From NCBI GenBank assembly GCA_029378245.1, contig JARKIF010000009.1:434001-498000 (forward strand): 64,000 bases of DNA. Reading direction: 5' to 3'. The translations under genes and the position numbers were made by a program. Shown piece after piece: positions 1 to 64,000 of the stretch; position 1 is the first letter of the stretch, and every line of letters starts with the position of its first letter. The stretch is from Roridomyces roridus. Lineage: Eukaryota > Basidiomycota > Agaricomycetes > Agaricales > Mycenaceae. A model generated the notes under the pieces. That model saw only the letters and a program-made list of their open reading frames with translations, searched no databases and was not told where the DNA came from.

Positions 1-895
1 CAAGTATACTGTGGAGTTGATGACGAAGCCGAGATGCAGAGTTTCAGAGAATATCAAATGAATTAGGATCACCATGGCCGGTGTCACGCCCTGCTTCCCC
101 GAAAACTGTTCATGCCATGGGTTTCCCCGAGGTTAATTTCTTCCTTTCTGCCTTCCCCGTCTCACGCCCTTTCCCTCTGCCCACCCCAAAAGAATACCCA
201 ATTCTGGAACGAGCAACGAAAAGGAGCCGACGCAACTGGACCGTCAAGAGCAGGATTCCAGTGGCGAAGATGAGACGACACGATAGAGCCTGCCGAAACC
301 AGAGGCAAAAGAACATTCTTGCAACTGACACCGATTAAAAGAGGCAAAAACTGGGCTGTCCAAACAGGGCGATGCGCTCTGAAACGGGAGGAACAATTGA
401 TGCAGGCCAAATGCAGACGCCGTCCTCACTGGAGAGCCGAAGCAGACAAATCCCGACCCTTTCAATGTGCGTCCTTTGGCGCTGACTTCTAGCTCGGAAA
501 GTGGATGGAGTGCTCGTGATGAATGATTTCTGGCGCGACAAGATTGGCATTGCAAGGTGAGTCTATAATGCAACCAAAGGTTTCATTTCCATCTTCTATG
601 TCTGGCACTGACGAAGTCCGTGCGATGAGCGAATGAAGATAAAAGACAAGCGTGACAACGGATCAGTACTGACCAGCACCACCTCCAGACACCCATCGTC
701 GAAAATGGCAAACGCCAATGCTGTTCTCCTGTTCGACACATTCACCACGTACAAGGAAAGACTCAATGAACGGGCTACCTCCATATTCTCGTCCTATGTA
801 ATAATCTTCAAAACCTCGCCTTGGTGTGCAGCGACCAACTGTCGTGAGTTAAAGAACTCCACCTCTACATCCCCTCTGATGTTGTTGTCAACTTC
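1..895. other. No recognisable gene (left edge)
   Basis: Only short open frames on both strands, none with a recognisable motif, splice pattern or composition that separates it from chance. The stretch runs into an LTR fragment at 896, so it is probably further decayed repeat or intergenic DNA. Confidence 0.4.
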
Positions 896-1066
896 TGTTG
901 GGTGCCGGATCCGAGGCTGACTGGAATTAAGGACGACTGGACGGAGAATGACTGGAACTCCAGGACAAAAGACTCCGGAGAGGGACAAAAAGTCGGAGGA
1001 GGGAGATGGAGTCCAACCGGTGACACCACAAAGACCCAGGGTGACCAGGTTCCCTACGCTACTTCC
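896..1066 (-). mobile_element. Truncated LTR, family E (TGTTACGTCCC type)
   Basis: Reverse complement of the 3' end of the LTR that is complete at 18737-19485: the same run from the terminal TGTT/GGTGCC through the blocks containing GGACTCCATCTCCCTCC and GTCACCCTGG can be followed at high identity. It stops at 1066, where a copia-type LTR end (TGTTGAAGCAGG) begins. The rest of this copy is missing, so it was cut by a later insertion or deletion. Confidence 0.75.
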
Positions 1067-1163
1067 TGTTGAAGCAGGTAGCAGATAGGGACTGGAGTCA
1101 ACAGTGAGAACTCATGTATTGAAGTGCAGTAAAGTACTTGCCTGGAGTCAACAGTGAGAACTG
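1067..1163 (-). mobile_element. Fragment of a copia-type LTR
   Basis: Begins TGTTGAAGCAGG, the reverse complement of the CTGCTTCAACA end of family B LTRs, and carries two copies of the motif GAGTCAACAGTGAGAA, also repeated in families A and B. Only about 97 bases remain before the next LTR starts at 1164. It is a degenerate or recombined LTR remnant. Confidence 0.55.
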
Positions 1164-1453
1164 TGTTGAAACAGGAAGCACAGTGGACTGAGTCAACAGT
1201 GAGAAACTCTTTTATTCAATATGAGAAGAAATACATACCTGAGTCAACAGTGAGAAACTGGGGACTCAGGTCTACTCTAGCTGGTATATATGTGTACCAA
1301 GACAAAGGGAATGCCTAAATAAGAGACTACAAGGGGAATGCCATAAAGGGAACAAGGGCATGATACCATCAAACACAATCACATGATTAGAACGTGACAC
1401 AAACATGCCATCAGTCCATCAATGATTGATGATACAATCACTGATCTCCAACA
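1164..1453 (-). mobile_element. Copia LTR, family A (3' LTR of minus-strand element)
   Basis: A 290-bp LTR with TGTTG...CAACA ends. Read on the minus strand it starts TGTTGGAGATCAGTG and ends CTGTTTCAACA. It matches the LTR at 5378-6013 (plus) apart from the nested insertion there. A G-rich tract (CCCGGGGCAG on the minus strand) lies directly upstream in the minus sense, as expected for a polypurine tract next to a 3' LTR. The adjoining reverse transcriptase/RNase H frame is also on the minus strand. Confidence 0.85.
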
Positions 1454-1478
1454 CTGCCCCGGGACGTGGCAAGTGTGC

Positions 1479-2954
1479 TTAGCTCCCCCGGAATCCCATA
1501 AGGGTCAGGAGGCGCTGTAGGGCAGGTCGAGAAAGGGGTTTGGTGAGAAGGTCAGCCAGCTGGTCCTGAGTGGGCACATAATCAATCTTGATAGTCCCTC
1601 GAGCCACCTCGTCGCGAAGCCAATAATGAGCCATGTCAAGATGCTTCATTCGACCATGGTGCTCAGGGTTGTTGGCCACCTTGATAGCAGACTGGTTGTC
1701 CAAATAGAGAACAGAGCTTCCAAACACCTTGTATCCCAACTCCCAAAGAAGGTTGCGCACCCATTTGGTCTCTTTGCCTGCGTCCACTCCAGCAATGTAC
1801 TCTGCTTCAGTAGTGGAGAGCGAAACTGTAGACTGTAGTTTGCTCTTCCAGCTAACTGGAGCACCATTCATCATCACAACATAACCACTTGTGCGTTTCC
1901 CGGAGTCCTTATCGCCTCCATGGTCAGCATCAGAGTAGGTTACAAAGGAAGTGGGTGAGGATGAACGGCGATAGGTAAGCTTGTAGTCCAGAGTACCCTT
2001 GATGTAGCGGAACAAATGCTTCACAGCTTTCCAGTGAGATTCACCAGGATTGCCAAGGAAGCGGCAAAGGATCCCAACAGCACCAGCAATGTCAATGCGT
2101 GTCTGGGTGGCCAAGTACATCAGAGAGCCAACAGCAGACTGGTAAATGCCCTTGTACTGCTTGGACTCCTCTTCTGTTCTGGCTCCCATCTCCTTGGTCA
2201 GTGCAAGTCCAGGAAGCATAGGAGTAGTCACTGGCTTGCAATCTGACATCTTGAACTGCTCAAGCATATCCACAGCATATTGGCGCTGAGACATAGAGAC
2301 TGTACCAGCATCCCAGTCACGCTCAATCTTGATACCCAACAAGAACTCTGTGGGACCAAGATCCTTGACCTTGAATGATTGGCCAAGTTCAGCGATGACT
2401 TTGTCAATGTCAGCTGGGTTCTTGGCAGCAGCACAACCATCATCGACATAAATGGGAATGATCACTCTGGTCTTGCCATTGTCATAGACATAGCAGGAGC
2501 GATCTGACTGGATACATTTGAAGCCCATTGAAAGGAGCTTTGCATGCAGCTTCTTGTTCCACTGCCGGCCAGCCTGCTTCAACCCATAGATGGCTTTACC
2601 AAGGTGAAGCACCTGGCCTGGTTTTCCTTGTGTAAAACCTTCAGGTTGAGTCATATAGACATCTTCCTCAAGATCTCCATTCAGGAAGGCAGATGAGAAA
2701 TCAAAGGAACGAAGATGAAGATCATGCTGAGCAGCAAGAGCAAGGACAATGCGAAGGGTGGATGCCTTCATGGTGGGGGAGAAGACCTCGACAAAGTCAA
2801 TGCCATGGCGTTGGCCACGGCCATCAGCAACAAGCCGAGCTTTATAGCGCTCAATGGTGCCATCAGACTTGTGCTTGATGAGAAAGACCCATTGAGAGCG
2901 AATTGGCTTTACGCCAGGTGGACAATCCACAACATGTTGGAAGTTGTTGATCAA
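1479..2954 (-). CDS. Ty1/copia Pol fragment: reverse transcriptase and RNase H
   Basis: An uninterrupted 491-codon frame encoding the C-terminal half of a copia polyprotein, which copies element RNA into DNA and removes the RNA strand. Visible landmarks: ERYKARLVADG near residue 37, SAFLNGDLEEDVYM near 90, GLKQAGRQW near 125, the catalytic YVDD near 168, then RNase H motifs SDADHGG, STTEAEYIAG and the KHLDM block before the stop. Integrase, protease and gag are missing. The first few residues (2935-2954) come from the antisense of the abutting family B LTR, so the apparent start codon is accidental and the coding match begins at about 2934. The frame has no stops, so truncation is recent or the copy is young. 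Confidence 0.9.
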   Translation of the reverse strand: MINNFQHVVDCPPGVKPIRSQWVFLIKHKSDGTIERYKARLVADGRGQRHGIDFVEVFSPTMKASTLRIVLALAAQHDLHLRSFDFSSAFLNGDLEEDVYMTQPEGFTQGKPGQVLHLGKAIYGLKQAGRQWNKKLHAKLLSMGFKCIQSDRSCYVYDNGKTRVIIPIYVDDGCAAAKNPADIDKVIAELGQSFKVKDLGPTEFLLGIKIERDWDAGTVSMSQRQYAVDMLEQFKMSDCKPVTTPMLPGLALTKEMGARTEEESKQYKGIYQSAVGSLMYLATQTRIDIAGAVGILCRFLGNPGESHWKAVKHLFRYIKGTLDYKLTYRRSSSPTSFVTYSDADHGGDKDSGKRTSGYVVMMNGAPVSWKSKLQSTVSLSTTEAEYIAGVDAGKETKWVRNLLWELGYKVFGSSVLYLDNQSAIKVANNPEHHGRMKHLDMAHYWLRDEVARGTIKIDYVPTQDQLADLLTKPLSRPALQRLLTLMGFRGS

Positions 2955-3233
2955 CTGATGATATTGATTTGATGGACTGATGGCATTCTCGTGTTCTGGT
3001 CATGTGACCGTGTTTCTGATATTCATCTGACATGGGAATTCTCCCATGATATGCTTCTTTCCTATTGTATTTACCAATTAGGACTTCCTTTTGTTCTGAC
3101 AAGTATATAGTCAGCTGTCATGTAGCCCAGGTCCCCAGTTTCTCACTGTTGACCTCAGGCATGTAGTTTCATAGTCACCAATACAGAGTTTCTCACTGTT
3201 GACCTCAGTTCATCTGTGCTGCCTGCTTCAACA
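2935..3233 (+). mobile_element. Copia LTR, family B (5' LTR)
   Basis: A 299-bp LTR, TGTTGGAAGTTG...GCTTCAACA, matching the solo copies at 13316-13618 and 7539-8120. It contains a tandem pair of TTTCTCACTGTTGACCTCAG near its end and a TATATAG box about 130 bases before the end. It is followed directly by a primer-binding site and a plus-strand gag-protease-integrase frame, so it is a 5' LTR. Its left end abuts the minus-strand Pol fragment exactly. Confidence 0.88.
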
Positions 3234-3248
3234 GGTTATGGGCCCCGG
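3234..3248 (+). other. Primer-binding site, half-tRNA (initiator Met) type
   Basis: GGTTATGGGCCCCGG lies directly after the 5' LTR. It is complementary to the anticodon stem-loop region of eukaryotic initiator tRNA-Met (GGGCCCATAACC), not to the tRNA 3' end. Priming from a 5' half of initiator tRNA is the established mechanism of Drosophila copia; its use here is inferred from the complementarity. Confidence 0.7.
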
Positions 3249-3599
3249 CCTGAACTAAGTCATTGCTCTGAGATAACCATCCCATCGCATTTTTGCGCAT
3301 TTTTCCGCGCTCTGCTACCCTTATAACGTTGTGTGTGAGCCTTGTAGATAGGAGCTTCAACTGTTGGGACAAACCCTCTTTGGGAGGTAGTCTTTAGTCC
3401 ACCAGGAAACAAACGGTAGTCAATCCGTTGCTTCTGGGGTTAGGGCCCGAGTGCTCGACAACTGGTTGCTCAGTAGAGCTAGTTTTAGTCACATCCTTTC
3501 ACACACGCGTTCCTGAGGGCGCCAGCTGCTCTGCACTGGTTCTAGCATCCATCTATCAGACATAGGCATCCCTGCTTTGTTCTGAATCCCTGCGATCAT
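3249..3599 (+). other. Copia leader; gag mostly missing
   Basis: Between the primer-binding site and the next open frame there are only about 350 bases, too few for a normal copia gag, and no long frame. The downstream frame starts just before the gag zinc knuckle, so most of gag has been deleted or has decayed. Confidence 0.5.
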
Positions 3600-5129
3600 T
3601 TGATCTGCCACCACATCATCATTATCATTTCGATGCCGTATCGCATTCCTGTCAACCCTCCTGCCCTTCCTGCCTCGTGCATTGGTTGTGGTAATCCCAG
3701 TCACACCCTGTTCAACTGCTCTCAGCTTTTGGAGCTGCTTCAGGACAGGGAAGAAACCCCTAGTGAAGAGCTGTTTCATCTGGCATCTAGTGCAAGCATT
3801 CTCTACAATTCAGCTTTACAGTCCACACAATGGAAACCAGACTCTGGAGCTACTTCGCACATGACCCACATGCGTGAACGCTTGCTCAATGCACGTCCGC
3901 ACAGAGTTGCCATTCTTGTGGCCAATGGAGTTGCTGTATACTCCGAGCTGATTGGAGAGATCCGGCTTGAGCCACTTGTACATGGACACCACAGCCGTTC
4001 TATAATCCTCACAAATGTCCTCTATGTTCCAATGTTGTCTCATAATCTCATCTCTGAGACCTACCTGTCCAAAGTTCATGGCTATTCTATTCTCATGGAG
4101 GGATCTCTGATCTCCTTCAAGAGGGAAGGAGAGCTGTTATTTGAGGCAGACATTGATGAGAGGAACGAGGCATATGTCCGAGAGATTGAACAACCGACTT
4201 ATGCAGCTATCTCTGCAGTTGGCACCTTGCCTCTTGATCTGGAACTGCTGCATCGGCGGCTTGGGCATCATGCTGACACCCAGAAGATCTTGAGCAAGGA
4301 GCTGGTGACTGGTGCGAAGTTGACTTCAAACCAGAAACCAGATCCAATCTGTGAGCCCTGCATTGCAGGAAAGCTTAACGCGGCTCCATTTCCCTCTACT
4401 GGACATCGTTCCAAGGCGCCTCTTGATCTCATACACTCTGATCTGAAGCAATACAAGGTTTTCACCCGTGAGGGCTGGAAGCATCGTATTATCTTCATAG
4501 ATGATCACACAGGCTTGAAAGCAACTATGCACATGAAGCGCAAGAGTGGAGCATTGAAAGCGTTCAAGGTGTTCAAGGCGCAAGCTGAGAATCACTTTAA
4601 TCGCAAAATCAAGGCGTTCCAGGACCATGAAGGTGGAGAGTGCATGTCCACTGAATTTGCAGACTTTCTGGCTGCAGAGGGCATTGTGCGTCGTCATTCA
4701 ACGAGGAATAGACCGCAACAGAACGGGATGGCTGAACGGGGCAATCGCACCGTTGATGAACATGTAACTGCTATGTTGCATGAAGCAAATCTTCCGCCTT
4801 CTTTCAAGGCACTTGCTGTTGAGTCCTACATCCATGTGGCCAACATGCATCCTACGTCTCACATTCCGGATGACACCACTCCCTATGAGCTTTGGCACAA
4901 GGAGAAGCCGGATGTGACACATCTTCGGGTCTTTGGCTGCCTTGCCTATGTGCCTGTGCAGAAGGACAAACGCGATGCCTCTGGGATACACTTCCAGAAA
5001 TGCATCTTTGTTGGTTATCCAACAGAATACAAGGGTTGGAAATTCTACAACCCTGTCACTCGGAAGATTGTCATTGCAGAACCAACAGGCAGAGGAGCCT
5101 TGCAGAGGTTCTACACAACTGCAGCCTGA
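3600..5129 (+). CDS. Ty1/copia polyprotein fragment: zinc knuckle, protease, integrase
   Basis: A 509-codon frame with copia domains in order: CCHC zinc knuckle CIGCGNPSHTLFNC (residues 27-40), aspartic protease active site DSGATSH (about 81-87), the GAG-pre-integrase block with LLHRRLGHH and CEPCIAGK (about 215-265), and the integrase core. The integrase D, D, E residues sit in HSDLKQ, FQDHEGGE and NGMAERGNR. The second motif is more often SDNGGE in this family, so it has diverged around the retained Asp. The reverse transcriptase and RNase H expected downstream are absent on this strand. The upstream gag is truncated. The frame is intact but the element is not autonomous. Confidence 0.9.
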   Translation: MICHHIIIIISMPYRIPVNPPALPASCIGCGNPSHTLFNCSQLLELLQDREETPSEELFHLASSASILYNSALQSTQWKPDSGATSHMTHMRERLLNARPHRVAILVANGVAVYSELIGEIRLEPLVHGHHSRSIILTNVLYVPMLSHNLISETYLSKVHGYSILMEGSLISFKREGELLFEADIDERNEAYVREIEQPTYAAISAVGTLPLDLELLHRRLGHHADTQKILSKELVTGAKLTSNQKPDPICEPCIAGKLNAAPFPSTGHRSKAPLDLIHSDLKQYKVFTREGWKHRIIFIDDHTGLKATMHMKRKSGALKAFKVFKAQAENHFNRKIKAFQDHEGGECMSTEFADFLAAEGIVRRHSTRNRPQQNGMAERGNRTVDEHVTAMLHEANLPPSFKALAVESYIHVANMHPTSHIPDDTTPYELWHKEKPDVTHLRVFGCLAYVPVQKDKRDASGIHFQKCIFVGYPTEYKGWKFYNPVTRKIVIAEPTGRGALQRFYTTAA

Positions 5130-5377
5130 AGACAGGTCAGACCTGCAACTTGAGAAACTGCACTGAGCAGGGGTGTGCCAAGATGACGAAGATGCGGAGG
5201 CCTGCGTGCACATCTGGCTGAGTGTATATCCGGTCTGAAGGTGTTGAGGGCCAGTATGTATTTCTTTTCGAATTCAACATCACGTCGGGGCTGAACATTG
5301 GCAAGAACGCATCATCCATCTCACTGGCTTTGGTCTTGGCGCGAAAAGAACGACGGACCCATGTATATGCAGTGTCC
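5130..5377. other. Scrambled copia interior fragment
   Basis: The integrase frame ends at 5129 and an LTR starts at 5378. A short minus-strand frame is open across the interval and looks like copia linker sequence, but no domain can be named. Because neighbouring copia parts face opposite ways, this is probably a rearrangement junction. Confidence 0.35.
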
Positions 5378-6013
5378 TGTTGGAGATCAGTGATTGTATC
5401 ATCGATCATTGATGGACTGATGGCATGTTTGTGTCACGTTCTAATCATGTGATTGTGTTTGATGGTATCATGCCCTTGTTCCCTTTATGGCATTCCCCTT
5501 GTAGTCTCTTATTTAGGCATTCCCTTTGTCTTGGTACACATATATACCAGCTAGAGTAGACCTGAGTCCCCAGTTTCTCACTGTTGACTCAGGTATGTAT
5601 TTCTTCTCATATTGAATAAAAGAGTTTCTCACTGTTGACTCAGTCCACTGTGTGTTGAATGGTGGGAACGGGTTGGCAGTTAGGTACCCGGTTCCCTTTC
5701 CCTCTCGCGATTGTCATGGACGTTTACATACACGATAATTATGTATCAGGATCCGTGTGGGACAGATCGACTCGATATAGTTACATTAGCGGTACCAATA
5801 ACGGATAAACGGACCTTGGATACTCATAGTAGCTTACTAGTCGGCTCCCGCTCTTTGTATAAGTAGTTTCCCTCTCTGAGGTTATTCCTCAGAGAGAAAG
5901 AACCCGAATACACTGGTTTCTCATATACTCTTCTTAGTCGCCCTTTAGTCGACCTCGTCGAGCGGACCATCCTCCGGCCCTCTTATTCCAACACTGTGCT
6001 TCCTGTTTCAACA
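5378..6013 (+). mobile_element. Copia LTR, family A, split by a nested solo LTR
   Basis: Starts TGTTGGAGATCAGTG and ends CTGTTTCAACA, the plus-strand counterpart of 1164-1453. Between the conserved CAGTCCACTGTG and CTTCCTG it is split by a 341-bp family C solo LTR (5653-5993). The left flank TGTCC does not match the bases after 6013, so this LTR lacks an obvious target duplication. No polypurine tract precedes it. Confidence 0.85.
5653..5993 (+). mobile_element. Solo LTR, family C, nested in family A LTR (TSD CTGTG)
   Basis: A 341-bp LTR, TGTTGAATGGTGGG...TTATTCCAACA, flanked by CTGTG at 5648-5652 and 5994-5998. The target sequence is exactly that of the uninterrupted family A LTR. It has a TATA box (TTGTATAAGTAG near 5855) followed by a perfect 10-bp hairpin stem (CTCTCTGAGG / CCTCAGAGAG, 5872-5896). 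No coding interior is present, so it is a solo LTR left after LTR-LTR recombination. Confidence 0.93.
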
Positions 6014-6015
6014 TA

Positions 6016-6138
6016 TGTTGGAAAATGGCTGAAGCAGGATTCGAACCTGCGACCTTCTCAGTATATTCGAGATGCTCTTTAACCAACTGAGCTATTCTGC
6101 CAATAGTGTGAAGGGAACTCCCAGAAGGACCTTCAACA
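6016..6138 (-). mobile_element. TRIM LTR with tRNA-like domain, copy 1 (solo)
   Basis: A 123-bp unit with TGTTG...CAACA ends, differing at a single base from the two identical LTRs of the complete miniature element at 9821-10186. The flanks (ACATA on the left, CGTCC on the right) do not match and neither side shows the TRIM interior. It is therefore a solo copy whose target duplication has been lost, probably on the left, where a copia LTR ends two bases away. Confidence 0.85.
6026..6101 (-). tRNA. tRNA-like domain inside TRIM LTR copy 1 (pseudo-tRNA, TAT loop)
   Basis: Cloverleaf with a 7-bp acceptor stem carrying one A-A mismatch, a 4-bp D stem, a 5-bp T stem and a 5-base variable loop. 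The A box (TAGCTCAGTTGG) and B box (GGTTCGAATCC) are exact. The anticodon loop AATATAC would place TAT at 34-36, but the universal U33 is A. It is probably a Pol III promoter domain of a repeat, not a working Ile tRNA. Confidence 0.5.
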
Positions 6139-7374
6139 CGTCCAACACTGGGCTGGCGAGTCTCAACTCCGTCACCATTGACGTTCTCCCAGCCCTAGGA
6201 GAAAACACAAGTTTCCGGTGGCTGCCTCCCAAAGAGAATGCATTTCTGTACAATGTCATCAAAATTTTGTCCCCCCTATGAGTCCTCCCTGATTTGAGCA
6301 ATGATATTGTCTGTGTCCGCTCCTTGTGGTAGACACTGGGCACGAAGCCTTTGAATGACTACAAATGTCCTTTGGCGCTGGGGTGGCCCTCCATAACACG
6401 CTTGCTGGAAATGAGGAGTGACAAGCGGACATAGAATCTCCTGTCTGTCTTGAGCAAGCTGTTGAGGAGTGCTGGGTGCAGCGTGCGCCGTGTTTTTTGG
6501 CCATAGGGGAAAAGGGAAGTTGGATATGCAGCTGCCTTAATGCTCTTTGACATCCCCTACTGTCGGACAGCCTGCTCACCATGTGCACCCAAACGGCTAA
6601 TGTCTCTGTTGATTTGAGGGTAGAATGACCACCAATAATCCCAGCCGCTTGGGCTGAAGCCCTTGGATGCGGGCTGGCCGTGTGGCAAGCTTTGCGGAAA
6701 TGAGAAGTCAGGACTGTTGGAAAGGACAATGGCAATGTGAGCAGCAGCCTTCATGGATCATTCTGCTCAGAGCGGGGCCAAAGAGATCCAGATTGGGAGC
6801 AGTCCAAGGGATGACCCAACATCAAGAATAGAGTCGTGAGGTGTGCACTGAGTTGGAATTGAATATTGGAACTAACTAAACCAACGACATATCGCTGGCA
6901 TGTATCTCTTATTAGGAATGTTTCCATCAGTATGTCCTCAATGTATATGCGAACTCCGCAGCGGCAGCACATCCTTGAACTTGAGCAACGGCAATGTGGG
7001 ACATCAAAGTTCATGCACCGGCCAACGTGAACATGCCCAAACCTGCGGCAGCTGTGGCCAGTCGGTCGCATATCCACAACAAGAGTGATGGAGAGTGAAA
7101 TGGCTTGAAGTCAGTGCTTTCAAGCGAATTCAAGGTTTCGGAGACCACGGGATCCATCTACTCACATGCACAGGAGCTTGACACAAGTTTGCTTCTTGGC
7201 AGTTAGATTTTAGATTGTTTGCATTGTGATGCTGGCGGCATTATCACAAGTTCTCCAGCTGCTGTGTTTGCGATTGATGCAATGGTGAGTAGCGGCAGGT
7301 AGAGAATGGATTCTGAATCAAACCAGTGGAGCCTGTTCAACCATGCTCAAGTGGAGCCTTGTCCACCGCTGCCT
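6139..7374. other. Unclassified repeat-island DNA with broken minus-strand frames
   Basis: Several minus-strand frames of 60-160 codons (about 6092-6343, 6259-6735, 6557-6754, 6751-7077) overlap or follow one another in different phases. This could be one gene broken by frameshifts, but no known domain can be recognised. It is bounded on both sides by TRIM LTR copies. No function is claimed. Confidence 0.3.
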
Positions 7375-7497
7375 TGTTGAAGGTCCTTCTGGGAGTTCCC
7401 TTCACACTATTGGCAGAATAGCTCAGTTGGTTAAAGAGCATCTTGAATATACTGAGAAGGTCACAGGTTCGAATCCTGCTTCAGCCATTTTCCAACA
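7375..7497 (+). mobile_element. TRIM LTR with tRNA-like domain, copy 2 (solo, TSD TGCCT)
   Basis: A 123-bp solo copy flanked by perfect TGCCT duplications (7370-7374 and 7498-7502), showing that the 123-bp unit behaves as an integrated LTR product. It differs from the copies at 9821 and 10064 at three positions, each a CpG turned into TpG or CpA, consistent with decay of methylated cytosine. Confidence 0.92.
7412..7487 (+). tRNA. tRNA-like domain inside TRIM LTR copy 2 (pseudo-tRNA)
   Basis: The same cloverleaf as the other copies, with intact A and B boxes followed by TTTT. Two of the three CpG-type changes of this copy lie here, in the anticodon stem and just before the T stem. The Pol III promoter boxes are unchanged. 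Confidence 0.5.
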
Positions 7498-7538
7498 TGC
7501 CTTTGACACCGACTCCTCATCTCCGCAGACACCCTTAT

Positions 7539-8120
7539 TGTTGTAAGTTGTTGATCAACTGATGATATTAATGGCATTCTCGTGTTCTGGTCATGTGACC
7601 ATGTTTCTGATATTCATCTGACATGGGAATTCTCCCATTATATGTTGGAATAAGAGGGCCGGAGGATGGTCCGCTCGACGAGGTCGACTAAAGGGCGACT
7701 AAGAGGAGTATATGAGAAACCAGTGTATTCGGGTTCTTTCTCTCTGAGGGATAACCTCAGAGAGGGAAACTACTTATACAAAGAGCGGGAGCCGACTAGT
7801 AAGCTACTATGAGTATCCAAGGTCCGTTTATCCGGTATTGGTACCGCTAATATAACTATATCGAGTCGATCTGTCCCACACGGATCCTGATACATAATTA
7901 TCGTGTATGTAAACGTCCATGACAATCGCGAGAGGGAAAGGGAACCGGGTACCTAACTGCCAACCCGTTCCCACCATTCAACATTATATGCTTCTTTCCT
8001 ATTGTATTTACCAATTTGGACTTCCTTTTGTTCTGACAAGTATATAGTCAGCTGTCATGTAGCCTAGGTCCCCAGTTTCTCACTGTTGACCTCAGTTCAT
8101 CTGTGCTGCCTGCTTCAACA
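7539..8120 (+). mobile_element. Solo LTR, family B, split by nested LTR (TSD CTTAT)
   Basis: Starts TGTTGTAAGTTG and ends TGCTTCAACA, flanked by CTTAT at 7534-7538 and 8121-8125. Compared with 2935-3233 it has a small internal deletion after GATGATATT and only one of the two TTTCTCACTGTTGACC repeats. A minus-oriented family C LTR splits it at 7643-7983. Confidence 0.92.
7643..7983 (-). mobile_element. Solo LTR, family C, nested in family B LTR (TSD TTATA)
   Basis: The 341-bp reverse complement of the LTR at 5653-5993, starting TGTTGGAATAAG and ending CCATTCAACA in plus-strand reading. TTATA is duplicated at 7638-7642 and 7984-7988. It keeps the TATA box and the 10-bp hairpin. It inserted after the host family B LTR was already solo or in place. 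Confidence 0.93.
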
Positions 8121-8444
8121 CTTATCACTGTTGTTCCTTCCCACTGCTGCTTTGGAATTTTTTACTTGCTTCGACAACCCTGTTGACCATCCATCGACAC
8201 CTTCACTAAGGTTTGTGGCTTGTCTTGTGTATTGCTTTCCAACTTCTGTGATCTTCATCTGACCTCCAATCTTCATGGGTGCATAGTTTGAGGAGGTAAG
8301 GGTCCAAGAAAAATGATTGCTGGAATTAGTCTGTGAACGGCCTGTGTGGGCATCAAGAAAGGGCTCCCCGGTATGATATACCTACGCAGGTCCGGAACTA
8401 CTGAGTCAGTCCAAAGGTCACAGTGGGGCAATGATAGCAGATTC
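8121..8444. other. No gene seen
   Basis: Unique-looking sequence between solo LTRs with no open frame of note and no recognisable repeat end. Confidence 0.4.
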
Positions 8445-8785
8445 TGTTGAATGGTGGGAACGGGTTGGCAGTTAGGTACCCGGTTCCCTTCCCCTCTCGT
8501 GATTGTCATGGACGTTTACATACACGATATCTATGTACCAAGATCAGTGTGGGACAGATTGTCTTGATATAGTTACATTAGCGCTACCAATACCGGATAA
8601 ACAGACCTTGGATACTCATAGTAGCTTACTAGTCGGCTCCCACTCTTTGTATAAGTAGTTTCCCTCTCTGAGGTTATTCCTCAGACAGAAAGAACCCGAA
8701 TACATTGGTTTCTCATATACTCCTCTTAGTCGCCCTTTAGTCGACCTCGTCGAGCGGACCATCCTCTGGCCCTCTTATTCCAATA
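8445..8785 (+). mobile_element. Solo LTR, family C (no clear TSD)
   Basis: A 341-bp family C LTR that starts TGTTGAATGG and ends CCAATA, so the terminal CA has decayed to TA, as in the copy at 10842. The flanks GATTC and GGGTT do not match. The hairpin stem has one mismatch. It is an older copy than 5653-5993. Confidence 0.88.
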
Positions 8786-9820
8786 GGGTTGGCCACGTCA
8801 GTGTGTGCAGCTTGGGCAGGAGGCTTGCACAGACTGTGTATTTAGCCGCACACCCCTGAGTTGGGGGTTGGGTAGAGGGTAGGTGAGGGGTGGGTGGCAG
8901 ATGGGAGCGTGATGTCAGGAACACGTGTCATGTCAGGAGCGGATGATGTGCCGCCCACACAATCCACATGGACACCTGTCTCTCCCCCTCTGGGATACAG
9001 GGTGCTGTTACTTTGCAGTACCACCACGGCATCTTGCAAGAAGTGCGGAAATTTACACGCAGAATGGGGATAAAGGACGTCTGCAAGCTGGAGCCAGAGG
9101 CTAAGCTCCTTGTCTTGGACATGATACTGGGGATGCTCTTGAATCAGAACAAGCTCGACTTGTTCATGGATTGCCTCCCCGCCATCCAGACCCTTCAGCA
9201 CAGAGGGGAGGACATGGAGCCGCATGGTCAAAGGTGCTCAATCTTTACCCTATTCTTGTTGTTGATTAGCACTCTATCCATCTTTCTTTATCATTTCGAG
9301 GCGGAGAATGGGAGAGTCCTTGCAGCACTTTGGGACTCCGCTCCTCTTCTCTGACCATGTTCTCAGTCCTCTGACTACCAATCATCCACACCATTCAAAG
9401 CATGTGATGAAGGTGTATTGTAGCCAGAATGATGCCCACTACCACTGCAATGCTCAAAACATGCTCGAGCATGAGAGGCTTGCAAACGAGCAAAATATGT
9501 GAGTTTCTGTAATGTTGTGACTTGTTTCTTTTTTTTCTGCACTGTCATCAATTATGCAAACAGCTGTAACAAAATTCAGATAGCCTAGGCTCACACCTTG
9601 AAATACACAATATTCGCTCCCGACGTCTCGCACCTTATAATGTACAATATTCAACTCAATGTATGTTCACTTGTATAATGATATTCACGACATTCTGTTG
9701 CTGTTTTACCATGTTCAAATACACTGTGTTCGCCACCTCACCCATGCATCAAAGATGGGCTTTCCTTTCACCTCCATCCACAGTCTTTTATGGTGTCTAT
9801 GATACTGTCAAACATACTCG
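8786..9820. other. Repeat-island DNA, no supported gene
   Basis: Frames of 64-129 codons on both strands overlap at about 8842-9354. The plus frame at 8968-9354 has a somewhat protein-like stretch (LVLDMILGMLLNQNKL) but no domain, splice pattern or partner supports a gene. The region 9520-9760 is AT-rich and featureless. Confidence 0.3.
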
Positions 9821-9857
9821 TGTTGAAGGTCCTTCTGGGAGTTCCCTTCACACTATC

Positions 9858-9933
9858 GGCAGAATAGCTCAGTTGGTTAAAGAGCATCTCGAATATACTG
9901 AGAAGGTCGCAGGTTCGAATCCTGCTTCAGCCA
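9858..9933 (+). tRNA. tRNA-like domain in the TRIM 5' LTR (pseudo-tRNA, TAT loop)
   Basis: Acceptor GGCAGAA pairs with TTCAGCC except for a central A-A. The D stem GCTC/GAGC, anticodon stem TCTCG/TGAGA and T stem GCAGG/CCTGC all pair. The A box lies at 9865-9876 and the B box at 9912-9922. A discriminator A is followed at once by TTTT (9934-9937), a Pol III stop. U33 is replaced by A, so use as an elongator tRNA is doubtful. Confidence 0.55.
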
Positions 9934-9943
9934 TTTTCCAACA

Positions 9944-10063
9944 TGGTAGCAGCAGCTACTAGATGTAAGACGAGTAACGACCGCATTCTGGCCAGTGCCT
10001 AGGAAAATGGTGCCCCCCTTTGTGAGATCCCAAAGAGCCAATAGTGTTCGGGTTCCGGGGGAG
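9944..10063 (+). other. TRIM interior: primer-binding site, spacer and polypurine tract
   Basis: A non-coding 120-bp interior. TGGTAGCAGC at 9944-9953 would pair with an initiator tRNA-Met 3' end of the GCTGCTACCA kind. The last nine bases before the 3' LTR are rich in G and A and fit a plus-strand primer. No open frame spans it. Confidence 0.75.
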
Positions 10064-10100
10064 TGTTGAAGGTCCTTCTGGGAGTTCCCTTCACACTATC

Positions 10101-10176
10101 GGCAGAATAGCTCAGTTGGTTAAAGAGCATCTCGAATATACTGAGAAGGTCGCAGGTTCGAATCCTGCTTCAGCCA
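10101..10176 (+). tRNA. tRNA-like domain in the TRIM 3' LTR (pseudo-tRNA)
   Basis: Identical to the domain at 9858-9933, with A box, B box and terminal TTTT. A Pol III transcript that began in the 5' LTR and read through its first TTTT would end here, which would make this domain the repeated R region. Confidence 0.55.
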
Positions 10177-10186
10177 TTTTCCAACA

Positions 10187-10841
10187 ACTCGTTGGACCCA
10201 GAGACTTTGCCATTCAGACCAGGCTGATGTCCCTCCAGTTGTGCTGCTAATCACTGTCCTCCACATCTCTTCCTTTTCCTAGGAGCAAAAAGCCCTACTC
10301 AGACAACAAACAACACAGGCAAAAAAAAGAGGCTTTACCACAAATGGTGCCAGTCAGTGTATGCACCACCCTAGCACTCTATGCTCTTTAACATACCACA
10401 GCCACACACATAGGCAGTCTGCCAGCTCAACATGGTGTATATGTACATGAGAAGCATGGGAACCACAACCAACATCAGGGCAATGACATCCTCTATATTG
10501 TGCTTCCACCCAGGCCATCCAGGATCACACAAAAATACCACCTGTGCCTCTATTTTAATACACAACTGTGTCTGCTAATTGAGCTTCTAGGTCTTAAGGA
10601 TCTTGAGAAGGTGGTACTTCTCACACTCAAATGGCTCATACGGCACACAGCGCACTGCAAGGAAAACCATGTTTCAAGGGGAGAGTCTAATATATTGTCA
10701 GAAAGACGGATCATCCAGAGTTTACAACATCACCATTCTTTCCACAATGAAATCTTCCCTTGACGATGTCTTGCACGCTGTTACCAACTTTGCCGAGTCC
10801 AAACTCTTGGTCATCACCGATTTCGGACAACTCCATCAGCC
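10187..10841. other. Remnant DNA between TRIM and solo LTR
   Basis: Two overlapping plus frames (10500-10763 and 10603-10872) look like a decayed coding region. The second is open across a protein-like stretch (SSLDDVLHAVTNFAES) and ends at the LTR insertion at 10842. No family is recognised. Confidence 0.3.
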
Positions 10842-11185
10842 TGTTGAATGGTGGGAACGGGTTGGCAATTAGGTACCCGGTTCCTTTTCCCTCTCGCAAT
10901 TGTCATGGACGTTTTAAACACATACACGATATCTATGTACCAAGATCAGTGTGGGACAGATTGGCTTGATATAGTTACATTAGTGGTATCAATCTCGGAT
11001 AAATGGACTATTCTTACTCATAGTAGCTTACAAGTTGGCCCGCATGTTGTATAAGTAGCTTCCCTCTCTGGAGTCATTCTCCAGAGAGAAAGAACCCGAA
11101 CACATTGGTTTCTCACCTACTCCTCTTAGTCGCCCTTTAGTCGACCTTGTAGAGCGGACCACCCTCCGGCCTTCTTATTCCAATA
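10842..11185 (+). mobile_element. Solo LTR, family C (TSD CAGCC)
   Basis: A 344-bp LTR, TGTTGAATGG...CCAATA, flanked by CAGCC at 10837-10841 and 11186-11190. It is the most diverged family C copy. Its hairpin is CTCTCTGGAG / CTCCAGAGAG: two base pairs differ from the other copies and both changes are compensated, so the stem still pairs perfectly (11064-11088). Confidence 0.92.
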
Positions 11186-11689
11186 CAGCCTCACCGACTG
11201 TTGGAGATTGTGGTTTGGAGTGTCTGATCACATGGTGATATGCATCTCCTTCTTATTGTGTTCACTATCATGTCTTTCTTATTGTTCTGATCACTATCTT
11301 TCTTATTGTTCTGGTACAGATCTGGGTCTATTGTCTTTGGTATATAGCTAGCTAGCTACCTTGCAATGGATCTGGGCTTTTCGCCTCCCATCCGAGACCG
11401 CTCTATCAGCTCCCATCTGAGACCCCATAAGTACAACTTCTACAGAGCTGATACACTTTGAAAGATGGAATATTAATGATGCTTTTCCCTGTCTCATGAG
11501 CTGCCCAAAATGCAACGCAAAACTTTGATTTCAATTTCTAGGATACTCACCTGCGCCCTTGTCAGCATGAGACCCTACACTACATATTCACAACACTTGA
11601 GCCCCAAAGGCCTACTTTTTGTACAGAAAGCTTGTACTGTGCCGTATCTCTTGAATTATAATGATCGGCTCGCAAAGTGAATTTGAAAA
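11186..11689. other. Possible truncated LTR and intergenic DNA
   Basis: At 11199 a TGTTGGAGATTGTGG start resembles a copia LTR terminus, and a TATATAGCTAGC box lies about 140 bases further on. No matching CAACA end with a target duplication could be found. Otherwise no feature. Confidence 0.3.
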
Positions 11690-11819
11690 TTGTCCTACTT
11701 GTTGCTCCTAGCTCCCGATACCAAAAGCGACGGTAGAGAAGACCTCTGCTGGCAGTGGCACTCCCACAACCACAAAGACCCGTGCTCGGGGTCGAAGAAG
11801 AAAGTCCCCGTAGCCACAT

Positions 11820-12139
11820 TCAACATGAAGGTTGCTGCCAAAAAGGAGTTCAGCAAAAGCAAGAAAACTCATGCAGCAGCATATGATGGATACCTTTGTC
11901 GGGGACAAGAGATGCTCGAAACAATTGTTGACCGCCTGGAGAAAGAGAAGACAGGCTGGAAATGTCCAGAGGGGATTGACACAAAACTTCTTGCAAAGGC
12001 GCTGGAGGGTCCTCCCATTAAACACTTGGCCTTGGCATTGGAGCTTTTTTTGACCCAGAAATGCTTGACAGAAGGACTTGGGAAATTCACAGCCAATGGC
12101 ATTCACGGCGCATTCACCGACTATTGGGATACCATGTAG
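11820..12139 (+). pseudogene. N-terminal fragment of a repeated Agaricomycete protein family (unnamed)
   Basis: A plus-strand frame reading through AAKKEFSKSKK, AAAYDGYLCRG, PIKHLALALELFL and GIHGAFTDYWDTM. The pattern (a YDGY box, then GPPxKH, then GIHGAxxDYWD) resembles a multicopy family seen in mushroom genomes that is probably mobile-element related; this is from memory, and no catalytic domain is visible here. The frame ends at a GT that could be a splice donor, but the continuation is replaced by the antisense DUF6532 remnant. I treat it as a truncated copy. Confidence 0.4.
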
Positions 12140-12176
12140 GTCCTCAGTTAAATCATTGACCAGCCATCTTACCTGC

Positions 12177-14133
12177 TCAACAGCGTGAATATGAGAGCGA
12201 GAGTAACAAGCAAAATCGGGCTGAAATACTTGCTGTACTTGACACCACAACCACCCTTCTTGAAGAAGATGCGACGCAGGATAGCTTTGATGATTGGGTG
12301 GCCGGCATACATGTTGAGCTCATCAGGATCCTGCACATAGCTATGTCAGCGCTGGGACTAACAGATACACGGACGCACACCTGGTAGTGAAAGGCGCTGT
12401 CCTCGAGGAGGTTATTCTGAAGCTTGACATTTGTCTTCCTGTCCTGCTTGGTCTCGCCGGCATTGAATCCGTAAGTGGGGCCGACGAGCGGCCAAATACC
12501 ATCCTTGAGGGAGCTGCGCGCGTGCGAGGCATACAACTTGATCTACAATGATCATCAGTCGGCCACCATAGACGCCAGCGAGCGTGAGACGTACCATTCG
12601 AGAAATCCGCTCCGTCAGCGCCGTCGGCTCTTGTGCGTCTGCATTGGCCCCATCCCAAATCTCCTGCACCCACAATTCTTGCAACTCGGTCGATGGGTAT
12701 GCGTCGACAGTGCAGATGCGAATCTCGTATTCGTGCATCGCACGCTGGATGAGCTTGCGTCCCGACTCGGTGAAATTCTTGAGGTAGGTGCGTGAGCCCG
12801 TAGGTGCTTTGCCGTCGGTGCATTCGGCCACCTTGGCCGGTGGGTCAGTGGCTGCTGCCGCTGTCTTGCTGCGTTTGCGAGGGCGTGGATTCGGGGAAGG
12901 GGAACGACGACGTGGCGGCGCCGAGCGGTGGATCCGTTTCTGATGCTGGGAGGGGTGAGGGGACGAAGAGGGGAGGGGCGAGGTGCGAGACAAGGAAGAG
13001 AGATGATGGGAAGTCCGAGGCGAGGACGACTGAGGTGGTTCTTCCTCCACCCCAGGCATGGGCGAGAAATCTCAGTGCAGATTAGTATGCTGCCAATTGT
13101 CGACAGCGCAGGGCGCACCTTGATCCTCGGTGGCGTTGGGATCGATTGGCCGTAAGGCGACTGTGATAAAGTGGACGGTGAGCTGCTGACAAGCACAAGA
13201 ATGGAGAGATGTACTGCGACGTGACATGGTTCCCGGCGTGGGGATAATCTCCTCACCAGACTTGCGCAGCAGCCTCTTCGGCAGTGGCTTGACGCCGGTA
13301 GTTACAATGACACCCTGTTGGAAGTTGTTGATCAACTGATGACATTGATTGATGGACTGATGGCATTCTCGTGTTCTGGTCATGTGACCGTGTTTCTGAT
13401 ATTCATCTGACATGGGAATTCTCCCATGATATGCTTCTTTCCTATTGTATTTACCAATTAGGACTTCCTTTTGTTCTGACAAGTATATAGTCAGCTGTCA
13501 TGTACTACAGCCTAGGTCCCCAGTTTCTCACTGTTGACCTCAGGCATGTAGTTTCATAGTCACCAATACAGAGTTTCTCACTGTTGACCTCAGTTCATCT
13601 GTGCTGCCTGCTTCAACACACCCTTGGAGACGAACTGAAGGATGTGAGAGATGGCTAGAGAAGGGTGGCTTGCGTATGGAATCACTGAACGCAGACATTT
13701 GAATTGGATCGTCTGGCTCGTCCTCGCTCTCCGGGGGTGTACGGTCTCTGTCGCGTTCACGAAGAAGAGCTACAGATCTGATGAGATGAGAGCAAAATTA
13801 TCGAAGAGCAACGCACCCTTGGTCTCCTCGTGCTTCTTGTGGGCGGTGGCGAGCTGCTTCTTGAGCCGCTCAATCTACCTGTCCTTCTTCTTCTCGGTGT
13901 TCTTTTCTATTCGGGCTGAAGTCAGTACGAGCACAAGGAATAATTAACCACTTACCGTTTTCCTGCACCTTGGTGGTACTCTGGCATTTCCGTGCAGTCT
14001 TGCCATTGGCGGCGGCAGCGGCTTGCTCCAAATTGAGTTTCGGAAGAGGCTTGGACTTGGAGTGGGGCAGAACGGGAGCATCGGAGTCGGGTCCTGAAGA
14101 ATCATCGTCGGAAAGGATGACTTTTCTAGCCAT
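12177..14133 (-). pseudogene. DUF6532-domain gene, decayed and split by an LTR
   Basis: Read on the minus strand from ATG at 14133: an Asp/Ser-rich N terminus, a charged coiled-coil (IERLKKQLATAHKKHEE), a Ser/Pro/Arg low-complexity stretch, then a domain of the DUF6532 type (LIQRAMHEYEIRICTVDAYP, TALTERISRM, YASHARSSLKDGIWPLV, GYGF-like block, GHPIIKAILRRIFFKK, YFSPILLVTLALIF). Function of the family is unknown. At least two short introns are clear in the domain (near 12546-12596 and 12333-12382). Damage: TAG at 13875-13877, TGA at 13072-13074, a solo LTR at 13316-13618 and a one-base frameshift near 12190. The C terminus is missing. It starts 135 bp from the divergent Plavaka gene. Confidence 0.8.
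13316..13618 (+). mobile_element. Solo LTR, family B, inserted in the DUF6532 gene (TSD CACCC)
   Basis: A 303-bp LTR, TGTTGGAAGTTG...GCTTCAACA, flanked by CACCC at 13311-13315 and 13619-13623. It is nearly identical to 2935-3233, with both TTTCTCACTGTTGACCTCAG repeats. It sits antisense within coding sequence of the DUF6532 pseudogene. Confidence 0.95.
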
Positions 14134-14924
14134 GATGATGATGGTAGGAGGGAGAGTGATAGAGTTTGTTTACCGCTGTTGAAGCAGTAAACGATCGAGT
14201 TTTGAGCAACGTGATGCGGCTCGCGGTGCACAGACCATCTGACTCATCCGGGAACACATCAGGCTGCCATGTCCAGCGCCGCCAGTCCGCAATGTCGATT
14301 CTGCGGCAAGGGATTCAAATCCAGCAAGGGGCTCAGTTCTCATACCTCACAAAGTTCTGCCTGCCGCAAAAAACTCCGTGAACACCTGCGAGAATGATGT
14401 CCTCCAAGCCTGTCCCCCACGCCACCTCCCAAGGATGCCAAGCTTGACGACGGGCTAAACCGCACGATGGAATTGAACCCGCCCGGTGACATGCCAGGGC
14501 CCACTCCCGAACCGACGCTGCCGCCAGTGCCTCCAGTGCCAGATCATAGAGCTAGAGTTGAGGAGATTGAGGATGAGGATGCTCCGGGTGCTACACACTG
14601 GTACGAGGACTTTCCGAAGGAGGCTGGGTGTATCTTGGAACAGCGGGACCCCGTGGAGACTGCGTTCGAGGCCATGCGGAGAAAGCAGGTAGCGGCGGGC
14701 CAAGGACCGTGGTTTCCGTTCGCGAGCGAGGACGACTGGGATCTGGCGCGGTGGCTAAGCAAATCTGGGGTCAGCGGAGGGAATATTGACGAGTTTCTCA
14801 AGTTAAATAAGGTACGTACTGTGCTTCTATCAGATTCTGTCCAATATAAATCCCGTCGCGTGTCTTGACAGATTAAGCACGGTGCCGACCCATCATACCA
14901 CAACACCCGCGCGTTCTTCCAGAG

Positions 14925-15389
14925 TGTTAAATGCTGAGCCGGCAGGAAATGGAACCGGAAGGATACCAAGAGGGATTGGTGACCAGAACAACAGAGATCA
15001 CTACACCACAGAGGTTTAGGGTGAGTGAGACTACCCTGGTCAACGGGAGAGGGAGCAGGGAGGATGTCGGACAGCGCAAGGTGAGGAATACCAAGCAACG
15101 TTAATTATCAACTGAAGATACATGAAAGTGAACCTAGGTTTATATACAAAGGCCATGGGAATGTATCTACATTTGGAAAACATGAAGTATATGTGAAACA
15201 CCTGAGTGTAATTGGAATTTAGACAGAATTAGGTTTAGTAGAATAAAGCTTGAATGGGATATAGTGGAATAAGGCTTGAATGGGAAATAGTGGAATAAAG
15301 CTTTGAATGGGAAATAGTAGAATAAACCTTGAATGGGAATTAATGTGTCAAAGCTGAAACACATATGCCAGAAAGGCACGGATGTAACA
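14925..15389. mobile_element. Solo LTR, family D, in the Plavaka gene (TSD CAGAG)
   Basis: A 465-bp insertion with TGTTA...TAACA ends, flanked by CAGAG at 14920-14924 and 15390-15394. It lies exactly between two conserved Plavaka codon blocks (AFFQ and IDALPGGPEW). It contains a short minisatellite at 15241-15340. Orientation is not clear. Confidence 0.9.
15241..15340. repeat. 26-bp minisatellite inside LTR family D
   Basis: About 3.8 tandem copies of a 26-27 bp unit of the form GAATAAAGCTTGAATGGGAA plus ATAGTG, with single-base variants between copies. Confidence 0.8.
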
Positions 15390-15755
15390 CAGAGAATAGA
15401 TGCACTGCCTGGTGGTCCTGAGTGGGAGTGTGAGATCTTTGACGTGGTTGGGGATGAAGTCGATGAGAGGGGCGAGCCCAAAAAGGAGGAGATCGAGCTT
15501 TGGAAGCGCAATCCCGTGGAGTGTATCAAGGAGCTCATGGGGAACGCCGCCTTTCGTGAGAAGATGCGATACGCACCTCAGTGTGTGTACCGCGATGCTG
15601 AGGGGAATTGTCGGGAGTATGGGGAGATGTGGACGACCAATTGGTGGTGAAATCTCCAGGTATGGTACCCCACTTTTAACGGCAAACCGAACCACTCACC
15701 TGCGTCCAGGAGCGTTTGGAGACGGGTATCACCATCGCCCCAGTCATTATTGGGT

Positions 15756-16634
15756 TATGACAGCATTTATCATTGAAAATTACAGTGTCAATGGTGCAGA
15801 TGCAAGGCATTAGCTCAATGGAGTGATACACAAGTTTATGCATCTTTTCAGGTTTAGTTCCCAGGTTGCTGGACAGGGAAGTCAACTAGACATAGCGATA
15901 TGGCCCTGACACAGGTTATATATGCCTATCATGTGGTAGCACCACCCAAGGCAAGCATGGGACACAGGTCCTTAAAGTGCAAGTTGAGACGCAACTCCCA
16001 AGTGCAAGTTGAAACACAACTCCCAGACGCAGGTCATGTGATTCAATTTTGGATCAGATGTTGATCCAAAATTCTGATACAAGTGATGATATGGTCACAC
16101 ATTCCCATGATCTTACATAACCCATGATCAGGCGATATTCAAATGTGTCGAAAACTCTGAATCCCATCATGAATCCACTTGTTATTGTTGTCCATCTACT
16201 ACTGTATCTTTTTGAGGAGAACAATGGGTAGATATAAAGTGTTTGGAATTTCATTTGATCAATGTGCTGTTACACTAATGAAAGATACTACTTTATAATC
16301 TCAGTTGCCTATGTGGTAGAGTCTCAAAACATGCCAGAGGCCAGCAGCAAAAACATGGTCAAATGAGGAAATTTCCAGTTTTGGTATTTCAAATTATCTC
16401 CATCCCATAATTTCCTCATAGAGCCTAATTTGGAAGTCACATGACCTGTGTCTCCAAGTTGCGTCTCAACTTGCCACTTGCGTCTCTGTCTTGTGTCTCA
16501 ACTTGAAATCATGTGATCTGCATTTTGGACTTGCTTCAAGCCAAAATAGCCTGACATGTGACCTGCACTTGTGCTCACTGTATTGTCTCCACCTACCACC
16601 TGAGCCAGATATTTTTCAATGAAAAATGACTTTA
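15756..16634. mobile_element. Non-autonomous TIR element in the Plavaka gene (TSD TATTGGGT)
   Basis: An 879-bp AT-rich insertion flanked by the 8-mer TATTGGGT (15748-15755 and 16635-16642) in the middle of conserved Plavaka sequence (VII...SDKTHLSRF). The ends share an imperfect terminal inverted repeat around TTTCATTGAAAA. Longer subterminal inverted repeats (about 15976-16043 against 16438-16518) contain runs of CAAGTTGAGACGCAA. No long frame. The 8-bp duplication suggests hAT or a related 8-bp-TSD superfamily. Confidence 0.78.
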
Positions 16635-18736
16635 TATTGGGTCGGATAAAACCCATTTGTCGCGATTCAGCGGCGACAAGCAGGCCTGGCCTGTCTATCT
16701 TTCAGTGGGAAACCTTTCGAAAGAGACGCGGCGCAAGCCCTCCGAGCGCGGTACCGTTCTACTCGGCTACGTACCTGTGACGAAATTGCACTGTTTCTCT
16801 GAAGATAACCGCTCGATGGCCGGATATCAGTTATTCCGCAAGTGTATGCGCTCTCTCCTCAATCCGTTGGTCCAGGCGGGGAAGGAAGGTGTCGATATTC
16901 TGTGCGCAGATAGCCAGGTGCGGCGGGTCTTCCCCGTGCTCACGGCCTACGTGGCGGCCTACCCCGAGCAGTGCTTGGTCGCGTGCTGCAAGGAGAATTG
17001 ATGTCCGGTGTGCAAGGTGGACCCGAAGAAGCGTGGGATGCCCGTGTACTCGGCCCTGCGCGAGCCAGAGGAGACGGTGAAGCTGATGAGAAAGGAGGCA
17101 AGGGGATTCAAGCCGGATGGATTCAAGAAGCACGGCTTACGTCTCGTTAATCCGTTTTGGAAGGACTTGCCGCACTGCAACATCTTTCAATGCTTCACGC
17201 CCGACATCTTACACCAACTTCACAATGGCGTTTTAGATCACATCGTCAAATGGTCTACGGCGTCTCTCGATCCGAGTTACTCGGAGGAGGACGCCAAGTC
17301 CGAGATCGACTTCCGCTTTCGTTCCATACCCAATCATCCCAGCCTCCGCCATTTCAGACTGGGCATCTCTCTCGTGTCACAATGGACTGGGACCGACCAC
17401 AAGCACATGGAGAAAATATTCCTTGGCGTCTTGAACGGCGCTGCCGACCCACAAGTCATCCTCGCTGTCCGCAGCGTTCTCAACTTCATTGAGTACACAC
17501 ACTTCGAACTTCACACCAACAATTCCCTGGTGAAGCTCGAGGAGGCTTGGTTCCGTTTCCACAACAACAAGGACGTCTTCATCGACAATGGCGTCCGCAC
17601 ACATTTCAATATTCCCAAAGTCCACGCGATGAAACACTACGTCGACATGATTCGGTCCGTTGGCACTGCGGATGGCTACAACACCGAGCTTTCTGAACGT
17701 CTACATATTGACTGCGCAAAACTCGGCTACGCGGTGTCCAACAAACGGAATTATATTCAGCAAATGACCCGTTGGCTGATGTGTCATGAGGCCATCCATC
17801 GCTTTGCCTCCTATCTTCAATGGGCGATCCCGGGGTATTTGGTCAGTCTCGGCAAACGCAAGTCCTCGGAGGATTCGGTCAACGAGGATGATGAGTCAGG
17901 GGAAGAGAGCGACCGTGACGATCAGCCAGCCACTGCAAGTGCAAGTACGACACCAGTCCAATTTACCATCACCAAAAAAGCGCCATTTCCTCGCGTTTCG
18001 GTGGCAAAGCTCGAGGGCGAGTACAGTGCCGTCGACTTTCTCTATCATCTCGAAGCCTTTCTCGAATCTCGCTCGATGCTTCCCAGGCGCTTCCACGATA
18101 TTTCGGCAACATTTCCCGTGTACAAAGGCTTCGTTAATAAAATCCCTCCATCCACTCGTGTCTCGACAACGACCCTCGACGATCGTATCTGCGCAGTACG
18201 CGCAGTGCCGGCACGCGGGTTGAAGAAGGCAGTCCTGCAGCACTTTGATACCGTGCTCGCATACAAGGAGCCACCGCGCGCGCCATCTAGCAATCAGAAT
18301 CTCCATGGTATTACTCTCCGACTTCGACATCTCTTTTCTGACTTCTGTTCTATGTCACGACAAGACTTGTTTCACGCGTCCAACAGCGGTAAGATGCTGT
18401 GGATTGGGTAGTGCGCTACTGAAGCTCGTAAAATGAACTGAATAAAAGTCTAGGAGAGGGTACAGAATACGACGACTAGCTACTGCTTTTATACTATGAG
18501 GAATAAATCTACGATGCTACACTAATTGTCCTGGCTTCCGACATGCACTATTGTCCTGCACCTTTGTCGTCTCCTATTGTCGTGTCTACACCGTGTTCTT
18601 CATAGAAGCCTGTCATAATCTGACAGTTCACTGATCAAAAACTCCTTCCCTCATCCACGCTGTCGTTCATAAATATGAAACTGTTCCCACATCTTTAAAT
18701 AATGTCTTCCTCGGCTTCTTCCTCAATCCGATCGAG

Positions 18737-19485
18737 TGTTACGTCCCGTTCCATTCTCACCAACTCCGGACCAATCTTGACCCAACTCCGGTTCTGGCTC
18801 CAACAAATCCGGATCAATCTTGACCGGACTCCGGTCCTCGTTCGGACTTTTGCCCTTCTTCAATTTGTTACGTCCCGTTCCAACTTCATCCAAACTCCGG
18901 ACTCCGGTTCCTTTAACCGGAGTTTCTTTGACTGGAGTTCCGGTTCCTTTGACCCAACTCCGGATCCATCCCATCTGTCAGGCCGAGTCCTGCTTCTCGG
19001 ACTACACCGGGTATTTTGGTTATTCACATGAAAAAGGAACCTTGACAGGATATTCATCTGACATGCTCTGGAGTGACATCCACTTGATCACTCCGTGTGG
19101 GTTTAATCACCTTATATCCACTTAGCCGGTTATGTCCGTTCTCAAGTCTATTTTAGTGTCTTGACAAATATCTCTCACACTTAGTATATAAGACTTTCCT
19201 TTTGTACTCGGTACTTCAGTTGGAATATTAACGTTCCTGGTCTATTCGACCTTGGCTGCTCCGAGCCCTCCTCTCCTCCTTTTTCGTCTCGTCCGGATTG
19301 CTTCCCTTGGAAGTAGCGTAGGGAACCCGGTCACCCTGGGTCTTTGTGGTGTCACCGGTTGGACTCCATCTCCCTCCTCCGACTTTTCGTCCCTCTCCGG
19401 AGTCCTTCGTCCCGGAGTTCCGGTCATTCTTACTCCGGTCGTCCTTATCCGGGATTCCAGTCATCCTCGGATCCGGCACCTAACA
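18737..19485 (+). mobile_element. Solo LTR, family E, in the Plavaka gene (TSD TCGAG)
   Basis: A 749-bp LTR, TGTTACGTCCCGTTCC...GGCACCTAACA, flanked by TCGAG at 18732-18736 and 19486-19490. It is rich in short CAACTCCGG-type repeats and carries an internal second copy of the LTR start motif near 18867. TATATAAG near 19185 is a possible promoter. It is probably from a Gypsy-type element, though no interior is present to prove this. Confidence 0.92.
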
Positions 19486-19926
19486 TCGAGACGGGGTTCC
19501 CATGACTTTAACGCTGTACGGCGCCAATGTATATCGGGTTTATTTGGCGTTGTCACGTGCGCAAATAGGTCAGCGCGTGACATTCTAGGCTTGTTTGTTG
19601 GTCGTGTGCGCGCGATCTTTGCACTCCCGGTGGAGTACGGGTTAATCCCCACGCCACTGGCATACATTGAGTGGTACACTCCACTCACTCAACTCGACCC
19701 CAACCTCGGCATGTATAAAATCACCCCCGCAACTCAGGCTCATCGTCGGCGTGCCTCAATCATTCCAATTACCCAAATATCTCGCAGTTGCCATCTCATT
19801 CCTCGTTTCACTCGCAAAATTGACCGCACACTGACAACACACAATGTGCTGGATAGATGCAAGGTCTTTTATATCAATTGCTACCTGCGTCATGTAGATT
19901 TTGTATTATTCAATGCGGTCAAATAA

Positions 19927-20537
19927 TTTTGGTTCGCAAGCTTTCACACTCAGGTTTCATGGTGGTTGTGGCTAAGGGGTAGTGGTGGTGATGGTGGGAC
20001 CGAGTTCGCGGTGAGGGAGAGTTTGAAGACGATGACGTGAACTTCCATGAGTAGAAGTCAAGGAAAAATACACCATAGACGTGTCATACTCAGGGCACGG
20101 GTTCCAACGCCGCTGATCCGTACCTGGCAGTGAAGCCCACATCAGGTACACGGCCCACATTGCCGTCCGCAGTGGATACAGATGCTACACGGCCGATGTG
20201 GAGCCGCGATCGGATACAGTAGTCTACGCGGTGTCATAGCCCCAGCCGAGCTGCCACATGTCATATATGTGATGTCGTGATCGCCGCCTCGGCTACATAA
20301 CATTCACTTTTTCCTGATGAGGAGAGAATTTTGTGCCAGGATGCAAGAAGGAAAACTTGGGTTGAGTGTGACACCCAGATGCAACCGAGATACTCGAGCA
20401 ATGCCCCGTTTTGGTGTTGCTCCACCAGAAATGCTTCCAGTGTCCAAGAGAGACCTCAGAAAGCCTGACTGAGAGGCCTGAAACCCCATGAAAAAAAGTG
20501 ATTTAAGGATGTTGAAATGGATGTTGAAATGAGCCCC
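19927..20537. other. No gene seen
   Basis: Sequence between the Plavaka stop region and the next LTR. It may hold the 3' end of the Plavaka element, but no terminal inverted repeat could be matched to the left side. No credible frame. Confidence 0.35.
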
Positions 20538-21404
20538 TGTTACGTCCCGTGCCACTCTCATCCAACACTCCGGATCAATTTTGTCCGGGTTGTGCAAAAG
20601 CCGTACAGTTTTTTGCTGCATTGTTACAGCTAATTTGGTTCACCAAATTTCCCGAGTTTTTCCGGCACGTCGACGGACCCTGATACCAATCATGATGCCC
20701 ATCACTTCGCCAAGTACCCAGTTTGGCCAAGTTGCCCAAGCCGACGGCGTGGTAAGGAGTTCAACTGACCAAATCGTGACAACAGCTCACTAGAGCTGTG
20801 TGGAGTCAATGTGAATTGAGCCAAAGCCGGGAATTCACGTGTCGCACCTGTCGGATCACTATGCCATCAACTCCGAGGAAATCACATCATTGATGAAATG
20901 TGCCGAGATACCGCAATCCGCTAATTAAAGGCACCAAAACAACTGGATTACCTGCACGGCTTTGCACAACCTGCCTATAGCTATTCATCTGGGTACACAT
21001 CAGTGGGCATTTAGTATATAAACCTCTGTACAACTGCCATGTAACTACTGTAGAGTTTCGATCAATTTGAATGTCACGCGTCACGGCCGATTTCTGAAAA
21101 TAGTGCCATTAATTTTTTCTCGATTTATCGGATTTTTGGAGATTTGTCGGAAAAATAAAAAGTCACGTGCATTTTCGAATTGATCGAAACTCTACAGTAA
21201 GTTGGAATATTAACGTTCCTGGTCTATTCGACCTTGGCTGTTTCAAGCCCTTCCTCTTGCTCTCTTTCTTGCTCTCCTCTCCTCTTCTCTCGTCTCGTTC
21301 ATCTGTCCTTGGAGTCCTTGGTCCCGGAGTTCCGGTCAATCTTTGTCCAGTCGTCCTTATCTGGGATTCCAGTCAGCCTCGGATCCATCATCCGGCACCT
21401 GACA
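20538..21404 (+). mobile_element. Solo LTR, family E variant (TSD GCCCC/GTCCC)
   Basis: An 867-bp LTR, TGTTACGTCCCGTGCC...GGCACCTGACA. The 3' part (from GTTGGAATATTAACG near 21200) matches 19215-19485, while the middle is divergent. The flanks GCCCC (20533-20537) and GTCCC (21405-21409) differ by one C-to-T change. It contains a 150-bp MITE at 21048-21197. Confidence 0.82.
21048..21197. mobile_element. Tc1/mariner-like MITE nested in LTR (TA TSD)
   Basis: A 150-bp element, CTGTAGAGTTTCGATCAATT ... and its reverse complement at the other end, with terminal inverted repeats of about 24 bp (one mismatch). TA lies on both sides (21046-21047 and 21198-21199). Size, TIR and TA duplication fit a Tc1/mariner-derived MITE. 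Confidence 0.85.
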
Positions 21405-21883
21405 GTCCCAATGAATATACGAGAGACTGCAACAAGGGGAACTTCGTTGCAAACCAGTAAAGTACAATCCAGTCCGTACCCTACTTATATACTCCAGAAA
21501 AAGGCTGCGGCGCAGCCACCATGTGACCCGCCAACTACGCATCTTTACACATCTCCGGTAATTCTCCAACATTCTGCGAGCGCGCAGCAGCTTGCCCAGA
21601 TTCAAACTCCAACAAAGGACGCTGACCCGACCCTGATCTCCTCAATTTTTGATCCGGTGATCTCTTTAGCTGTGCAAGACTATTCACTGCCATTGAGGGC
21701 AGCCCAGCGCACCTTTCCCTTACGAGGGGCGTGTATGCTCAATGCTGGGTCTGCTTGCTTGGGTACGCTTCGATAAGCTTAAGTTTGCATAGATCGTCAA
21801 AGCCAGAATCTCCGAGACGTGTTCTTCGCGTTGTTGATGATTGTTTTCAGCTTACCATCAGCAATCTTTCTCTTCCTCTTATG
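21405..21883. other. Boundary between repeat island and gene block
   Basis: No repeat end and no supported gene. It probably holds the promoter and 5' UTR of the RNA-binding protein gene downstream. Pyrimidine-rich runs (TTTCTCTTCCTCTT) lie just before the candidate ATG at 21884. Confidence 0.4.
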
Positions 21884-23715
21884 TCCGACCTTGACGCAGA
21901 CCTTTACAGGCGGTAATTCCAACCATCTCGAGCTGAATATCTACTGATAGCTCACCCTAGACCTCTACGGCAACGACGACCCCGATTTGGCGGAGCAATC
22001 ACACGATGACGCCGAACCCGTCACTAAGGTCGCAACCAAGCCCGCAGCCAATCCCGCACCAGCACCAGTGCCGACGGCCCCTCTTGTCACCCAGAAAATT
22101 CCTCCCATATTCAACAACACGCAGCCAATAGTGTCCTACGCTGCCAGTGACTCAGCAAATCCCCACTTATGAGCAACCGCAGCCTTCGGAGTATCGCGGT
22201 GGCTCGGCCGACTACCAAAATGCTGGCGAGCGCAGCGTCCGGCCCTCGGAAATGAAAGATGAAGGGTGAGATTCAGTGCTCACTAATTCCTTCTCCCCTG
22301 CCCAGACCTCTACTGTGTGGGTCGTGCACTTAGATTCACGCATAGTCAGTCCGTCGTCACTAGGCTAGCTCAGTACGCCGTCTTTACGTCTAGGCTATAC
22401 GGCTAGAGTCTGTCCATTCTATTCCTCTCTGTCGTCAAACCTCTGTTCTAGCCTACAGATGCTAATGTCACTTTTTTCGCACTTGTCCCTCTTCGTGAAT
22501 TTGCTCTCTCAACAACAGAAAAATGTTCATTGGCGGTCTCAACTGGGATACAACGGATGGTATCTACATTTTCTATTGCCTTTGTACAATACTAAACATG
22601 GTATGTAGACAGTTTGCGGAACTACTTTGCGCAATTTGGCAAGGTCGACGCATGCACCATTATGCGTGACGCCGCTGGCCGCTCCCGCTGCTTCGCCTTC
22701 TTGACCTTCGAGGACCCCGTCAGCGTTAACGCCGTCATGGTCCGCGAGCATCATCTGGATGGCAAAATTGTAAGTTGTGTCCCTTTGACCCAATGTCCTG
22801 ATTAGTTGATTCCTTGTAGATCGACCCCAAACGCGCGATCCCACGGAAAGAACACCAGCACGCCACGAAACTGTTCATAGGCGGTCTGGCGGGCAGCGTG
22901 ACCTCCGAGTCGATGCGCGAGTTTTTCTCGCAATCTGGTACAGTCATTGACTCGACGGTCATGCTCGACCGCGAGACAGGGCGTAGCAAGGGATTCGGGT
23001 TTGTCTCCTTTGAGGACACCGATGTGCAGCCTTTCCTCGGGTTTGGGAAGCTGGAGATTGACGGAAACCTTGTGAGTTGTCTGTCTGGCTGACTAGCTTT
23101 TTTGGCTGACAATAAGGTCGTAGATTGATTGCAAGCTCGCGCAGCCGCGGTACCAGCGCGATACCTACCCGAACGAGGACGGCGAGGGCGGCAGTGGAAA
23201 CTTTGGTGGGGGATTCGGAGGACAGGGCAACTTCAACGCGGGTGGTGCCGCCGGGGCGGGAAATACGCCACTTGACCCGCAAGCCCTCGCGCAGCTCTAC
23301 ACGCGCATGTTCCAGATGAGCGGCGCAAATATGAATCCTGCCTTGATGGGAATGGGAATATGAATCCTGCCTTGATGGGCATGGGTTTGGCTCAAGGCAT
23401 GGGTGGTGGCATGGGCATGGGAGCAGGCATGGGACGAGGGATGGGAATGGGAATGGGAATGGGAATGGGAATGGGAATGGGAATGGGCATGGGTGGCATG
23501 GGCGTGGGCGGTATGGGCGGTATGGGTCGTGGCATGGCAGCAGGAGCTGGTGGCGCTGCCGCTGGTATGAACGCAAATATTCCACGAGGCCCACGGAACG
23601 GTCCTAGTGGTCCTGCAGGCCCTCCGGGTGGCGCGATGATGGCAACGCGGGTGTCGGTCCTCAGCGTGCCGGCCAGCGTGGCCAGCACAATTACCATCCA
23701 TATGCGCGTGGCTGA
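21884..23715 (+). CDS. HRP1: HRP1-like hnRNP, two RRM domains
   Basis: Nuclear RNA-binding protein resembling yeast Hrp1/Nab4, a pre-mRNA 3'-end processing and export factor. RRM1: RNP2 MFIGGLNWDT, RNP1-like RCFAFLTF, then the linker IDPKRAIPR typical of Hrp1. RRM2: RNP2 LFIGGLAG, RNP1 KGFGFVSF. The C terminus is Gly-rich with a long Met-Gly run (about 23395-23540). Introns separate the N terminus, two parts of RRM1, RRM2 and the tail. Damage: the start exon (ATG 21884) does not splice in phase, a one-base shift is needed near 22150, a duplication of about 29 bp near 23331-23388 introduces TGA, and another one-base shift is needed near 23640. It is next to the repeat island, so it may be a pseudogene, or the breaks may be assembly errors as in other genes here. 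Confidence 0.8.
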
Positions 23716-23856
23716 GAGTCTAAAATGTATTGAGTATCTTCCCTCTAGCGCCTGTATTATTATCAGTTGGAACCCTACTTATTCGTGCGAACTCGAGTTG
23801 GCGCGGATCAATCGATCAGATCACACTTGCTTTCCTTGAAACTTTTTTGGCCGACG

Positions 23857-25279
23857 ATGCCCACTCCGAATGCAGTCCTGCAAGCGTCTCTGGAGGTCCA
23901 CAACGACACTTTCGAATCCCTCCTAAAGCTCATACCAGCAAGATACTATATTCCCAACGAGCAGTCCGAGGCAACAGGTTCTTCGTCGCTTGAAAGCTCA
24001 AGAACAGGAAGCTAAACTGTTCTCTCTCAGGCCGCGTCCAAGTACCAAAAACACAGCAAGAAACAAAAGGCGCCAAAGCAGGCGATCAAGGAGGCGACCA
24101 AGAAGGCGAAGCGGGACAAGGTTGGTTCACTTTTTTTTCACTGGAAAGTATCGTCTTTCTGAATGCATCAGCTCGACCCCGAAAACCACAAAACCGTGGT
24201 TGACCTGAAGAATGAGGAACAGCATGGTCAATCCGCCTCTGCCAAGGGCAAACGCAAAGCCGTGGCCCCTCCGTCTGAGTCTGGCGACGACGATGACATT
24301 GTCATGGACGCGGATGTCGATTTCGGAGAAGACGAGGATGCCGACGATGTGATGGAGGACATCGTCCCAATGCCCGAGTCCGGTGGCATTGAAGCATTGC
24401 GCGACAAATTGCACGCACGAATGGCATCTGTGCGGCGTGGACCTCAGTATGACGCCAACGGAGGTTCATCTGGGGACAAGGACGCCTTGCTGAACGAACG
24501 GAGACTGCAGCGTGCGGCGATGAGGGAACGAAGGAGGAAAGAGACGAGAGAAAAAATTCGTCGCGAGGCGGAACTCAAGGGCAAGGGGAAAGGAAAGGAC
24601 AAGAACAACAACAGGGACAAGGGAAACATCACCCAGGTGAGCTGCATTCTTCTCTCACCAGTCTGTATTCATATATGGGTGTAGACCCAGCTTCTCGTGA
24701 ACGATGTCAACACTCGTTCCAAGCCGCCATCACACGGCCAGGCATCCTCGAGCGTCACCAACGTGGCCTTCTCATCACTCGCGGGGTCTTCATCCAAGAA
24801 GGCCCACCTCAAAACCACGTCGAATCCCACCCAGGCACTGTCCCAACTCGCTGCTCGCAAAGAAAAACTTGCCGCTCTCCCTGAAGAAAAGCGCAAGAGT
24901 ATCGAAGAGAAGGAAAAGTGGGACAAGGCCGCCGCGCGCCTGGAAGGCGTCAAAGTCCGTGACGACGAGGGTCGGCTCAAGAAAGCCGCAAAACGGAAAG
25001 AAAAGGAGAAGACCAAAACCAAGCGCGATTGGTGAGTTTATGTTCTTTGCGGCAGACCACCTTACTGAGAATTCCAGGGACCAACGCAAGGAGCAGCTGG
25101 CTGCCTCCATGGCGGCCAAGCAGAAGAAGCGGACGGATAACATTGCTATGCGTAACGAGAAGCGCAAAGGAGGATCCGGTGCGGCCAAAGGCAAAGCCAA
25201 GGCGCGACCAGGATTTGAGGGCAAATCATTCGGAAAGGGTAACAAGACGAGCGGAGGGAATGGTAAAAGATCCAAGTAG
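23857..25279 (+). CDS. RRP14: SURF6/RRP14 ribosome biogenesis protein
   Basis: Nucleolar protein needed for pre-rRNA processing. The N terminus ([24 protein letters not shown]) is the RRP14 N-terminal domain. Next is [20 protein letters not shown], an acidic stretch ([17 protein letters not shown]), and the Lys/Arg-rich SURF6 domain ([55 protein letters not shown]). The C terminus is basic. About five exons: 23857-23977, 24031-24120, 24172-24636, 24687-25033, 25078-25279. The first intron is one base out of phase in this sequence. The 3' end faces the next gene 62 bp away. Confidence 0.87.
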
Positions 25280-25341
25280 TCTCATCAATAGCATACGGAT
25301 AGAGGAACTCGATAAAATTCCATTGCAGCTACACAGCGTCT

Positions 25342-26757
25342 CTAAGATGGCCCCTCCTCCGCAAGTGCTTGCATCTGTACAGCCAGTAGTGCAAGCTGGC
25401 CCTGGAGCTCCGCCCTCGCATGGTCCGCCAACGACAAAGATACCGCCTCGTTCTTGACGGGCGAATCCGCCGCCCTGGTAACCTCACCAAAGTTGATTGT
25501 CTGCAAGATGTTCTGCGCGGCCTCGTAAGCCTCAACTCCGATGCCGATTCCGTTGGAAGGTACAGCGGGCGCGGGGAGAGTCTGCACTGCGGCTCCTGCA
25601 GATGGGTGTTGAAGCGGGGATGCAGAGTGAGGTGGAGGAGCGGATTGTCGAATTTGAGTCCGGGGGGCTACGGCGGTGAAGGGGAGCGCAGGCATGCGAC
25701 TTTTATTCATATGGAGGCCGCTGGGCGCATTGTTTGTCTGGGGTCGGCGGGTCGCTCGTCGTGTTGAGGACTGGGAACTGTGAGCAACAATGTAGAGAAA
25801 GAAACATAGGACGCACGTTACCACCCTCCCAGTTTGCATTCAGACGATACCCTGCCAATATCTATGAAAAACGCGAAAAACAGAAAGAAAACAAACGCAC
25901 TGCCGTTGGTCCCTTTCTCAAATCTTCCTCGTCTATAAGCTTTTTGTAGCGCCTGACTGGCAGACGGGCGGAAATTGGACTGTACTGGATATCGCGCTGC
26001 GATCCAATTGAAAAGATCCTTTGGCGCCATGCCCTCTGGATCGCCCACAGCATTCAGCCCTTCAACGATCATATCTTCGTAACTCGGCAGGTCCGTGTCC
26101 TCTGACACTGGTGCCGGGACTGGAATAGTAGAGTCCTGGCAATGAAGGGGCGCCATAGTAGGCGTGGTGTTGAGGAGGATAGCCTGCTGGTGGAAGCGCG
26201 TAGGGCTGTCCCGGCTGCGGCGGAAACGGCCCTGCGGGGAAGGGGTTCGCAGGCTGTGGATAGGCAGGATATGGGGCATAGGGAGCGTAGCCTGGAGGCA
26301 CAGCTTGGTAGTATGGCGTATGTGGATATGCCGGCTGCGTAGGAAAGCCGTAGGGCTGCAGGGGCGGTACGGGCTGCGTGGATGGACCTGCAACGGGTGG
26401 CTTATCTGGCGACTTGACTTGAGGCGGCGGAGGCTTGGCGTCTGGAGGCGTCGAGTCTGGCGGGATCGGCGTCGGGGTCTCCTCTAACTTGGGGACAATG
26501 TTTTTGGCAGAAGCAATGGCAGCCTGGAGATCCGGAGGCCATATTGCACGCTTCAAGGACACGGGGACGTGGATGTCGAGAGCAAGGCAGATGTCGATGA
26601 TCTGCTGAGGAGGAAGGAGGACGAGGTACTCGCGTTTAAGGCCATGGTCTGCGCTGGAGATGAGAAGGAGGGCCAGACTACGGAGGAGACAGTTACCTTC
26701 TGGAGGCGCGCTGTGCACGAAGTGAACAGGACCAGAGCCTTCGGCTTGCATCTCCAA
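25342..26757 (-). CDS. Winged-helix (histone H1/H5-like) domain protein
   Basis: An N-terminal conserved block (LLRSLALLLISSADHG ... IIDICLALDIHVP), a Pro/Tyr-rich middle, then a domain resembling the H1/H5-type winged helix (LPSYEDMIVEGLNAVGDPEG, PKDLFNWIAARYPVQSNFR, SASQALQKAYRRGRFEK, YRLNANWEGGN). It ends in a C-terminal tail with a short helical segment. Role unknown; DNA or chromatin binding is inferred from the fold only. Two introns follow the domain (near 25845-25900 and 25765-25815). The proline-rich exon and the winged-helix exon are one base out of phase near 26120, with no room for an intron. Confidence 0.65.
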
Positions 26758-26953
26758 CTACCTAGTTCTACCACAAACAGGCGATGCGTGCCGGACTCAG
26801 ACAAAAATTTTGGACATCTCAATTTTTTACACTCGATACATAGGACGAATACAACGCCGCGTTATTTCATGTAGACGAGACGTGCAAGGCATATGCATTT
26901 ATGGGCATGGACGAGGTATGCATGGACTGTGCGACAACAAGGACTGTACACGC

Positions 26954-27388
26954 CTACTTCTTCTGCTGCGACTTGATCACCTTCTTCACAATCTTGGCCT
27001 CCTCGACGAGGAAGGCACGGAGGATGCTTTGCATTCATAAGTACAGTAAAAGGAACGGTGTAAAATTCGACTCACCGCTGCTTGACGCAGTCACCGCACC
27101 GTGATCCACCGTACGCCCTGCAAACAGTCTTTTGGCGCTTGGAGATGGTAGCATATTGGCGGGGACGGAGAGCGGGAATCTGAAAATACATCAGAATGCT
27201 GGAAAAGACGAGGAAAACAGCGACGCACGCCAGGGAGTCCCAACGCCGCAGTCACCGCATTTGGGGGACGTGGCGATCTTTTTCAAGTGGTGGTAGACGA
27301 GTTTCCCCCCGGGGGTCTTCACAACTCGTCTGCGGCTGGAAGTGGTGTTGTACGGCTGGCGTTTCCTTAACGTGACACGTTGGGCCAT
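26954..27388 (-). CDS. RPL34: 60S ribosomal protein eL34
   Basis: Structural protein of the large ribosomal subunit. The start MAQRVTLRKRQPYNT, the block VVKTPGGKLVYHHLKK, the zinc-ribbon-like CGDCG, then RPRQYATISKRQKTV, SRCGDCVKQR and RAFLVEEAKIVKK cover the whole family length in three exons. The first intron follows a point where the conserved Val-x-Leu-Pro-Gly motif reads out of frame because of one extra base (around 27238-27245). In such a conserved gene this points to a sequence error. It is divergent from EMC8/9 with 199 bp between the start codons. Confidence 0.93.
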
Positions 27389-27587
27389 TGCGAACTGAGA
27401 AAGAGACGAGCTAAGCAACAGGCGCAGAGAGCGACGAGGCACTGAACCGACTTTTTGGAGAAGAACCTAAAGAGAGAGTCAGTCGGGCGAGAATGAGAGA
27501 ACTGCTCAGTTGGTGATGGATGATGGATGATGTAATCTGATTGATGTGATCGACGCGTTTCGACGCGTCAACTTGCTCCTCGCGTCA
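27389..27587. promoter_or_regulatory. Shared promoter region of eL34 and EMC8/9
   Basis: A 199-bp gap between two divergent start codons. On the eL34 side it holds pyrimidine-rich tracts typical of fungal ribosomal protein promoters and 5' ends. No specific factor site is claimed. Confidence 0.5.
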
Positions 27588-28380
27588 ATGCCGCCTCAAT
27601 ACATTGTCTCTGCTCAAGCATATGTGAAGATTGTCTTTCACACAGCAAAACATCCACAGAGCTCCGCCAACGGCGTTCTCTTGGGCCAGGAGGACTCTTC
27701 CGGGCAAATCACCATCGTCGACGCTATTCCTCTACTACACCACTGGACGAGTCTCAGCCCGATGATGGAAATTGGCCTTGACCTGGTAGGTCCGTAGCTT
27801 TCGTAAGACCTTGGACCAATGGGATTGGGAAGGCAGGACAGCACGCAGAATCTCTGGGACTGCACCTCGTCGGCTATTATCAGGCATGCGAGCGCGTGGA
27901 TGACACGGCGCTAGCACCCGTCGGCGAACGGGTAGCAGAAAAGATAAAGAGTGGTTTCAAAGACGCAGTTGCATTCGTGGTGCGCTTGGTTTCTCGACTA
28001 TTACTTCCCGCTCACCTCGTTCTATAGATTGACGGCGAAAAGTTTGGTTCGGGTCAAGTTCCGCTCATCGTATGTCCTCGTTTCTTGTCCTAGCATGGTG
28101 TGATTATCTCCCCAGCCCTACGTCGCCCAAGGCGCCAGTTGGCGGCCATTCTCCGGGACTGATCCATTCTCTCCTGGGTCTCCGTTCCAACTATCTTCTG
28201 CGGACCTTGCTCAACGCTCCACATCCTGGATTCGCGACGGAAGGCATAATCCGTTTGGTGACTTTGACGATCACCTGGAGGACGTTACAATAGGTGGGTG
28301 GCAGACTCTCTCCCTCAAATCTGTCTCAATCTATTCAAGATTGGCTTCGGAATACTGCAAGTGTACCATCTGACATATGA
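27588..28380 (+). CDS. EMC8: ER membrane protein complex subunit 8/9 (UPF0172)
   Basis: Cytosolic subunit of the ER membrane complex, which inserts tail-anchored and multipass proteins; an MPN-like fold without catalytic metal residues. Visible family motifs: YVKIVFHTAKHP, NGVLLGQ, VDAIPLLHH, LSPMMEIGL, LGLHLVGYYQA, VAEKIKSGFKDAVAFV and, near the end, FGDFDDHLEDV followed after an intron by DWLRN. Five exons with introns of about 46-60 bp. No frameshift is needed. The 3' end converges on the ArfGAP gene 33 bp away. Confidence 0.9.
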
Positions 28381-28413
28381 AATCCGTTTCTGTATTACAA
28401 CAATTATACGTTA

Positions 28414-29682
28414 CTACTTGAATCCACCCCACAGATCGCCAAATGCATCATCTTTCTTGGGCACTGCCGGCTGAGTCTGCGCGAACGGGGTCGAAAATAA
28501 ATCTGCGCCAGCTCCAGCACTCGCGCTCGACATGCCACCCCACACATTACTTGTATCGCCCGCCCCAAACGGTGTCTGCTGCACCGCCGCGGGTGGATTG
28601 CCCCACAGGTTTGACTGCTGCTGGGCCGGCTGCGGAGCAGACCAGCCCGACGACGCACCCCACATCCCGGTGCCGTTCGTGCCAACCATGCTCTGAGGCT
28701 GTTGTGGCTGCTGCACGGGAGCACCCCAAGGGCTTGCTTGCACCTGCTGAGGCTGCACAAACTGTCCGAAGGCCGGTTGCGCTTGGGCTGGGGGCGCGGA
28801 GAAAAGGGAGAGAATATCTTGTTTCGCAGTCTTCTGCACCGGCGGAGTGAGAGGGGCAGCGGGTGCATGGAAATCCAGGCTGAAGAGATCGTCTTGGAGT
28901 TTCGGTTGTGGCGGGGGCGGTGCCTGCTGCTGCTGGGCCGGAGGCTTTGCAAGGGGCAGGGGGTTATTGGAGAGGCCAGCAGAGATCAACTGGCGGGGTT
29001 GCGGTTGGCGCGTTATGCTGGGGTTGGAGGTGAGTGGAGGGGACGGGCTTGCCCAACCAATCGGATCAGGCGTCGCTGCGGCGGGTGGTGAGATGGCAGC
29101 AGGCGCGGGCTCCTCGGCGACAGCTGCACCAGAATCTAGGACAGATGGATCCGGCGGAGGGGGACCATCCAGTGCCCACCGCCTTGACTCGTACTTGGAA
29201 CGTATGAACGACTCCATTTTGCTAGATAGTGCGATGAATGGGAGGAGCTCAAGTTGGACAATAATGCGCACTGGTCAGGCGGGATATGGCCCGGTTTAAG
29301 ATGGGCCTCCCAATACAAGTTGGCCAGTCTGTTACCCCACTTTTGGATGCTCTATCGAGACATTAGACATGTTGTCGGACGCAGCACGAGGACACTCGCC
29401 TGCATCTGCTCCGGTGTCCATACATCGAGGTCGACGGATTTGACTTTGCTGATATGAGTGCCCATTCCGCGGTGAATGCCAGAGCAACGTATGCAGAGAA
29501 ACACGCCGAGGTTCCAAGACGCCCATCGTGGATCTGGCCAATGTTCAGATGAGGAATCGATCCTAGTGGCCTAGCGTACCGTTTCGTTTGCAGTCTGCAC
29601 AGACCTTGTTCTCCGCACGCTTCACCAGCTCTCTCAGAGTCTTGGTGAACCGTTCTGTCGTGGCCTTGTCCTGTCGGGACAT
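28414..29682 (-). CDS. ArfGAP zinc-finger protein (SMAP/Age2 type)
   Basis: GTPase-activating protein for Arf in vesicle traffic at the Golgi and endosomes. The ArfGAP finger is spread over three short exons: CADCKRN, then [20 protein letters not shown] (CX2CX16CX2C spacing with the catalytic Arg in [14 protein letters not shown]), then [16 protein letters not shown] and [15 protein letters not shown]. The tail is Gln/Pro-rich with DLFSLDF, LWGNPP and FGDLWGGFK, typical of clathrin or adaptor-binding tails. The second intron begins GCGAGT, so it is a GC-AG intron. The start ATG at 29682 is 53 bp from the divergent NIC96 start. Confidence 0.92.
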
Positions 29683-29735
29683 GGTAGTGCAAGAGAGATC
29701 AATTACTGTTGATCAGTGCTTGTTACAGGTTTCTT
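29683..29735. promoter_or_regulatory. 53-bp bidirectional intergenic region, ArfGAP / NIC96
   Basis: Only 53 bases separate the two divergent ATGs, so both 5' UTRs must be very short or overlap. The stretch contains a TTACAG just before the NIC96 ATG. No TATA box is visible. Confidence 0.5.
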
Positions 29736-32700
29736 ATGGCGTCTGAACTCTCTGCGCTGTTGACCGCGTCCAAGAACCTTACTTCTCATGTCTCGCGTCC
29801 AGAATTGCCGGCTGTACACTTGTCTCTCGACCAAGTTGAGGCCCAGTCCAGACGACTTGTTTCAAGGCAGCCGGGCAACACAACCGACACCGATCGCGCG
29901 TTGGTCCCCCAATTGTTCTCTGTTGCCTAACGTGAATCCGTGCTATTAGGAACTATCTCCTCGCTCAGGCCCACGTAGATGCCTCTGCACTAACGAGCTC
30001 CATCGCGCACCTCAACACCTCGACAACTTTCTCGCCACTCCAACCTCTGCAAGACACCGACGTTGCAGGTTACCTACGACATGCACACGAGCAGAATCTT
30101 ATATCTACCATCGAGGAGGGAAGAAAGGAGACCCAGGAGGCGTTCTACCGCACCCTTGAAGAGCGTAGTCGCCGCGACTGGGAGGCAAAGAAGAAACGCG
30201 TCTTTGATGAACTCGGTGGACGCGTCGGGGGCGACAACCGCGCCATGGCTGAACTCAAAAAGAGCTTCCATGGAAAGAGTAGCATGTCGGTGCGTTTCCT
30301 ACCAGCAACCCATCCCTTGCAAGGACTGACATAAAATTCTAGAGCAGCGTGGCTCCGAGTCTGACGCTACAGATGCAGAGCAAGATGATGACTTACGACC
30401 GCGTCATTACCGAATTAAATGCTGCCCGATTGCGCGGCACGTCTTACCCCATCGTTCATGCTCTCATCCGTGCCTCGCTCGACGTGGCTCCTGATGTATG
30501 TAGTTTTCTCTGTCATTGATTTCCAATACTAACAAGCAAGCAGCCAAGTTCCTTGCAAATCACGCAAAATTTCCACGTCCTCTCTAAAATCACAGCCGAA
30601 CCCCCAGCGCTACCGCCAATCGAGCATGCGTCAGCTCACATCCTCAATGCGCCGCTCCTGGAACGCAAACACGCACGTGTGTATCTTGGAGATCCCGAAA
30701 CACGCGAAGCAGCTGCACTCCGGCGGCAGATTGCCAATGGCGCGCGCGAAGCTCTCGAGGAGCAGTACTGGGACGTGCTTGAACGGACTGTACAGGCACG
30801 ACCCAATGAGGCTCAACTTGGAGGCGATCCTAGCGTCTCGAACAAGGTCCGAGCATTTTTGTTTGTGAGGTATTATAAAAATGGGGAATGGGAAGAACGG
30901 ATAGAGGTAATTCTCATTTAATCTTTCCCGTAAAGCTCCACTCATCTTCTCTGTAGTTGGTCGCTGGTCAGCCTCTATGGGCGCGCCTCTTCTTCCTCGT
31001 CCGCACGGGTCACTATCATGAAGCTCTCGACGAGGCGCTGCAATTCCAGCAGGCCATCGAGCACCGTGAAGCCAGTTTTATCAACCACTTTCAGACTTGG
31101 GTCGAGTCTCCGGAGCGACGGTAAGCGTAGTTTCTTTCCCCAGGCTCTGCTTGACTGATCCACTCAAGGCTCCCAAAACCAAACCGAGATCATCTTCAGG
31201 CGGTCTACAACGCGCACATGCTTCACTCGTCCACGACAGATCCTTTCAAGCTTGCCCTGTACAAACTGATGGGGAAGCTAGAACCATCAAGGCGAAGCGT
31301 GCCACAAGTCACGGCAACAACGGAAGATTGGCTGTGGTTCCAGCTTGCTATGGTATGCCTCATTTCAGCATTTCATGCCATTCTTGACCAAAACCGCCTA
31401 GGTCGACGAGGATGAGGATGGAGGCCTACGGGGACTTGCGGAGGTTCTATTAGGATACGGCGAGCGGCAATTCGACGGCCCACCAAACCAATCAGGATCC
31501 AGGCGTGGAGTTTGGGCTGGAGTTCTGCTCATGTGCGGCCAGTTCGAGCGCGCTGTTGCGGCGCTATGGGAACATCAAGAGACCGAAATCGAGGCGGTGC
31601 ACCTTGCGATCGCACTTGCATATCATGGCCTACTTCGGGTGCCTTCAAGGGCGGAAACGTCCGACATGACACCGCGTGAGTACTCTTTGACTATCAACGC
31701 AAAGCAGAAATAACGAGAAGACAGTCTCTCTGTCGCCTGCCTCCCCACCGGCGCTCAGTCTATCGACCCTGGTATGGCGTTATGCAAGACAGTTTGTAAA
31801 AATGGACGCCAAGGAAGCGCTGCAATACGTTTATTGCGTTGGATTAGCGTCCGATCAGGGCTCCGTTGGTCAAGAGCAGGTCGAGAACGCGTGGGAGCTC
31901 GTCAGACGTATCATAGTGCTCGGAAACAGCGGCCCTGGATGGGAGGAGCTCGTGGGCGGTTTCAGGCCCGATGGTACACGATATGTCAGTCGTTCGATCT
32001 ATATAGCTTTTCACAAACTGACTGATTCGCAGAGCGGGGTCATCGAACAAGGATCGTCGCTTCTGGGCCTACGGGATATGAAAGAGTTCAATGAAAAGAT
32101 TCTGGTCAAGGCTGCACGACACGCTGAAGAAAACGACCGCATACCGGAGGCGATCAGACTGTATAACCTAGCTGGGGAATACGGGACAGTCATAGCGTGC
32201 CTTGCACAGGCTCTTGGGAACACGCTCGCTTTACCCTCTGCAGACGAGAAGGCGCGGGCGATTGAGCGGACGGCTGCCGAAATCCTGAGGAATTACGAGC
32301 GCACGAATCGGGCGGTGGGGAAGGACCGCGATGCGGTCATACGACTACTCCGGGTGCGTGAGGCGGTGGACGCCAAACAGGCGGGAAGGCCCGAATTGGC
32401 GCTGGATGTCGGTTCATTTCTTTATATCGTTTTTGCTTGCAGCTGAATTTGTCTGCAGATCATGGAATCGACAGAGTTGATACCACTGGACGGCGACGTA
32501 GCCAAGATCACTCGTCGGGCGGAGGAGTTCAAAGACCTACACGAAGCGTTGCAGCGCAACTTACAGACTTATCTGCCCCTCACGATGGATGCGCTCGCTG
32601 GTGTACATCAAAAAACGAAGAGTTCGTTGGCGCCCGGGGATGCCACGAGGCAGATGGTGCGTATGGCAATTCTATGTATCACATTTGCACTCATTTGTTG

Positions 32701-32830
32701 GATGCAGACCCTGGCTGCTCTCCGGAAAAAGTCGCGTTCGGTGATGGTGTTTGCAGGGATATTAAAATATCGAATGTCGCCGGACGTATACTCGTATCTT
32801 GCGCGGCTGGACGTGGAGATTGCGTTGTAG
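29736..32830 (+). CDS. NIC96: Nucleoporin NIC96/NUP93
   Basis: Large scaffold nucleoporin of the inner ring of the nuclear pore. An N-terminal helical segment (residues about 1-55, ELSALLTASKNLTSHVSR) is followed by a coiled-coil (TIEEGRKETQEAFYRTLEE, RDWEAKKKRVFDELGG), then the long alpha-solenoid Nic96 domain with LWARLFFLVRTGHYHEAL, WLWFQLAM, GVLLMCGQFERAVAALWE, HLAIALAYHGLLR, WRYARQFVKMDAKEALQYVY, KILVKAARHAEENDRIPEAI and DVYSYLARLDVEIA. It has about ten short introns. The first exon-intron junction near 29903 is one base out of phase. The length is close to the family norm. It converges with IMP4, 55 bp apart. Confidence 0.92.
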
Positions 32831-32885
32831 TCTTGCAAATTATTATACTTTTTGCGAAATACAAATACAGGCCGGAAAGCTGGTA

Positions 32886-33991
32886 TTATCGCCTTGCTAC
32901 TTTACTCGGTGGCCCTGCATCACTGGAACCTCCAGGACCAGACAAAAGGCTCCGCTTTTTTGAAGTGCGAGCGTAGTGTGCCAAGACCCACTCTCGCTCG
33001 GCTGCAGACTGCTCAAAAGTACCTTGTCGTATCTCATATGCTGGTGCAATCAGACCAAGTAAAATAGTCAAGAAAAACACGAACGTTTCATATCAAATCG
33101 CGGGCCAACTTCTGCGAGCTGAACTTGCCGAGGGAGTTTGACAAAGACGTGGTGACTGTGAAATTATTAACCACAACGCCATGATGGAAGGACGACAATT
33201 ACCGGAACGATATAAAGTCATCTTCGTTCGCAAAGGTCATCACTCGTTTGCTGTCTTCCTTGGGGACAGGAAACAAGTATTTAAGGACATCCCGAACGCG
33301 TTCACCGAGCTTCGATGTAAAATTTTCAAAGATGAGGTGAGGATATTGTTCGGAAACCGTGGAGGATTTGTAGGACCCAATATCATGTCGTAGCGAGACG
33401 TTGCTCAGCGTAAAGTAGACAGTAGGTCCGTGAGGAAAGTGAGACACAATCATCGCGTCTGGCTAGAAGTCAGACAAAGGCACATCTCAGCAGGGAAAAA
33501 GACACGCCTGGTATGCCGCGGTGTTCGTGCAAGACTATTAAATCTGTTACATCGTTGGCTCTGCAAGCATCTGCGAGCTCTTTCACGACATAGTTTCCGC
33601 GATTTATTCGGTGCGAGTTGGGGAAAACGAGGCGCATTTCCTGGAGAATGTGAGCGACAGCCGATGGAGGCAGGAAGGTAAAAAAAACCTTGGCGAACTG
33701 CAGGAGCTTTGAGCTAGGGTCTCTCGAAGTTGTGATGATAATTTTGGGGTCTTGTGCACCAGCCCTAGAGTATTCATTGTCGATATGGGTAGTAGGGTCC
33801 GACTGGGCCTCGTCGAGAGCGAGATCCTTTCCGAGCTGTTTTGCGTCCTTCTTGAGTTCCGTGGGCAGGGACTTGCCGCTGGCAAGGGCATCCTTGAGCT
33901 GCTGTTTGCGCTCATATGTCTGGCGTTCTTGCGCCTCGAGGGACTTTGCGTAGACATATTGCCGGCGCTCTCTTGTCTGTCTTCGAAGCAT
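32886..33991 (-). CDS. IMP4: U3 snoRNP protein IMP4 (Brix domain)
   Basis: Component of the small-subunit processome that helps U3 snoRNA pair with pre-rRNA. The N terminus is basic and helical ([26 protein letters not shown]). The Brix domain follows: [80 protein letters not shown], then the C-terminal [13 protein letters not shown] and [11 protein letters not shown]. Four introns are placed by clear GT-AG sites, including a 5' one with a T-rich start near 33690. The ATG at 33991 lies 73 bp from the divergent SEC31 start. Confidence 0.93.
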
Positions 33992-34064
33992 TTCCGAAAA
34001 AAGGGCTTCTCACGTGTCATCAATCCACGTCGCAACATTTCTGTACACTCACTCTCCTTCGCTC
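33992..34064. promoter_or_regulatory. 73-bp bidirectional intergenic region, IMP4 / SEC31
   Basis: Divergent ATGs 73 bases apart. The stretch contains an in-frame upstream ATG for the SEC31 side at 34014; the downstream ATG at 34065 (MKLKEIHRTSTFAW) matches the usual Sec31 N terminus better, so I chose it. Confidence 0.5.
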
Positions 34065-37000
34065 ATGAAGCTCAAGGAAATACATCGCACCTCGACGTTC
34101 GCCTGGTCGCCGTCCGCCGAGCTGCCGCTGCTGGCAACGGGAACCGTCGCCGGTGCCCTCGACGAGAGTTTCAGTGACGAGAGCCAGCTGGAGATATGGG
34201 CTCCCGATTTTCTCGACAAGGACGAGTTCGAGCTTGGAGGCGTGGGCCAGACAGGCCCCAAGGGCGTTGTAAAGGACACGGCTCGCTTCAACCGGCTCGC
34301 CTGGGGTGCCATCGACGCTGCTCGCCCCCGAGGTGTCATTGCAGCAGGCCTTGAGAACGGCGAACTCGCGCTCTGGGATCCTGCAAAGATACTTGCTTCA
34401 GCAGACGAGTGTGTTTCAGCCGCTACACTTTTGCGTGCCGTGAGACTGACTGGCAGCCAGCGCGCTTATTATGCGCAACTCAACCCACACGGGCCCCATA
34501 CGCGGCTTGGATTTCAACCCGATTCAGACGAATCTCATTGCCTCTGGTGCAGTCAGCGGCGAGGTCTGTCCGCGCCTTGACCTTTCGTGCCAAAAGTTGA
34601 TGGTATATAGGTTTATATATGGGACCTCAATTCGCCAGCGAAGCCCTACACGCCCACACCTGGAGCCCGCTCCACCAAACTCGACGAAATGACTTCAGTT
34701 GCATGGAATCGTCAAGTACAGTATGTTCTTGCGGGAGCCAGCAACACGGGTTACACCGTAGTTTGGGATCTGCGCGGCAAGCGTGAAGTCGTCGCGCTTG
34801 CTTACGGAGGCGGCGGGGCATCTGGTGGCGGCATGAGCGACATCAAATGGCATCCAGACAACGCGACTCGCCTGGTCACTGCGTCCGAGGACGACCAATC
34901 CCCTATCATCATGCTCTGGGACCTCCGCAACGCTCGTGCCCCGGAAAAAGTACGCGTTCTATATCAATTCTTTTGCCCTTGTGCTCACCAGAGTATCCCA
35001 GATCTTGACCGGCCACGAGAAAGGCATCCTTTCGTTGTCTTGGTGTGCCCAGGACGCGGACCTCCTTCTGTCTTGTGGTAAAGACAATCGTACCCTGTGC
35101 TGGAACCCCCAAACTGGTGATGCCCTCGGCGAGTTGCCCCGCGCTCAGAACTGGGCTTTCCAGGTCGACTGGTGTCCGCGCAACCCTGATCTTATTGCGG
35201 CTGCGTTCTTCGACGGAACGATTGGTTTACATTCTTTGCAAGGAACAAACGAGTCTGCCGCGGCATCCGCATCCGAGGCCGCCGCCCACGTCGCTTCTGG
35301 TGCCGATATATTTGATTTGCAGCCAGGCGCTACTGCAACCAGCGCTACCGGCAATTTATCCTTGGCCCACCCGCCCAAGTGGTTCCGCCGCCCCGTTTCT
35401 GCGTCGTTCGGATTTGGCGGCAAGTTGGTCAGCGTGTCCAACCTGCCCAGCGCAACCGGCAAACACCAAAGCGGTTCCGTGCATCTGAGGTCCGTGCACA
35501 TCGACGACCGTGTTGTCGACCGCGCCGCCAGCTTGCGTGCTGCTCTGGACAAGGATTCTGCTCCTACAGAGGGCGAGAAAGCCGTCGCCGAATGGGCGCG
35601 CGAACACTTCAAGGAACAAGACGCAGAAGGCGGATGGAAAGCCTTACTGAGCTTGTTCAAGGCCGACTCGCGCGAGGAATTGGTCACATTGCTTGGATTT
35701 GACAAGACGGAGATCGAGAGGAAAGTTAGGGAGGCAGTCGAGTCCCTGGCGCTAAACAGCGACGGTGATGCGACCATGAAGGAGGAGGAGCTGGAGGTTA
35801 CTGAGCGGGAAGCAGTCGTGTCATTTGCTGAACAAGAAGATGGAAGTGAGAAAGCCCCTTCTGAAGTCAGCGCTGCTACCAGCGTTAGCGTCAGCGGAAC
35901 CTCGCAAACAGCGGCGACTGTGAGCGAGTCGGAGAGCACTACGACCGTTCCCAGTCTTTTCGGCGACGATGCTGCTGCTGATGCGGCAGACGGAGGGGCG
36001 GATGCGTCCGACTTTTTCAGCACCGTCGTCCCTCATACCTAACTACCAACTTGATTCGTCTGTTGCGGCCACCGTAGGCTCACGACCTTCGTCAGCTGCC
36101 TCCGAAACCAAGGGTGCTGGCGCTTTCTCTATTTACCCAGTGTCTGCCTCCCCGACCGACCGCCTTGTGACGCAGGCGCTTTTACTCGGAGACTTCGAGT
36201 CTGCTGTTTCTCTGTGCCTTGCCTCGTCGCGTTTTGCAGACGCTATCCTGCTCGCAGTACGTGGCGGTCCAGCACTCCTTCGCCGGACGCAAGACGCCTA
36301 TTTCGCCTCGACGGTTGCTCAGGGTGGAAACGCAGGGAGTGGGCGGGTGTTGCAAGCCGTTGTCAATACGGATCTCGGTGACGTTGTACGCAACGCCGAC
36401 GTGAAGGAATGGCGCGAGATCTTTGTCGTTCTATGCACCTTTGCAGGCCGCGACAAGGGCGAATTCGAAGGGCTGGTGGAAGAACTCGGTGGGCGCTTGG
36501 AGGCACAAGGGCGGCGGGCGGCCGAGGAGGGCGATGAAGCCGAAGGGAAGGAGTGGCGCAAGAACGCCACTCTCGCGTATCTTGCAGCGAGGAAGCTGGA
36601 ACGACTCGCTGGAATTTGGGGTGAAGAGATGGCAGAGGACCAAGCCCAAGGGCTCGAGAGCACGACAGCGAGTGGTTCGTCTGCTTACTCGGCCAGAGCG
36701 CGCGCACTGCAGACTTTTGTCGAAAAGGTGACCGTGTTCCGCGCTGCCACCGCATATGTCGATCTCGACATCTCGTCCGAGGCGAAGACTTTCAAGCTCG
36801 CTGGGCTGTATCAGCTTTACCATGAATACGCCGCCCTCCTTGCCGCTCAAGGTCTCATTGACGAAGCTGTCCGATTTTTGGAGCTCGTTCCTGCGGCGTA
36901 CGGCGATGATAGCGTTAAAGGACACCGGGAGAGACTTCTCAAAGCCAGTTCAAAGCCAGTTCCTACTCCGACCCCTGCGGCCCCTACACTCGCTGCCCGT

Positions 37001-38574
37001 GCAACTGCTCCGGCAGCCCGGTTGCCCACTAGCTATCAGACGCCCACCAGCTATCAGCCACCTGCACAGTCGATTCAAGGACAATATGCGCCTGGGACCA
37101 GTACGGGATATGCCGCTCCTCCTGCCACCCAAGCTGGCCCATATGCGCCTCCTGCACCAGCAGCACCTGCGTTTGGGACAACGCCTCAATCATATCACCC
37201 TCCTCATTCCACCTACACGCCTCTCCAGACCACTGGCGCTTCCTACGGATCTGTTCCCGGTCAGTCCTACGTGAATATCAACGGCAACGCTCCCGGAGGG
37301 GTTGTACAACCGCCGCACCTGCAAGCGCAGATGGCGCCACCGCCCCCTCGCAGTGGATCCTTATCTGCTATGGCTCCCCCGCCACCGCCGCCCAAGCGGA
37401 GCGATCAGGGTTGGAACGACCCGCCACCCGTTGCTTCCCGTTCGACACCCGTTAGTTCGTCCAAACTCTCAGCAATCACTGCCCCCTTCCCCAACATGCC
37501 TGTGTCCCCGGGACTGAATGGGCCAACCTCGCCTTATCTGAACCAAGGGCAGCCACAGAGCATTCCACCTCCCCCACGTCCTGGGAGTGTCCAAGGACCC
37601 CCTCCACCGCGCGGGATGGCTCAGCAAGGCCGGCCGCCCTCCACCGTGCCGCCTCCTCCATCTCGGATCATGTCGCCACCCAGCGGTGGCCCTGCTCGTA
37701 TGCCTACGCCTAGCCAGTACGCTCCTCCGCCCGCCCGCGTTCCTGAGGGCGGGGCACCTGGTCAATTCGCTCGTCAAGGCCCTGCTCCTGGCCAACAGCC
37801 TCCACCTCCCGCCTTTGGTCAGACGCCCCAATACGCGCCGCCTCCTCAGCAAAATCCAGGGCCCTATGGTCCACCTGCCGTTCAGCAGCGACCACAAGCT
37901 GGGCCATATGGTCCCGCTCCGGGCCAGCAACCGTCGGGTGCATATGCTCCTCCTGCTGGCCAGCAGCCGTCTGGACCGTACGCGCCTCCTCCTGGTCAAC
38001 AACAACCCGGGCCGTACGGACCTCCTCCCGGCGCACAGCAGCAAAGGCCAGCCCCACCAGGCGGACCTCCTCCTCCAGGTCCAGGCGCGCCGCCCGCTGC
38101 CGCAGCACGGGCACCTCAAGGACCGCCGCCCCCGAAATACCGTACGTCAGCTCACGTTTCTTTGAATATCCGTTGATGTCGGTTTCCTCCACAGCTCCTG
38201 GCGATAGAAGTCATATTCCCGACGCTGCGAGACCTGCATTCACTACCATATCGGGGCTGCTGGAACAGGTCCGACAGAACACACCTGTAAGTTTTCACCT
38301 TGGTTGCCCTTCAGTGGCTGATTGTGTTCAGCCCCAGCAAAAACGTCTTGTGGATGACCTAGAACGGCGAATCAACCCACTCTTTGATGCGTTGAACTGC
38401 GAGACACTGTCGCAGCCTGTCGTTGATCAGTTGCTTGTTCTTACGCAAGCCATGCAATCTCGGGATCGCCAAGCTGCGCTGGCCATCCACGTCGACTTGT
38501 TGACTCGTGGGTCTCAAACAGACGACATCGGACTTTGGATGTCTGGTGTGAAACAGCTCATTATGCGGCTTTAA
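34065..38574 (+). CDS. SEC31: COPII coat protein SEC31
   Basis: Outer coat subunit of COPII vesicles at ER exit sites, paired with Sec13. An N-terminal WD40 propeller (STFAWSPSAELPLLATGTVAG; RNSTHTGPIRGLDFNP; VAWNRQVQYVLAGASNTG; GHEKGILSLSWCAQDADLLL; AFQVDWCPRNPDLIAAAFFDG), a Sec13-binding and alpha-solenoid section (DRLVTQALLLGDFESAVSLC, LYQLYHEYAALLAAQGLIDE), a long Pro/Gln-rich linker, and the conserved helical C terminus (VDDLERRINPLFDALNCETL; QAALAIHVDLLTRG). Introns lie near the 5' end and near 38140-38330. A one-base insertion near 36038 breaks the frame between FFSTVVPHT and NYQLDSSVAAT, which should be continuous. Given the gene's essential role, this is probably a sequence error. 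Confidence 0.93.
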
Positions 38575-38657
38575 AATTTCGCGTCGTAGAATATTGCAAT
38601 GAAATGGATTAGTTTTTAATATCAAGTCTTTTTTATAAATTACAATCGAGAACAGGT

Positions 38658-39763
38658 CTATCTACGAGCTGGATTCCTTGCAACGAATGCGGTCCTCTCA
38701 CCAGCATCCTCCTCATTATCCGTGCTTGCGCTCCTACTCCTGCTACTCTCCGTGCCGCGCTTTGAAGTGGCTTTGGAGGTCGGACCCGAGCTCGCATACT
38801 GATAGTCGTCGTCAAAGAGGACCTCGTCCTCCTCAGTTTCAGGCGGAGGAGCTTTGGATGCGCTGCCGCGTTTCGGGTTGTCGCCGACAAAGTCAGCAAA
38901 GCTAGACACGCTGCCGTTGGTTTTGGTGGGTGTTGAGGGTTGTCGCAAGGGGACGCGATAGAAATCTTCAATCTCCTCGTCTTCTTCGTCAGGGAGGTCA
39001 AGGGCCTGGATCGAGGAACCAGTCGGACGGGATGGTTGGGTGCGAGCGAGAGAGCGGAATGTCCCTTGGCGGAGATGGACCGCGAGGGAGTAAATGACGA
39101 GACAGAGGTAAATCTAATAAGAGTTGATCGTTAATCGAGCAAGACTGGCGCTGTTGCGTACTTTGGACAACCATGACAAGACAATCACGGCCATTGCTGT
39201 TCCCTTTTCATGGTTCCATATGTTGAGAGCAGCCTCTGCCCGCTCCTCATCCGTGAGCGTCGGGCCGGTCAAATGGGCGATGTCGATCATGTCCTGCTGC
39301 GCCCGAGAGTTGGCTTGCTTCGCGCCATCGTGTGGCGTGTACACCCACCACTGGACGGCAAAGTATACGGTCCACGACGTCGAGAGGACATAGTCCGCAG
39401 CAAACAGATGGGCGAAATACAACGTCTTGCGTGGGTCTTCCTGGGATGAGATCATTGTACCACCCGAGACTTGAGCTGGGTAACGAACCACTTTGACGAC
39501 TTGTAAGCCCCATACAAGCCCAACGAGGGCGACAACCGAGTAGATGTACAAGCTGAGCTGGGCAAAGGCAGGTGCAGCGCCTGTCAAAACGGCAATGAGG
39601 CCATACACTCCAGCGACCTTGTTTAGCAACTGGAACACGGTGACTGCTAGTTGAACTGGAGGAAAGATTGACGAACAGCGAAGAGAATGGCTATAGTGAC
39701 GCCTGTTTTGAGGTCGAGGACGCCGAGGAACGAGTTCAAAGGCCAGATTCCGTTACGAAGCAT
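38658..39763 (-). CDS. KEI1: KEI1, IPC synthase regulatory subunit (DUF1753)
   Basis: Golgi membrane protein that binds and positions the inositol-phosphorylceramide synthase. The N terminus MLRNGIWPLNSFLGVLDLK leads into membrane helices: TGVTIAILFAV, VYGLIAVLTGAAPAFA, LYIYSVVALVGLVWGL, then LYFAHLFAADYVLSTSWTVY, VQWWVYTPHDG and AVIVLSWL. The cytosolic tail is Ser-rich and acidic, ending RNPARR. The first intron as read (near 39648-39676) is only about 29 bp, which is too short, so that junction is uncertain. Convergent with SEC31, 83 bp apart. Confidence 0.85.
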
Positions 39764-39784
39764 TATTTTCATAGCAAAGGGTAT

Positions 39785-39965
39785 ATCGTGTTTGGCCACG
39801 CTTGACTTGACTCTAACCAGCTAATATTAGAAGCCATCCAACTCGCTCGGCGTCCAATCCCATAGCTTCCCTGCAAGCCCAAGTTGACTACTAACCACCT
39901 AGTATTAGAAACCATCCAACTCGCTCTGCGTCCAATCCCAAAGCTTCTCTGCCAGCCCAACGTCT
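39785..39965. repeat. Imperfect tandem duplication of the dehydrogenase 3' end
   Basis: Two copies of about 75 bp (roughly 39810-39885 and 39890-39965), each containing CCATCCAACTCGCTC then GCGTCCAATCCCA. The right copy encodes the last codons of the short-chain dehydrogenase. The left copy lies beyond its stop codon. Small differences show that the duplication is not recent. Confidence 0.8.
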
Positions 39966-40844
39966 CTGGATTTCCGCATATGTTTCCCCCGCTTCCCAAC
40001 TGGCTCATAATACTCTCCATTGACTATGCTCTGTTTGTCTGTCGTCGCTGCCCACAACTGGTTTCGGGCACCATCCGCAGGCGTCATGGTGCTCAGAGGA
40101 TTCGTAATGTAGATGAGGGCTTTTGAAAACATCCCCTGGCTGGACACCAGACCCGTCCGCACGACGCCAGGATGAATCGACACGGATGTGATCTGGGGGT
40201 ATCTTCTCGCTAGCTCTGCGGCATAGAGAAGGTTCGCCAGTTTGCTCTGGCCATAGCGCTGCGCTTGGATGATTCCAGAGCCCTGTGTCGTCTTGAGGTC
40301 CTTGAAGACGACACCTCCTCCTGGATGTGTAACGAAGCCTGAGAAGTCAAGGAGACGATGCGCACGTCCGAGCCGGGCGCTTCTGCAGTGTGGAGGAGTG
40401 TCGGAAGAAGGAGTTTTATGAGCAGCGCATGAGCCATGTGGTTAATGCCAAAGTGAACCTCGAAACCGTCTTTTGTCAACGCAGGTGGAACATTCATCAC
40501 TCCCGCGTTGCACATCAGAACGTCCAGACGGTCGGTCTCCGAGATGACTCTCTGCGCCATCGCTTGGACTGAAGCAAGAGAGGTCATGTCGCATTCCAGA
40601 AACACCACTTTGGACGGTTTGGTCTCTGCGATGATCTCGTCTGCTCGCTTGGAATCCCGGCCAGTAAAATATATGCACTCCGGGTTGTGCTTTGCCAAGG
40701 CGAGAACCGATTCTTTGCCAATACCGGCAGTCCCTAAAACATTTTCAGCGAGAGGCACCCAAAACGGAATAAGCACGAACCGCCAGTGACGAGGATGTAT
40801 TTCCCGGCAAGGTCTGGGATATCTGTCGTAGGATTGAAAACCAT
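39905..40844 (-). CDS. Short-chain dehydrogenase/reductase (retinol dehydrogenase-like)
   Basis: NAD(P)-dependent oxidoreductase of unknown substrate. The Rossmann start is split by an intron: YILVTGG, then TAGIGKESVLALAKH (TGGTAGIGKE for the usual TGxxxGIG). Also seen: FTGRDSKRADEI, VVFLECDMTSLASV, LDVLMCNAGVM (NAG motif), IVSLTS, the catalytic YGQSK, and SVSIHPGVVRTGL. The frame slips by one base near 40335, between SLTSQA and HPGGGVVFKDLK, with no intron possible. The extreme 3' end is duplicated downstream. Confidence 0.88.
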
Positions 40845-40968
40845 TGTGCAAAAGGAAATCCATCGACTCGCACTCTTATTGTATCTATGTACTGACCGGC
40901 AGGTCTACGCGTCGCGGCTTGAGCCTGCGTGATTACATGTTGTCATACATCATAAAATACAAAATAAA

Positions 40969-42388
40969 TCAATCCTCCCGACATGGGTCGTACGAAGAAC
41001 ACCCGACCACAGTCAACCAGTCGCCACGCTGCTGCTCCTTGTGGCAAACTACACTGTTCAGCGCCCCTGCACACTTTCCTCCCGCGCAGCCTCCTCCACC
41101 AGGTGTCATGCCAAAGGGCATGCTTGCGGGGTCGAGAACACAAAGACTCTGGATAGCATGTCCTCGGCCAGGGAGACAAAGGCCTGCGCGAGGTAGTGTC
41201 GCATGTGATGATGCGTAGGTATATATTCGGATACGTTGTGCTGGAGAGAGAGTGGGGGCGAGGAAAGACATGATGTAGAGCTGCAACTCCGTAGGGAGGG
41301 CACGGAAGGGGGATCGCTCCGGTGCTGTCGGCGCGACCTGCGGAGCACCAGAGGTGGAGACCTCGATGCAGGAACAGTCAATACAGCGTACGCTGGAGCG
41401 AGAGCTAAAGAGAAGGAGGGGCCGCGCGTATCTCAAGAGGCAAAGTGCCTCCTTCTCCGTCTGCCGTTTGAGGTGCGCGTTTCGCAGCATGAGGCGGCGT
41501 AGCAATGCTTCACTGGCCTTCCACGCATCTATACTGGCTGGGCCTCCGGTATCGTCGTCGTCGTCGTCTTCCGAAGTATTATCGCTGCTTGACGGCGCGG
41601 CTAGATTGTTCGAATACATTTCCACCGTCAAAAGGGAGAAGTTGTGCCGTTCTATGGCACGGAGGATAGATTTGACACAACGGAAACCCAACGCATTGCC
41701 ATTACCTGTAAACGCATTTCTATGAGTAAAAAGTATGAAATACGGTATTAAACTCACACTTGAGGGTATGCAAGCGGCATCGTGGAGAGGAAATGTATTC
41801 AATTAGGGTGGGTGCTGATTGAGCCGTGAGCCCAATCGCGGAAAGATGAGCTTCCCGTAGATGCGGCGAGTCGAGGAGGGGTAGAAAGGCCTGAAGGAAG
41901 CCGTCCGAGAGGTTGTTGTTGGTCGTGAGGGATAGAAGCTCAATACGCGACGCATTCAGCGCTGCTGTGAAAGACCGCCAGGTGTCGGGATCCCCTGTGA
42001 AATAATTCTGAGGGTCGCCCGTCAGTGTCGGCGACGTTCTGTAACGAACAAGACGTACGTTCTGGAGAAAGAGTTCGCGCAGGGCCTTATTCCCCCTAAT
42101 ATATTCAGAAATCGCCGCAAGGGTGCGGTTGCCCATCGCGTTGGAGTTGAGGCTGATTTCTGCTATCAGATACGTCCTCCCAATGGCGGAGGACAGGAAT
42201 TTGAAGAGCACAATGCCGCCGTCGTCGTTGAGTTCATTGTGACCGAGGATGAGCTTTGTCACCGAGCGACGCGAGGAAATCATGGATATTATTTCTTGTG
42301 CACCCCGTATTGATACAAGCCCGGCGTCCATGCGGTCGATGTAGCCTCTGCTCGCCAGGAGGACCCTTGGGGCCGGTGGTCGGGACAT
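40969..42388 (-). CDS. Leucine-rich-repeat (RNI-like) protein
   Basis: An N-terminal set of ribonuclease-inhibitor-type repeats (SVTKLILGHNELNDDGGIVL, LIAEISLNSNAMGNRTLAAI, LRELFLQN, IELLSLTTNNNLSDGFLQAF, LREAHLSAIGLTAQ, LLTVEMYSNNLA). An acidic insert (EDDDDDDTGG) is followed by a helical segment, then an F-box-like stretch (FRALPTELQLYIMSFLAP) and a Cys/Gly-containing tail ending WLTVVGCSSYDPC. Two introns (near 42013-42060 and 41712-41760) join the repeat exons in phase. It may be an adaptor for ubiquitin ligation, an inference from the F-box-like motif only. Confidence 0.7.
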
Positions 42389-42445
42389 GATGACGGTCAG
42401 AGTTTGTGTGTAAATACAGATTACGCTAATGCTACATTTGATTCT

Positions 42446-45400
42446 TCACTTCAAGAGGCCTTCAACACGGCCCGACAGCACTGCTCCGCCCACTCGCTCG
42501 ATGAAAGTCAGTCTCGCAGCCCTGCCGTCTGCTCCGAGATCAAAGCAATCAGGCGGCAGGCGCACCGGCCCGGCTGGCTTTTGCTGATAACGAACCACAT
42601 CCGTGATCACCTCCAGACCGCCTTGGTCCACGACCACCCTCAAAAGCTTCTCGGCACGATCCCCGTTGCCGGCCAACTCTCCTGTTCGCAGATCTGGCCA
42701 TATGTTGCACGCCACATGATGCAATGCAAGGATTCTCGGGAAACCCTGCAATGGAACCTTGATGAGGGCACCAAGGTAGGCGGCTACCATCTGCGGGTCG
42801 CTTTCTACCGGCCACATGAACTCTGCGAGGTCTGCCGCGATCATATCCTCTGGATTGGTGCGTATGGTCTTCAAGATATGACTAAAGTCATTCCAAAGAT
42901 GCCGACGATAGTCCAATGCGTACCGCATAGACGTCGGAGGCAGAAGGAGCCGAGCAAACGTGGGATGCGAAAAGGAGATGGCGTCGTAGAGGGCCACAAA
43001 GTCGGTGTAGTATTGGTAGAACGGCGTGGATGTGCCCAGAAAACCCGCTGCGACTTCCTCCAGATCAGTATGTGATGGTGGCGATGAGGCCGGTAACGGA
43101 AAACGGAGCCAAAAGGACGTCCATGAGCTGCCCAACCACACGGTCCCGGAAGACCTCTTCTGCTGAATCACTTTGGGTCTGACCGTGTTCCAACATAAAC
43201 ACCTTCATGCACCCGAAAACTGCCTCTTCCTGAGTCAGCACAAACTCGGCAAAGGAGAACCTGGAAGCCAGCTGGCGCGAAATCTCCGTCAGAAGGAGAG
43301 CCGCGCGAGTGATATCAACTTCAGAGGCATCCCATCCCGCGGGAAGATTCCCGAACACCGTCGACGTTCCCGAGCGGAGAAGGTGGTCAAGAGGTGAGAG
43401 CGTCCAATCTCGGGAGATGGGAAGCCCAAAGTCACGGCGCGAGAATGCCACCAAGGGCGCAGGAAGTCGCAGAGTCGTCGCAGTCTGGATAGAGCTCGGG
43501 GACAGGCAGGCAGGCCCGATGTGCACATCAAACTTTGGCTGAATCGCTCCCAATAAGAATGGTTTGATCGGCGCCAGCCCGCCTTTGTCCCAGACAGCCT
43601 GCGCAACATTGAGACCGTGTGAAAGCGCCCATTGGGGTGTTAACAGCTCAAAGACTTGCTGTGCGACTGTCAACGCAAACTCTTCGTCACCTGGAAGGAG
43701 TCGAGACAGGATAGCAAGCGCCTGGGCCATCCAAACATCTTGCGAAACATCGGGAAGTCGCTGAGAGAGTTGCAGATAAATTGACAACAAGCTGGCGAGG
43801 GGACGGAACAAGACATATCCTGGTCCGCATTTCTGAACACGGGACCAGAGAGGATGGGTGACGAGTTTTGCGCAGAGTTTAGTCAACTGGGAGAATGGGA
43901 GGGCAAAGGGGGGAGCCGCGAGTGGCACATCCGATACAGGCGGTAAACAAGCGAGCCAAAGGCGTATCGCGCCCGTCAGCGTTTCTGCATATACCCCAAT
44001 GGCTCTCAATTTGGGGGCCCCACCGCGCTCGAATCTGTCGAGGCCAGCATCCAGTGCACCCATTGCAGCGCGAACAATGGTATTCTCCTTTCCTCCGTCC
44101 GCTTCAAACCCGGGCCTAATGACAGCCAAACACTCTTGCCGTTCCGCCTCCCCACCACGGACACCATTGATCCGAGAACCTTCTAGCCAAGCCGCCTCGG
44201 CAGACCATATCGCCGTCCAGACGTCCCACTCGGCGGTTGCTACTCCGAGCACGTCCCGCAATGTCAACACATCTTGCCCCCATCGCCACGCCGCGACCTG
44301 GCTCCACAAAATATCATGGCCCTGGCGTTGTCCGGTGCGGGTCCACCGCGCACACAATCCACGCGGCGATCACTTCGGCCCAAGCTTTACGTACACTTCG
44401 CTCTGTGCCAGGAGATTGCACATAAGCTGAAAGCCTCGCTAGTGGCTCCTGCGCGGTGCCTGCAATGTGCGAGTAGAGCCCATATGACGCGAGCGTGGCG
44501 TAAAACGCCAGGGTCCCCGCAAGGACCGCCGCGGTGGGTGGAGGCAGAACTGCAACAAAACGTAGAAGAGCGTCTGCAGTGTTTACTAGACTTTGCGCGC
44601 TTTGCACGAGTGGAGGCCGCGAGCGTCGTGAGCAGGTCCAATGCGAGAGCAGCATCTGTTGGAGCGCTAGGCGAGTTTGCCAGAAGAAATGTGCGGAGAA
44701 GGGAAGAGACAAGGGAAGGGGTAGAGACTATGGCAGTCGCAATTTCGTTCGTCTGGCGAGCAAGACGGAGGAGAATGGCGAGAATGCGGGTTTGAGAGGC
44801 TGTGGAGGACAACTCGGAAGTTGATTCAGTCTGCATGGAAAGAGCTATAACGAGCTGCGATAAGAGATGGGCGAGCGGAACCGTCAAATCGGTAGCTCCA
44901 AGTTCCACGCCGCTGATATCTCGTCCGAGGTCGGGATTTAGCGTTTCGTCCACCTCGGCGTATCCAACTATACACTCCCAGACCACTTCGATCGCGTGTG
45001 CGCCCAGATTCCCTCGCTCACTCAACGCCTCAACGGCTGCAGCAAGTATTCGTGCCTTGAGCTCGGATAGGTTTCCCACACTATCGACAGGCTCGACGTC
45101 CCCGCGGCGAACGGCAGCAGCCCAACGCGCCATTCCCGCAAGCATGCGCATCCCGGCAGCGCGTTGGGCCTTGACGCCAGAACGGGAGGTCATGAATACA
45201 TCATCCAACGTATACCCTGCGCGTTGCACACCATCAGCGTCGGGAGCGTGGTGGTGGAGACCGAGGTGGGTCGGTAGGGAGGAATGCAGCGATTCTGCGA
45301 GGGGGTTTCCCGTCAGATCGAATCGCAGGGTAGCTCGCTCGGTTGATGCACTGGGCAAAACATCTTCCATCATCCACGCGAGATCGGCATTGTGTGCGGG

Positions 45401-46275
45401 CGCAGAAGGAAAGAACCGACGACGAATGTCTTCTGGAGTGCCTTCTACCGGCTCATCGGTAGCACGTGAACTGCTGGCAAATGTCCCCAAGGACACGACA
45501 TCAGAGTCGTCTGTTGGTGGGGGTAGCGCGAGGGCCTTCTTCCGTGGCGAAGGGGGTGCCGATTCGTAGACATGAACATCATCCGGCAAGACCTCGGCAA
45601 AGCGCAACTTGCGGGACGCGCGGCTTGTGGGTCGCGTGCTAGCTGGGCTGGGAACGGGTGAGAGGGCTGGAGGCAGTGGGCCTGATTTACGTTGAGCAAT
45701 TTGATTCGGAATTGCAAAGCAATGTACCTCGCGGAACTGGAGATTTACTGCGGGGCGACGAGTCGAGTGGAACTGAAAGCGAAAATGAGGAAGGAATGAA
45801 AGTAATGAATATGCACATACCTTCTTCGAGAGAAGTGACAGCGCCTGGTCGAGTATAAGTCGGGAGATGCAACAGCTTTGGAGGGCGCACCATGGCCAGC
45901 CTTTGAGCGTGCGTCGCGGACTCTCTGCAAAAGATCGCCAATACCAGGCCCGAATTTTTCCAAAATGTCCCTGCGTTCCTCTTCGCGTTCCTCTTCCGTC
46001 ATGGCCACAACACGTTTCCTCGTTCTCTCGGCTGCATCTGAGCACGCCAGTCATCCGTCCGTTCGTCAGTGGCCTTGGGAGGAACTGGACGGCCCCACAA
46101 CGGGAACATGGCCCCTAGGTGCAGCCTTTGCTTCTCTGGCTCGCGCAAAGGCACTCTTTTTTGACCGATGGGGGGCTTGGGGGAACCCGGTCTGCGCCGA
46201 GGCTTTCGTAAACGCCGAGGCAGCCTTGGAAGATGATGGGGTCCGCTCAAAGACGTCTCCGACGAGGGAGGCCAT
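42446..46275 (-). CDS. RPAP1: RNA polymerase II-associated protein RPAP1
   Basis: Large helical-repeat protein that helps assemble and import RNA polymerase II. N-terminal MASLVGDVFERTPSS, the RPAP1_N-like segment (MTEEEREEERRDILEKFG, IGDLLQRVRDAR), an intron near 45680-45840, then the RPAP1_C domain (LRFDLTGNPL; LPTHLGLHHHAPDADG; AGYTLDDVFMTSRSGVKAQR). A long alpha-solenoid follows to the C terminus (SFSHPTFARLLLPPTSMRYA; DYRRHLWNDFSHILKTI). Four one-base phase changes are needed (near 46090, 46045, 44605 and 44340), so the protein is split among several frames here. It is 57 bp upstream of the LRR gene on the same strand and diverges from DSN1. Confidence 0.85.
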
Positions 46276-46360
46276 GAAAATGAAAGATTGATTGTTGATG
46301 CATCACGTGATAAATACATCTTCATTTCCGCCTGTGCTCTCGCCTCCTCGTACAGACTGG
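46276..46360. promoter_or_regulatory. 85-bp bidirectional intergenic region, RPAP1 / DSN1
   Basis: Divergent start codons 85 bp apart; contains GATGCATCACGTGATAAATAC, with a CACGTG E-box-like site near 46304. Binding by a bHLH factor is possible but not shown. Confidence 0.45.
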
Positions 46361-47942
46361 ATGGCCACCAAGCGCCCCGCGAATCCTCTCCTTGCCGAGG
46401 CCGCGAAGCAGGCCAAGACGTCGGTGCGTAGCGCTTTCTGTCATGCCGATTTTTGTTGTTGCTTAACAGCTATCAGACGAAACGGAAATGTAAGGTCAAA
46501 CTTGACGCGTCTTTCGTCTAATAACGCGTCCTAGACGAAGAAAAGACGTCCCTTGGTCTTCAAATATCGCGCACTGCAGGCCCCAGCAATCCTCCTGCCA
46601 AGAAGCTCAAAGCGGACACCACACGATATGGCTCGGTCGACCCTGTAGTCGACCTGCAAGTGCGGGAGATGGAGGGCGAAGCGACTCGTTTACGTGCCTC
46701 TGCAGCGCCTGCCGCCCCCTTCCGTCAGTCGCCCGAGAAGAAGAAGCAGAAGCAGCGAGAGACCATCGTCGATACACAGGAGCCGCTGCGCGACGGCACC
46801 CCACAGGCCACCCGGAACAAGCTCTTGCGAGGAGACGCCATGGCTGCCATTGCACGCGACTCGCAGGCAACCACTCCCGAGAAACCAGACCCTAAAACCA
46901 ATCGACGAAGGAGTTCGCGCGGGCATCGGGTCAGTTCTTCTTTTGAGGGTGGCGCTTTCAGTACGTGCTCTCTCGCCACTGGGACACAACTAATTTCTCC
47001 AGCACTACCACACCGCCGTGTCAATGAGGAATCCTTTTACAAGCACGTTGACCGCGACGTTCCCCCGTCAGAGCAAGTTCGCCAGCTTTTTGTCTGGAGT
47101 GCTTCACGTGCAGCAGCCACACCTAACGATCCTGACACCGGAGGATGGTGCTGCTCTGGATGGCTGCCAAGAACGATCTCATGCGATGGCTAGCAGAGCA
47201 TCGGATCGACCTCGTCGAGCGCGACGATGACGACATGGACGGAGTGAAGGGCAAGAACACCCAGAACGAAAAGAACATGGTCTGGGAGGCTATGTACAAT
47301 AAGGAAATCGAAGAGTGCGCCCTATTAGCCTTGACTCTTTCCTTGACTGACTCTACGAAAGCGCCGAGACGGAGCTAGGGGAATGGGCAGGGACCAGGGC
47401 AGCGTTGGAAGGAGTACACGGATACGCAGAAGAAGCGGAACGAGACGCTTCGGGCAGCACGAAGTGACACAACGAAACTACCCGACGAACGCTACCTCGA
47501 CGAACGCTTTCGACGAGGCCTCCAACTCGTCCAGGCCCCACCAGACCCTGCGATAGCGAAATTGGACATGGACCTCCAAGATCTCCAGCCGACCCTCGAC
47601 GCGCTGCACACCGATTTACATTCGGCCCGAACGGCTGTCCGTGTCGCCTCCCGAGTACTCGATTCGCGCTTCCGATTGTTCGGTGCCGCCCTCGACACCC
47701 AGCAAGGGACATCAACAAATCCTGAGGGACTGCTGAGAGCGTTGACCTCGGTGGATGCATCACGACCACAGGAACGGATAAGTGACGAGGCACGGCAAGC
47801 GGCCAGGGAGGTTCAGCGTGCCAAGAGGGCGGGCGAGGGTGAAAGGCGGCTGACGGCGACACTTCCAGGGACACCATCCCGAAGGTCAGCGACACCGAGG
47901 CGTGAACGAACGCCAGGGAGAGAACGGACGCCGGTACGATAG
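46361..47942 (+). CDS. DSN1: Kinetochore protein DSN1/Mis13
   Basis: Subunit of the MIS12 complex that links centromeric chromatin to outer kinetochore microtubule binders. A disordered basic N terminus (MATKRPANPLLAEAAKQ) leads to the conserved RRRSSRGHRVSSSFEGG motif, the SESFYKH-like block VNEESFYKHVDRDVPPSEQV, RQLFVWSASRAAA, LMRWLAEHRIDLVERDDDD and a coiled-coil C terminus (LDMDLQDLQPTLDALHTDLH, RFRLFGAALDTQQG). Several short introns occur. A one-base shift near 47458 is needed to join GEWAGTRAALEGVHGYAEEA to LPDERYLDERFRRGLQLVQ. The assignment rests on the RRSS and ESFYKH motifs. Confidence 0.82.
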
Positions 47943-48043
47943 CAGGTTGTATGATTATTTTCGATTTGTATCTTGCGTATCTACGGATTTATTTCTTCGA
48001 TGTTGTAAAATCGGTCGTTGTAAATCGGTCGAATAATGAATTG

Positions 48044-50364
48044 ATGGCAATGATGGACGACGTTCAGCAAACCACCATCTACATTCCCTATGACGATTCC
48101 GAGGACAGTTCTCAGTCCACCGACTTGCTCGATACCGACCTCGAGGATGGTCCACAACTCCGTTTCGACGCGTACATGGCCGCATGGGCAAAATGTCTCG
48201 ATCGCGTCAAGGTGCGCGTCGAAAGCATCTTGGCCGCCTAATTTTCATGCCACCAGGCCATCATCGAAGCCCTGTACAATCCTGTCGTCTCCAGCATTCT
48301 TGACCGTCTCGACAACATCCACGATGCTGTCCCTGGTCTTCCGTTCTCCGAACTCCCTGTGGTTGCAGTGGCTGGTCTGTATCCCCGCACACCCTCCTCA
48401 CCCACTCACAGTTGGTGAACAGATTTCTCGGGTGGATCTATATTCCTGGACCGACTATGTGCTACCCTCGAGGCGACGCCAACAAAGATAATTAGCCATC
48501 TCTACCCCAGCGACTGCACCAACCTCACCTCTGCTATGAAAACGTTGATTGGTGGCTTTGTCGATCGCGACAGTGTGTGCCTTTTTCTTTCTGTCCAGTA
48601 CATGCAACTGAAACGCGTCACAAGACGCGTCCAGGCGCCGTGCCGCGACATGGTTGGCGCCGCATGATCTCGGTGTGCTCCAGGCGTGGTACAACGCCCA
48701 ACGTAGACCGCCACAACTACTCATTCTGTTGCACGACTTTGAAAAGTTTGAAAAAACCATTCTTGAGGACGTTTTCTACGTATGCAGGTACTTGGCAACT
48801 CGATTTGAATCCCTTGCTCTTGCTCAAGATATTCTCCAGTTTGCAGGCAGCACGTCTCCCACTTATATTCCTCTTTTCACTATCCACTCCATCACCCTCC
48901 TCCTGCCTACACGCCTCTTTGTCTCGTTCCACACTTGCCCTTCTTCGTGTGTCCAACTACACAGTTCCTACGGGTCGCTCCGTACTGGAAGTCTGTAGTA
49001 ATCGACACATTTTTTGACCCTGCTATTGATCTAGCTCTACTTCCGGGTGTCAGTCTGCTCTCCTTCATATCAGACTACTGCGCCACGCACAGTGCATCGC
49101 TCCAAGCCATTATCTCCATCCTCCACCTTACCCATTTAAAACATTACACTGCCGCCGAGCCCTTGTCCTTTCTGGCTCATGCCACACCGACCATCTCGGC
49201 GCACCCCACTGCTCGCCAATTCGCCTTCCTTGACACACTCCTACCGCGCCTCCGTCCGTCCGGGCTCCGGGACAACAAGGGTACACAATGGCGTGCTCAT
49301 GCTAGCGCGCCCGAGCGCCTATTGCAGGCCGTCGACGCAGCGCGCAGCGCCTTTGCACGCCAGGCTCAACGCATGAAACTGGGCATCGCACTCCTCATGC
49401 GCGTCGTCGGCTTCCTCCGCACCCACCTCCCTGCCATCTCTGATGCCCAGCATAAACGTCTTTCGCGCTGGACAGGTCTTGCATTTATATGCCGCATTCT
49501 GAACAACAGAGACAGAGCCGTGAACAACCTCGACGGACTCGCGAACCTCCTCAGGACTACTCCTGAGTTGGATACACTGCTCGCCGATTTAGATACCTAT
49601 CTGGATGGATTTGAGGAGACTGTGGCACGCCAACGAATATCCGCTCTTCGCTCGCGTATCGATGATAGCAAAGACGAAATCGCCGACTGGCTCGAGGCAT
49701 ATCTGGGGTATGATATTTATTTTCCCCTCTAACTTTACTGAAATAAGAATCACAGAGAGTTGTTGCTGCAATCCATGGAGGAAGCGACGCCACTGTGGAG
49801 CGTGTGGTACACAGGGCAAACTCCGTTCCCATCCGAGGTGATTTTTAACCCATCCTTTTCATATTATCATGACAAAATGCCATGGCCAGCTCCTTAACCC
49901 TGCGCTGCGCCCATCCATCATCTCGGGACTCGCTTTCCCTGATTCCTATGTCGAAGGTGGCCTAGAGGATGAGGTCAAGGAAGATGAGGAGCGCGATCTG
50001 ACTGCTTGTTCCGGACGCGAGCATTCTGTTCGCCGGGTACGCAGATGCGGGACGCCTCGTTAACGTGTATGACTGGTTTCAGCATTTCTGTTCTGTGCTC
50101 GAGCAGCAGCGTCAGCTTCCACAACCGAGTCCGACGAAGAAGGGCAAGGCTGGCTCCCCGCGCAAAGGCAAGAACAAGGCTGTCGCGGCGGGAATTCACT
50201 GAGGAGGAGAAGAAAAGTGGCGGCTTAGCGCGCAGGCACGATTCATCCGTGCTCTGCACGAGTTGGACCATCTTGGGTTTATCAAGCACACCGGACGCGG
50301 TGGCGGTGCAGGCGGACGCAAAGGCGAGTATGTATTGCGCACTGTGTTGGGAGTTTTAAGTTAG
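48044..50364 (+). CDS. ORC3: Origin recognition complex subunit 3
   Basis: ORC subunit that marks replication origins and loads MCM helicase. ORC3 motifs: the N-terminal RFDAYMAAWAKCLDRVKV, LLILLHDFEKFEKTILEDV (degenerate AAA+ Walker B-like region), YWKSVVIDTFFDPAIDLALL, LLSFISDYCATHSASLQAI, LTHLKHYTAAEPLSFL, and the C-terminal winged-helix part (LVNVYDWFQHFCSVLEQQR; AQARFIRALHELDHLGFIKH, then YVLRTV). At least six introns, some hard to place near 48240-48780. An extra A in an AAAA run near 50213 shifts the frame before KWRLSAQARF. I chose the first of three nearby ATGs (48044, 48050, 48053). It converges with the next gene 34 bp away. Confidence 0.9.
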
Positions 50365-50398
50365 ATATTATATACTTGAATCTCTGTCTAGTGTGCTA

Positions 50399-52445
50399 TT
50401 AGAAAAGTGAAGGAGTCCGGAGGATCTTCCACAAAATCTTTGGTGCCAAGAGGACTCTGTCTGCTGCGAGAACCTGACGCACATGCCACAGAGCGGATGC
50501 CACCTCGACGTCCTACAATTCCGTCAGATGTATCTCGAGAAATACTGCAAAAATACTCACTCGAGTGGCAGCAGATATCATTTTCAGCTCAAACCAGCGC
50601 AGCAAGCGGCCGGTGTTCTTCGTTTCACCCTCCATGGGTTCACAGGCAGAGGATCCATAATCTGGGTACTCATGCTCCAGAACGCCCAGCGAAGACTCTA
50701 GTAAGCGTACCGTGCAGTCGAGTACCGTCCCTGCATCAAGGGTTAGTACTGCAGTACGAGTTGACCTGGGAACGCGCTCACCACAAACTTTTACAGTCTC
50801 TAGCGTTGCTTTGGAAATAGCGCGCCGAAAAATCGTCCGGAAGGCCGGCGATGCCGACAGTATGAAGGAGGGCATTCAATGTGATGCCATTCATCATTAC
50901 CTGGGCAAATCCCTGCCTATGGCGAGGTCAGCTGCGATAAAAAGAAAAGAAAAGAAATTTCATACCCATGAACGGGGTTGAGTTGCATGATGGCATCGCC
51001 GACGGAAACGAAATTCGATGGCAACCTCCCTGGTGGGAGCGAGTGGTACTGAATATAAGATTGACTCGCTGCCAACCATGAGTCACAATCTTTGCTCGCG
51101 GCAGTCTTGACACGCACGTATCTTGAAAGTACCGAAAGACGGCTTGCCGAGCTCGCATAAAATTGTAACAGTTTCGATAAACCAGGAGGGAATGGGCGCA
51201 TGTCCTTGCATTTCCGTAATGAAGGGGACGATGTCTGAGGCAACTCGCGGCAACTCCACGCCTCCAGCCACAAGGAGAAGTTGCACTGTCCAATATTGAG
51301 TGAAAGAAAATGGGAAGATGGGAACGTCTGTGTACTTGTGTGGTTATCGGTTTTTAGGAGACCGAGGCCCGGGTTTCCCAAATCGACATGCGACATGAAT
51401 GCGTAGAGGGTAACGGTATTCATCAATGTCTCGGGAACGGGCAAAGTCTCTTCGAGTTCCGGAGGAACAGAAAAGCAGATGGTCGTGTAGTTGAGATTGC
51501 CATTGTAGGAGCACGAATATTTTTCGGGAGAGAGATGCCTGCGTTTTCAAGCCACTTCAAACCCACCTGAGTTGATCCAGTGCAATCTTCGCCAACGGCG
51601 AGTACGAGACTGAGATGGATCATGAAACACTACCCGCGACAAGCGCGACGTTGCTCAGCGTCATTTGTGTTCCATCAAGCTGGCGAACAAGTACTGATTC
51701 GACGGCGTTTCTGTCGTGCGATCTCTGAATGGATCGCACTGTGCCCGAGACCAGAGTGATGTTTGCTGCAGTCGGATGATCCAACAGAATTTTCTCTAGC
51801 GTAGTTTGTGCAGTGGAACGTCTCATGACGAGAGTTTCAGGGAAAAAACCGGAGGGGTAGTCCTGGTAGGGTGTGAGGAGCAGCAATCCGGAATAATGCA
51901 TTTGGAGATCAGCGGGGACGAAGCTGTTATAACAGTTCAGTCGCAGCGAGGTTGTGGATGGTACAATATACTCACCGCCCACCAATGGCTCGGAGACTTG
52001 CATCGAAATTCGGCCAGAGACGTCTAGCGCCGGTCACGAAGAGACTGGGAAACACTGTAGTAGTGAAATTCCTGGCCGTTACGATAAGAAGCACCACCTA
52101 CCGTGGATAGCATGGTACTGCATTATGCGAGTCTTGGGTTCGTCGGATCCGAATTCTGGATCAACAAGGATAACCTGCTGGAAATGGTCCGCCAATATTC
52201 GAGCAGTCACAATGCCCGCGATGCTTTTCTACTGATGAGGTTCCCGAGGCAAGAGATATGATTTCGACGCACCTTCCTCCACAAACGACCCCAGTTCCAC
52301 GTAGCTTCGACTCTCTGGGAAGGCCAATTTTGTCGAGACTCTGCATCCATATAGGGCGGGACTTGCAGACTTTTTGCCATAGCACCAGTACAGCAGCCGG
52401 GAGGGAAATGTAGACTGCGAATGCGAAAATGCTGGTCGCAGTCAT
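50399..52445 (-). CDS. FAD-dependent monooxygenase-like protein, tandem copy 1
   Basis: A membrane-anchored flavoprotein of unknown substrate. An N-terminal hydrophobic anchor (SIFAFAVYISLPAAVLVLW) is followed by the FAD-binding loop VVCGG-SIAGIVTARIL (split by an intron after the second Gly-Ser) and DHFQQVILVDPE. FVPADLQMHYSGLLLLTPYQ and DCTGSTQVGLKWLE lie in the middle. The second FAD motif LPSNFVSVGDAIMQLNPVHG precedes QGFAQVMMNGITLNALL. The C terminus ends ILWKILRTPSLF. The GD...NP...G pattern fits class A flavoprotein monooxygenases. Many short introns; exon joins were not all resolved. It shares order and motifs with the gene at 53047-55070. Confidence 0.75.
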
Positions 52446-53046
52446 GGTCAAGCGGAGACACGGACAGACAGAGAGAGCAGTTATTAGGACTTGAATATCG
52501 ACCCGCCGCGGGTCAACAGGTGTCAGCGGGTGCGGGTGCGGGTCAGTTTCCGTCAGCGTCCCGGACCCGTCTTACCCTTGGATTACCTGCGGAAACCACT
52601 GATGAGACGGCTGGTAACGCTAACGACATTCCCAGCGATGTCAACCCTCGTCCTAACAATGAGCGGCAGGTCAGTAGGTGCGAACGGTCGACCCGCGGCC
52701 ACGGGTTTGGGACCCGGGTTCGGGACAGCGCTCCGCACATTATGGGTCACCCGTGGCCATCACTATCCAGGGACCAGGACCGGTATCGGGACCGAGTGAG
52801 GTAAATTTGCGGACTACTTAACTTGAAATCCACGCGTATCTGCGGGGCTAACCAACGCCGAAAAGGTCGCAGGTGGTAAAACTCTTCCCGCTTCTGGTGA
52901 TTGCAGGCCATGAGTGCGTGAAGTCGTTGAGTTCAGAGTTGAAAGTTCGTGACGACAAGATGTTGCATCAATTGTTGATCAAAATAATATCTACAAATAT
53001 TACGGTTGAAGTTTGGTTGGTTCGAAATGAGGCCTATTTTCCTCCT
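52446..53046. other. Intergenic region between the tandem FAD genes, GC-rich
   Basis: The left part (about 52495-52800) is GC-rich with repeated CGGGT/ACCCG words (GCGGGTGCGGGTGCGGGTC near 52527; GACCCGGG near 52709). An open frame across it looks compositional, not coding. The promoter of copy 1 must lie here. Confidence 0.45.
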
Positions 53047-55070
53047 TCAGAAAAGCGACCGAGTCCAAAGAACCTTCCACAGAATCCTTGGGGCGAAAAG
53101 TGCCTTGTCCGCTGCAAACATATGCCGCACATGCCACAATGCAGATGCAACTTCCTCGTCCTAAAAACCATCTGTTAGTCTAGCTAAGGGGGGAAAAAAT
53201 TCCAGATAGAACTTGACTTTGGTAGCAGCAGATATGAGTTTGAACCCAAACCAACGCGCGAAACGACCATTCTCTGTAGTTTCTCCCTCGACCGGTTGGC
53301 AATTCGGGGAACCATAGTCTGCAGGCCCTGGGTCACTGAATGGAATCCAATCGTACTAGAGCACCTACCGTGAAACCTAGTGGCGTCCCTTTGGTGCGGT
53401 TAAATGCATAATGCATACGGAAAGATCCATTCAACTCACCATAAACCTTGCGTGTTCAAAGCGTTCGCTTTGAAATACCTCTTGGAAAAATCACGCGGAA
53501 GCTCAGTCGCGTCAAGTTTGACGGTGTTGAGAAGGGCGTTGAGCACTAGTGCATTCAACATAATCTTGGCAAAACCCTGGCTAGTCGACAGTCAACGAAA
53601 GGAATGAACAGTGGGAAAATGTGTTATTTACGCGTGCATTGGATTAAGTTGCAAATTGGCATCACCGATGGCGACAAAATTTGAGGGCAGTTTTGCTTCT
53701 GGCAGAGAGTGATATTGGACATAGGATTGTGTCGGTATTCTGATGTTGTTGAAAGAAGGATTCCCGCGTTCACATAGAATCGACATGGTTGAGATGAACC
53801 ACGAGGGCATATCTGCTTTCCCTTGCATTCGCGCCAGGAACGGAATAACATCAGCTGAAGTCCGGGGCAGATCGAAACTGCCCGCGTCTCCACATAGAAA
53901 TTGCACTATCCAACAAGTTGAACAAAGATGGCGGTAATCGCGGTCGACTGCTTACTGGTTCCGTTGTCGGTCTTGATTAGAGCGAGTACAGAAGAGCTCG
54001 AGTTACTGTAAGCGTATAGAGCAGTCGTCTTCTTGGTCCACTCGGGAAGGGAAAGCATTTCCTCAAGCTTCGGAGCCACTGTAAAGCATATGGTCACGTA
54101 GGCCAAGTTAGCGGTATAGCATGCACGAAGACTCCTCGGGAGCGAAATTCCTGCGCTTTCAAGCCATTTCAAGCCTGCCTGAGTCGCTCCAGTACAATCT
54201 TGGAGGAATGAGAGTCGTAGAGATTGACGAAATGTATCTACTTTACCTGCGACGAGACCAACATCACCTAGGCTCATTTGTGTTCCATCCGATTTGCGAA
54301 CCAGGACAGATTCAATAGAGGTTTTACCGTCTAATAACCGGATAGACCGCACAGTTCCAGCGACCATGGTGATGTTTGCTGATGTGGGGTGCTGCGTAAG
54401 AACCTTCTCAAGTGCCACTTGCGCAGTAGAGCGTCTCGTAACAAGCGTGTCGGGAAGACAACCAGGCGGGTAGTCGTGGTACGGTGTGAGGAGCAGCACA
54501 CCTGAGAAGTGCACCTGTAGATCAGCAGGAACGAAACTTGCAAAGATCAGAATTCAGATGAGCGCTATACCGCGAATGCAACGCTCACCGGGCACCGGCT
54601 GCTGCAAGTTCTACGTCGAAATTGGGCCACAGGCGTCTAGCGCCTTGAACGAAGAGACCGAGGAATACTAGGTGAATGTCAACATATTGCAACGAGAAAT
54701 GAGTGTACACCCAACCATGACCGGCATGATACTGCAAGATTCTTGTCTTGGGCTTATCCATGTCCCCGATCTCTGGATCCACAAGATAGACGTGCTCGAA
54801 GTGGTCGGCCAGTATCCGAGCAGTAACAATACCCGCGACGCTTTTGGGACTCGTTAATAGTCAAAGACGATTCACAGGGAGTTTAGACTACCTCCCCCCG
54901 CATACGACAGCGTTTCCAGGTAATTTTGCAGCCCTCGTGCGGCCAAGCGAGTCTAAATTCTGAATCCACGAGGGCCGGGATTTGCAGATTTTTTGCCACA
55001 GTAGAAGGACGCATACGGCGGCAACGCAGGCAAGCCCAGCGAAAAACGTGTTGTTGGTGGTGCGAGTCAT
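53047..55070 (-). CDS. FAD-dependent monooxygenase-like protein, tandem copy 2
   Basis: A paralogue of the preceding gene, same strand. N-terminal anchor (FFAGLACVAAVCVLLLWQK), FAD loop VVCGG-SVAGIVTARILADHF with an intron at the same place, VYLVDPEIGD, FLGLFVQGARRLWPNFDVEL, FVPADLQVHFSGVLLLTPYH, DCTGATQAGLKWLESAG, LPSNFVAIGDANLQLNPMHA, and QGFAKIMLNALVLNALL. The C terminus (EVASALWHVRHMFAADKAL ... SLF) matches copy 1. The anchor suggests an ER or other endomembrane location. The substrate cannot be told from sequence. Confidence 0.75.
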
Positions 55071-56502
55071 GGGTGGGTGGGGCGTTACGCTCTCGGTTTA
55101 GAAGTTAAATGACCGGGCACTAGTGGCGATGATGGGACTCTCAACTGCCTAGTTCAGACAAGGAAACGCCGAGCAGTAGAGCTCCAGGCCCTTCAATTCC
55201 GTGTTCGGCGGGAGAGAAAGTTGAAATCGCCAAGAAGTTGTCCGTACCGAATTCCGATTCTCAGCGCTTGATGCTGACGAAACAGGGCTACTTGCTAAAG
55301 AGACAAAGGATTCATTGAGCCTAGGCTGCCTAGGACTATCCTGCGACATTCGTGAGTACCGCGTTCAATCAAAAACATTCGTACTCACTGAGTAACTAGT
55401 GAGTTGACTGTCGTTGCAATCAAGTTCACAATCATGTGATCGCCAGTCCTCACAGGCCGGCATCCCGTGGACTTCCGTCAACCTCATCCGAAATGCGGAC
55501 CTCCCATTACTTAACAGCCAACGCCTGCAAACTATATGGACTGCGACTTTCTGAAACAGGGACACTGACTTGTAACGTCGTCGCCATAACGAGGACAGGG
55601 ATGGACCCCTCATCCTGGCGATTCCTACCGTCGACTCTTCAACCGTCAATTGTGGTCAAACGTCTCTTATCTCTGTGGAAATTCCTTACCTCGAACGTGT
55701 CGTCCCTCGTGCTTAAATAATAGGCACCGCTGAAACATTATCCTATCGTTATCCTCGGGAACTTTCGGGAACATTGAAGAGGTCGCGCCCGCCGCTTGCC
55801 GTCGCCACGCGGCAGTTTTTTCAACAGCCATCACGCATACTGCGCACGAATCGGAATACGCTGTGTTCCGCCGGCTCCCTGCGTTTATACGGACGCCACA
55901 GCCTTTGAAATTCTTGCAGGGTCGTGCCGCCGCGCGCGCGACCCTCGATCGTCTGGAATACATACAATATTCGGAGACCGGAGACAATAGCTCCGCACCG
56001 AAACACAAAGTCGCTCGCTCCGTCCCGTGTGTCCCGTGACCCTCAAGGACATAGATTGACGGAGGCAAATGGTTGCGCATCAGTGAGCATTTGTATTCAA
56101 ATGCATCCGTCACGATCTCATGCATATCTGCGCTCGTACTACGGGCTGGTATGACTCGTTGGCCCAGCGTGGAGCATATTAAACAGTGGAAATGAAATAT
56201 TGATTCAAGTGACCCTTGTGAGATCGGTCCTCAACTATTGTCTTGTCAGTAGAACAAGGCAGCTCATGTCCGATTGACCCCGGTTTCAGGAAAAAAAACT
56301 CTGCCGCCATCACCGTCGCTGATCACATCACTCCACGCACGCACTCTCTTCCCCGCCCGCGATTTCTCAAAGCGGATACGCTTAAGCAACCACAAACGGC
56401 AGTTGATCGCCGCAAGGTATTGTTTGGGATTTTCTATCTTATAACACGACTCCAATTGTTGTCCGGACGACGCGTCTTTCTTTCCCTTCCACTGACTGGC
56501 TC
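55071..56502. other. Intergenic region between FAD copy 2 and the cyclopropane synthase gene
   Basis: A 1.4-kb gap between divergent genes, the largest in the gene block. Frames at 55149-55349 and 55667-56125 (both minus) have no recognisable motif and may be chance. Promoters of both neighbours are expected here. Nothing else is seen. Confidence 0.4.
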
Positions 56503-58407
56503 ATGAAGAACTCGGCCGTTGTCTCCAAACCTCCCGCCACTGGCCTCAAGGGACACCTTGTCTCTCGTGGTGCGCCCGCTAATCCCCCGCTACGCGCCGT
56601 TCCCAATCTCACTTGCCAATAGCCCGAGGCTACATCCTTTCTGTCCTCGAGAAAGGTATCAAACACGGGCAGCTTCAGATCGTCGAAGGGAACGACGTCC
56701 GGGTCTTCGGTGAAACCAAGCTCGACCACACGCAGACACCCGGCATCATCTACGTCGACGACCCCGCTGTATGGCTGCGCATCATCATGTGAGTCGCATG
56801 CTCACATTCTGTCGGTCTTACTCAATATTCATAGGACAAACGATTTGGGCTGTAAATCTGCTCCCCTCATGTTCACCTCTCGATACTGAAACCTTATCCA
56901 GTTGCCGAAGCGTTCATGCTGGGAGAGGTCAGAGTGAACGACCTCAAGGCCATTTGCGATGTCAGCCACACGTTTTTTGTTTCATTTTTGTGGCGCTGAT
57001 AGTGCCATTTCAAGATATGGCTCACTAACGTGACCCATCTCGCCGGGTTGTCCACCGTGCTGCATCAGCTCTTCTCCAAGGTTTTCCAGTTCACCAGCAA
57101 CTTCTTCGGCCAAAATTTGGGTCGCGCTCGGCTCAACGCGGTTGCCGGCTATGACGCCTCGAATACCATGTTCCAGGTACGGCGATTGACAGATATCACA
57201 GCATCCATTTAATTTTGTTTCCAAGGCGTTCTTGAGCAAGGAAATGATGTCAGTTACATGGGTCTTATCCGGTGCCTTGATTGTTCAACCATCCATGTAG
57301 GTATTCTTGCGCGCTGTGGTCCGACAAGCAGGGCGGCGTGAACGGCGACCTCAAGGAAAAATACGTCGACGACGGATTCGACCTCGAGGCGGCCCAGAAA
57401 GCCAAGATTGACTACGTTCTTGACAAGTTGCATATCAAAGCCGGTGATCGTGTTCTCGAGGTTGGCTCCGGATGGTGCGGTCTCGCCATCCAGGTTCGTT
57501 CATTTCCCCCTTTACTGTATCGCCTTCTCAACTCTGACTCTACCGTTCCCAGGCCGTCACGCGATTCGGCTGCACTATCGACACGCTCACACTCTCTGCC
57601 GAACAGAAAAAGCTCGGGGAGGCTCGCATCAAGGCTGCAGGCTTGGGGAACTCCATCACGGTCCATCTCCTGGACTATCGCTGCCTTCCTCCGTCCTTCG
57701 AGAAAGCCTTCGATGCTTTCGTCAGCATCGAAATGATCGAGGTATGCTTTCAAGCAGTTCTTCGGATTCAATTTTTTCAACCTCTCCATAGCACGTTGGG
57801 ACCCGCCACTATGAGAAGTACTTCCAGGTTGTCGATTGGGCTCTCAAGGAGAAGCGCGGCATGGCGGTCGTTACGTCCTCGACGATTGCCGAGTCTCGCT
57901 ACTCCACCTACCAGTGAGTCAACTCGGCAATATGTGGCATACATAACTGACGTCCACTCGCAGAGAACCCGATTTCTCCAGGTGCTTTACCATCGGCTCT
58001 TCTCCATGGTCTTCCAATTGACGAGCATCCAGGTACTACATGTGGCCGAATGGTGCACTCCCCAGCGCGACCGCATTGGTGCAAGCGGCCAACGGCGGCT
58101 CTCAGGGGCGTCTCATTCTCGAAACGGTGGAGAATCACGGAAAACGTGAGTATGGTCGCTATTTCCTGCAGCTTTTTCTCATAATTCTCTAGACTATCCG
58201 CGAACCCTGCGCGAGTGGAAGCGCCGTTTCGAGAGCAACATGCCCGCGGTCCAGCAGGAGATCATTGATGAGAAACCTGAGCTCGCCGACCCGGCCTTGT
58301 TCGAGCCCTTCAAGCGCAAGTGGCTCTACTTGTTCCCGTACGCCGAGGCCGGATTCGACTGCGGCTATCTGTCTTGCCATATGCTGACCTTTGGCCGGGA
58401 CGTCTGA
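56503..58407 (+). CDS. Cyclopropane-fatty-acyl-phospholipid synthase-like methyltransferase
   Basis: S-adenosylmethionine-dependent enzyme expected to act on unsaturated fatty acyl chains of phospholipids. An N-terminal non-catalytic domain (GYILSVLEKGIKHGQLQIVE; TPGIIYVDDPAVWLRIIM; AEAFMLGEVRVNDL) precedes the catalytic domain: YSCALWSDK, DYVLDKLHIKAGDRVLEVG, SGWCGLA (SAM motif I), LTLSAEQKKLGEARI, LLDYRCLPPSFEKAFDAFVS, IEMIEHVGTRHYEKYF, YMWPNGALPSATALV, RLILETVENHGKHYP, and FDCGYLSCHMLTFGR at the end. About nine short introns. A one-base shift is needed near 56620 (before ARGYILSVLEKG). Such enzymes are bacterial in origin but widespread in fungi. Confidence 0.9.
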
Positions 58408-58669
58408 GCTGACATATACTCTCTGCTTTCTCTCTTTCTATACTATCGGCATTATATACTACTTACTACATTCGTTCTAACCTCTCTCTGGCTCTTACAA
58501 TATTTGCTAGCCTTACCTACATTCGTTCTTTTTCAGGTACTACACTGTTCGTCTTATTGCACCTAGCTGTTGTTTAATGCATAATCCAGTTCCCGCCGCC
58601 GCGGGACGGTGGCTCGCATGGTTTCCGATAATACATTAACTATGTAAGTAACAGCAGAAGAAGAGTGAA

Positions 58670-61062
58670 CTATAGGTCAATCAACAAGGCCTCCTTCCGT
58701 TCTGGCTGAGGCAGAGCCGTCGGTATCATGCTCGGGGCGTACATGGAGAACGACGACTGCGGCGCCGAAGTGGGCGCCACAGGGAATACAGGCAACGAGG
58801 GTTGTGGTGCAGGCGTATATTGGGGTTGCTGAGGTGCAGGAGACTGGTGTTGATACTGCTGCTGCACCGGTTGAGGGGGCACCTGCTGAGCGGGATGGGA
58901 GAGGGTGTTGCTTCGGGCTAGATAGGCGCTGTTATCTACCGGAGGCGAGGAAGGGGTCGAGTAAGCGACGGTGTTGTGACGGGAAAGTGTTGGTGAGTGT
59001 GATTGTGGAGGGAGATGGGATGTCGGGGCCGGGGCGTACTGCTGCTGAGGAGGCGGTGATGCATACGTGGGTTGATGCTGGAACGCTGGGGCAGACGGCT
59101 GCTGCGATTGAGGCTGAGGTGCGTATGAGACAGGAGGCAGAGGTTGGCTCGGCCCTGGCTGATACTGTGGTTGTGACGGAGCGGGAGGAGGAGGTGATTG
59201 AGCATATTGCGTCGGTGTTTGTACATATTGTGCCTGATGCTGGGGCTCGGCATATTGCGGCTGATGCTGGAACCACTGCGGTTGAGCAGATTCATGGCGG
59301 GGAGTGTACTGTGATTGCTGCTGAGACTGCGGAGGGGCATCCGGAGCGGCTGGAGCAGGCTGCCACTGACTGTAGCCGTTGACGGTGGTGCCCTGTGCAG
59401 GAGCGTAACTCGGCTGATATGCCTGATTCACAGCCGGCTGTGGAGAACGCCACCGTGGTTGGACAACCTGCTCCGTCAGCAGTTTGTCGTACAGTTTGAC
59501 GGCTTGCGAAAGCTTGTCATGCATGTCCGACAGCATCTGCTCTTTCCTCCCGGCATCATCCAGACTCAGCGCAAGTTTCGGCCGCAGACTGCTCGCCTTG
59601 TCGTATAATTCGTTCACAGCCGGGTATCGAGCCATGTCTCTGCCCCCTTGCCCATGTACTTGTTCCACCGTCTGACTGAAGGTCAGAATGGCGTCCGACT
59701 CTAGCGGCTCCAGGTCGTAAGACGGGACTTTGGCGGTGGGCTGAGGCGGAATGACACCCGGGGGATAAGACTGCGAATACCCAGGGCCGTTATTGTACGC
59801 AAATCCCTGTTCCTCTGTCCTCGGCGTCTCGACCGCCATCGGCGCGCTGGGGCGGGGCGCGTTTGACTCGCGTAGGCTGGCCTCGATCGCAGCCTTGAGA
59901 TCAGGATCGTCATCCTCTGCAACCTGAGAGCGTGGGTGGGTGGTGCGATCGACGAGAGGTGGTTCCGAGTATTGCCAAGGCGAAGGTTCCGGTTGGTATG
60001 GTGTATACCCTGGACGGGAATGCCCACCAGCGGCCCCGACTTCTTGCAAAGACAGTTGGATGGCGCGCTGAAGTTCGGCGTCAGCCAGTTCGCGCGCGGA
60101 CCGGTGGCGGCTGCCATGCAAGCTTGTCGAATGCCGGTGCCCTCGGTCCCTGCTCGAATAAGTAGTGTAACAAGCTAGAATGGTTTGTAAACTCACCCTC
60201 GTTCGCTCTTTTTGGTAAGCTTGGGGTAACAACCGTCGCAAACACGAACGTCTTGTGTGATCCCAAAGTGCGGGAGAGGGATCGACTTGGACGAGCACTG
60301 TTGGTCGAAAACTTGGCCACAATTACGACAATGGTGTTTCCGGTTCGTGAACGTGAAAGCTGAGCGACACCGCAGGCAAACCTCCGAGTCTATCCAGTCC
60401 GGAGCTGTCTGTGTGTCCACCATTGCCGAGTTGACGACTGAAAGGTCTTTCGGAGGGAACTTGAAACCTTGAGGGTAGTTTGAGTCTTATAACTGCGGCC
60501 TCGCTACTGCGCACACGCACCTTCATTCGTCAGGGTCTTGTACACCTGCCCCACATAACTGAGTGCCGGCTTTGCTTCAAACGCTATGCTCCAGTTCTGG
60601 ACGAGCCTCAGAATATTGTTCTTGACTTCGAGATTGAGAACGGGGATCTTGAGAATAGACACGAGATTGTCCATGAACTCTCGCGACGCAATTTCGGCGA
60701 GGAAGAGATCTCCGCCGTTCTTGACACATATGTCCGTCAACTAGAACAAAGGTCAATTCTCCGCGTTGCAACGCTGTGGCCGACGCACCCCGAGAGCCAA
60801 GTTCTGCACATTCGGATTCTTGTGATTTAACCGCCGTTTCAGAGCGCGCATGGCGTCCTTTGCTGGCACAGACTTGGACCGAATCTGGTCGCAAATCTCT
60901 AGGTTGAGTGCCATGTCGTCTGCGCCCGCAGGCAGCAACTCCGAGGTGGCCTTGTCTGTTAAGCTGTTGAGGACGTAGAGATTGATGCACACATTCTGCA
61001 GGCTCACCGACTGCCTCGTCGAGCTGGGAGGCTCCCCAGAGCCAGCTTCCAAGGGAAGTCAT
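58670..61062 (-). CDS. VPS27: ESCRT-0 subunit VPS27 (VHS, FYVE, UIM)
   Basis: Endosomal sorting protein that gathers ubiquitinated cargo for multivesicular bodies. Order: VHS domain ([50 protein letters not shown]); FYVE zinc finger on PI3P membranes ([43 protein letters not shown]); two ubiquitin-interacting motifs ([15 protein letters not shown] and [15 protein letters not shown]); a helical core ([19 protein letters not shown]). A Gln/Pro/Tyr-rich tail carries PSAP motifs (ESCRT-I binding), and the protein ends in the clathrin box LLIDL. All landmark motifs are intact. The antisense strand of the Gln-rich tail is open over long stretches, which is compositional. Confidence 0.94.
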
Positions 61063-61278
61063 TCGTCGGCGGTGGTGAGGTGGTTGTTCGGGAAGAGAGA
61101 GAGTATTGACTGGTAAGCTAACGCCGGCGCAGTGGGGTGACCGCCGGGAGTCACGCTCCTGTACGTCACTGCTACAGTATCTTCTTAAACATTCGATAGC
61201 GATATGATTCCAATGGTACTAGAAATACAGATGCAAGATGTGGGTACAAAGACTTGTACATGTAAAAGAGTCCGCGGG

Positions 61279-64000
61279 CTAGAATGAGGTCGTGAAATCG
61301 CGATACACCTCTTGGTCCATTATATCTGCATTGGGCTCCGGGACCTCGGGCGACAAGCCCATGTGCTGCTTCTGGAAGCGTCGGATGGCTTCCAGACGCG
61401 TGAGCCAGTTGGTCGAAACCTCCACCCGTTGCGTGTCTTGAGCCGTGTCCTTGAATACATGCGCAAACCAGTCCGCCTCGAGGCTGAGCTGCCGGACTGA
61501 TAGTGGCAAGTTTTTGGTAGACATTAGCTCGTAGTGGCGGACGTTGGAGAATTCGGGCATGTTTGGCGCACGCTGGACGGTGATCTTGAAATATTCGTTT
61601 TCGTGATGATTATTTGAAAAGGCGGCCATGGGGCCAATCGAATGCGGCTCGATAACAATGTTGATGAACTGGAATTGCGTGTTCAATGTATCGAACCGGT
61701 ATGGTCTGCCCGAATCATTCCAGACAATCCGGACGAGGTCGTTGCCGATATGCCGCTTTTTGTTCGTGAATTGGGGGTCGTCCGGGTTGTTGGGCATCAT
61801 CGTCGCCGTGTGGTACAGGATTTGCCCTATGTCGTCCCACCAGGCATAGGCATATTCACCGTCCTCATCCGGGTCCAGCCCACCCGCATAGACGTCCACC
61901 TGGCCTCGCAAATTGATCAACCTGCCGATTCCTTTCAGAAACCGGGTGTATGCGGGCGAGCCATGTGTGTTGCCGAGGATTTCCTGCTCCGTGGTCTGAC
62001 CAGGAGCAACATACATGATGCCGACTTTGTGCGTGTCAATGACGGGCATCCGATCCAGCGTAGTGAAGAATTTGGCAAGATTCGGGGACTGCACTCGGCA
62101 AAGGGGGTGCTTGCCCGGGCTCTGCCGCTCGGACAACTGCAAGGCAATAAAGGCAGGGTCCATTTCAACCTGCTTTCGTCGCTGGGATGGCGCTGTCCCA
62201 CTCCAGACATAGCCTGTGATGGGGTCGGGTGCAGGTACATCAGAAGTAGAACCATTCGGAGACCCCAAGACTTCACGAATGTTCTCCGCGGACTGGGCTA
62301 TGCTCAGCAAAATATGGTATTGATTTTGAATAAACTCACTGGGGGAGCAGCAGTCGCATCGTCTTCCCCGTCATCAGGCAAATTCACTCGAGCCGGAGTA
62401 CGATCCATCATCAGGGCCGCAGGCACAGAAAGAATATCGGGATCCACGTCTCCCGCGCCGACCATCGGGATGTTCTCCAGCCTACAAAGAATTTTCGTGT
62501 AGCCAGAGGGTCGCCGAGACAGCACTTCAAACCAGCCCTGCTTCTTGAGCGTTCGGACAGTGACAAATGAGTTGCCCAGACACCACGTCTTCTCCTCCAC
62601 CTCGTCAGACGGCGAGTTCATGACAATTTCATTGAGGAAGGAAGTGGCCGGTCGTGGATCTGCACTCGCGTACGTGTAGCGCTCGAGCCAATCAAAACAG
62701 ACCTCGGTTGGCCCATCCAGCTCCGTCCTCCCCTCGTTGGCAATAAGGAGCTGCCGAGTAATATATCGCACGTGTTTACGTCGGTCAGGCAGCTTGAGAG
62801 CCAAGAACCATACATACACGACGTAGTAGGACAGAACGCGGACGTGCTCGGATAGCGCCCAAGAAGTTGACTGGGCGTCTTCACGGTTCCGGTTCTGATG
62901 CTGGAGGTACTGCAGCGCGACACCGAAGACCATCTTATAGTCCCCCTCGGTGAAGTTGGCATACAGCGGCCGAGAGGAGCCGATGATGGAAAGCAGACCC
63001 AGGATATGCACGGCCACGTCTGCGTTAGACATGATCCGGGAGAGCTTTTCCAGTATCCTGGACACGAACTTGGTCATCGACGAGGGCAACTCGAAGGCCG
63101 CAAGAGAGAGCGCATTCAAGCAACATTTGATCGTGGCTGGCTGGCCGTCAAGACCCAACTGGAAAGCCTCCACTAGTAGATGTTGCTGGGCCATATCAAA
63201 GCATTGCTGGTATGATACGAGGACCGAGAGAGTATGGTAGGCCAGACCATGTGCGTCTCGGGCTTTCAGCCCAGCAGGCCATCGATCTACATGAGCTCCC
63301 AGACCACCGTCCAGAATCCCTGCGCAGAGCACCATCAAAATCTTCCGGCAGGCCTCCCGAGACTTGGGACCACAAAAGAGGTGTTTGTTGGCCAATTGAT
63401 TCGGAAGATGGCACAGAACGTAAGAGAGGACATCCCAATTGTGTTCCTTATCCAGAATGTCGTGGATTGCACCGAGATACAAAGATATCGGTAACACTGA
63501 CAGGCCACTGTCGGACCCCTCATCATAAGACGCGAAACGCTCGCTCGGGGAATCCGGATCAGAGACCGTAAACGGCAACGTTTCCGGAATCTTCCACAGC
63601 GGTTCCCTAACCTTGGTCGTCGGAGTAGGCGGTTGGGTGCTGTCAAAACGGGATCGACTCCTGCTTGAACCCGAAGCAACTGTTCGTCCTCGAGGTTGTC
63701 GCTCATGAGGAACCCGCGCGCGGGGAAGACGTAACTCTGCCGCCATGTCCAGATCCTGTTGCGGTGATTGCGCCTCTGGAGGTGACGCTACACGTTGTAT
63801 GAGGGAACCAAGCATCGCAGCAAGCCCATGGTAGTCATACTCTGTGCCCACGAAATACACCCGGTGGTCGCGATCCGCCCTCAGTCTCACCATGAACTGC
63901 AGGACGGTGAGCCGGATTCTGCTCGCTTTGGCAGTGCCCAGGAGCTTGATCAGGATTTCATAAATCCGGATCGCGAGCACGAGGGTGCGGGGAACGAGAG
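61279..64000 (-). CDS. TSC2: Tuberin/TSC2 RapGAP protein, C-terminal part (cut by window edge)
   Basis: GTPase-activating protein for Rheb that restrains TORC1. The visible part has tuberin-type alpha-helical repeats (SLYLGAIHDILDKEHNWDVL; LSYVLCHLPNQLANKHLFCG; ALSLAAFELPSSMTKFVSRI), a linker, then the Rap/Ran-GAP domain: DTHKVGIMYVAPGQ, TEQEILGNTHGS, YAYAWWDDIGQILYHTATMM and the asparagine-thumb helix KKRHIGNDLVRIVWND. An intron at about 62290-62338 separates the helical and GAP exons. The N-terminal coding part lies beyond 64,000. No frameshift is seen, unlike many neighbours. Confidence 0.92.

What the first reader, a model, noticed from the sequence alone, without database searches (positions are those of the whole stretch)
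9821..10186. A complete 366-bp TRIM whose LTRs carry a tRNA-type Pol III promoter
Seen directly: two identical 123-bp repeats (9821-9943, 10064-10186), a 120-bp interior starting TGGTAGCAGCAGC and ending in a G-rich tract, and ACTCG on both outer sides. Each LTR holds a 76-base cloverleaf with exact A box (TAGCTCAGTTGG) and B box (GGTTCGAATCC). Known: TRIMs are tiny non-coding LTR elements, and plant Cassandra TRIMs carry 5S RNA promoters in their LTRs. A tRNA-based counterpart in a basidiomycete would be a separate invention of Pol III-driven LTRs. Inference: a Pol III transcript is reverse transcribed by a partner element.
Basis: partly seen in the sequence, partly recalled or inferred. Interest (0 to 1): 0.93.

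Follow-up and report, generated by a model that had tools for sequence, protein, structure and literature searches.

The report
Tiny retrotransposon carrying tRNA-like promoters
This mushroom genome carries a 366-base jumping element whose two end repeats each contain a tRNA-like sequence; the kind was already named in 2024, but here its copies sit almost only in tight retrotransposon clusters, beside the full-size element that probably moves them.

Summary
Two identical 123-bp LTRs (9821-9943, 10064-10186) flank a 120-bp interior, with ACTCG on both sides; each LTR holds a 76-nt tRNA-like sequence (Rfam tRNA, 56 bits). It is a real TRIM: 12 distinct complete sites (8 with an exact 5-bp target duplication) and 15 distinct solo LTRs (8 exact). 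The primer site matches the 3' end of host tRNA-iMet; the purine tract differs by one base from that of a Copia family.

The claimed novelty fails. TRIMs with tRNA-like LTRs are "Helenus" (Kojima 2024), already reported from fungi, including Agaricus and Coprinopsis. This is a new family of that kind.

What adds something: on contigs over 1 Mb, 20 of 21 TRIM sites lie within 20 kb of an LTR of that Copia (random placement: mean 0.6, maximum 5 in 20,000 trials). The clusters resemble the putative Copia centromeres of two other mushrooms. TRIM and Copia are nested in each other. This supports mobilisation by a Copia of this kind and suggests centromere targeting, which is not proven.

Pol III transcription is not shown. 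A TTTT directly follows the tRNA in both LTRs, so full-length Pol III RNA needs read-through of the first and an end at or after the second.

The parts
9816..9820 (.). left target site duplication ACTCG
   Evidence: sequence
9821..9943 (+). 5' LTR, 123 bp, TGTTG...CAACA
9858..9933 (+). tRNA-like sequence in the 5' LTR (anticodon TAT by ARAGORN)
9865..9876 (+). A box TAGCTCAGTTGG
   Evidence: position
9912..9922 (+). B box GGTTCGAATCC
   Evidence: position
9934..9937 (+). TTTT directly after the tRNA (weak Pol III terminator by yeast standards)
   Evidence: PMC9278858 passages
9944..10063 (+). interior, 120 bp, no long ORF (longest stop-free run in the 366 bp is 72 codons)
9944..9956 (+). primer binding site TGGTAGCAGCAGC; 13 other copies TGGTAGCAGCAAC, complement of the 3' end of host tRNA-iMet
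10051..10063 (+). polypurine tract GGTTCCGGGGGAG
10064..10186 (+). 3' LTR, identical to the 5' LTR, with tRNA-like sequence 10101-10176 and TTTT at 10177-10180
10187..10191 (.). right target site duplication ACTCG
   Evidence: sequence
6016..6138 (-). solo LTR of the same family, no target duplication
7375..7497 (+). solo LTR of the same family, target duplication TGCCT
2935..3233 (+). LTR of the Copia family that clusters with the TRIM, followed at 3234 by GGTTATGGGCCCCG, complement of the tRNA-iMet anticodon arm
3600..5129 (+). Copia ORF fragment (Pol_BBD and retroviral SH3-like domains over cut-off)
1479..2954 (-). Copia reverse transcriptase ORF (RVT_2, 214.5 bits), a second related Copia family
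13316..13618 (+). further LTR of the Copia family (86.6% to the C103 copy)

Best explanation
A young Helenus-type TRIM (TRIMp3) moved by a Copia retrotransposon. Shown: LTR-interior-LTR structure, primer site for host tRNA-iMet, polypurine tract, 5-bp target duplications, many nearly identical copies, tRNA-type A and B boxes in each LTR, and co-clustering and mutual nesting with one Copia family. Inferred: Pol III starts near 9858 in the 5' LTR, reads through the weak TTTT and ends at or after the same TTTT in the 3' LTR, giving an RNA with about 80 repeated nucleotides at its ends; a Copia particle packages it, primes it with tRNA-iMet, and the Copia integrase inserts the cDNA where Copia itself goes, in clusters that are probably centromeres. 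I hold the TRIM/Helenus part at about 0.97; the stated confidence is for the chain with Pol III transcription and Copia mobilisation together.
For: Copies and target duplications. Primer site exact to host tRNA-iMet. Purine tract of TRIM and Copia differs by one base, same TGTTG...CAACA ends, both 5-bp duplications. Copia also primes on tRNA-iMet, at the anticodon arm. 20 of 21 TRIM sites on contigs over 1 Mb lie within 20 kb of a Copia LTR start, random maximum 5 in 20,000 trials. Nesting both ways with clean duplications. A and B boxes; no TATA[AT]A or AATAAA in the LTR. Fungal Helenus use Copia by published inference (PMC10886601).
Against: The Copia uses a different site on the same tRNA, and beyond the purine tract and LTR ends no interior match between TRIM and Copia is better than E 0.76. 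No element other than the TRIMs has the exact 16-mer CA+PBS. TTTT in the 5' LTR may end Pol III early, and the same signal in the 3' LTR is equally weak. The tRNA part folds only slightly better than shuffles, 11 of 200 as good. No sign that both boxes are kept by selection among copies: A box 0 and B box 10 of 58 substitutions. C24 has a TRIM but no Copia of this family; C112 and C334 have Copia but no TRIM. No RNA data.
Confidence: 0.55

Rival explanations
1. The tRNA part is a passenger: the TRIM is transcribed by Pol II from an unrecognised LTR or outside promoter, and the tRNA-like part is a relic of an old SINE or tRNA-gene insertion into the LTR.
For: The tRNA is degenerate and folds weakly; TTTT follows it directly; B box carries 10 of 58 substitutions among LTR copies, 8 of them at CpG.
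Against: A and B boxes complete in the window copy and in the 16 of 46 LTRs equal to the majority; no TATA[AT]A or AATAAA in the LTR; published conservation of the boxes across Helenus families (PMC10886601).
Confidence: 0.25
2. Another autonomous element, not this Copia family, moves the TRIM; the shared clusters only reflect where insertions are tolerated or where both kinds were targeted independently.
For: The Copia's primer site differs from the TRIM's. A fungal Copia with the tRNA-iMet 3'-end primer site is on record (PMC10886601). 8 of 21 exact primer-site 13-mers lie outside TRIMs and were not inspected. A second, related Copia family shares the clusters. The random-placement control does not allow for general clustering of transposons.
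Against: Many LTRs are identical (16 of 46), so there was little time for loss elsewhere; purine tract, LTR ends and duplication length fit this Copia.
Confidence: 0.25
3. Not a TRIM: tandem tRNA pseudogenes or a SINE.
For: ARAGORN and Rfam call tRNA in each repeat.
Against: TGTTG...CAACA LTRs, primer site, purine tract, solo LTRs and fixed 5-bp duplications.
Confidence: 0.01

Closest known systems
Helenus / TRIMp3 (Kojima 2024, PMC10886601; abstract, text parts 1-4 of 6 and passages seen)
   Same: TRIM with a tRNA-like sequence with A and B boxes in each LTR; PBS, PPT, 5-bp duplications in fungi; no protein; 311-1263 bp; inferred Copia mobilisation; known from Agaricomycetes.
   Different: A separate family by this genome's sequence (not compared with Kojima's consensus sequences, which I could not see). 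Primer site at the tRNA-iMet 3' end, a minority type in fungal Helenus. Co-clustering with Copia in centromere-like islands is not in the paper (the word 'centromer' does not occur).
Cassandra (5S rRNA TRIM of plants; PMC7215508 and PMC10853983, passages)
   Same: Pol III promoter inside the LTRs of a TRIM.
   Different: 5S rRNA, not tRNA; plants; Pol III-type transcripts reported there, none here.
Copia-28 of Agaricus bisporus (PMC7473861, passages) and GlCEN427 Copia of Ganoderma leucocontextum (PMC10817607, passages)
   Same: Copia confined to one repeat cluster per chromosome, taken as centromere.
   Different: Those are autonomous-type elements with support from whole chromosomes; here contigs only, and the TRIM is the new rider.
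tRNA-derived SINE
   Same: tRNA-type Pol III promoter in a short mobile element.
   Different: SINEs have no LTRs, primer site or integrase-type fixed duplication (recalled); the element has all three.

Membership tests
TRIM | under 1000 bp, two LTRs, no coding capacity | tested here: met
   366 bp, identical LTRs; longest stop-free run 72 codons
TRIM | PBS and PPT at the interior ends | tested here: met
   complement of host tRNA-iMet 3' end and GGTTCCGGGGGAG
TRIM | target duplications and multiple copies | tested here: met
   8 of 12 distinct complete sites and 8 of 15 distinct solo LTRs with exact 5-bp duplication
Helenus (TRIMp3) | tRNA-derived sequence with A and B boxes inside each LTR | tested here: met
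Helenus (TRIMp3) | 5-bp target duplications in fungal members | tested here: met
Helenus (TRIMp3) | transcription by Pol III (expected, not proven by the author) | not testable with these tools
   no RNA or ChIP data
Helenus (TRIMp3) | sequence relation to a published Helenus family | not tested
   the consensus sequences are in supplements that were not available
Cassandra | 5S rRNA-derived sequence in the LTR | tested here: not met
   Rfam on 5500-11500 gives only tRNA
functional tRNA-Ile gene | intact acceptor stem and anticodon arm | tested here: not met
   one unpaired acceptor position; A instead of U before the anticodon (rule recalled)
SINE | no LTRs, variable target duplications | tested here: not met
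centromeric retrotransposon | confined to functional centromeres | tested here: inconclusive
   one cluster on each of 13 contigs over 1 Mb that carry the Copia, one outlier LTR on C442, TRIM on C24 without Copia; no CENP-A or Hi-C data

The most novel reading that the evidence does not exclude
A Pol III-type TRIM that rides on a centromeric Copia and is inserted almost only into centromeres, so that it seeds putative centromeres with tRNA-type Pol III promoters. If these fire, they would supply short and read-through transcripts, or TFIIIC sites, within centromeres, a role that I did not find described for Helenus or Cassandra in the passages seen.
Probability: 0.2. Interest if true: 0.7.

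Novelty: new member of a known kind. Interest (0 to 1): 0.42.

Why it matters
Helenus was defined by bioinformatics, and its mover was inferred mainly from primer-site likeness. Here a young family, a probable Copia mover, a near-identical purine tract, the same primer tRNA species and shared target clusters lie in one genome, so trans-mobilisation and centromere targeting of a Pol III-type TRIM become directly testable. It also warns annotators: 27 of the 61 tRNA matches listed for this genome (only 63 of 4178 candidates were scored) are LTRs of this element, not tRNA genes.

Tried and rejected
Long element with the same LTRs: C90 and C244 show two LTRs 3.4 kb apart, which looked like a larger element. 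The second LTR has its own duplication (CCGAC), and C90 and C244 have identical flanks at both LTRs, so these are separate solo LTRs seen in what are probably two haplotypes.

Source of the tRNA: host tRNAs were searched. Of the 61 listed tRNA matches 34 are not TRIM LTRs; 20 regions covering 21 of these 34 were fetched. With the A-box 22-mer the nearest non-TRIM places are at 3 mismatches: five of one form (one of them, C296, called tRNA-Ile-AAT by ARAGORN) and two copies of another repeat. No close donor was found, so no recent capture is seen.

Other tRNA-LTR families in this genome: a two-gap pattern search was asked five times and never answered. Whether other Helenus families exist here is open.

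Autonomous element with the TRIM's own primer site: no exact CA+PBS 16-mer outside TRIMs; 5 non-TRIM places at one mismatch (backwards control 8 of that kind) and 8 of 21 exact 13-mers outside TRIMs (control 2) were not inspected. The first iMet pattern found nothing; a 3'-end pattern worked (8 exact, 11 with one mismatch, control 4). Of four iMet loci fetched, ARAGORN called only L104 tRNA-Met; L103 and L106 I read as intron-bearing iMet by eye (ARAGORN named them Thr and Gly), and L105 gave nothing.

Purine-tract pattern: 259 places at up to 3 mismatches against 101 in the control, so the 3-mismatch hits are mostly noise; I relied on the 21 places of one form at one mismatch, of which three were read and lie at the 3' end of Copia.

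Structure: the tRNA part folds at z -1.7 (11 of 200 shuffles as good), the minimum-energy fold is not a cloverleaf, whole LTR z -0.6, interior z 0.0. Selection on the boxes: not seen.

Viral contigs: no match to 31 bases of the tRNA part. Organism not named: of the 120 listed protein hits one bears an organism name, Ganoderma boninense, at 53%. PMC9674265 was opened for 'TRIM' and proved irrelevant (passages).

Full report
OBSERVATION. The sequence is as described: two identical 123-bp repeats at 9821-9943 and 10064-10186, a 120-bp interior, and ACTCG outside both ends. ARAGORN calls tRNA-Ile(TAT) in each repeat, and Rfam gives 56 bits against a gathering score of 29. The A and B boxes are complete. 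The tRNA has one unpaired acceptor position and A in place of the usual U before the anticodon (read; the rule is recalled), and its minimum-energy fold is not a cloverleaf, so it is probably no working tRNA.

FAMILY IN THE GENOME. The own genome (90.8 Mb, 501 contigs) has 37 matches to the 366-mer and 47 places with the A-box 22-mer at 0 or 1 mismatch, all at TRIM LTRs. I compared the flanks of 12 uninterrupted complete copies and 19 single LTRs, plus two complete copies interrupted by later insertions (C24; C103). Two complete and two single copies have the same flanks as others (C438 as C68, C244 as C90), probably second haplotypes, and were dropped. Two single LTRs (C103b, C480a) follow remnants of an interior and were not counted as solo; C469 has an interior and 3' LTR only and was not counted as complete. 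That leaves 12 distinct complete sites, 8 with an exact 5-bp duplication (not exact: C442, C138, C142, and C46A, which is part of a composite), and 15 distinct solo LTRs, 8 exact, 2 with one mismatch, 5 without. In the ten uninterrupted distinct copies the two LTRs differ at 0 to 3 positions. Of 46 LTRs aligned (haplotype copies included) 16 equal the majority; of 58 substitutions 28 are C-to-T or G-to-A at the 8 CpG positions of 123, as methylation of older copies would give (inference). The family is young.

REPLICATION SIGNALS. The host tRNA-iMet gene L104 ends GTTGCTGCTA, to which CCA is added. The interior of 13 copies begins TGGTAGCAGCAAC, the exact complement; the window copy has one change. 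The purine tract is GGTTCCGGGGGAG. A search with the purine tract-LTR junction found the TRIMs and, at one mismatch, 21 places of the form GGTCCCGGGGGAGTGTTG; the three that were read lie at the 3' end of a Copia element. The Copia copy at C103 (L062 1069-5758) has 298-bp LTRs, 99.0% alike, TGTTGGAAG...CTTCAACA, and gag, Pol_BBD, retroviral SH3-like and RVT_2 domains over several broken ORFs. It is itself inserted in the interior of a TRIM with duplication AAAGA. Its primer site GGTTATGGGCCCCG is complementary to the anticodon arm of the same host tRNA-iMet. So TRIM and Copia share LTR ends, almost the whole purine tract, duplication length and primer tRNA species, but not the primer site, and no other interior match is better than E 0.76.

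CLUSTERING. The Copia LTR start (21-mer, up to 2 mismatches) occurs 87 times, against 1 in the backwards control. On contigs over 1 Mb there are 52, on 13 contigs, each in one cluster of at most about 33 kb (a single LTR start on C1), except one outlier at C442:363416; the other 35 lie on small contigs. Three of the 37 rows are further pieces of the same elements (C103, C24), leaving 34 TRIM sites. Of the 21 on contigs over 1 Mb, 20 are within 20 kb of such a Copia LTR, 18 within 10 kb and 16 within 5 kb; random placement on the same contigs gives a mean of 0.59 and a maximum of 5 in 20,000 trials. This control does not allow for a general tendency of transposons to pile up, and nested sites are not fully independent. 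All 13 sites on small contigs share the contig with the Copia. The exception is C24 (TRIM, no Copia of this family); C112 and C334 have Copia clusters but no TRIM. I did not list contigs over 1 Mb that have neither; some exist (for example C35 and C79 appear in other calls without either). In Agaricus bisporus every chromosome has one large methylated repeat cluster taken as centromere, and Copia-28 is confined to and present in all of them (PMC7473861, passages). In Ganoderma leucocontextum the Copia GlCEN427 is confined to predicted centromeres (PMC10817607, passages). By analogy the clusters here are probably centromeres; this is inference.

NESTING. TRIMs sit inside Copia with clean duplications (C438B at Copia positions 1893-1897; C438A in a Copia LTR; the same sites as C68B and C68A). 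Copia sits inside a TRIM at C103. At C46 a Copia LTR starts at 622742, preceded by GCTAG, and a Copia 3' LTR end at 627691 is followed directly by TRIM interior from position 80, LTR, interior, LTR, and then GCTAG at 628099. Bases 622771-626499 were not read, so that this is one unit is inferred. It is either a joined cDNA integrated once, which would place both in one particle, or a Copia nested in a tandem TRIM followed by loss of 207 bp between two TGTTG words. I cannot tell which. At C469 Copia sequence passes into TRIM interior within the shared word CATGGTRGC, compatible with template switching or with a deletion.

MECHANISM. Neither TATA[AT]A nor AATAAA is in the LTR, so the tRNA boxes are the only promoter recognised. 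TTTT follows the tRNA at once at 9934-9937 and again at 10177-10180; 44 of 46 LTRs keep at least four Ts there. In yeast the minimal functional terminator in vitro is five Ts, and T4 supports very little pausing (PMC9278858, passages). A leaky T4 would let RNA run on to the 3' LTR, but the identical signal there is equally leaky; the 3' end of the genomic RNA is the weakest step of the model. In Kojima 2024 the word 'terminator' occurs once, about Cassandra.

KNOWN OR NEW. [quoted passage not shown]). The element meets every defining feature that I could test. The searches listed no paper that by title or start of abstract describes a tRNA-LTR TRIM in centromeres; most listed papers were not opened, so this is weak evidence of absence.

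VERDICT. Observation confirmed, TRIM reading supported, Pol III activity unproven, novelty claim wrong. The co-clustering with Copia in centromere-like islands is the part worth following.

Noticed in passing
L109 (C290:116180-116310) and L110 (C483:119460-119610): Two near-identical copies of another repeat with an A-box-like word (TAGCTCAGTTGGTTAA), GGTTCAATTCC and TTTT, below Rfam's tRNA cut-off: perhaps a tRNA-related SINE or another tRNA-bearing repeat.
   Followed up: partly
L108 and L065 (C46:622742-628098): Copia directly followed by TRIM interior 80-120, LTR, interior, LTR, with GCTAG outside both ends: joined cDNA, or nesting plus a 207-bp deletion. The middle was not read.
   Followed up: partly
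L064 (C480, upstream of the TRIM LTR at 506610-506732 minus): The TRIM LTR is preceded by about 28 A and only the last bases of the purine tract (CGGGGGAG), next to a Copia LTR end; possibly a template switch on a poly(A) RNA.
   Followed up: no
L002 and L107 (C442:222840-228303): A TRIM 3' LTR abuts a Copia LTR start with no target duplication, and the Copia LTR at 223158-223178 has a purine tract before and a primer site after it, as in a tandem array sharing an LTR.
   Followed up: partly
L058 3778/3779 (C90) and L059 387/388 (C244): A TRIM LTR and a Copia LTR stand head to head with no bases between.
   Followed up: no
L067 around 2610 (C469): Copia sequence passes into TRIM interior at a shared word CATGGTRGC that covers the TRIM primer site.
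   Followed up: partly
L104 versus L103 and L106: One host tRNA-iMet gene has no intron, the two others appear to have one after the anticodon.
   Followed up: no
L066 about 1585-2552 (C24): About 970 bp inserted in a TRIM 3' LTR, with LTR positions 95-105 found at both sides; nature unknown.
   Followed up: no
window 17008-18411: Fragment of a Plavaka (CACTA-like DNA transposon) transposase, Pfam 70 bits (the class is recalled).
   Followed up: no
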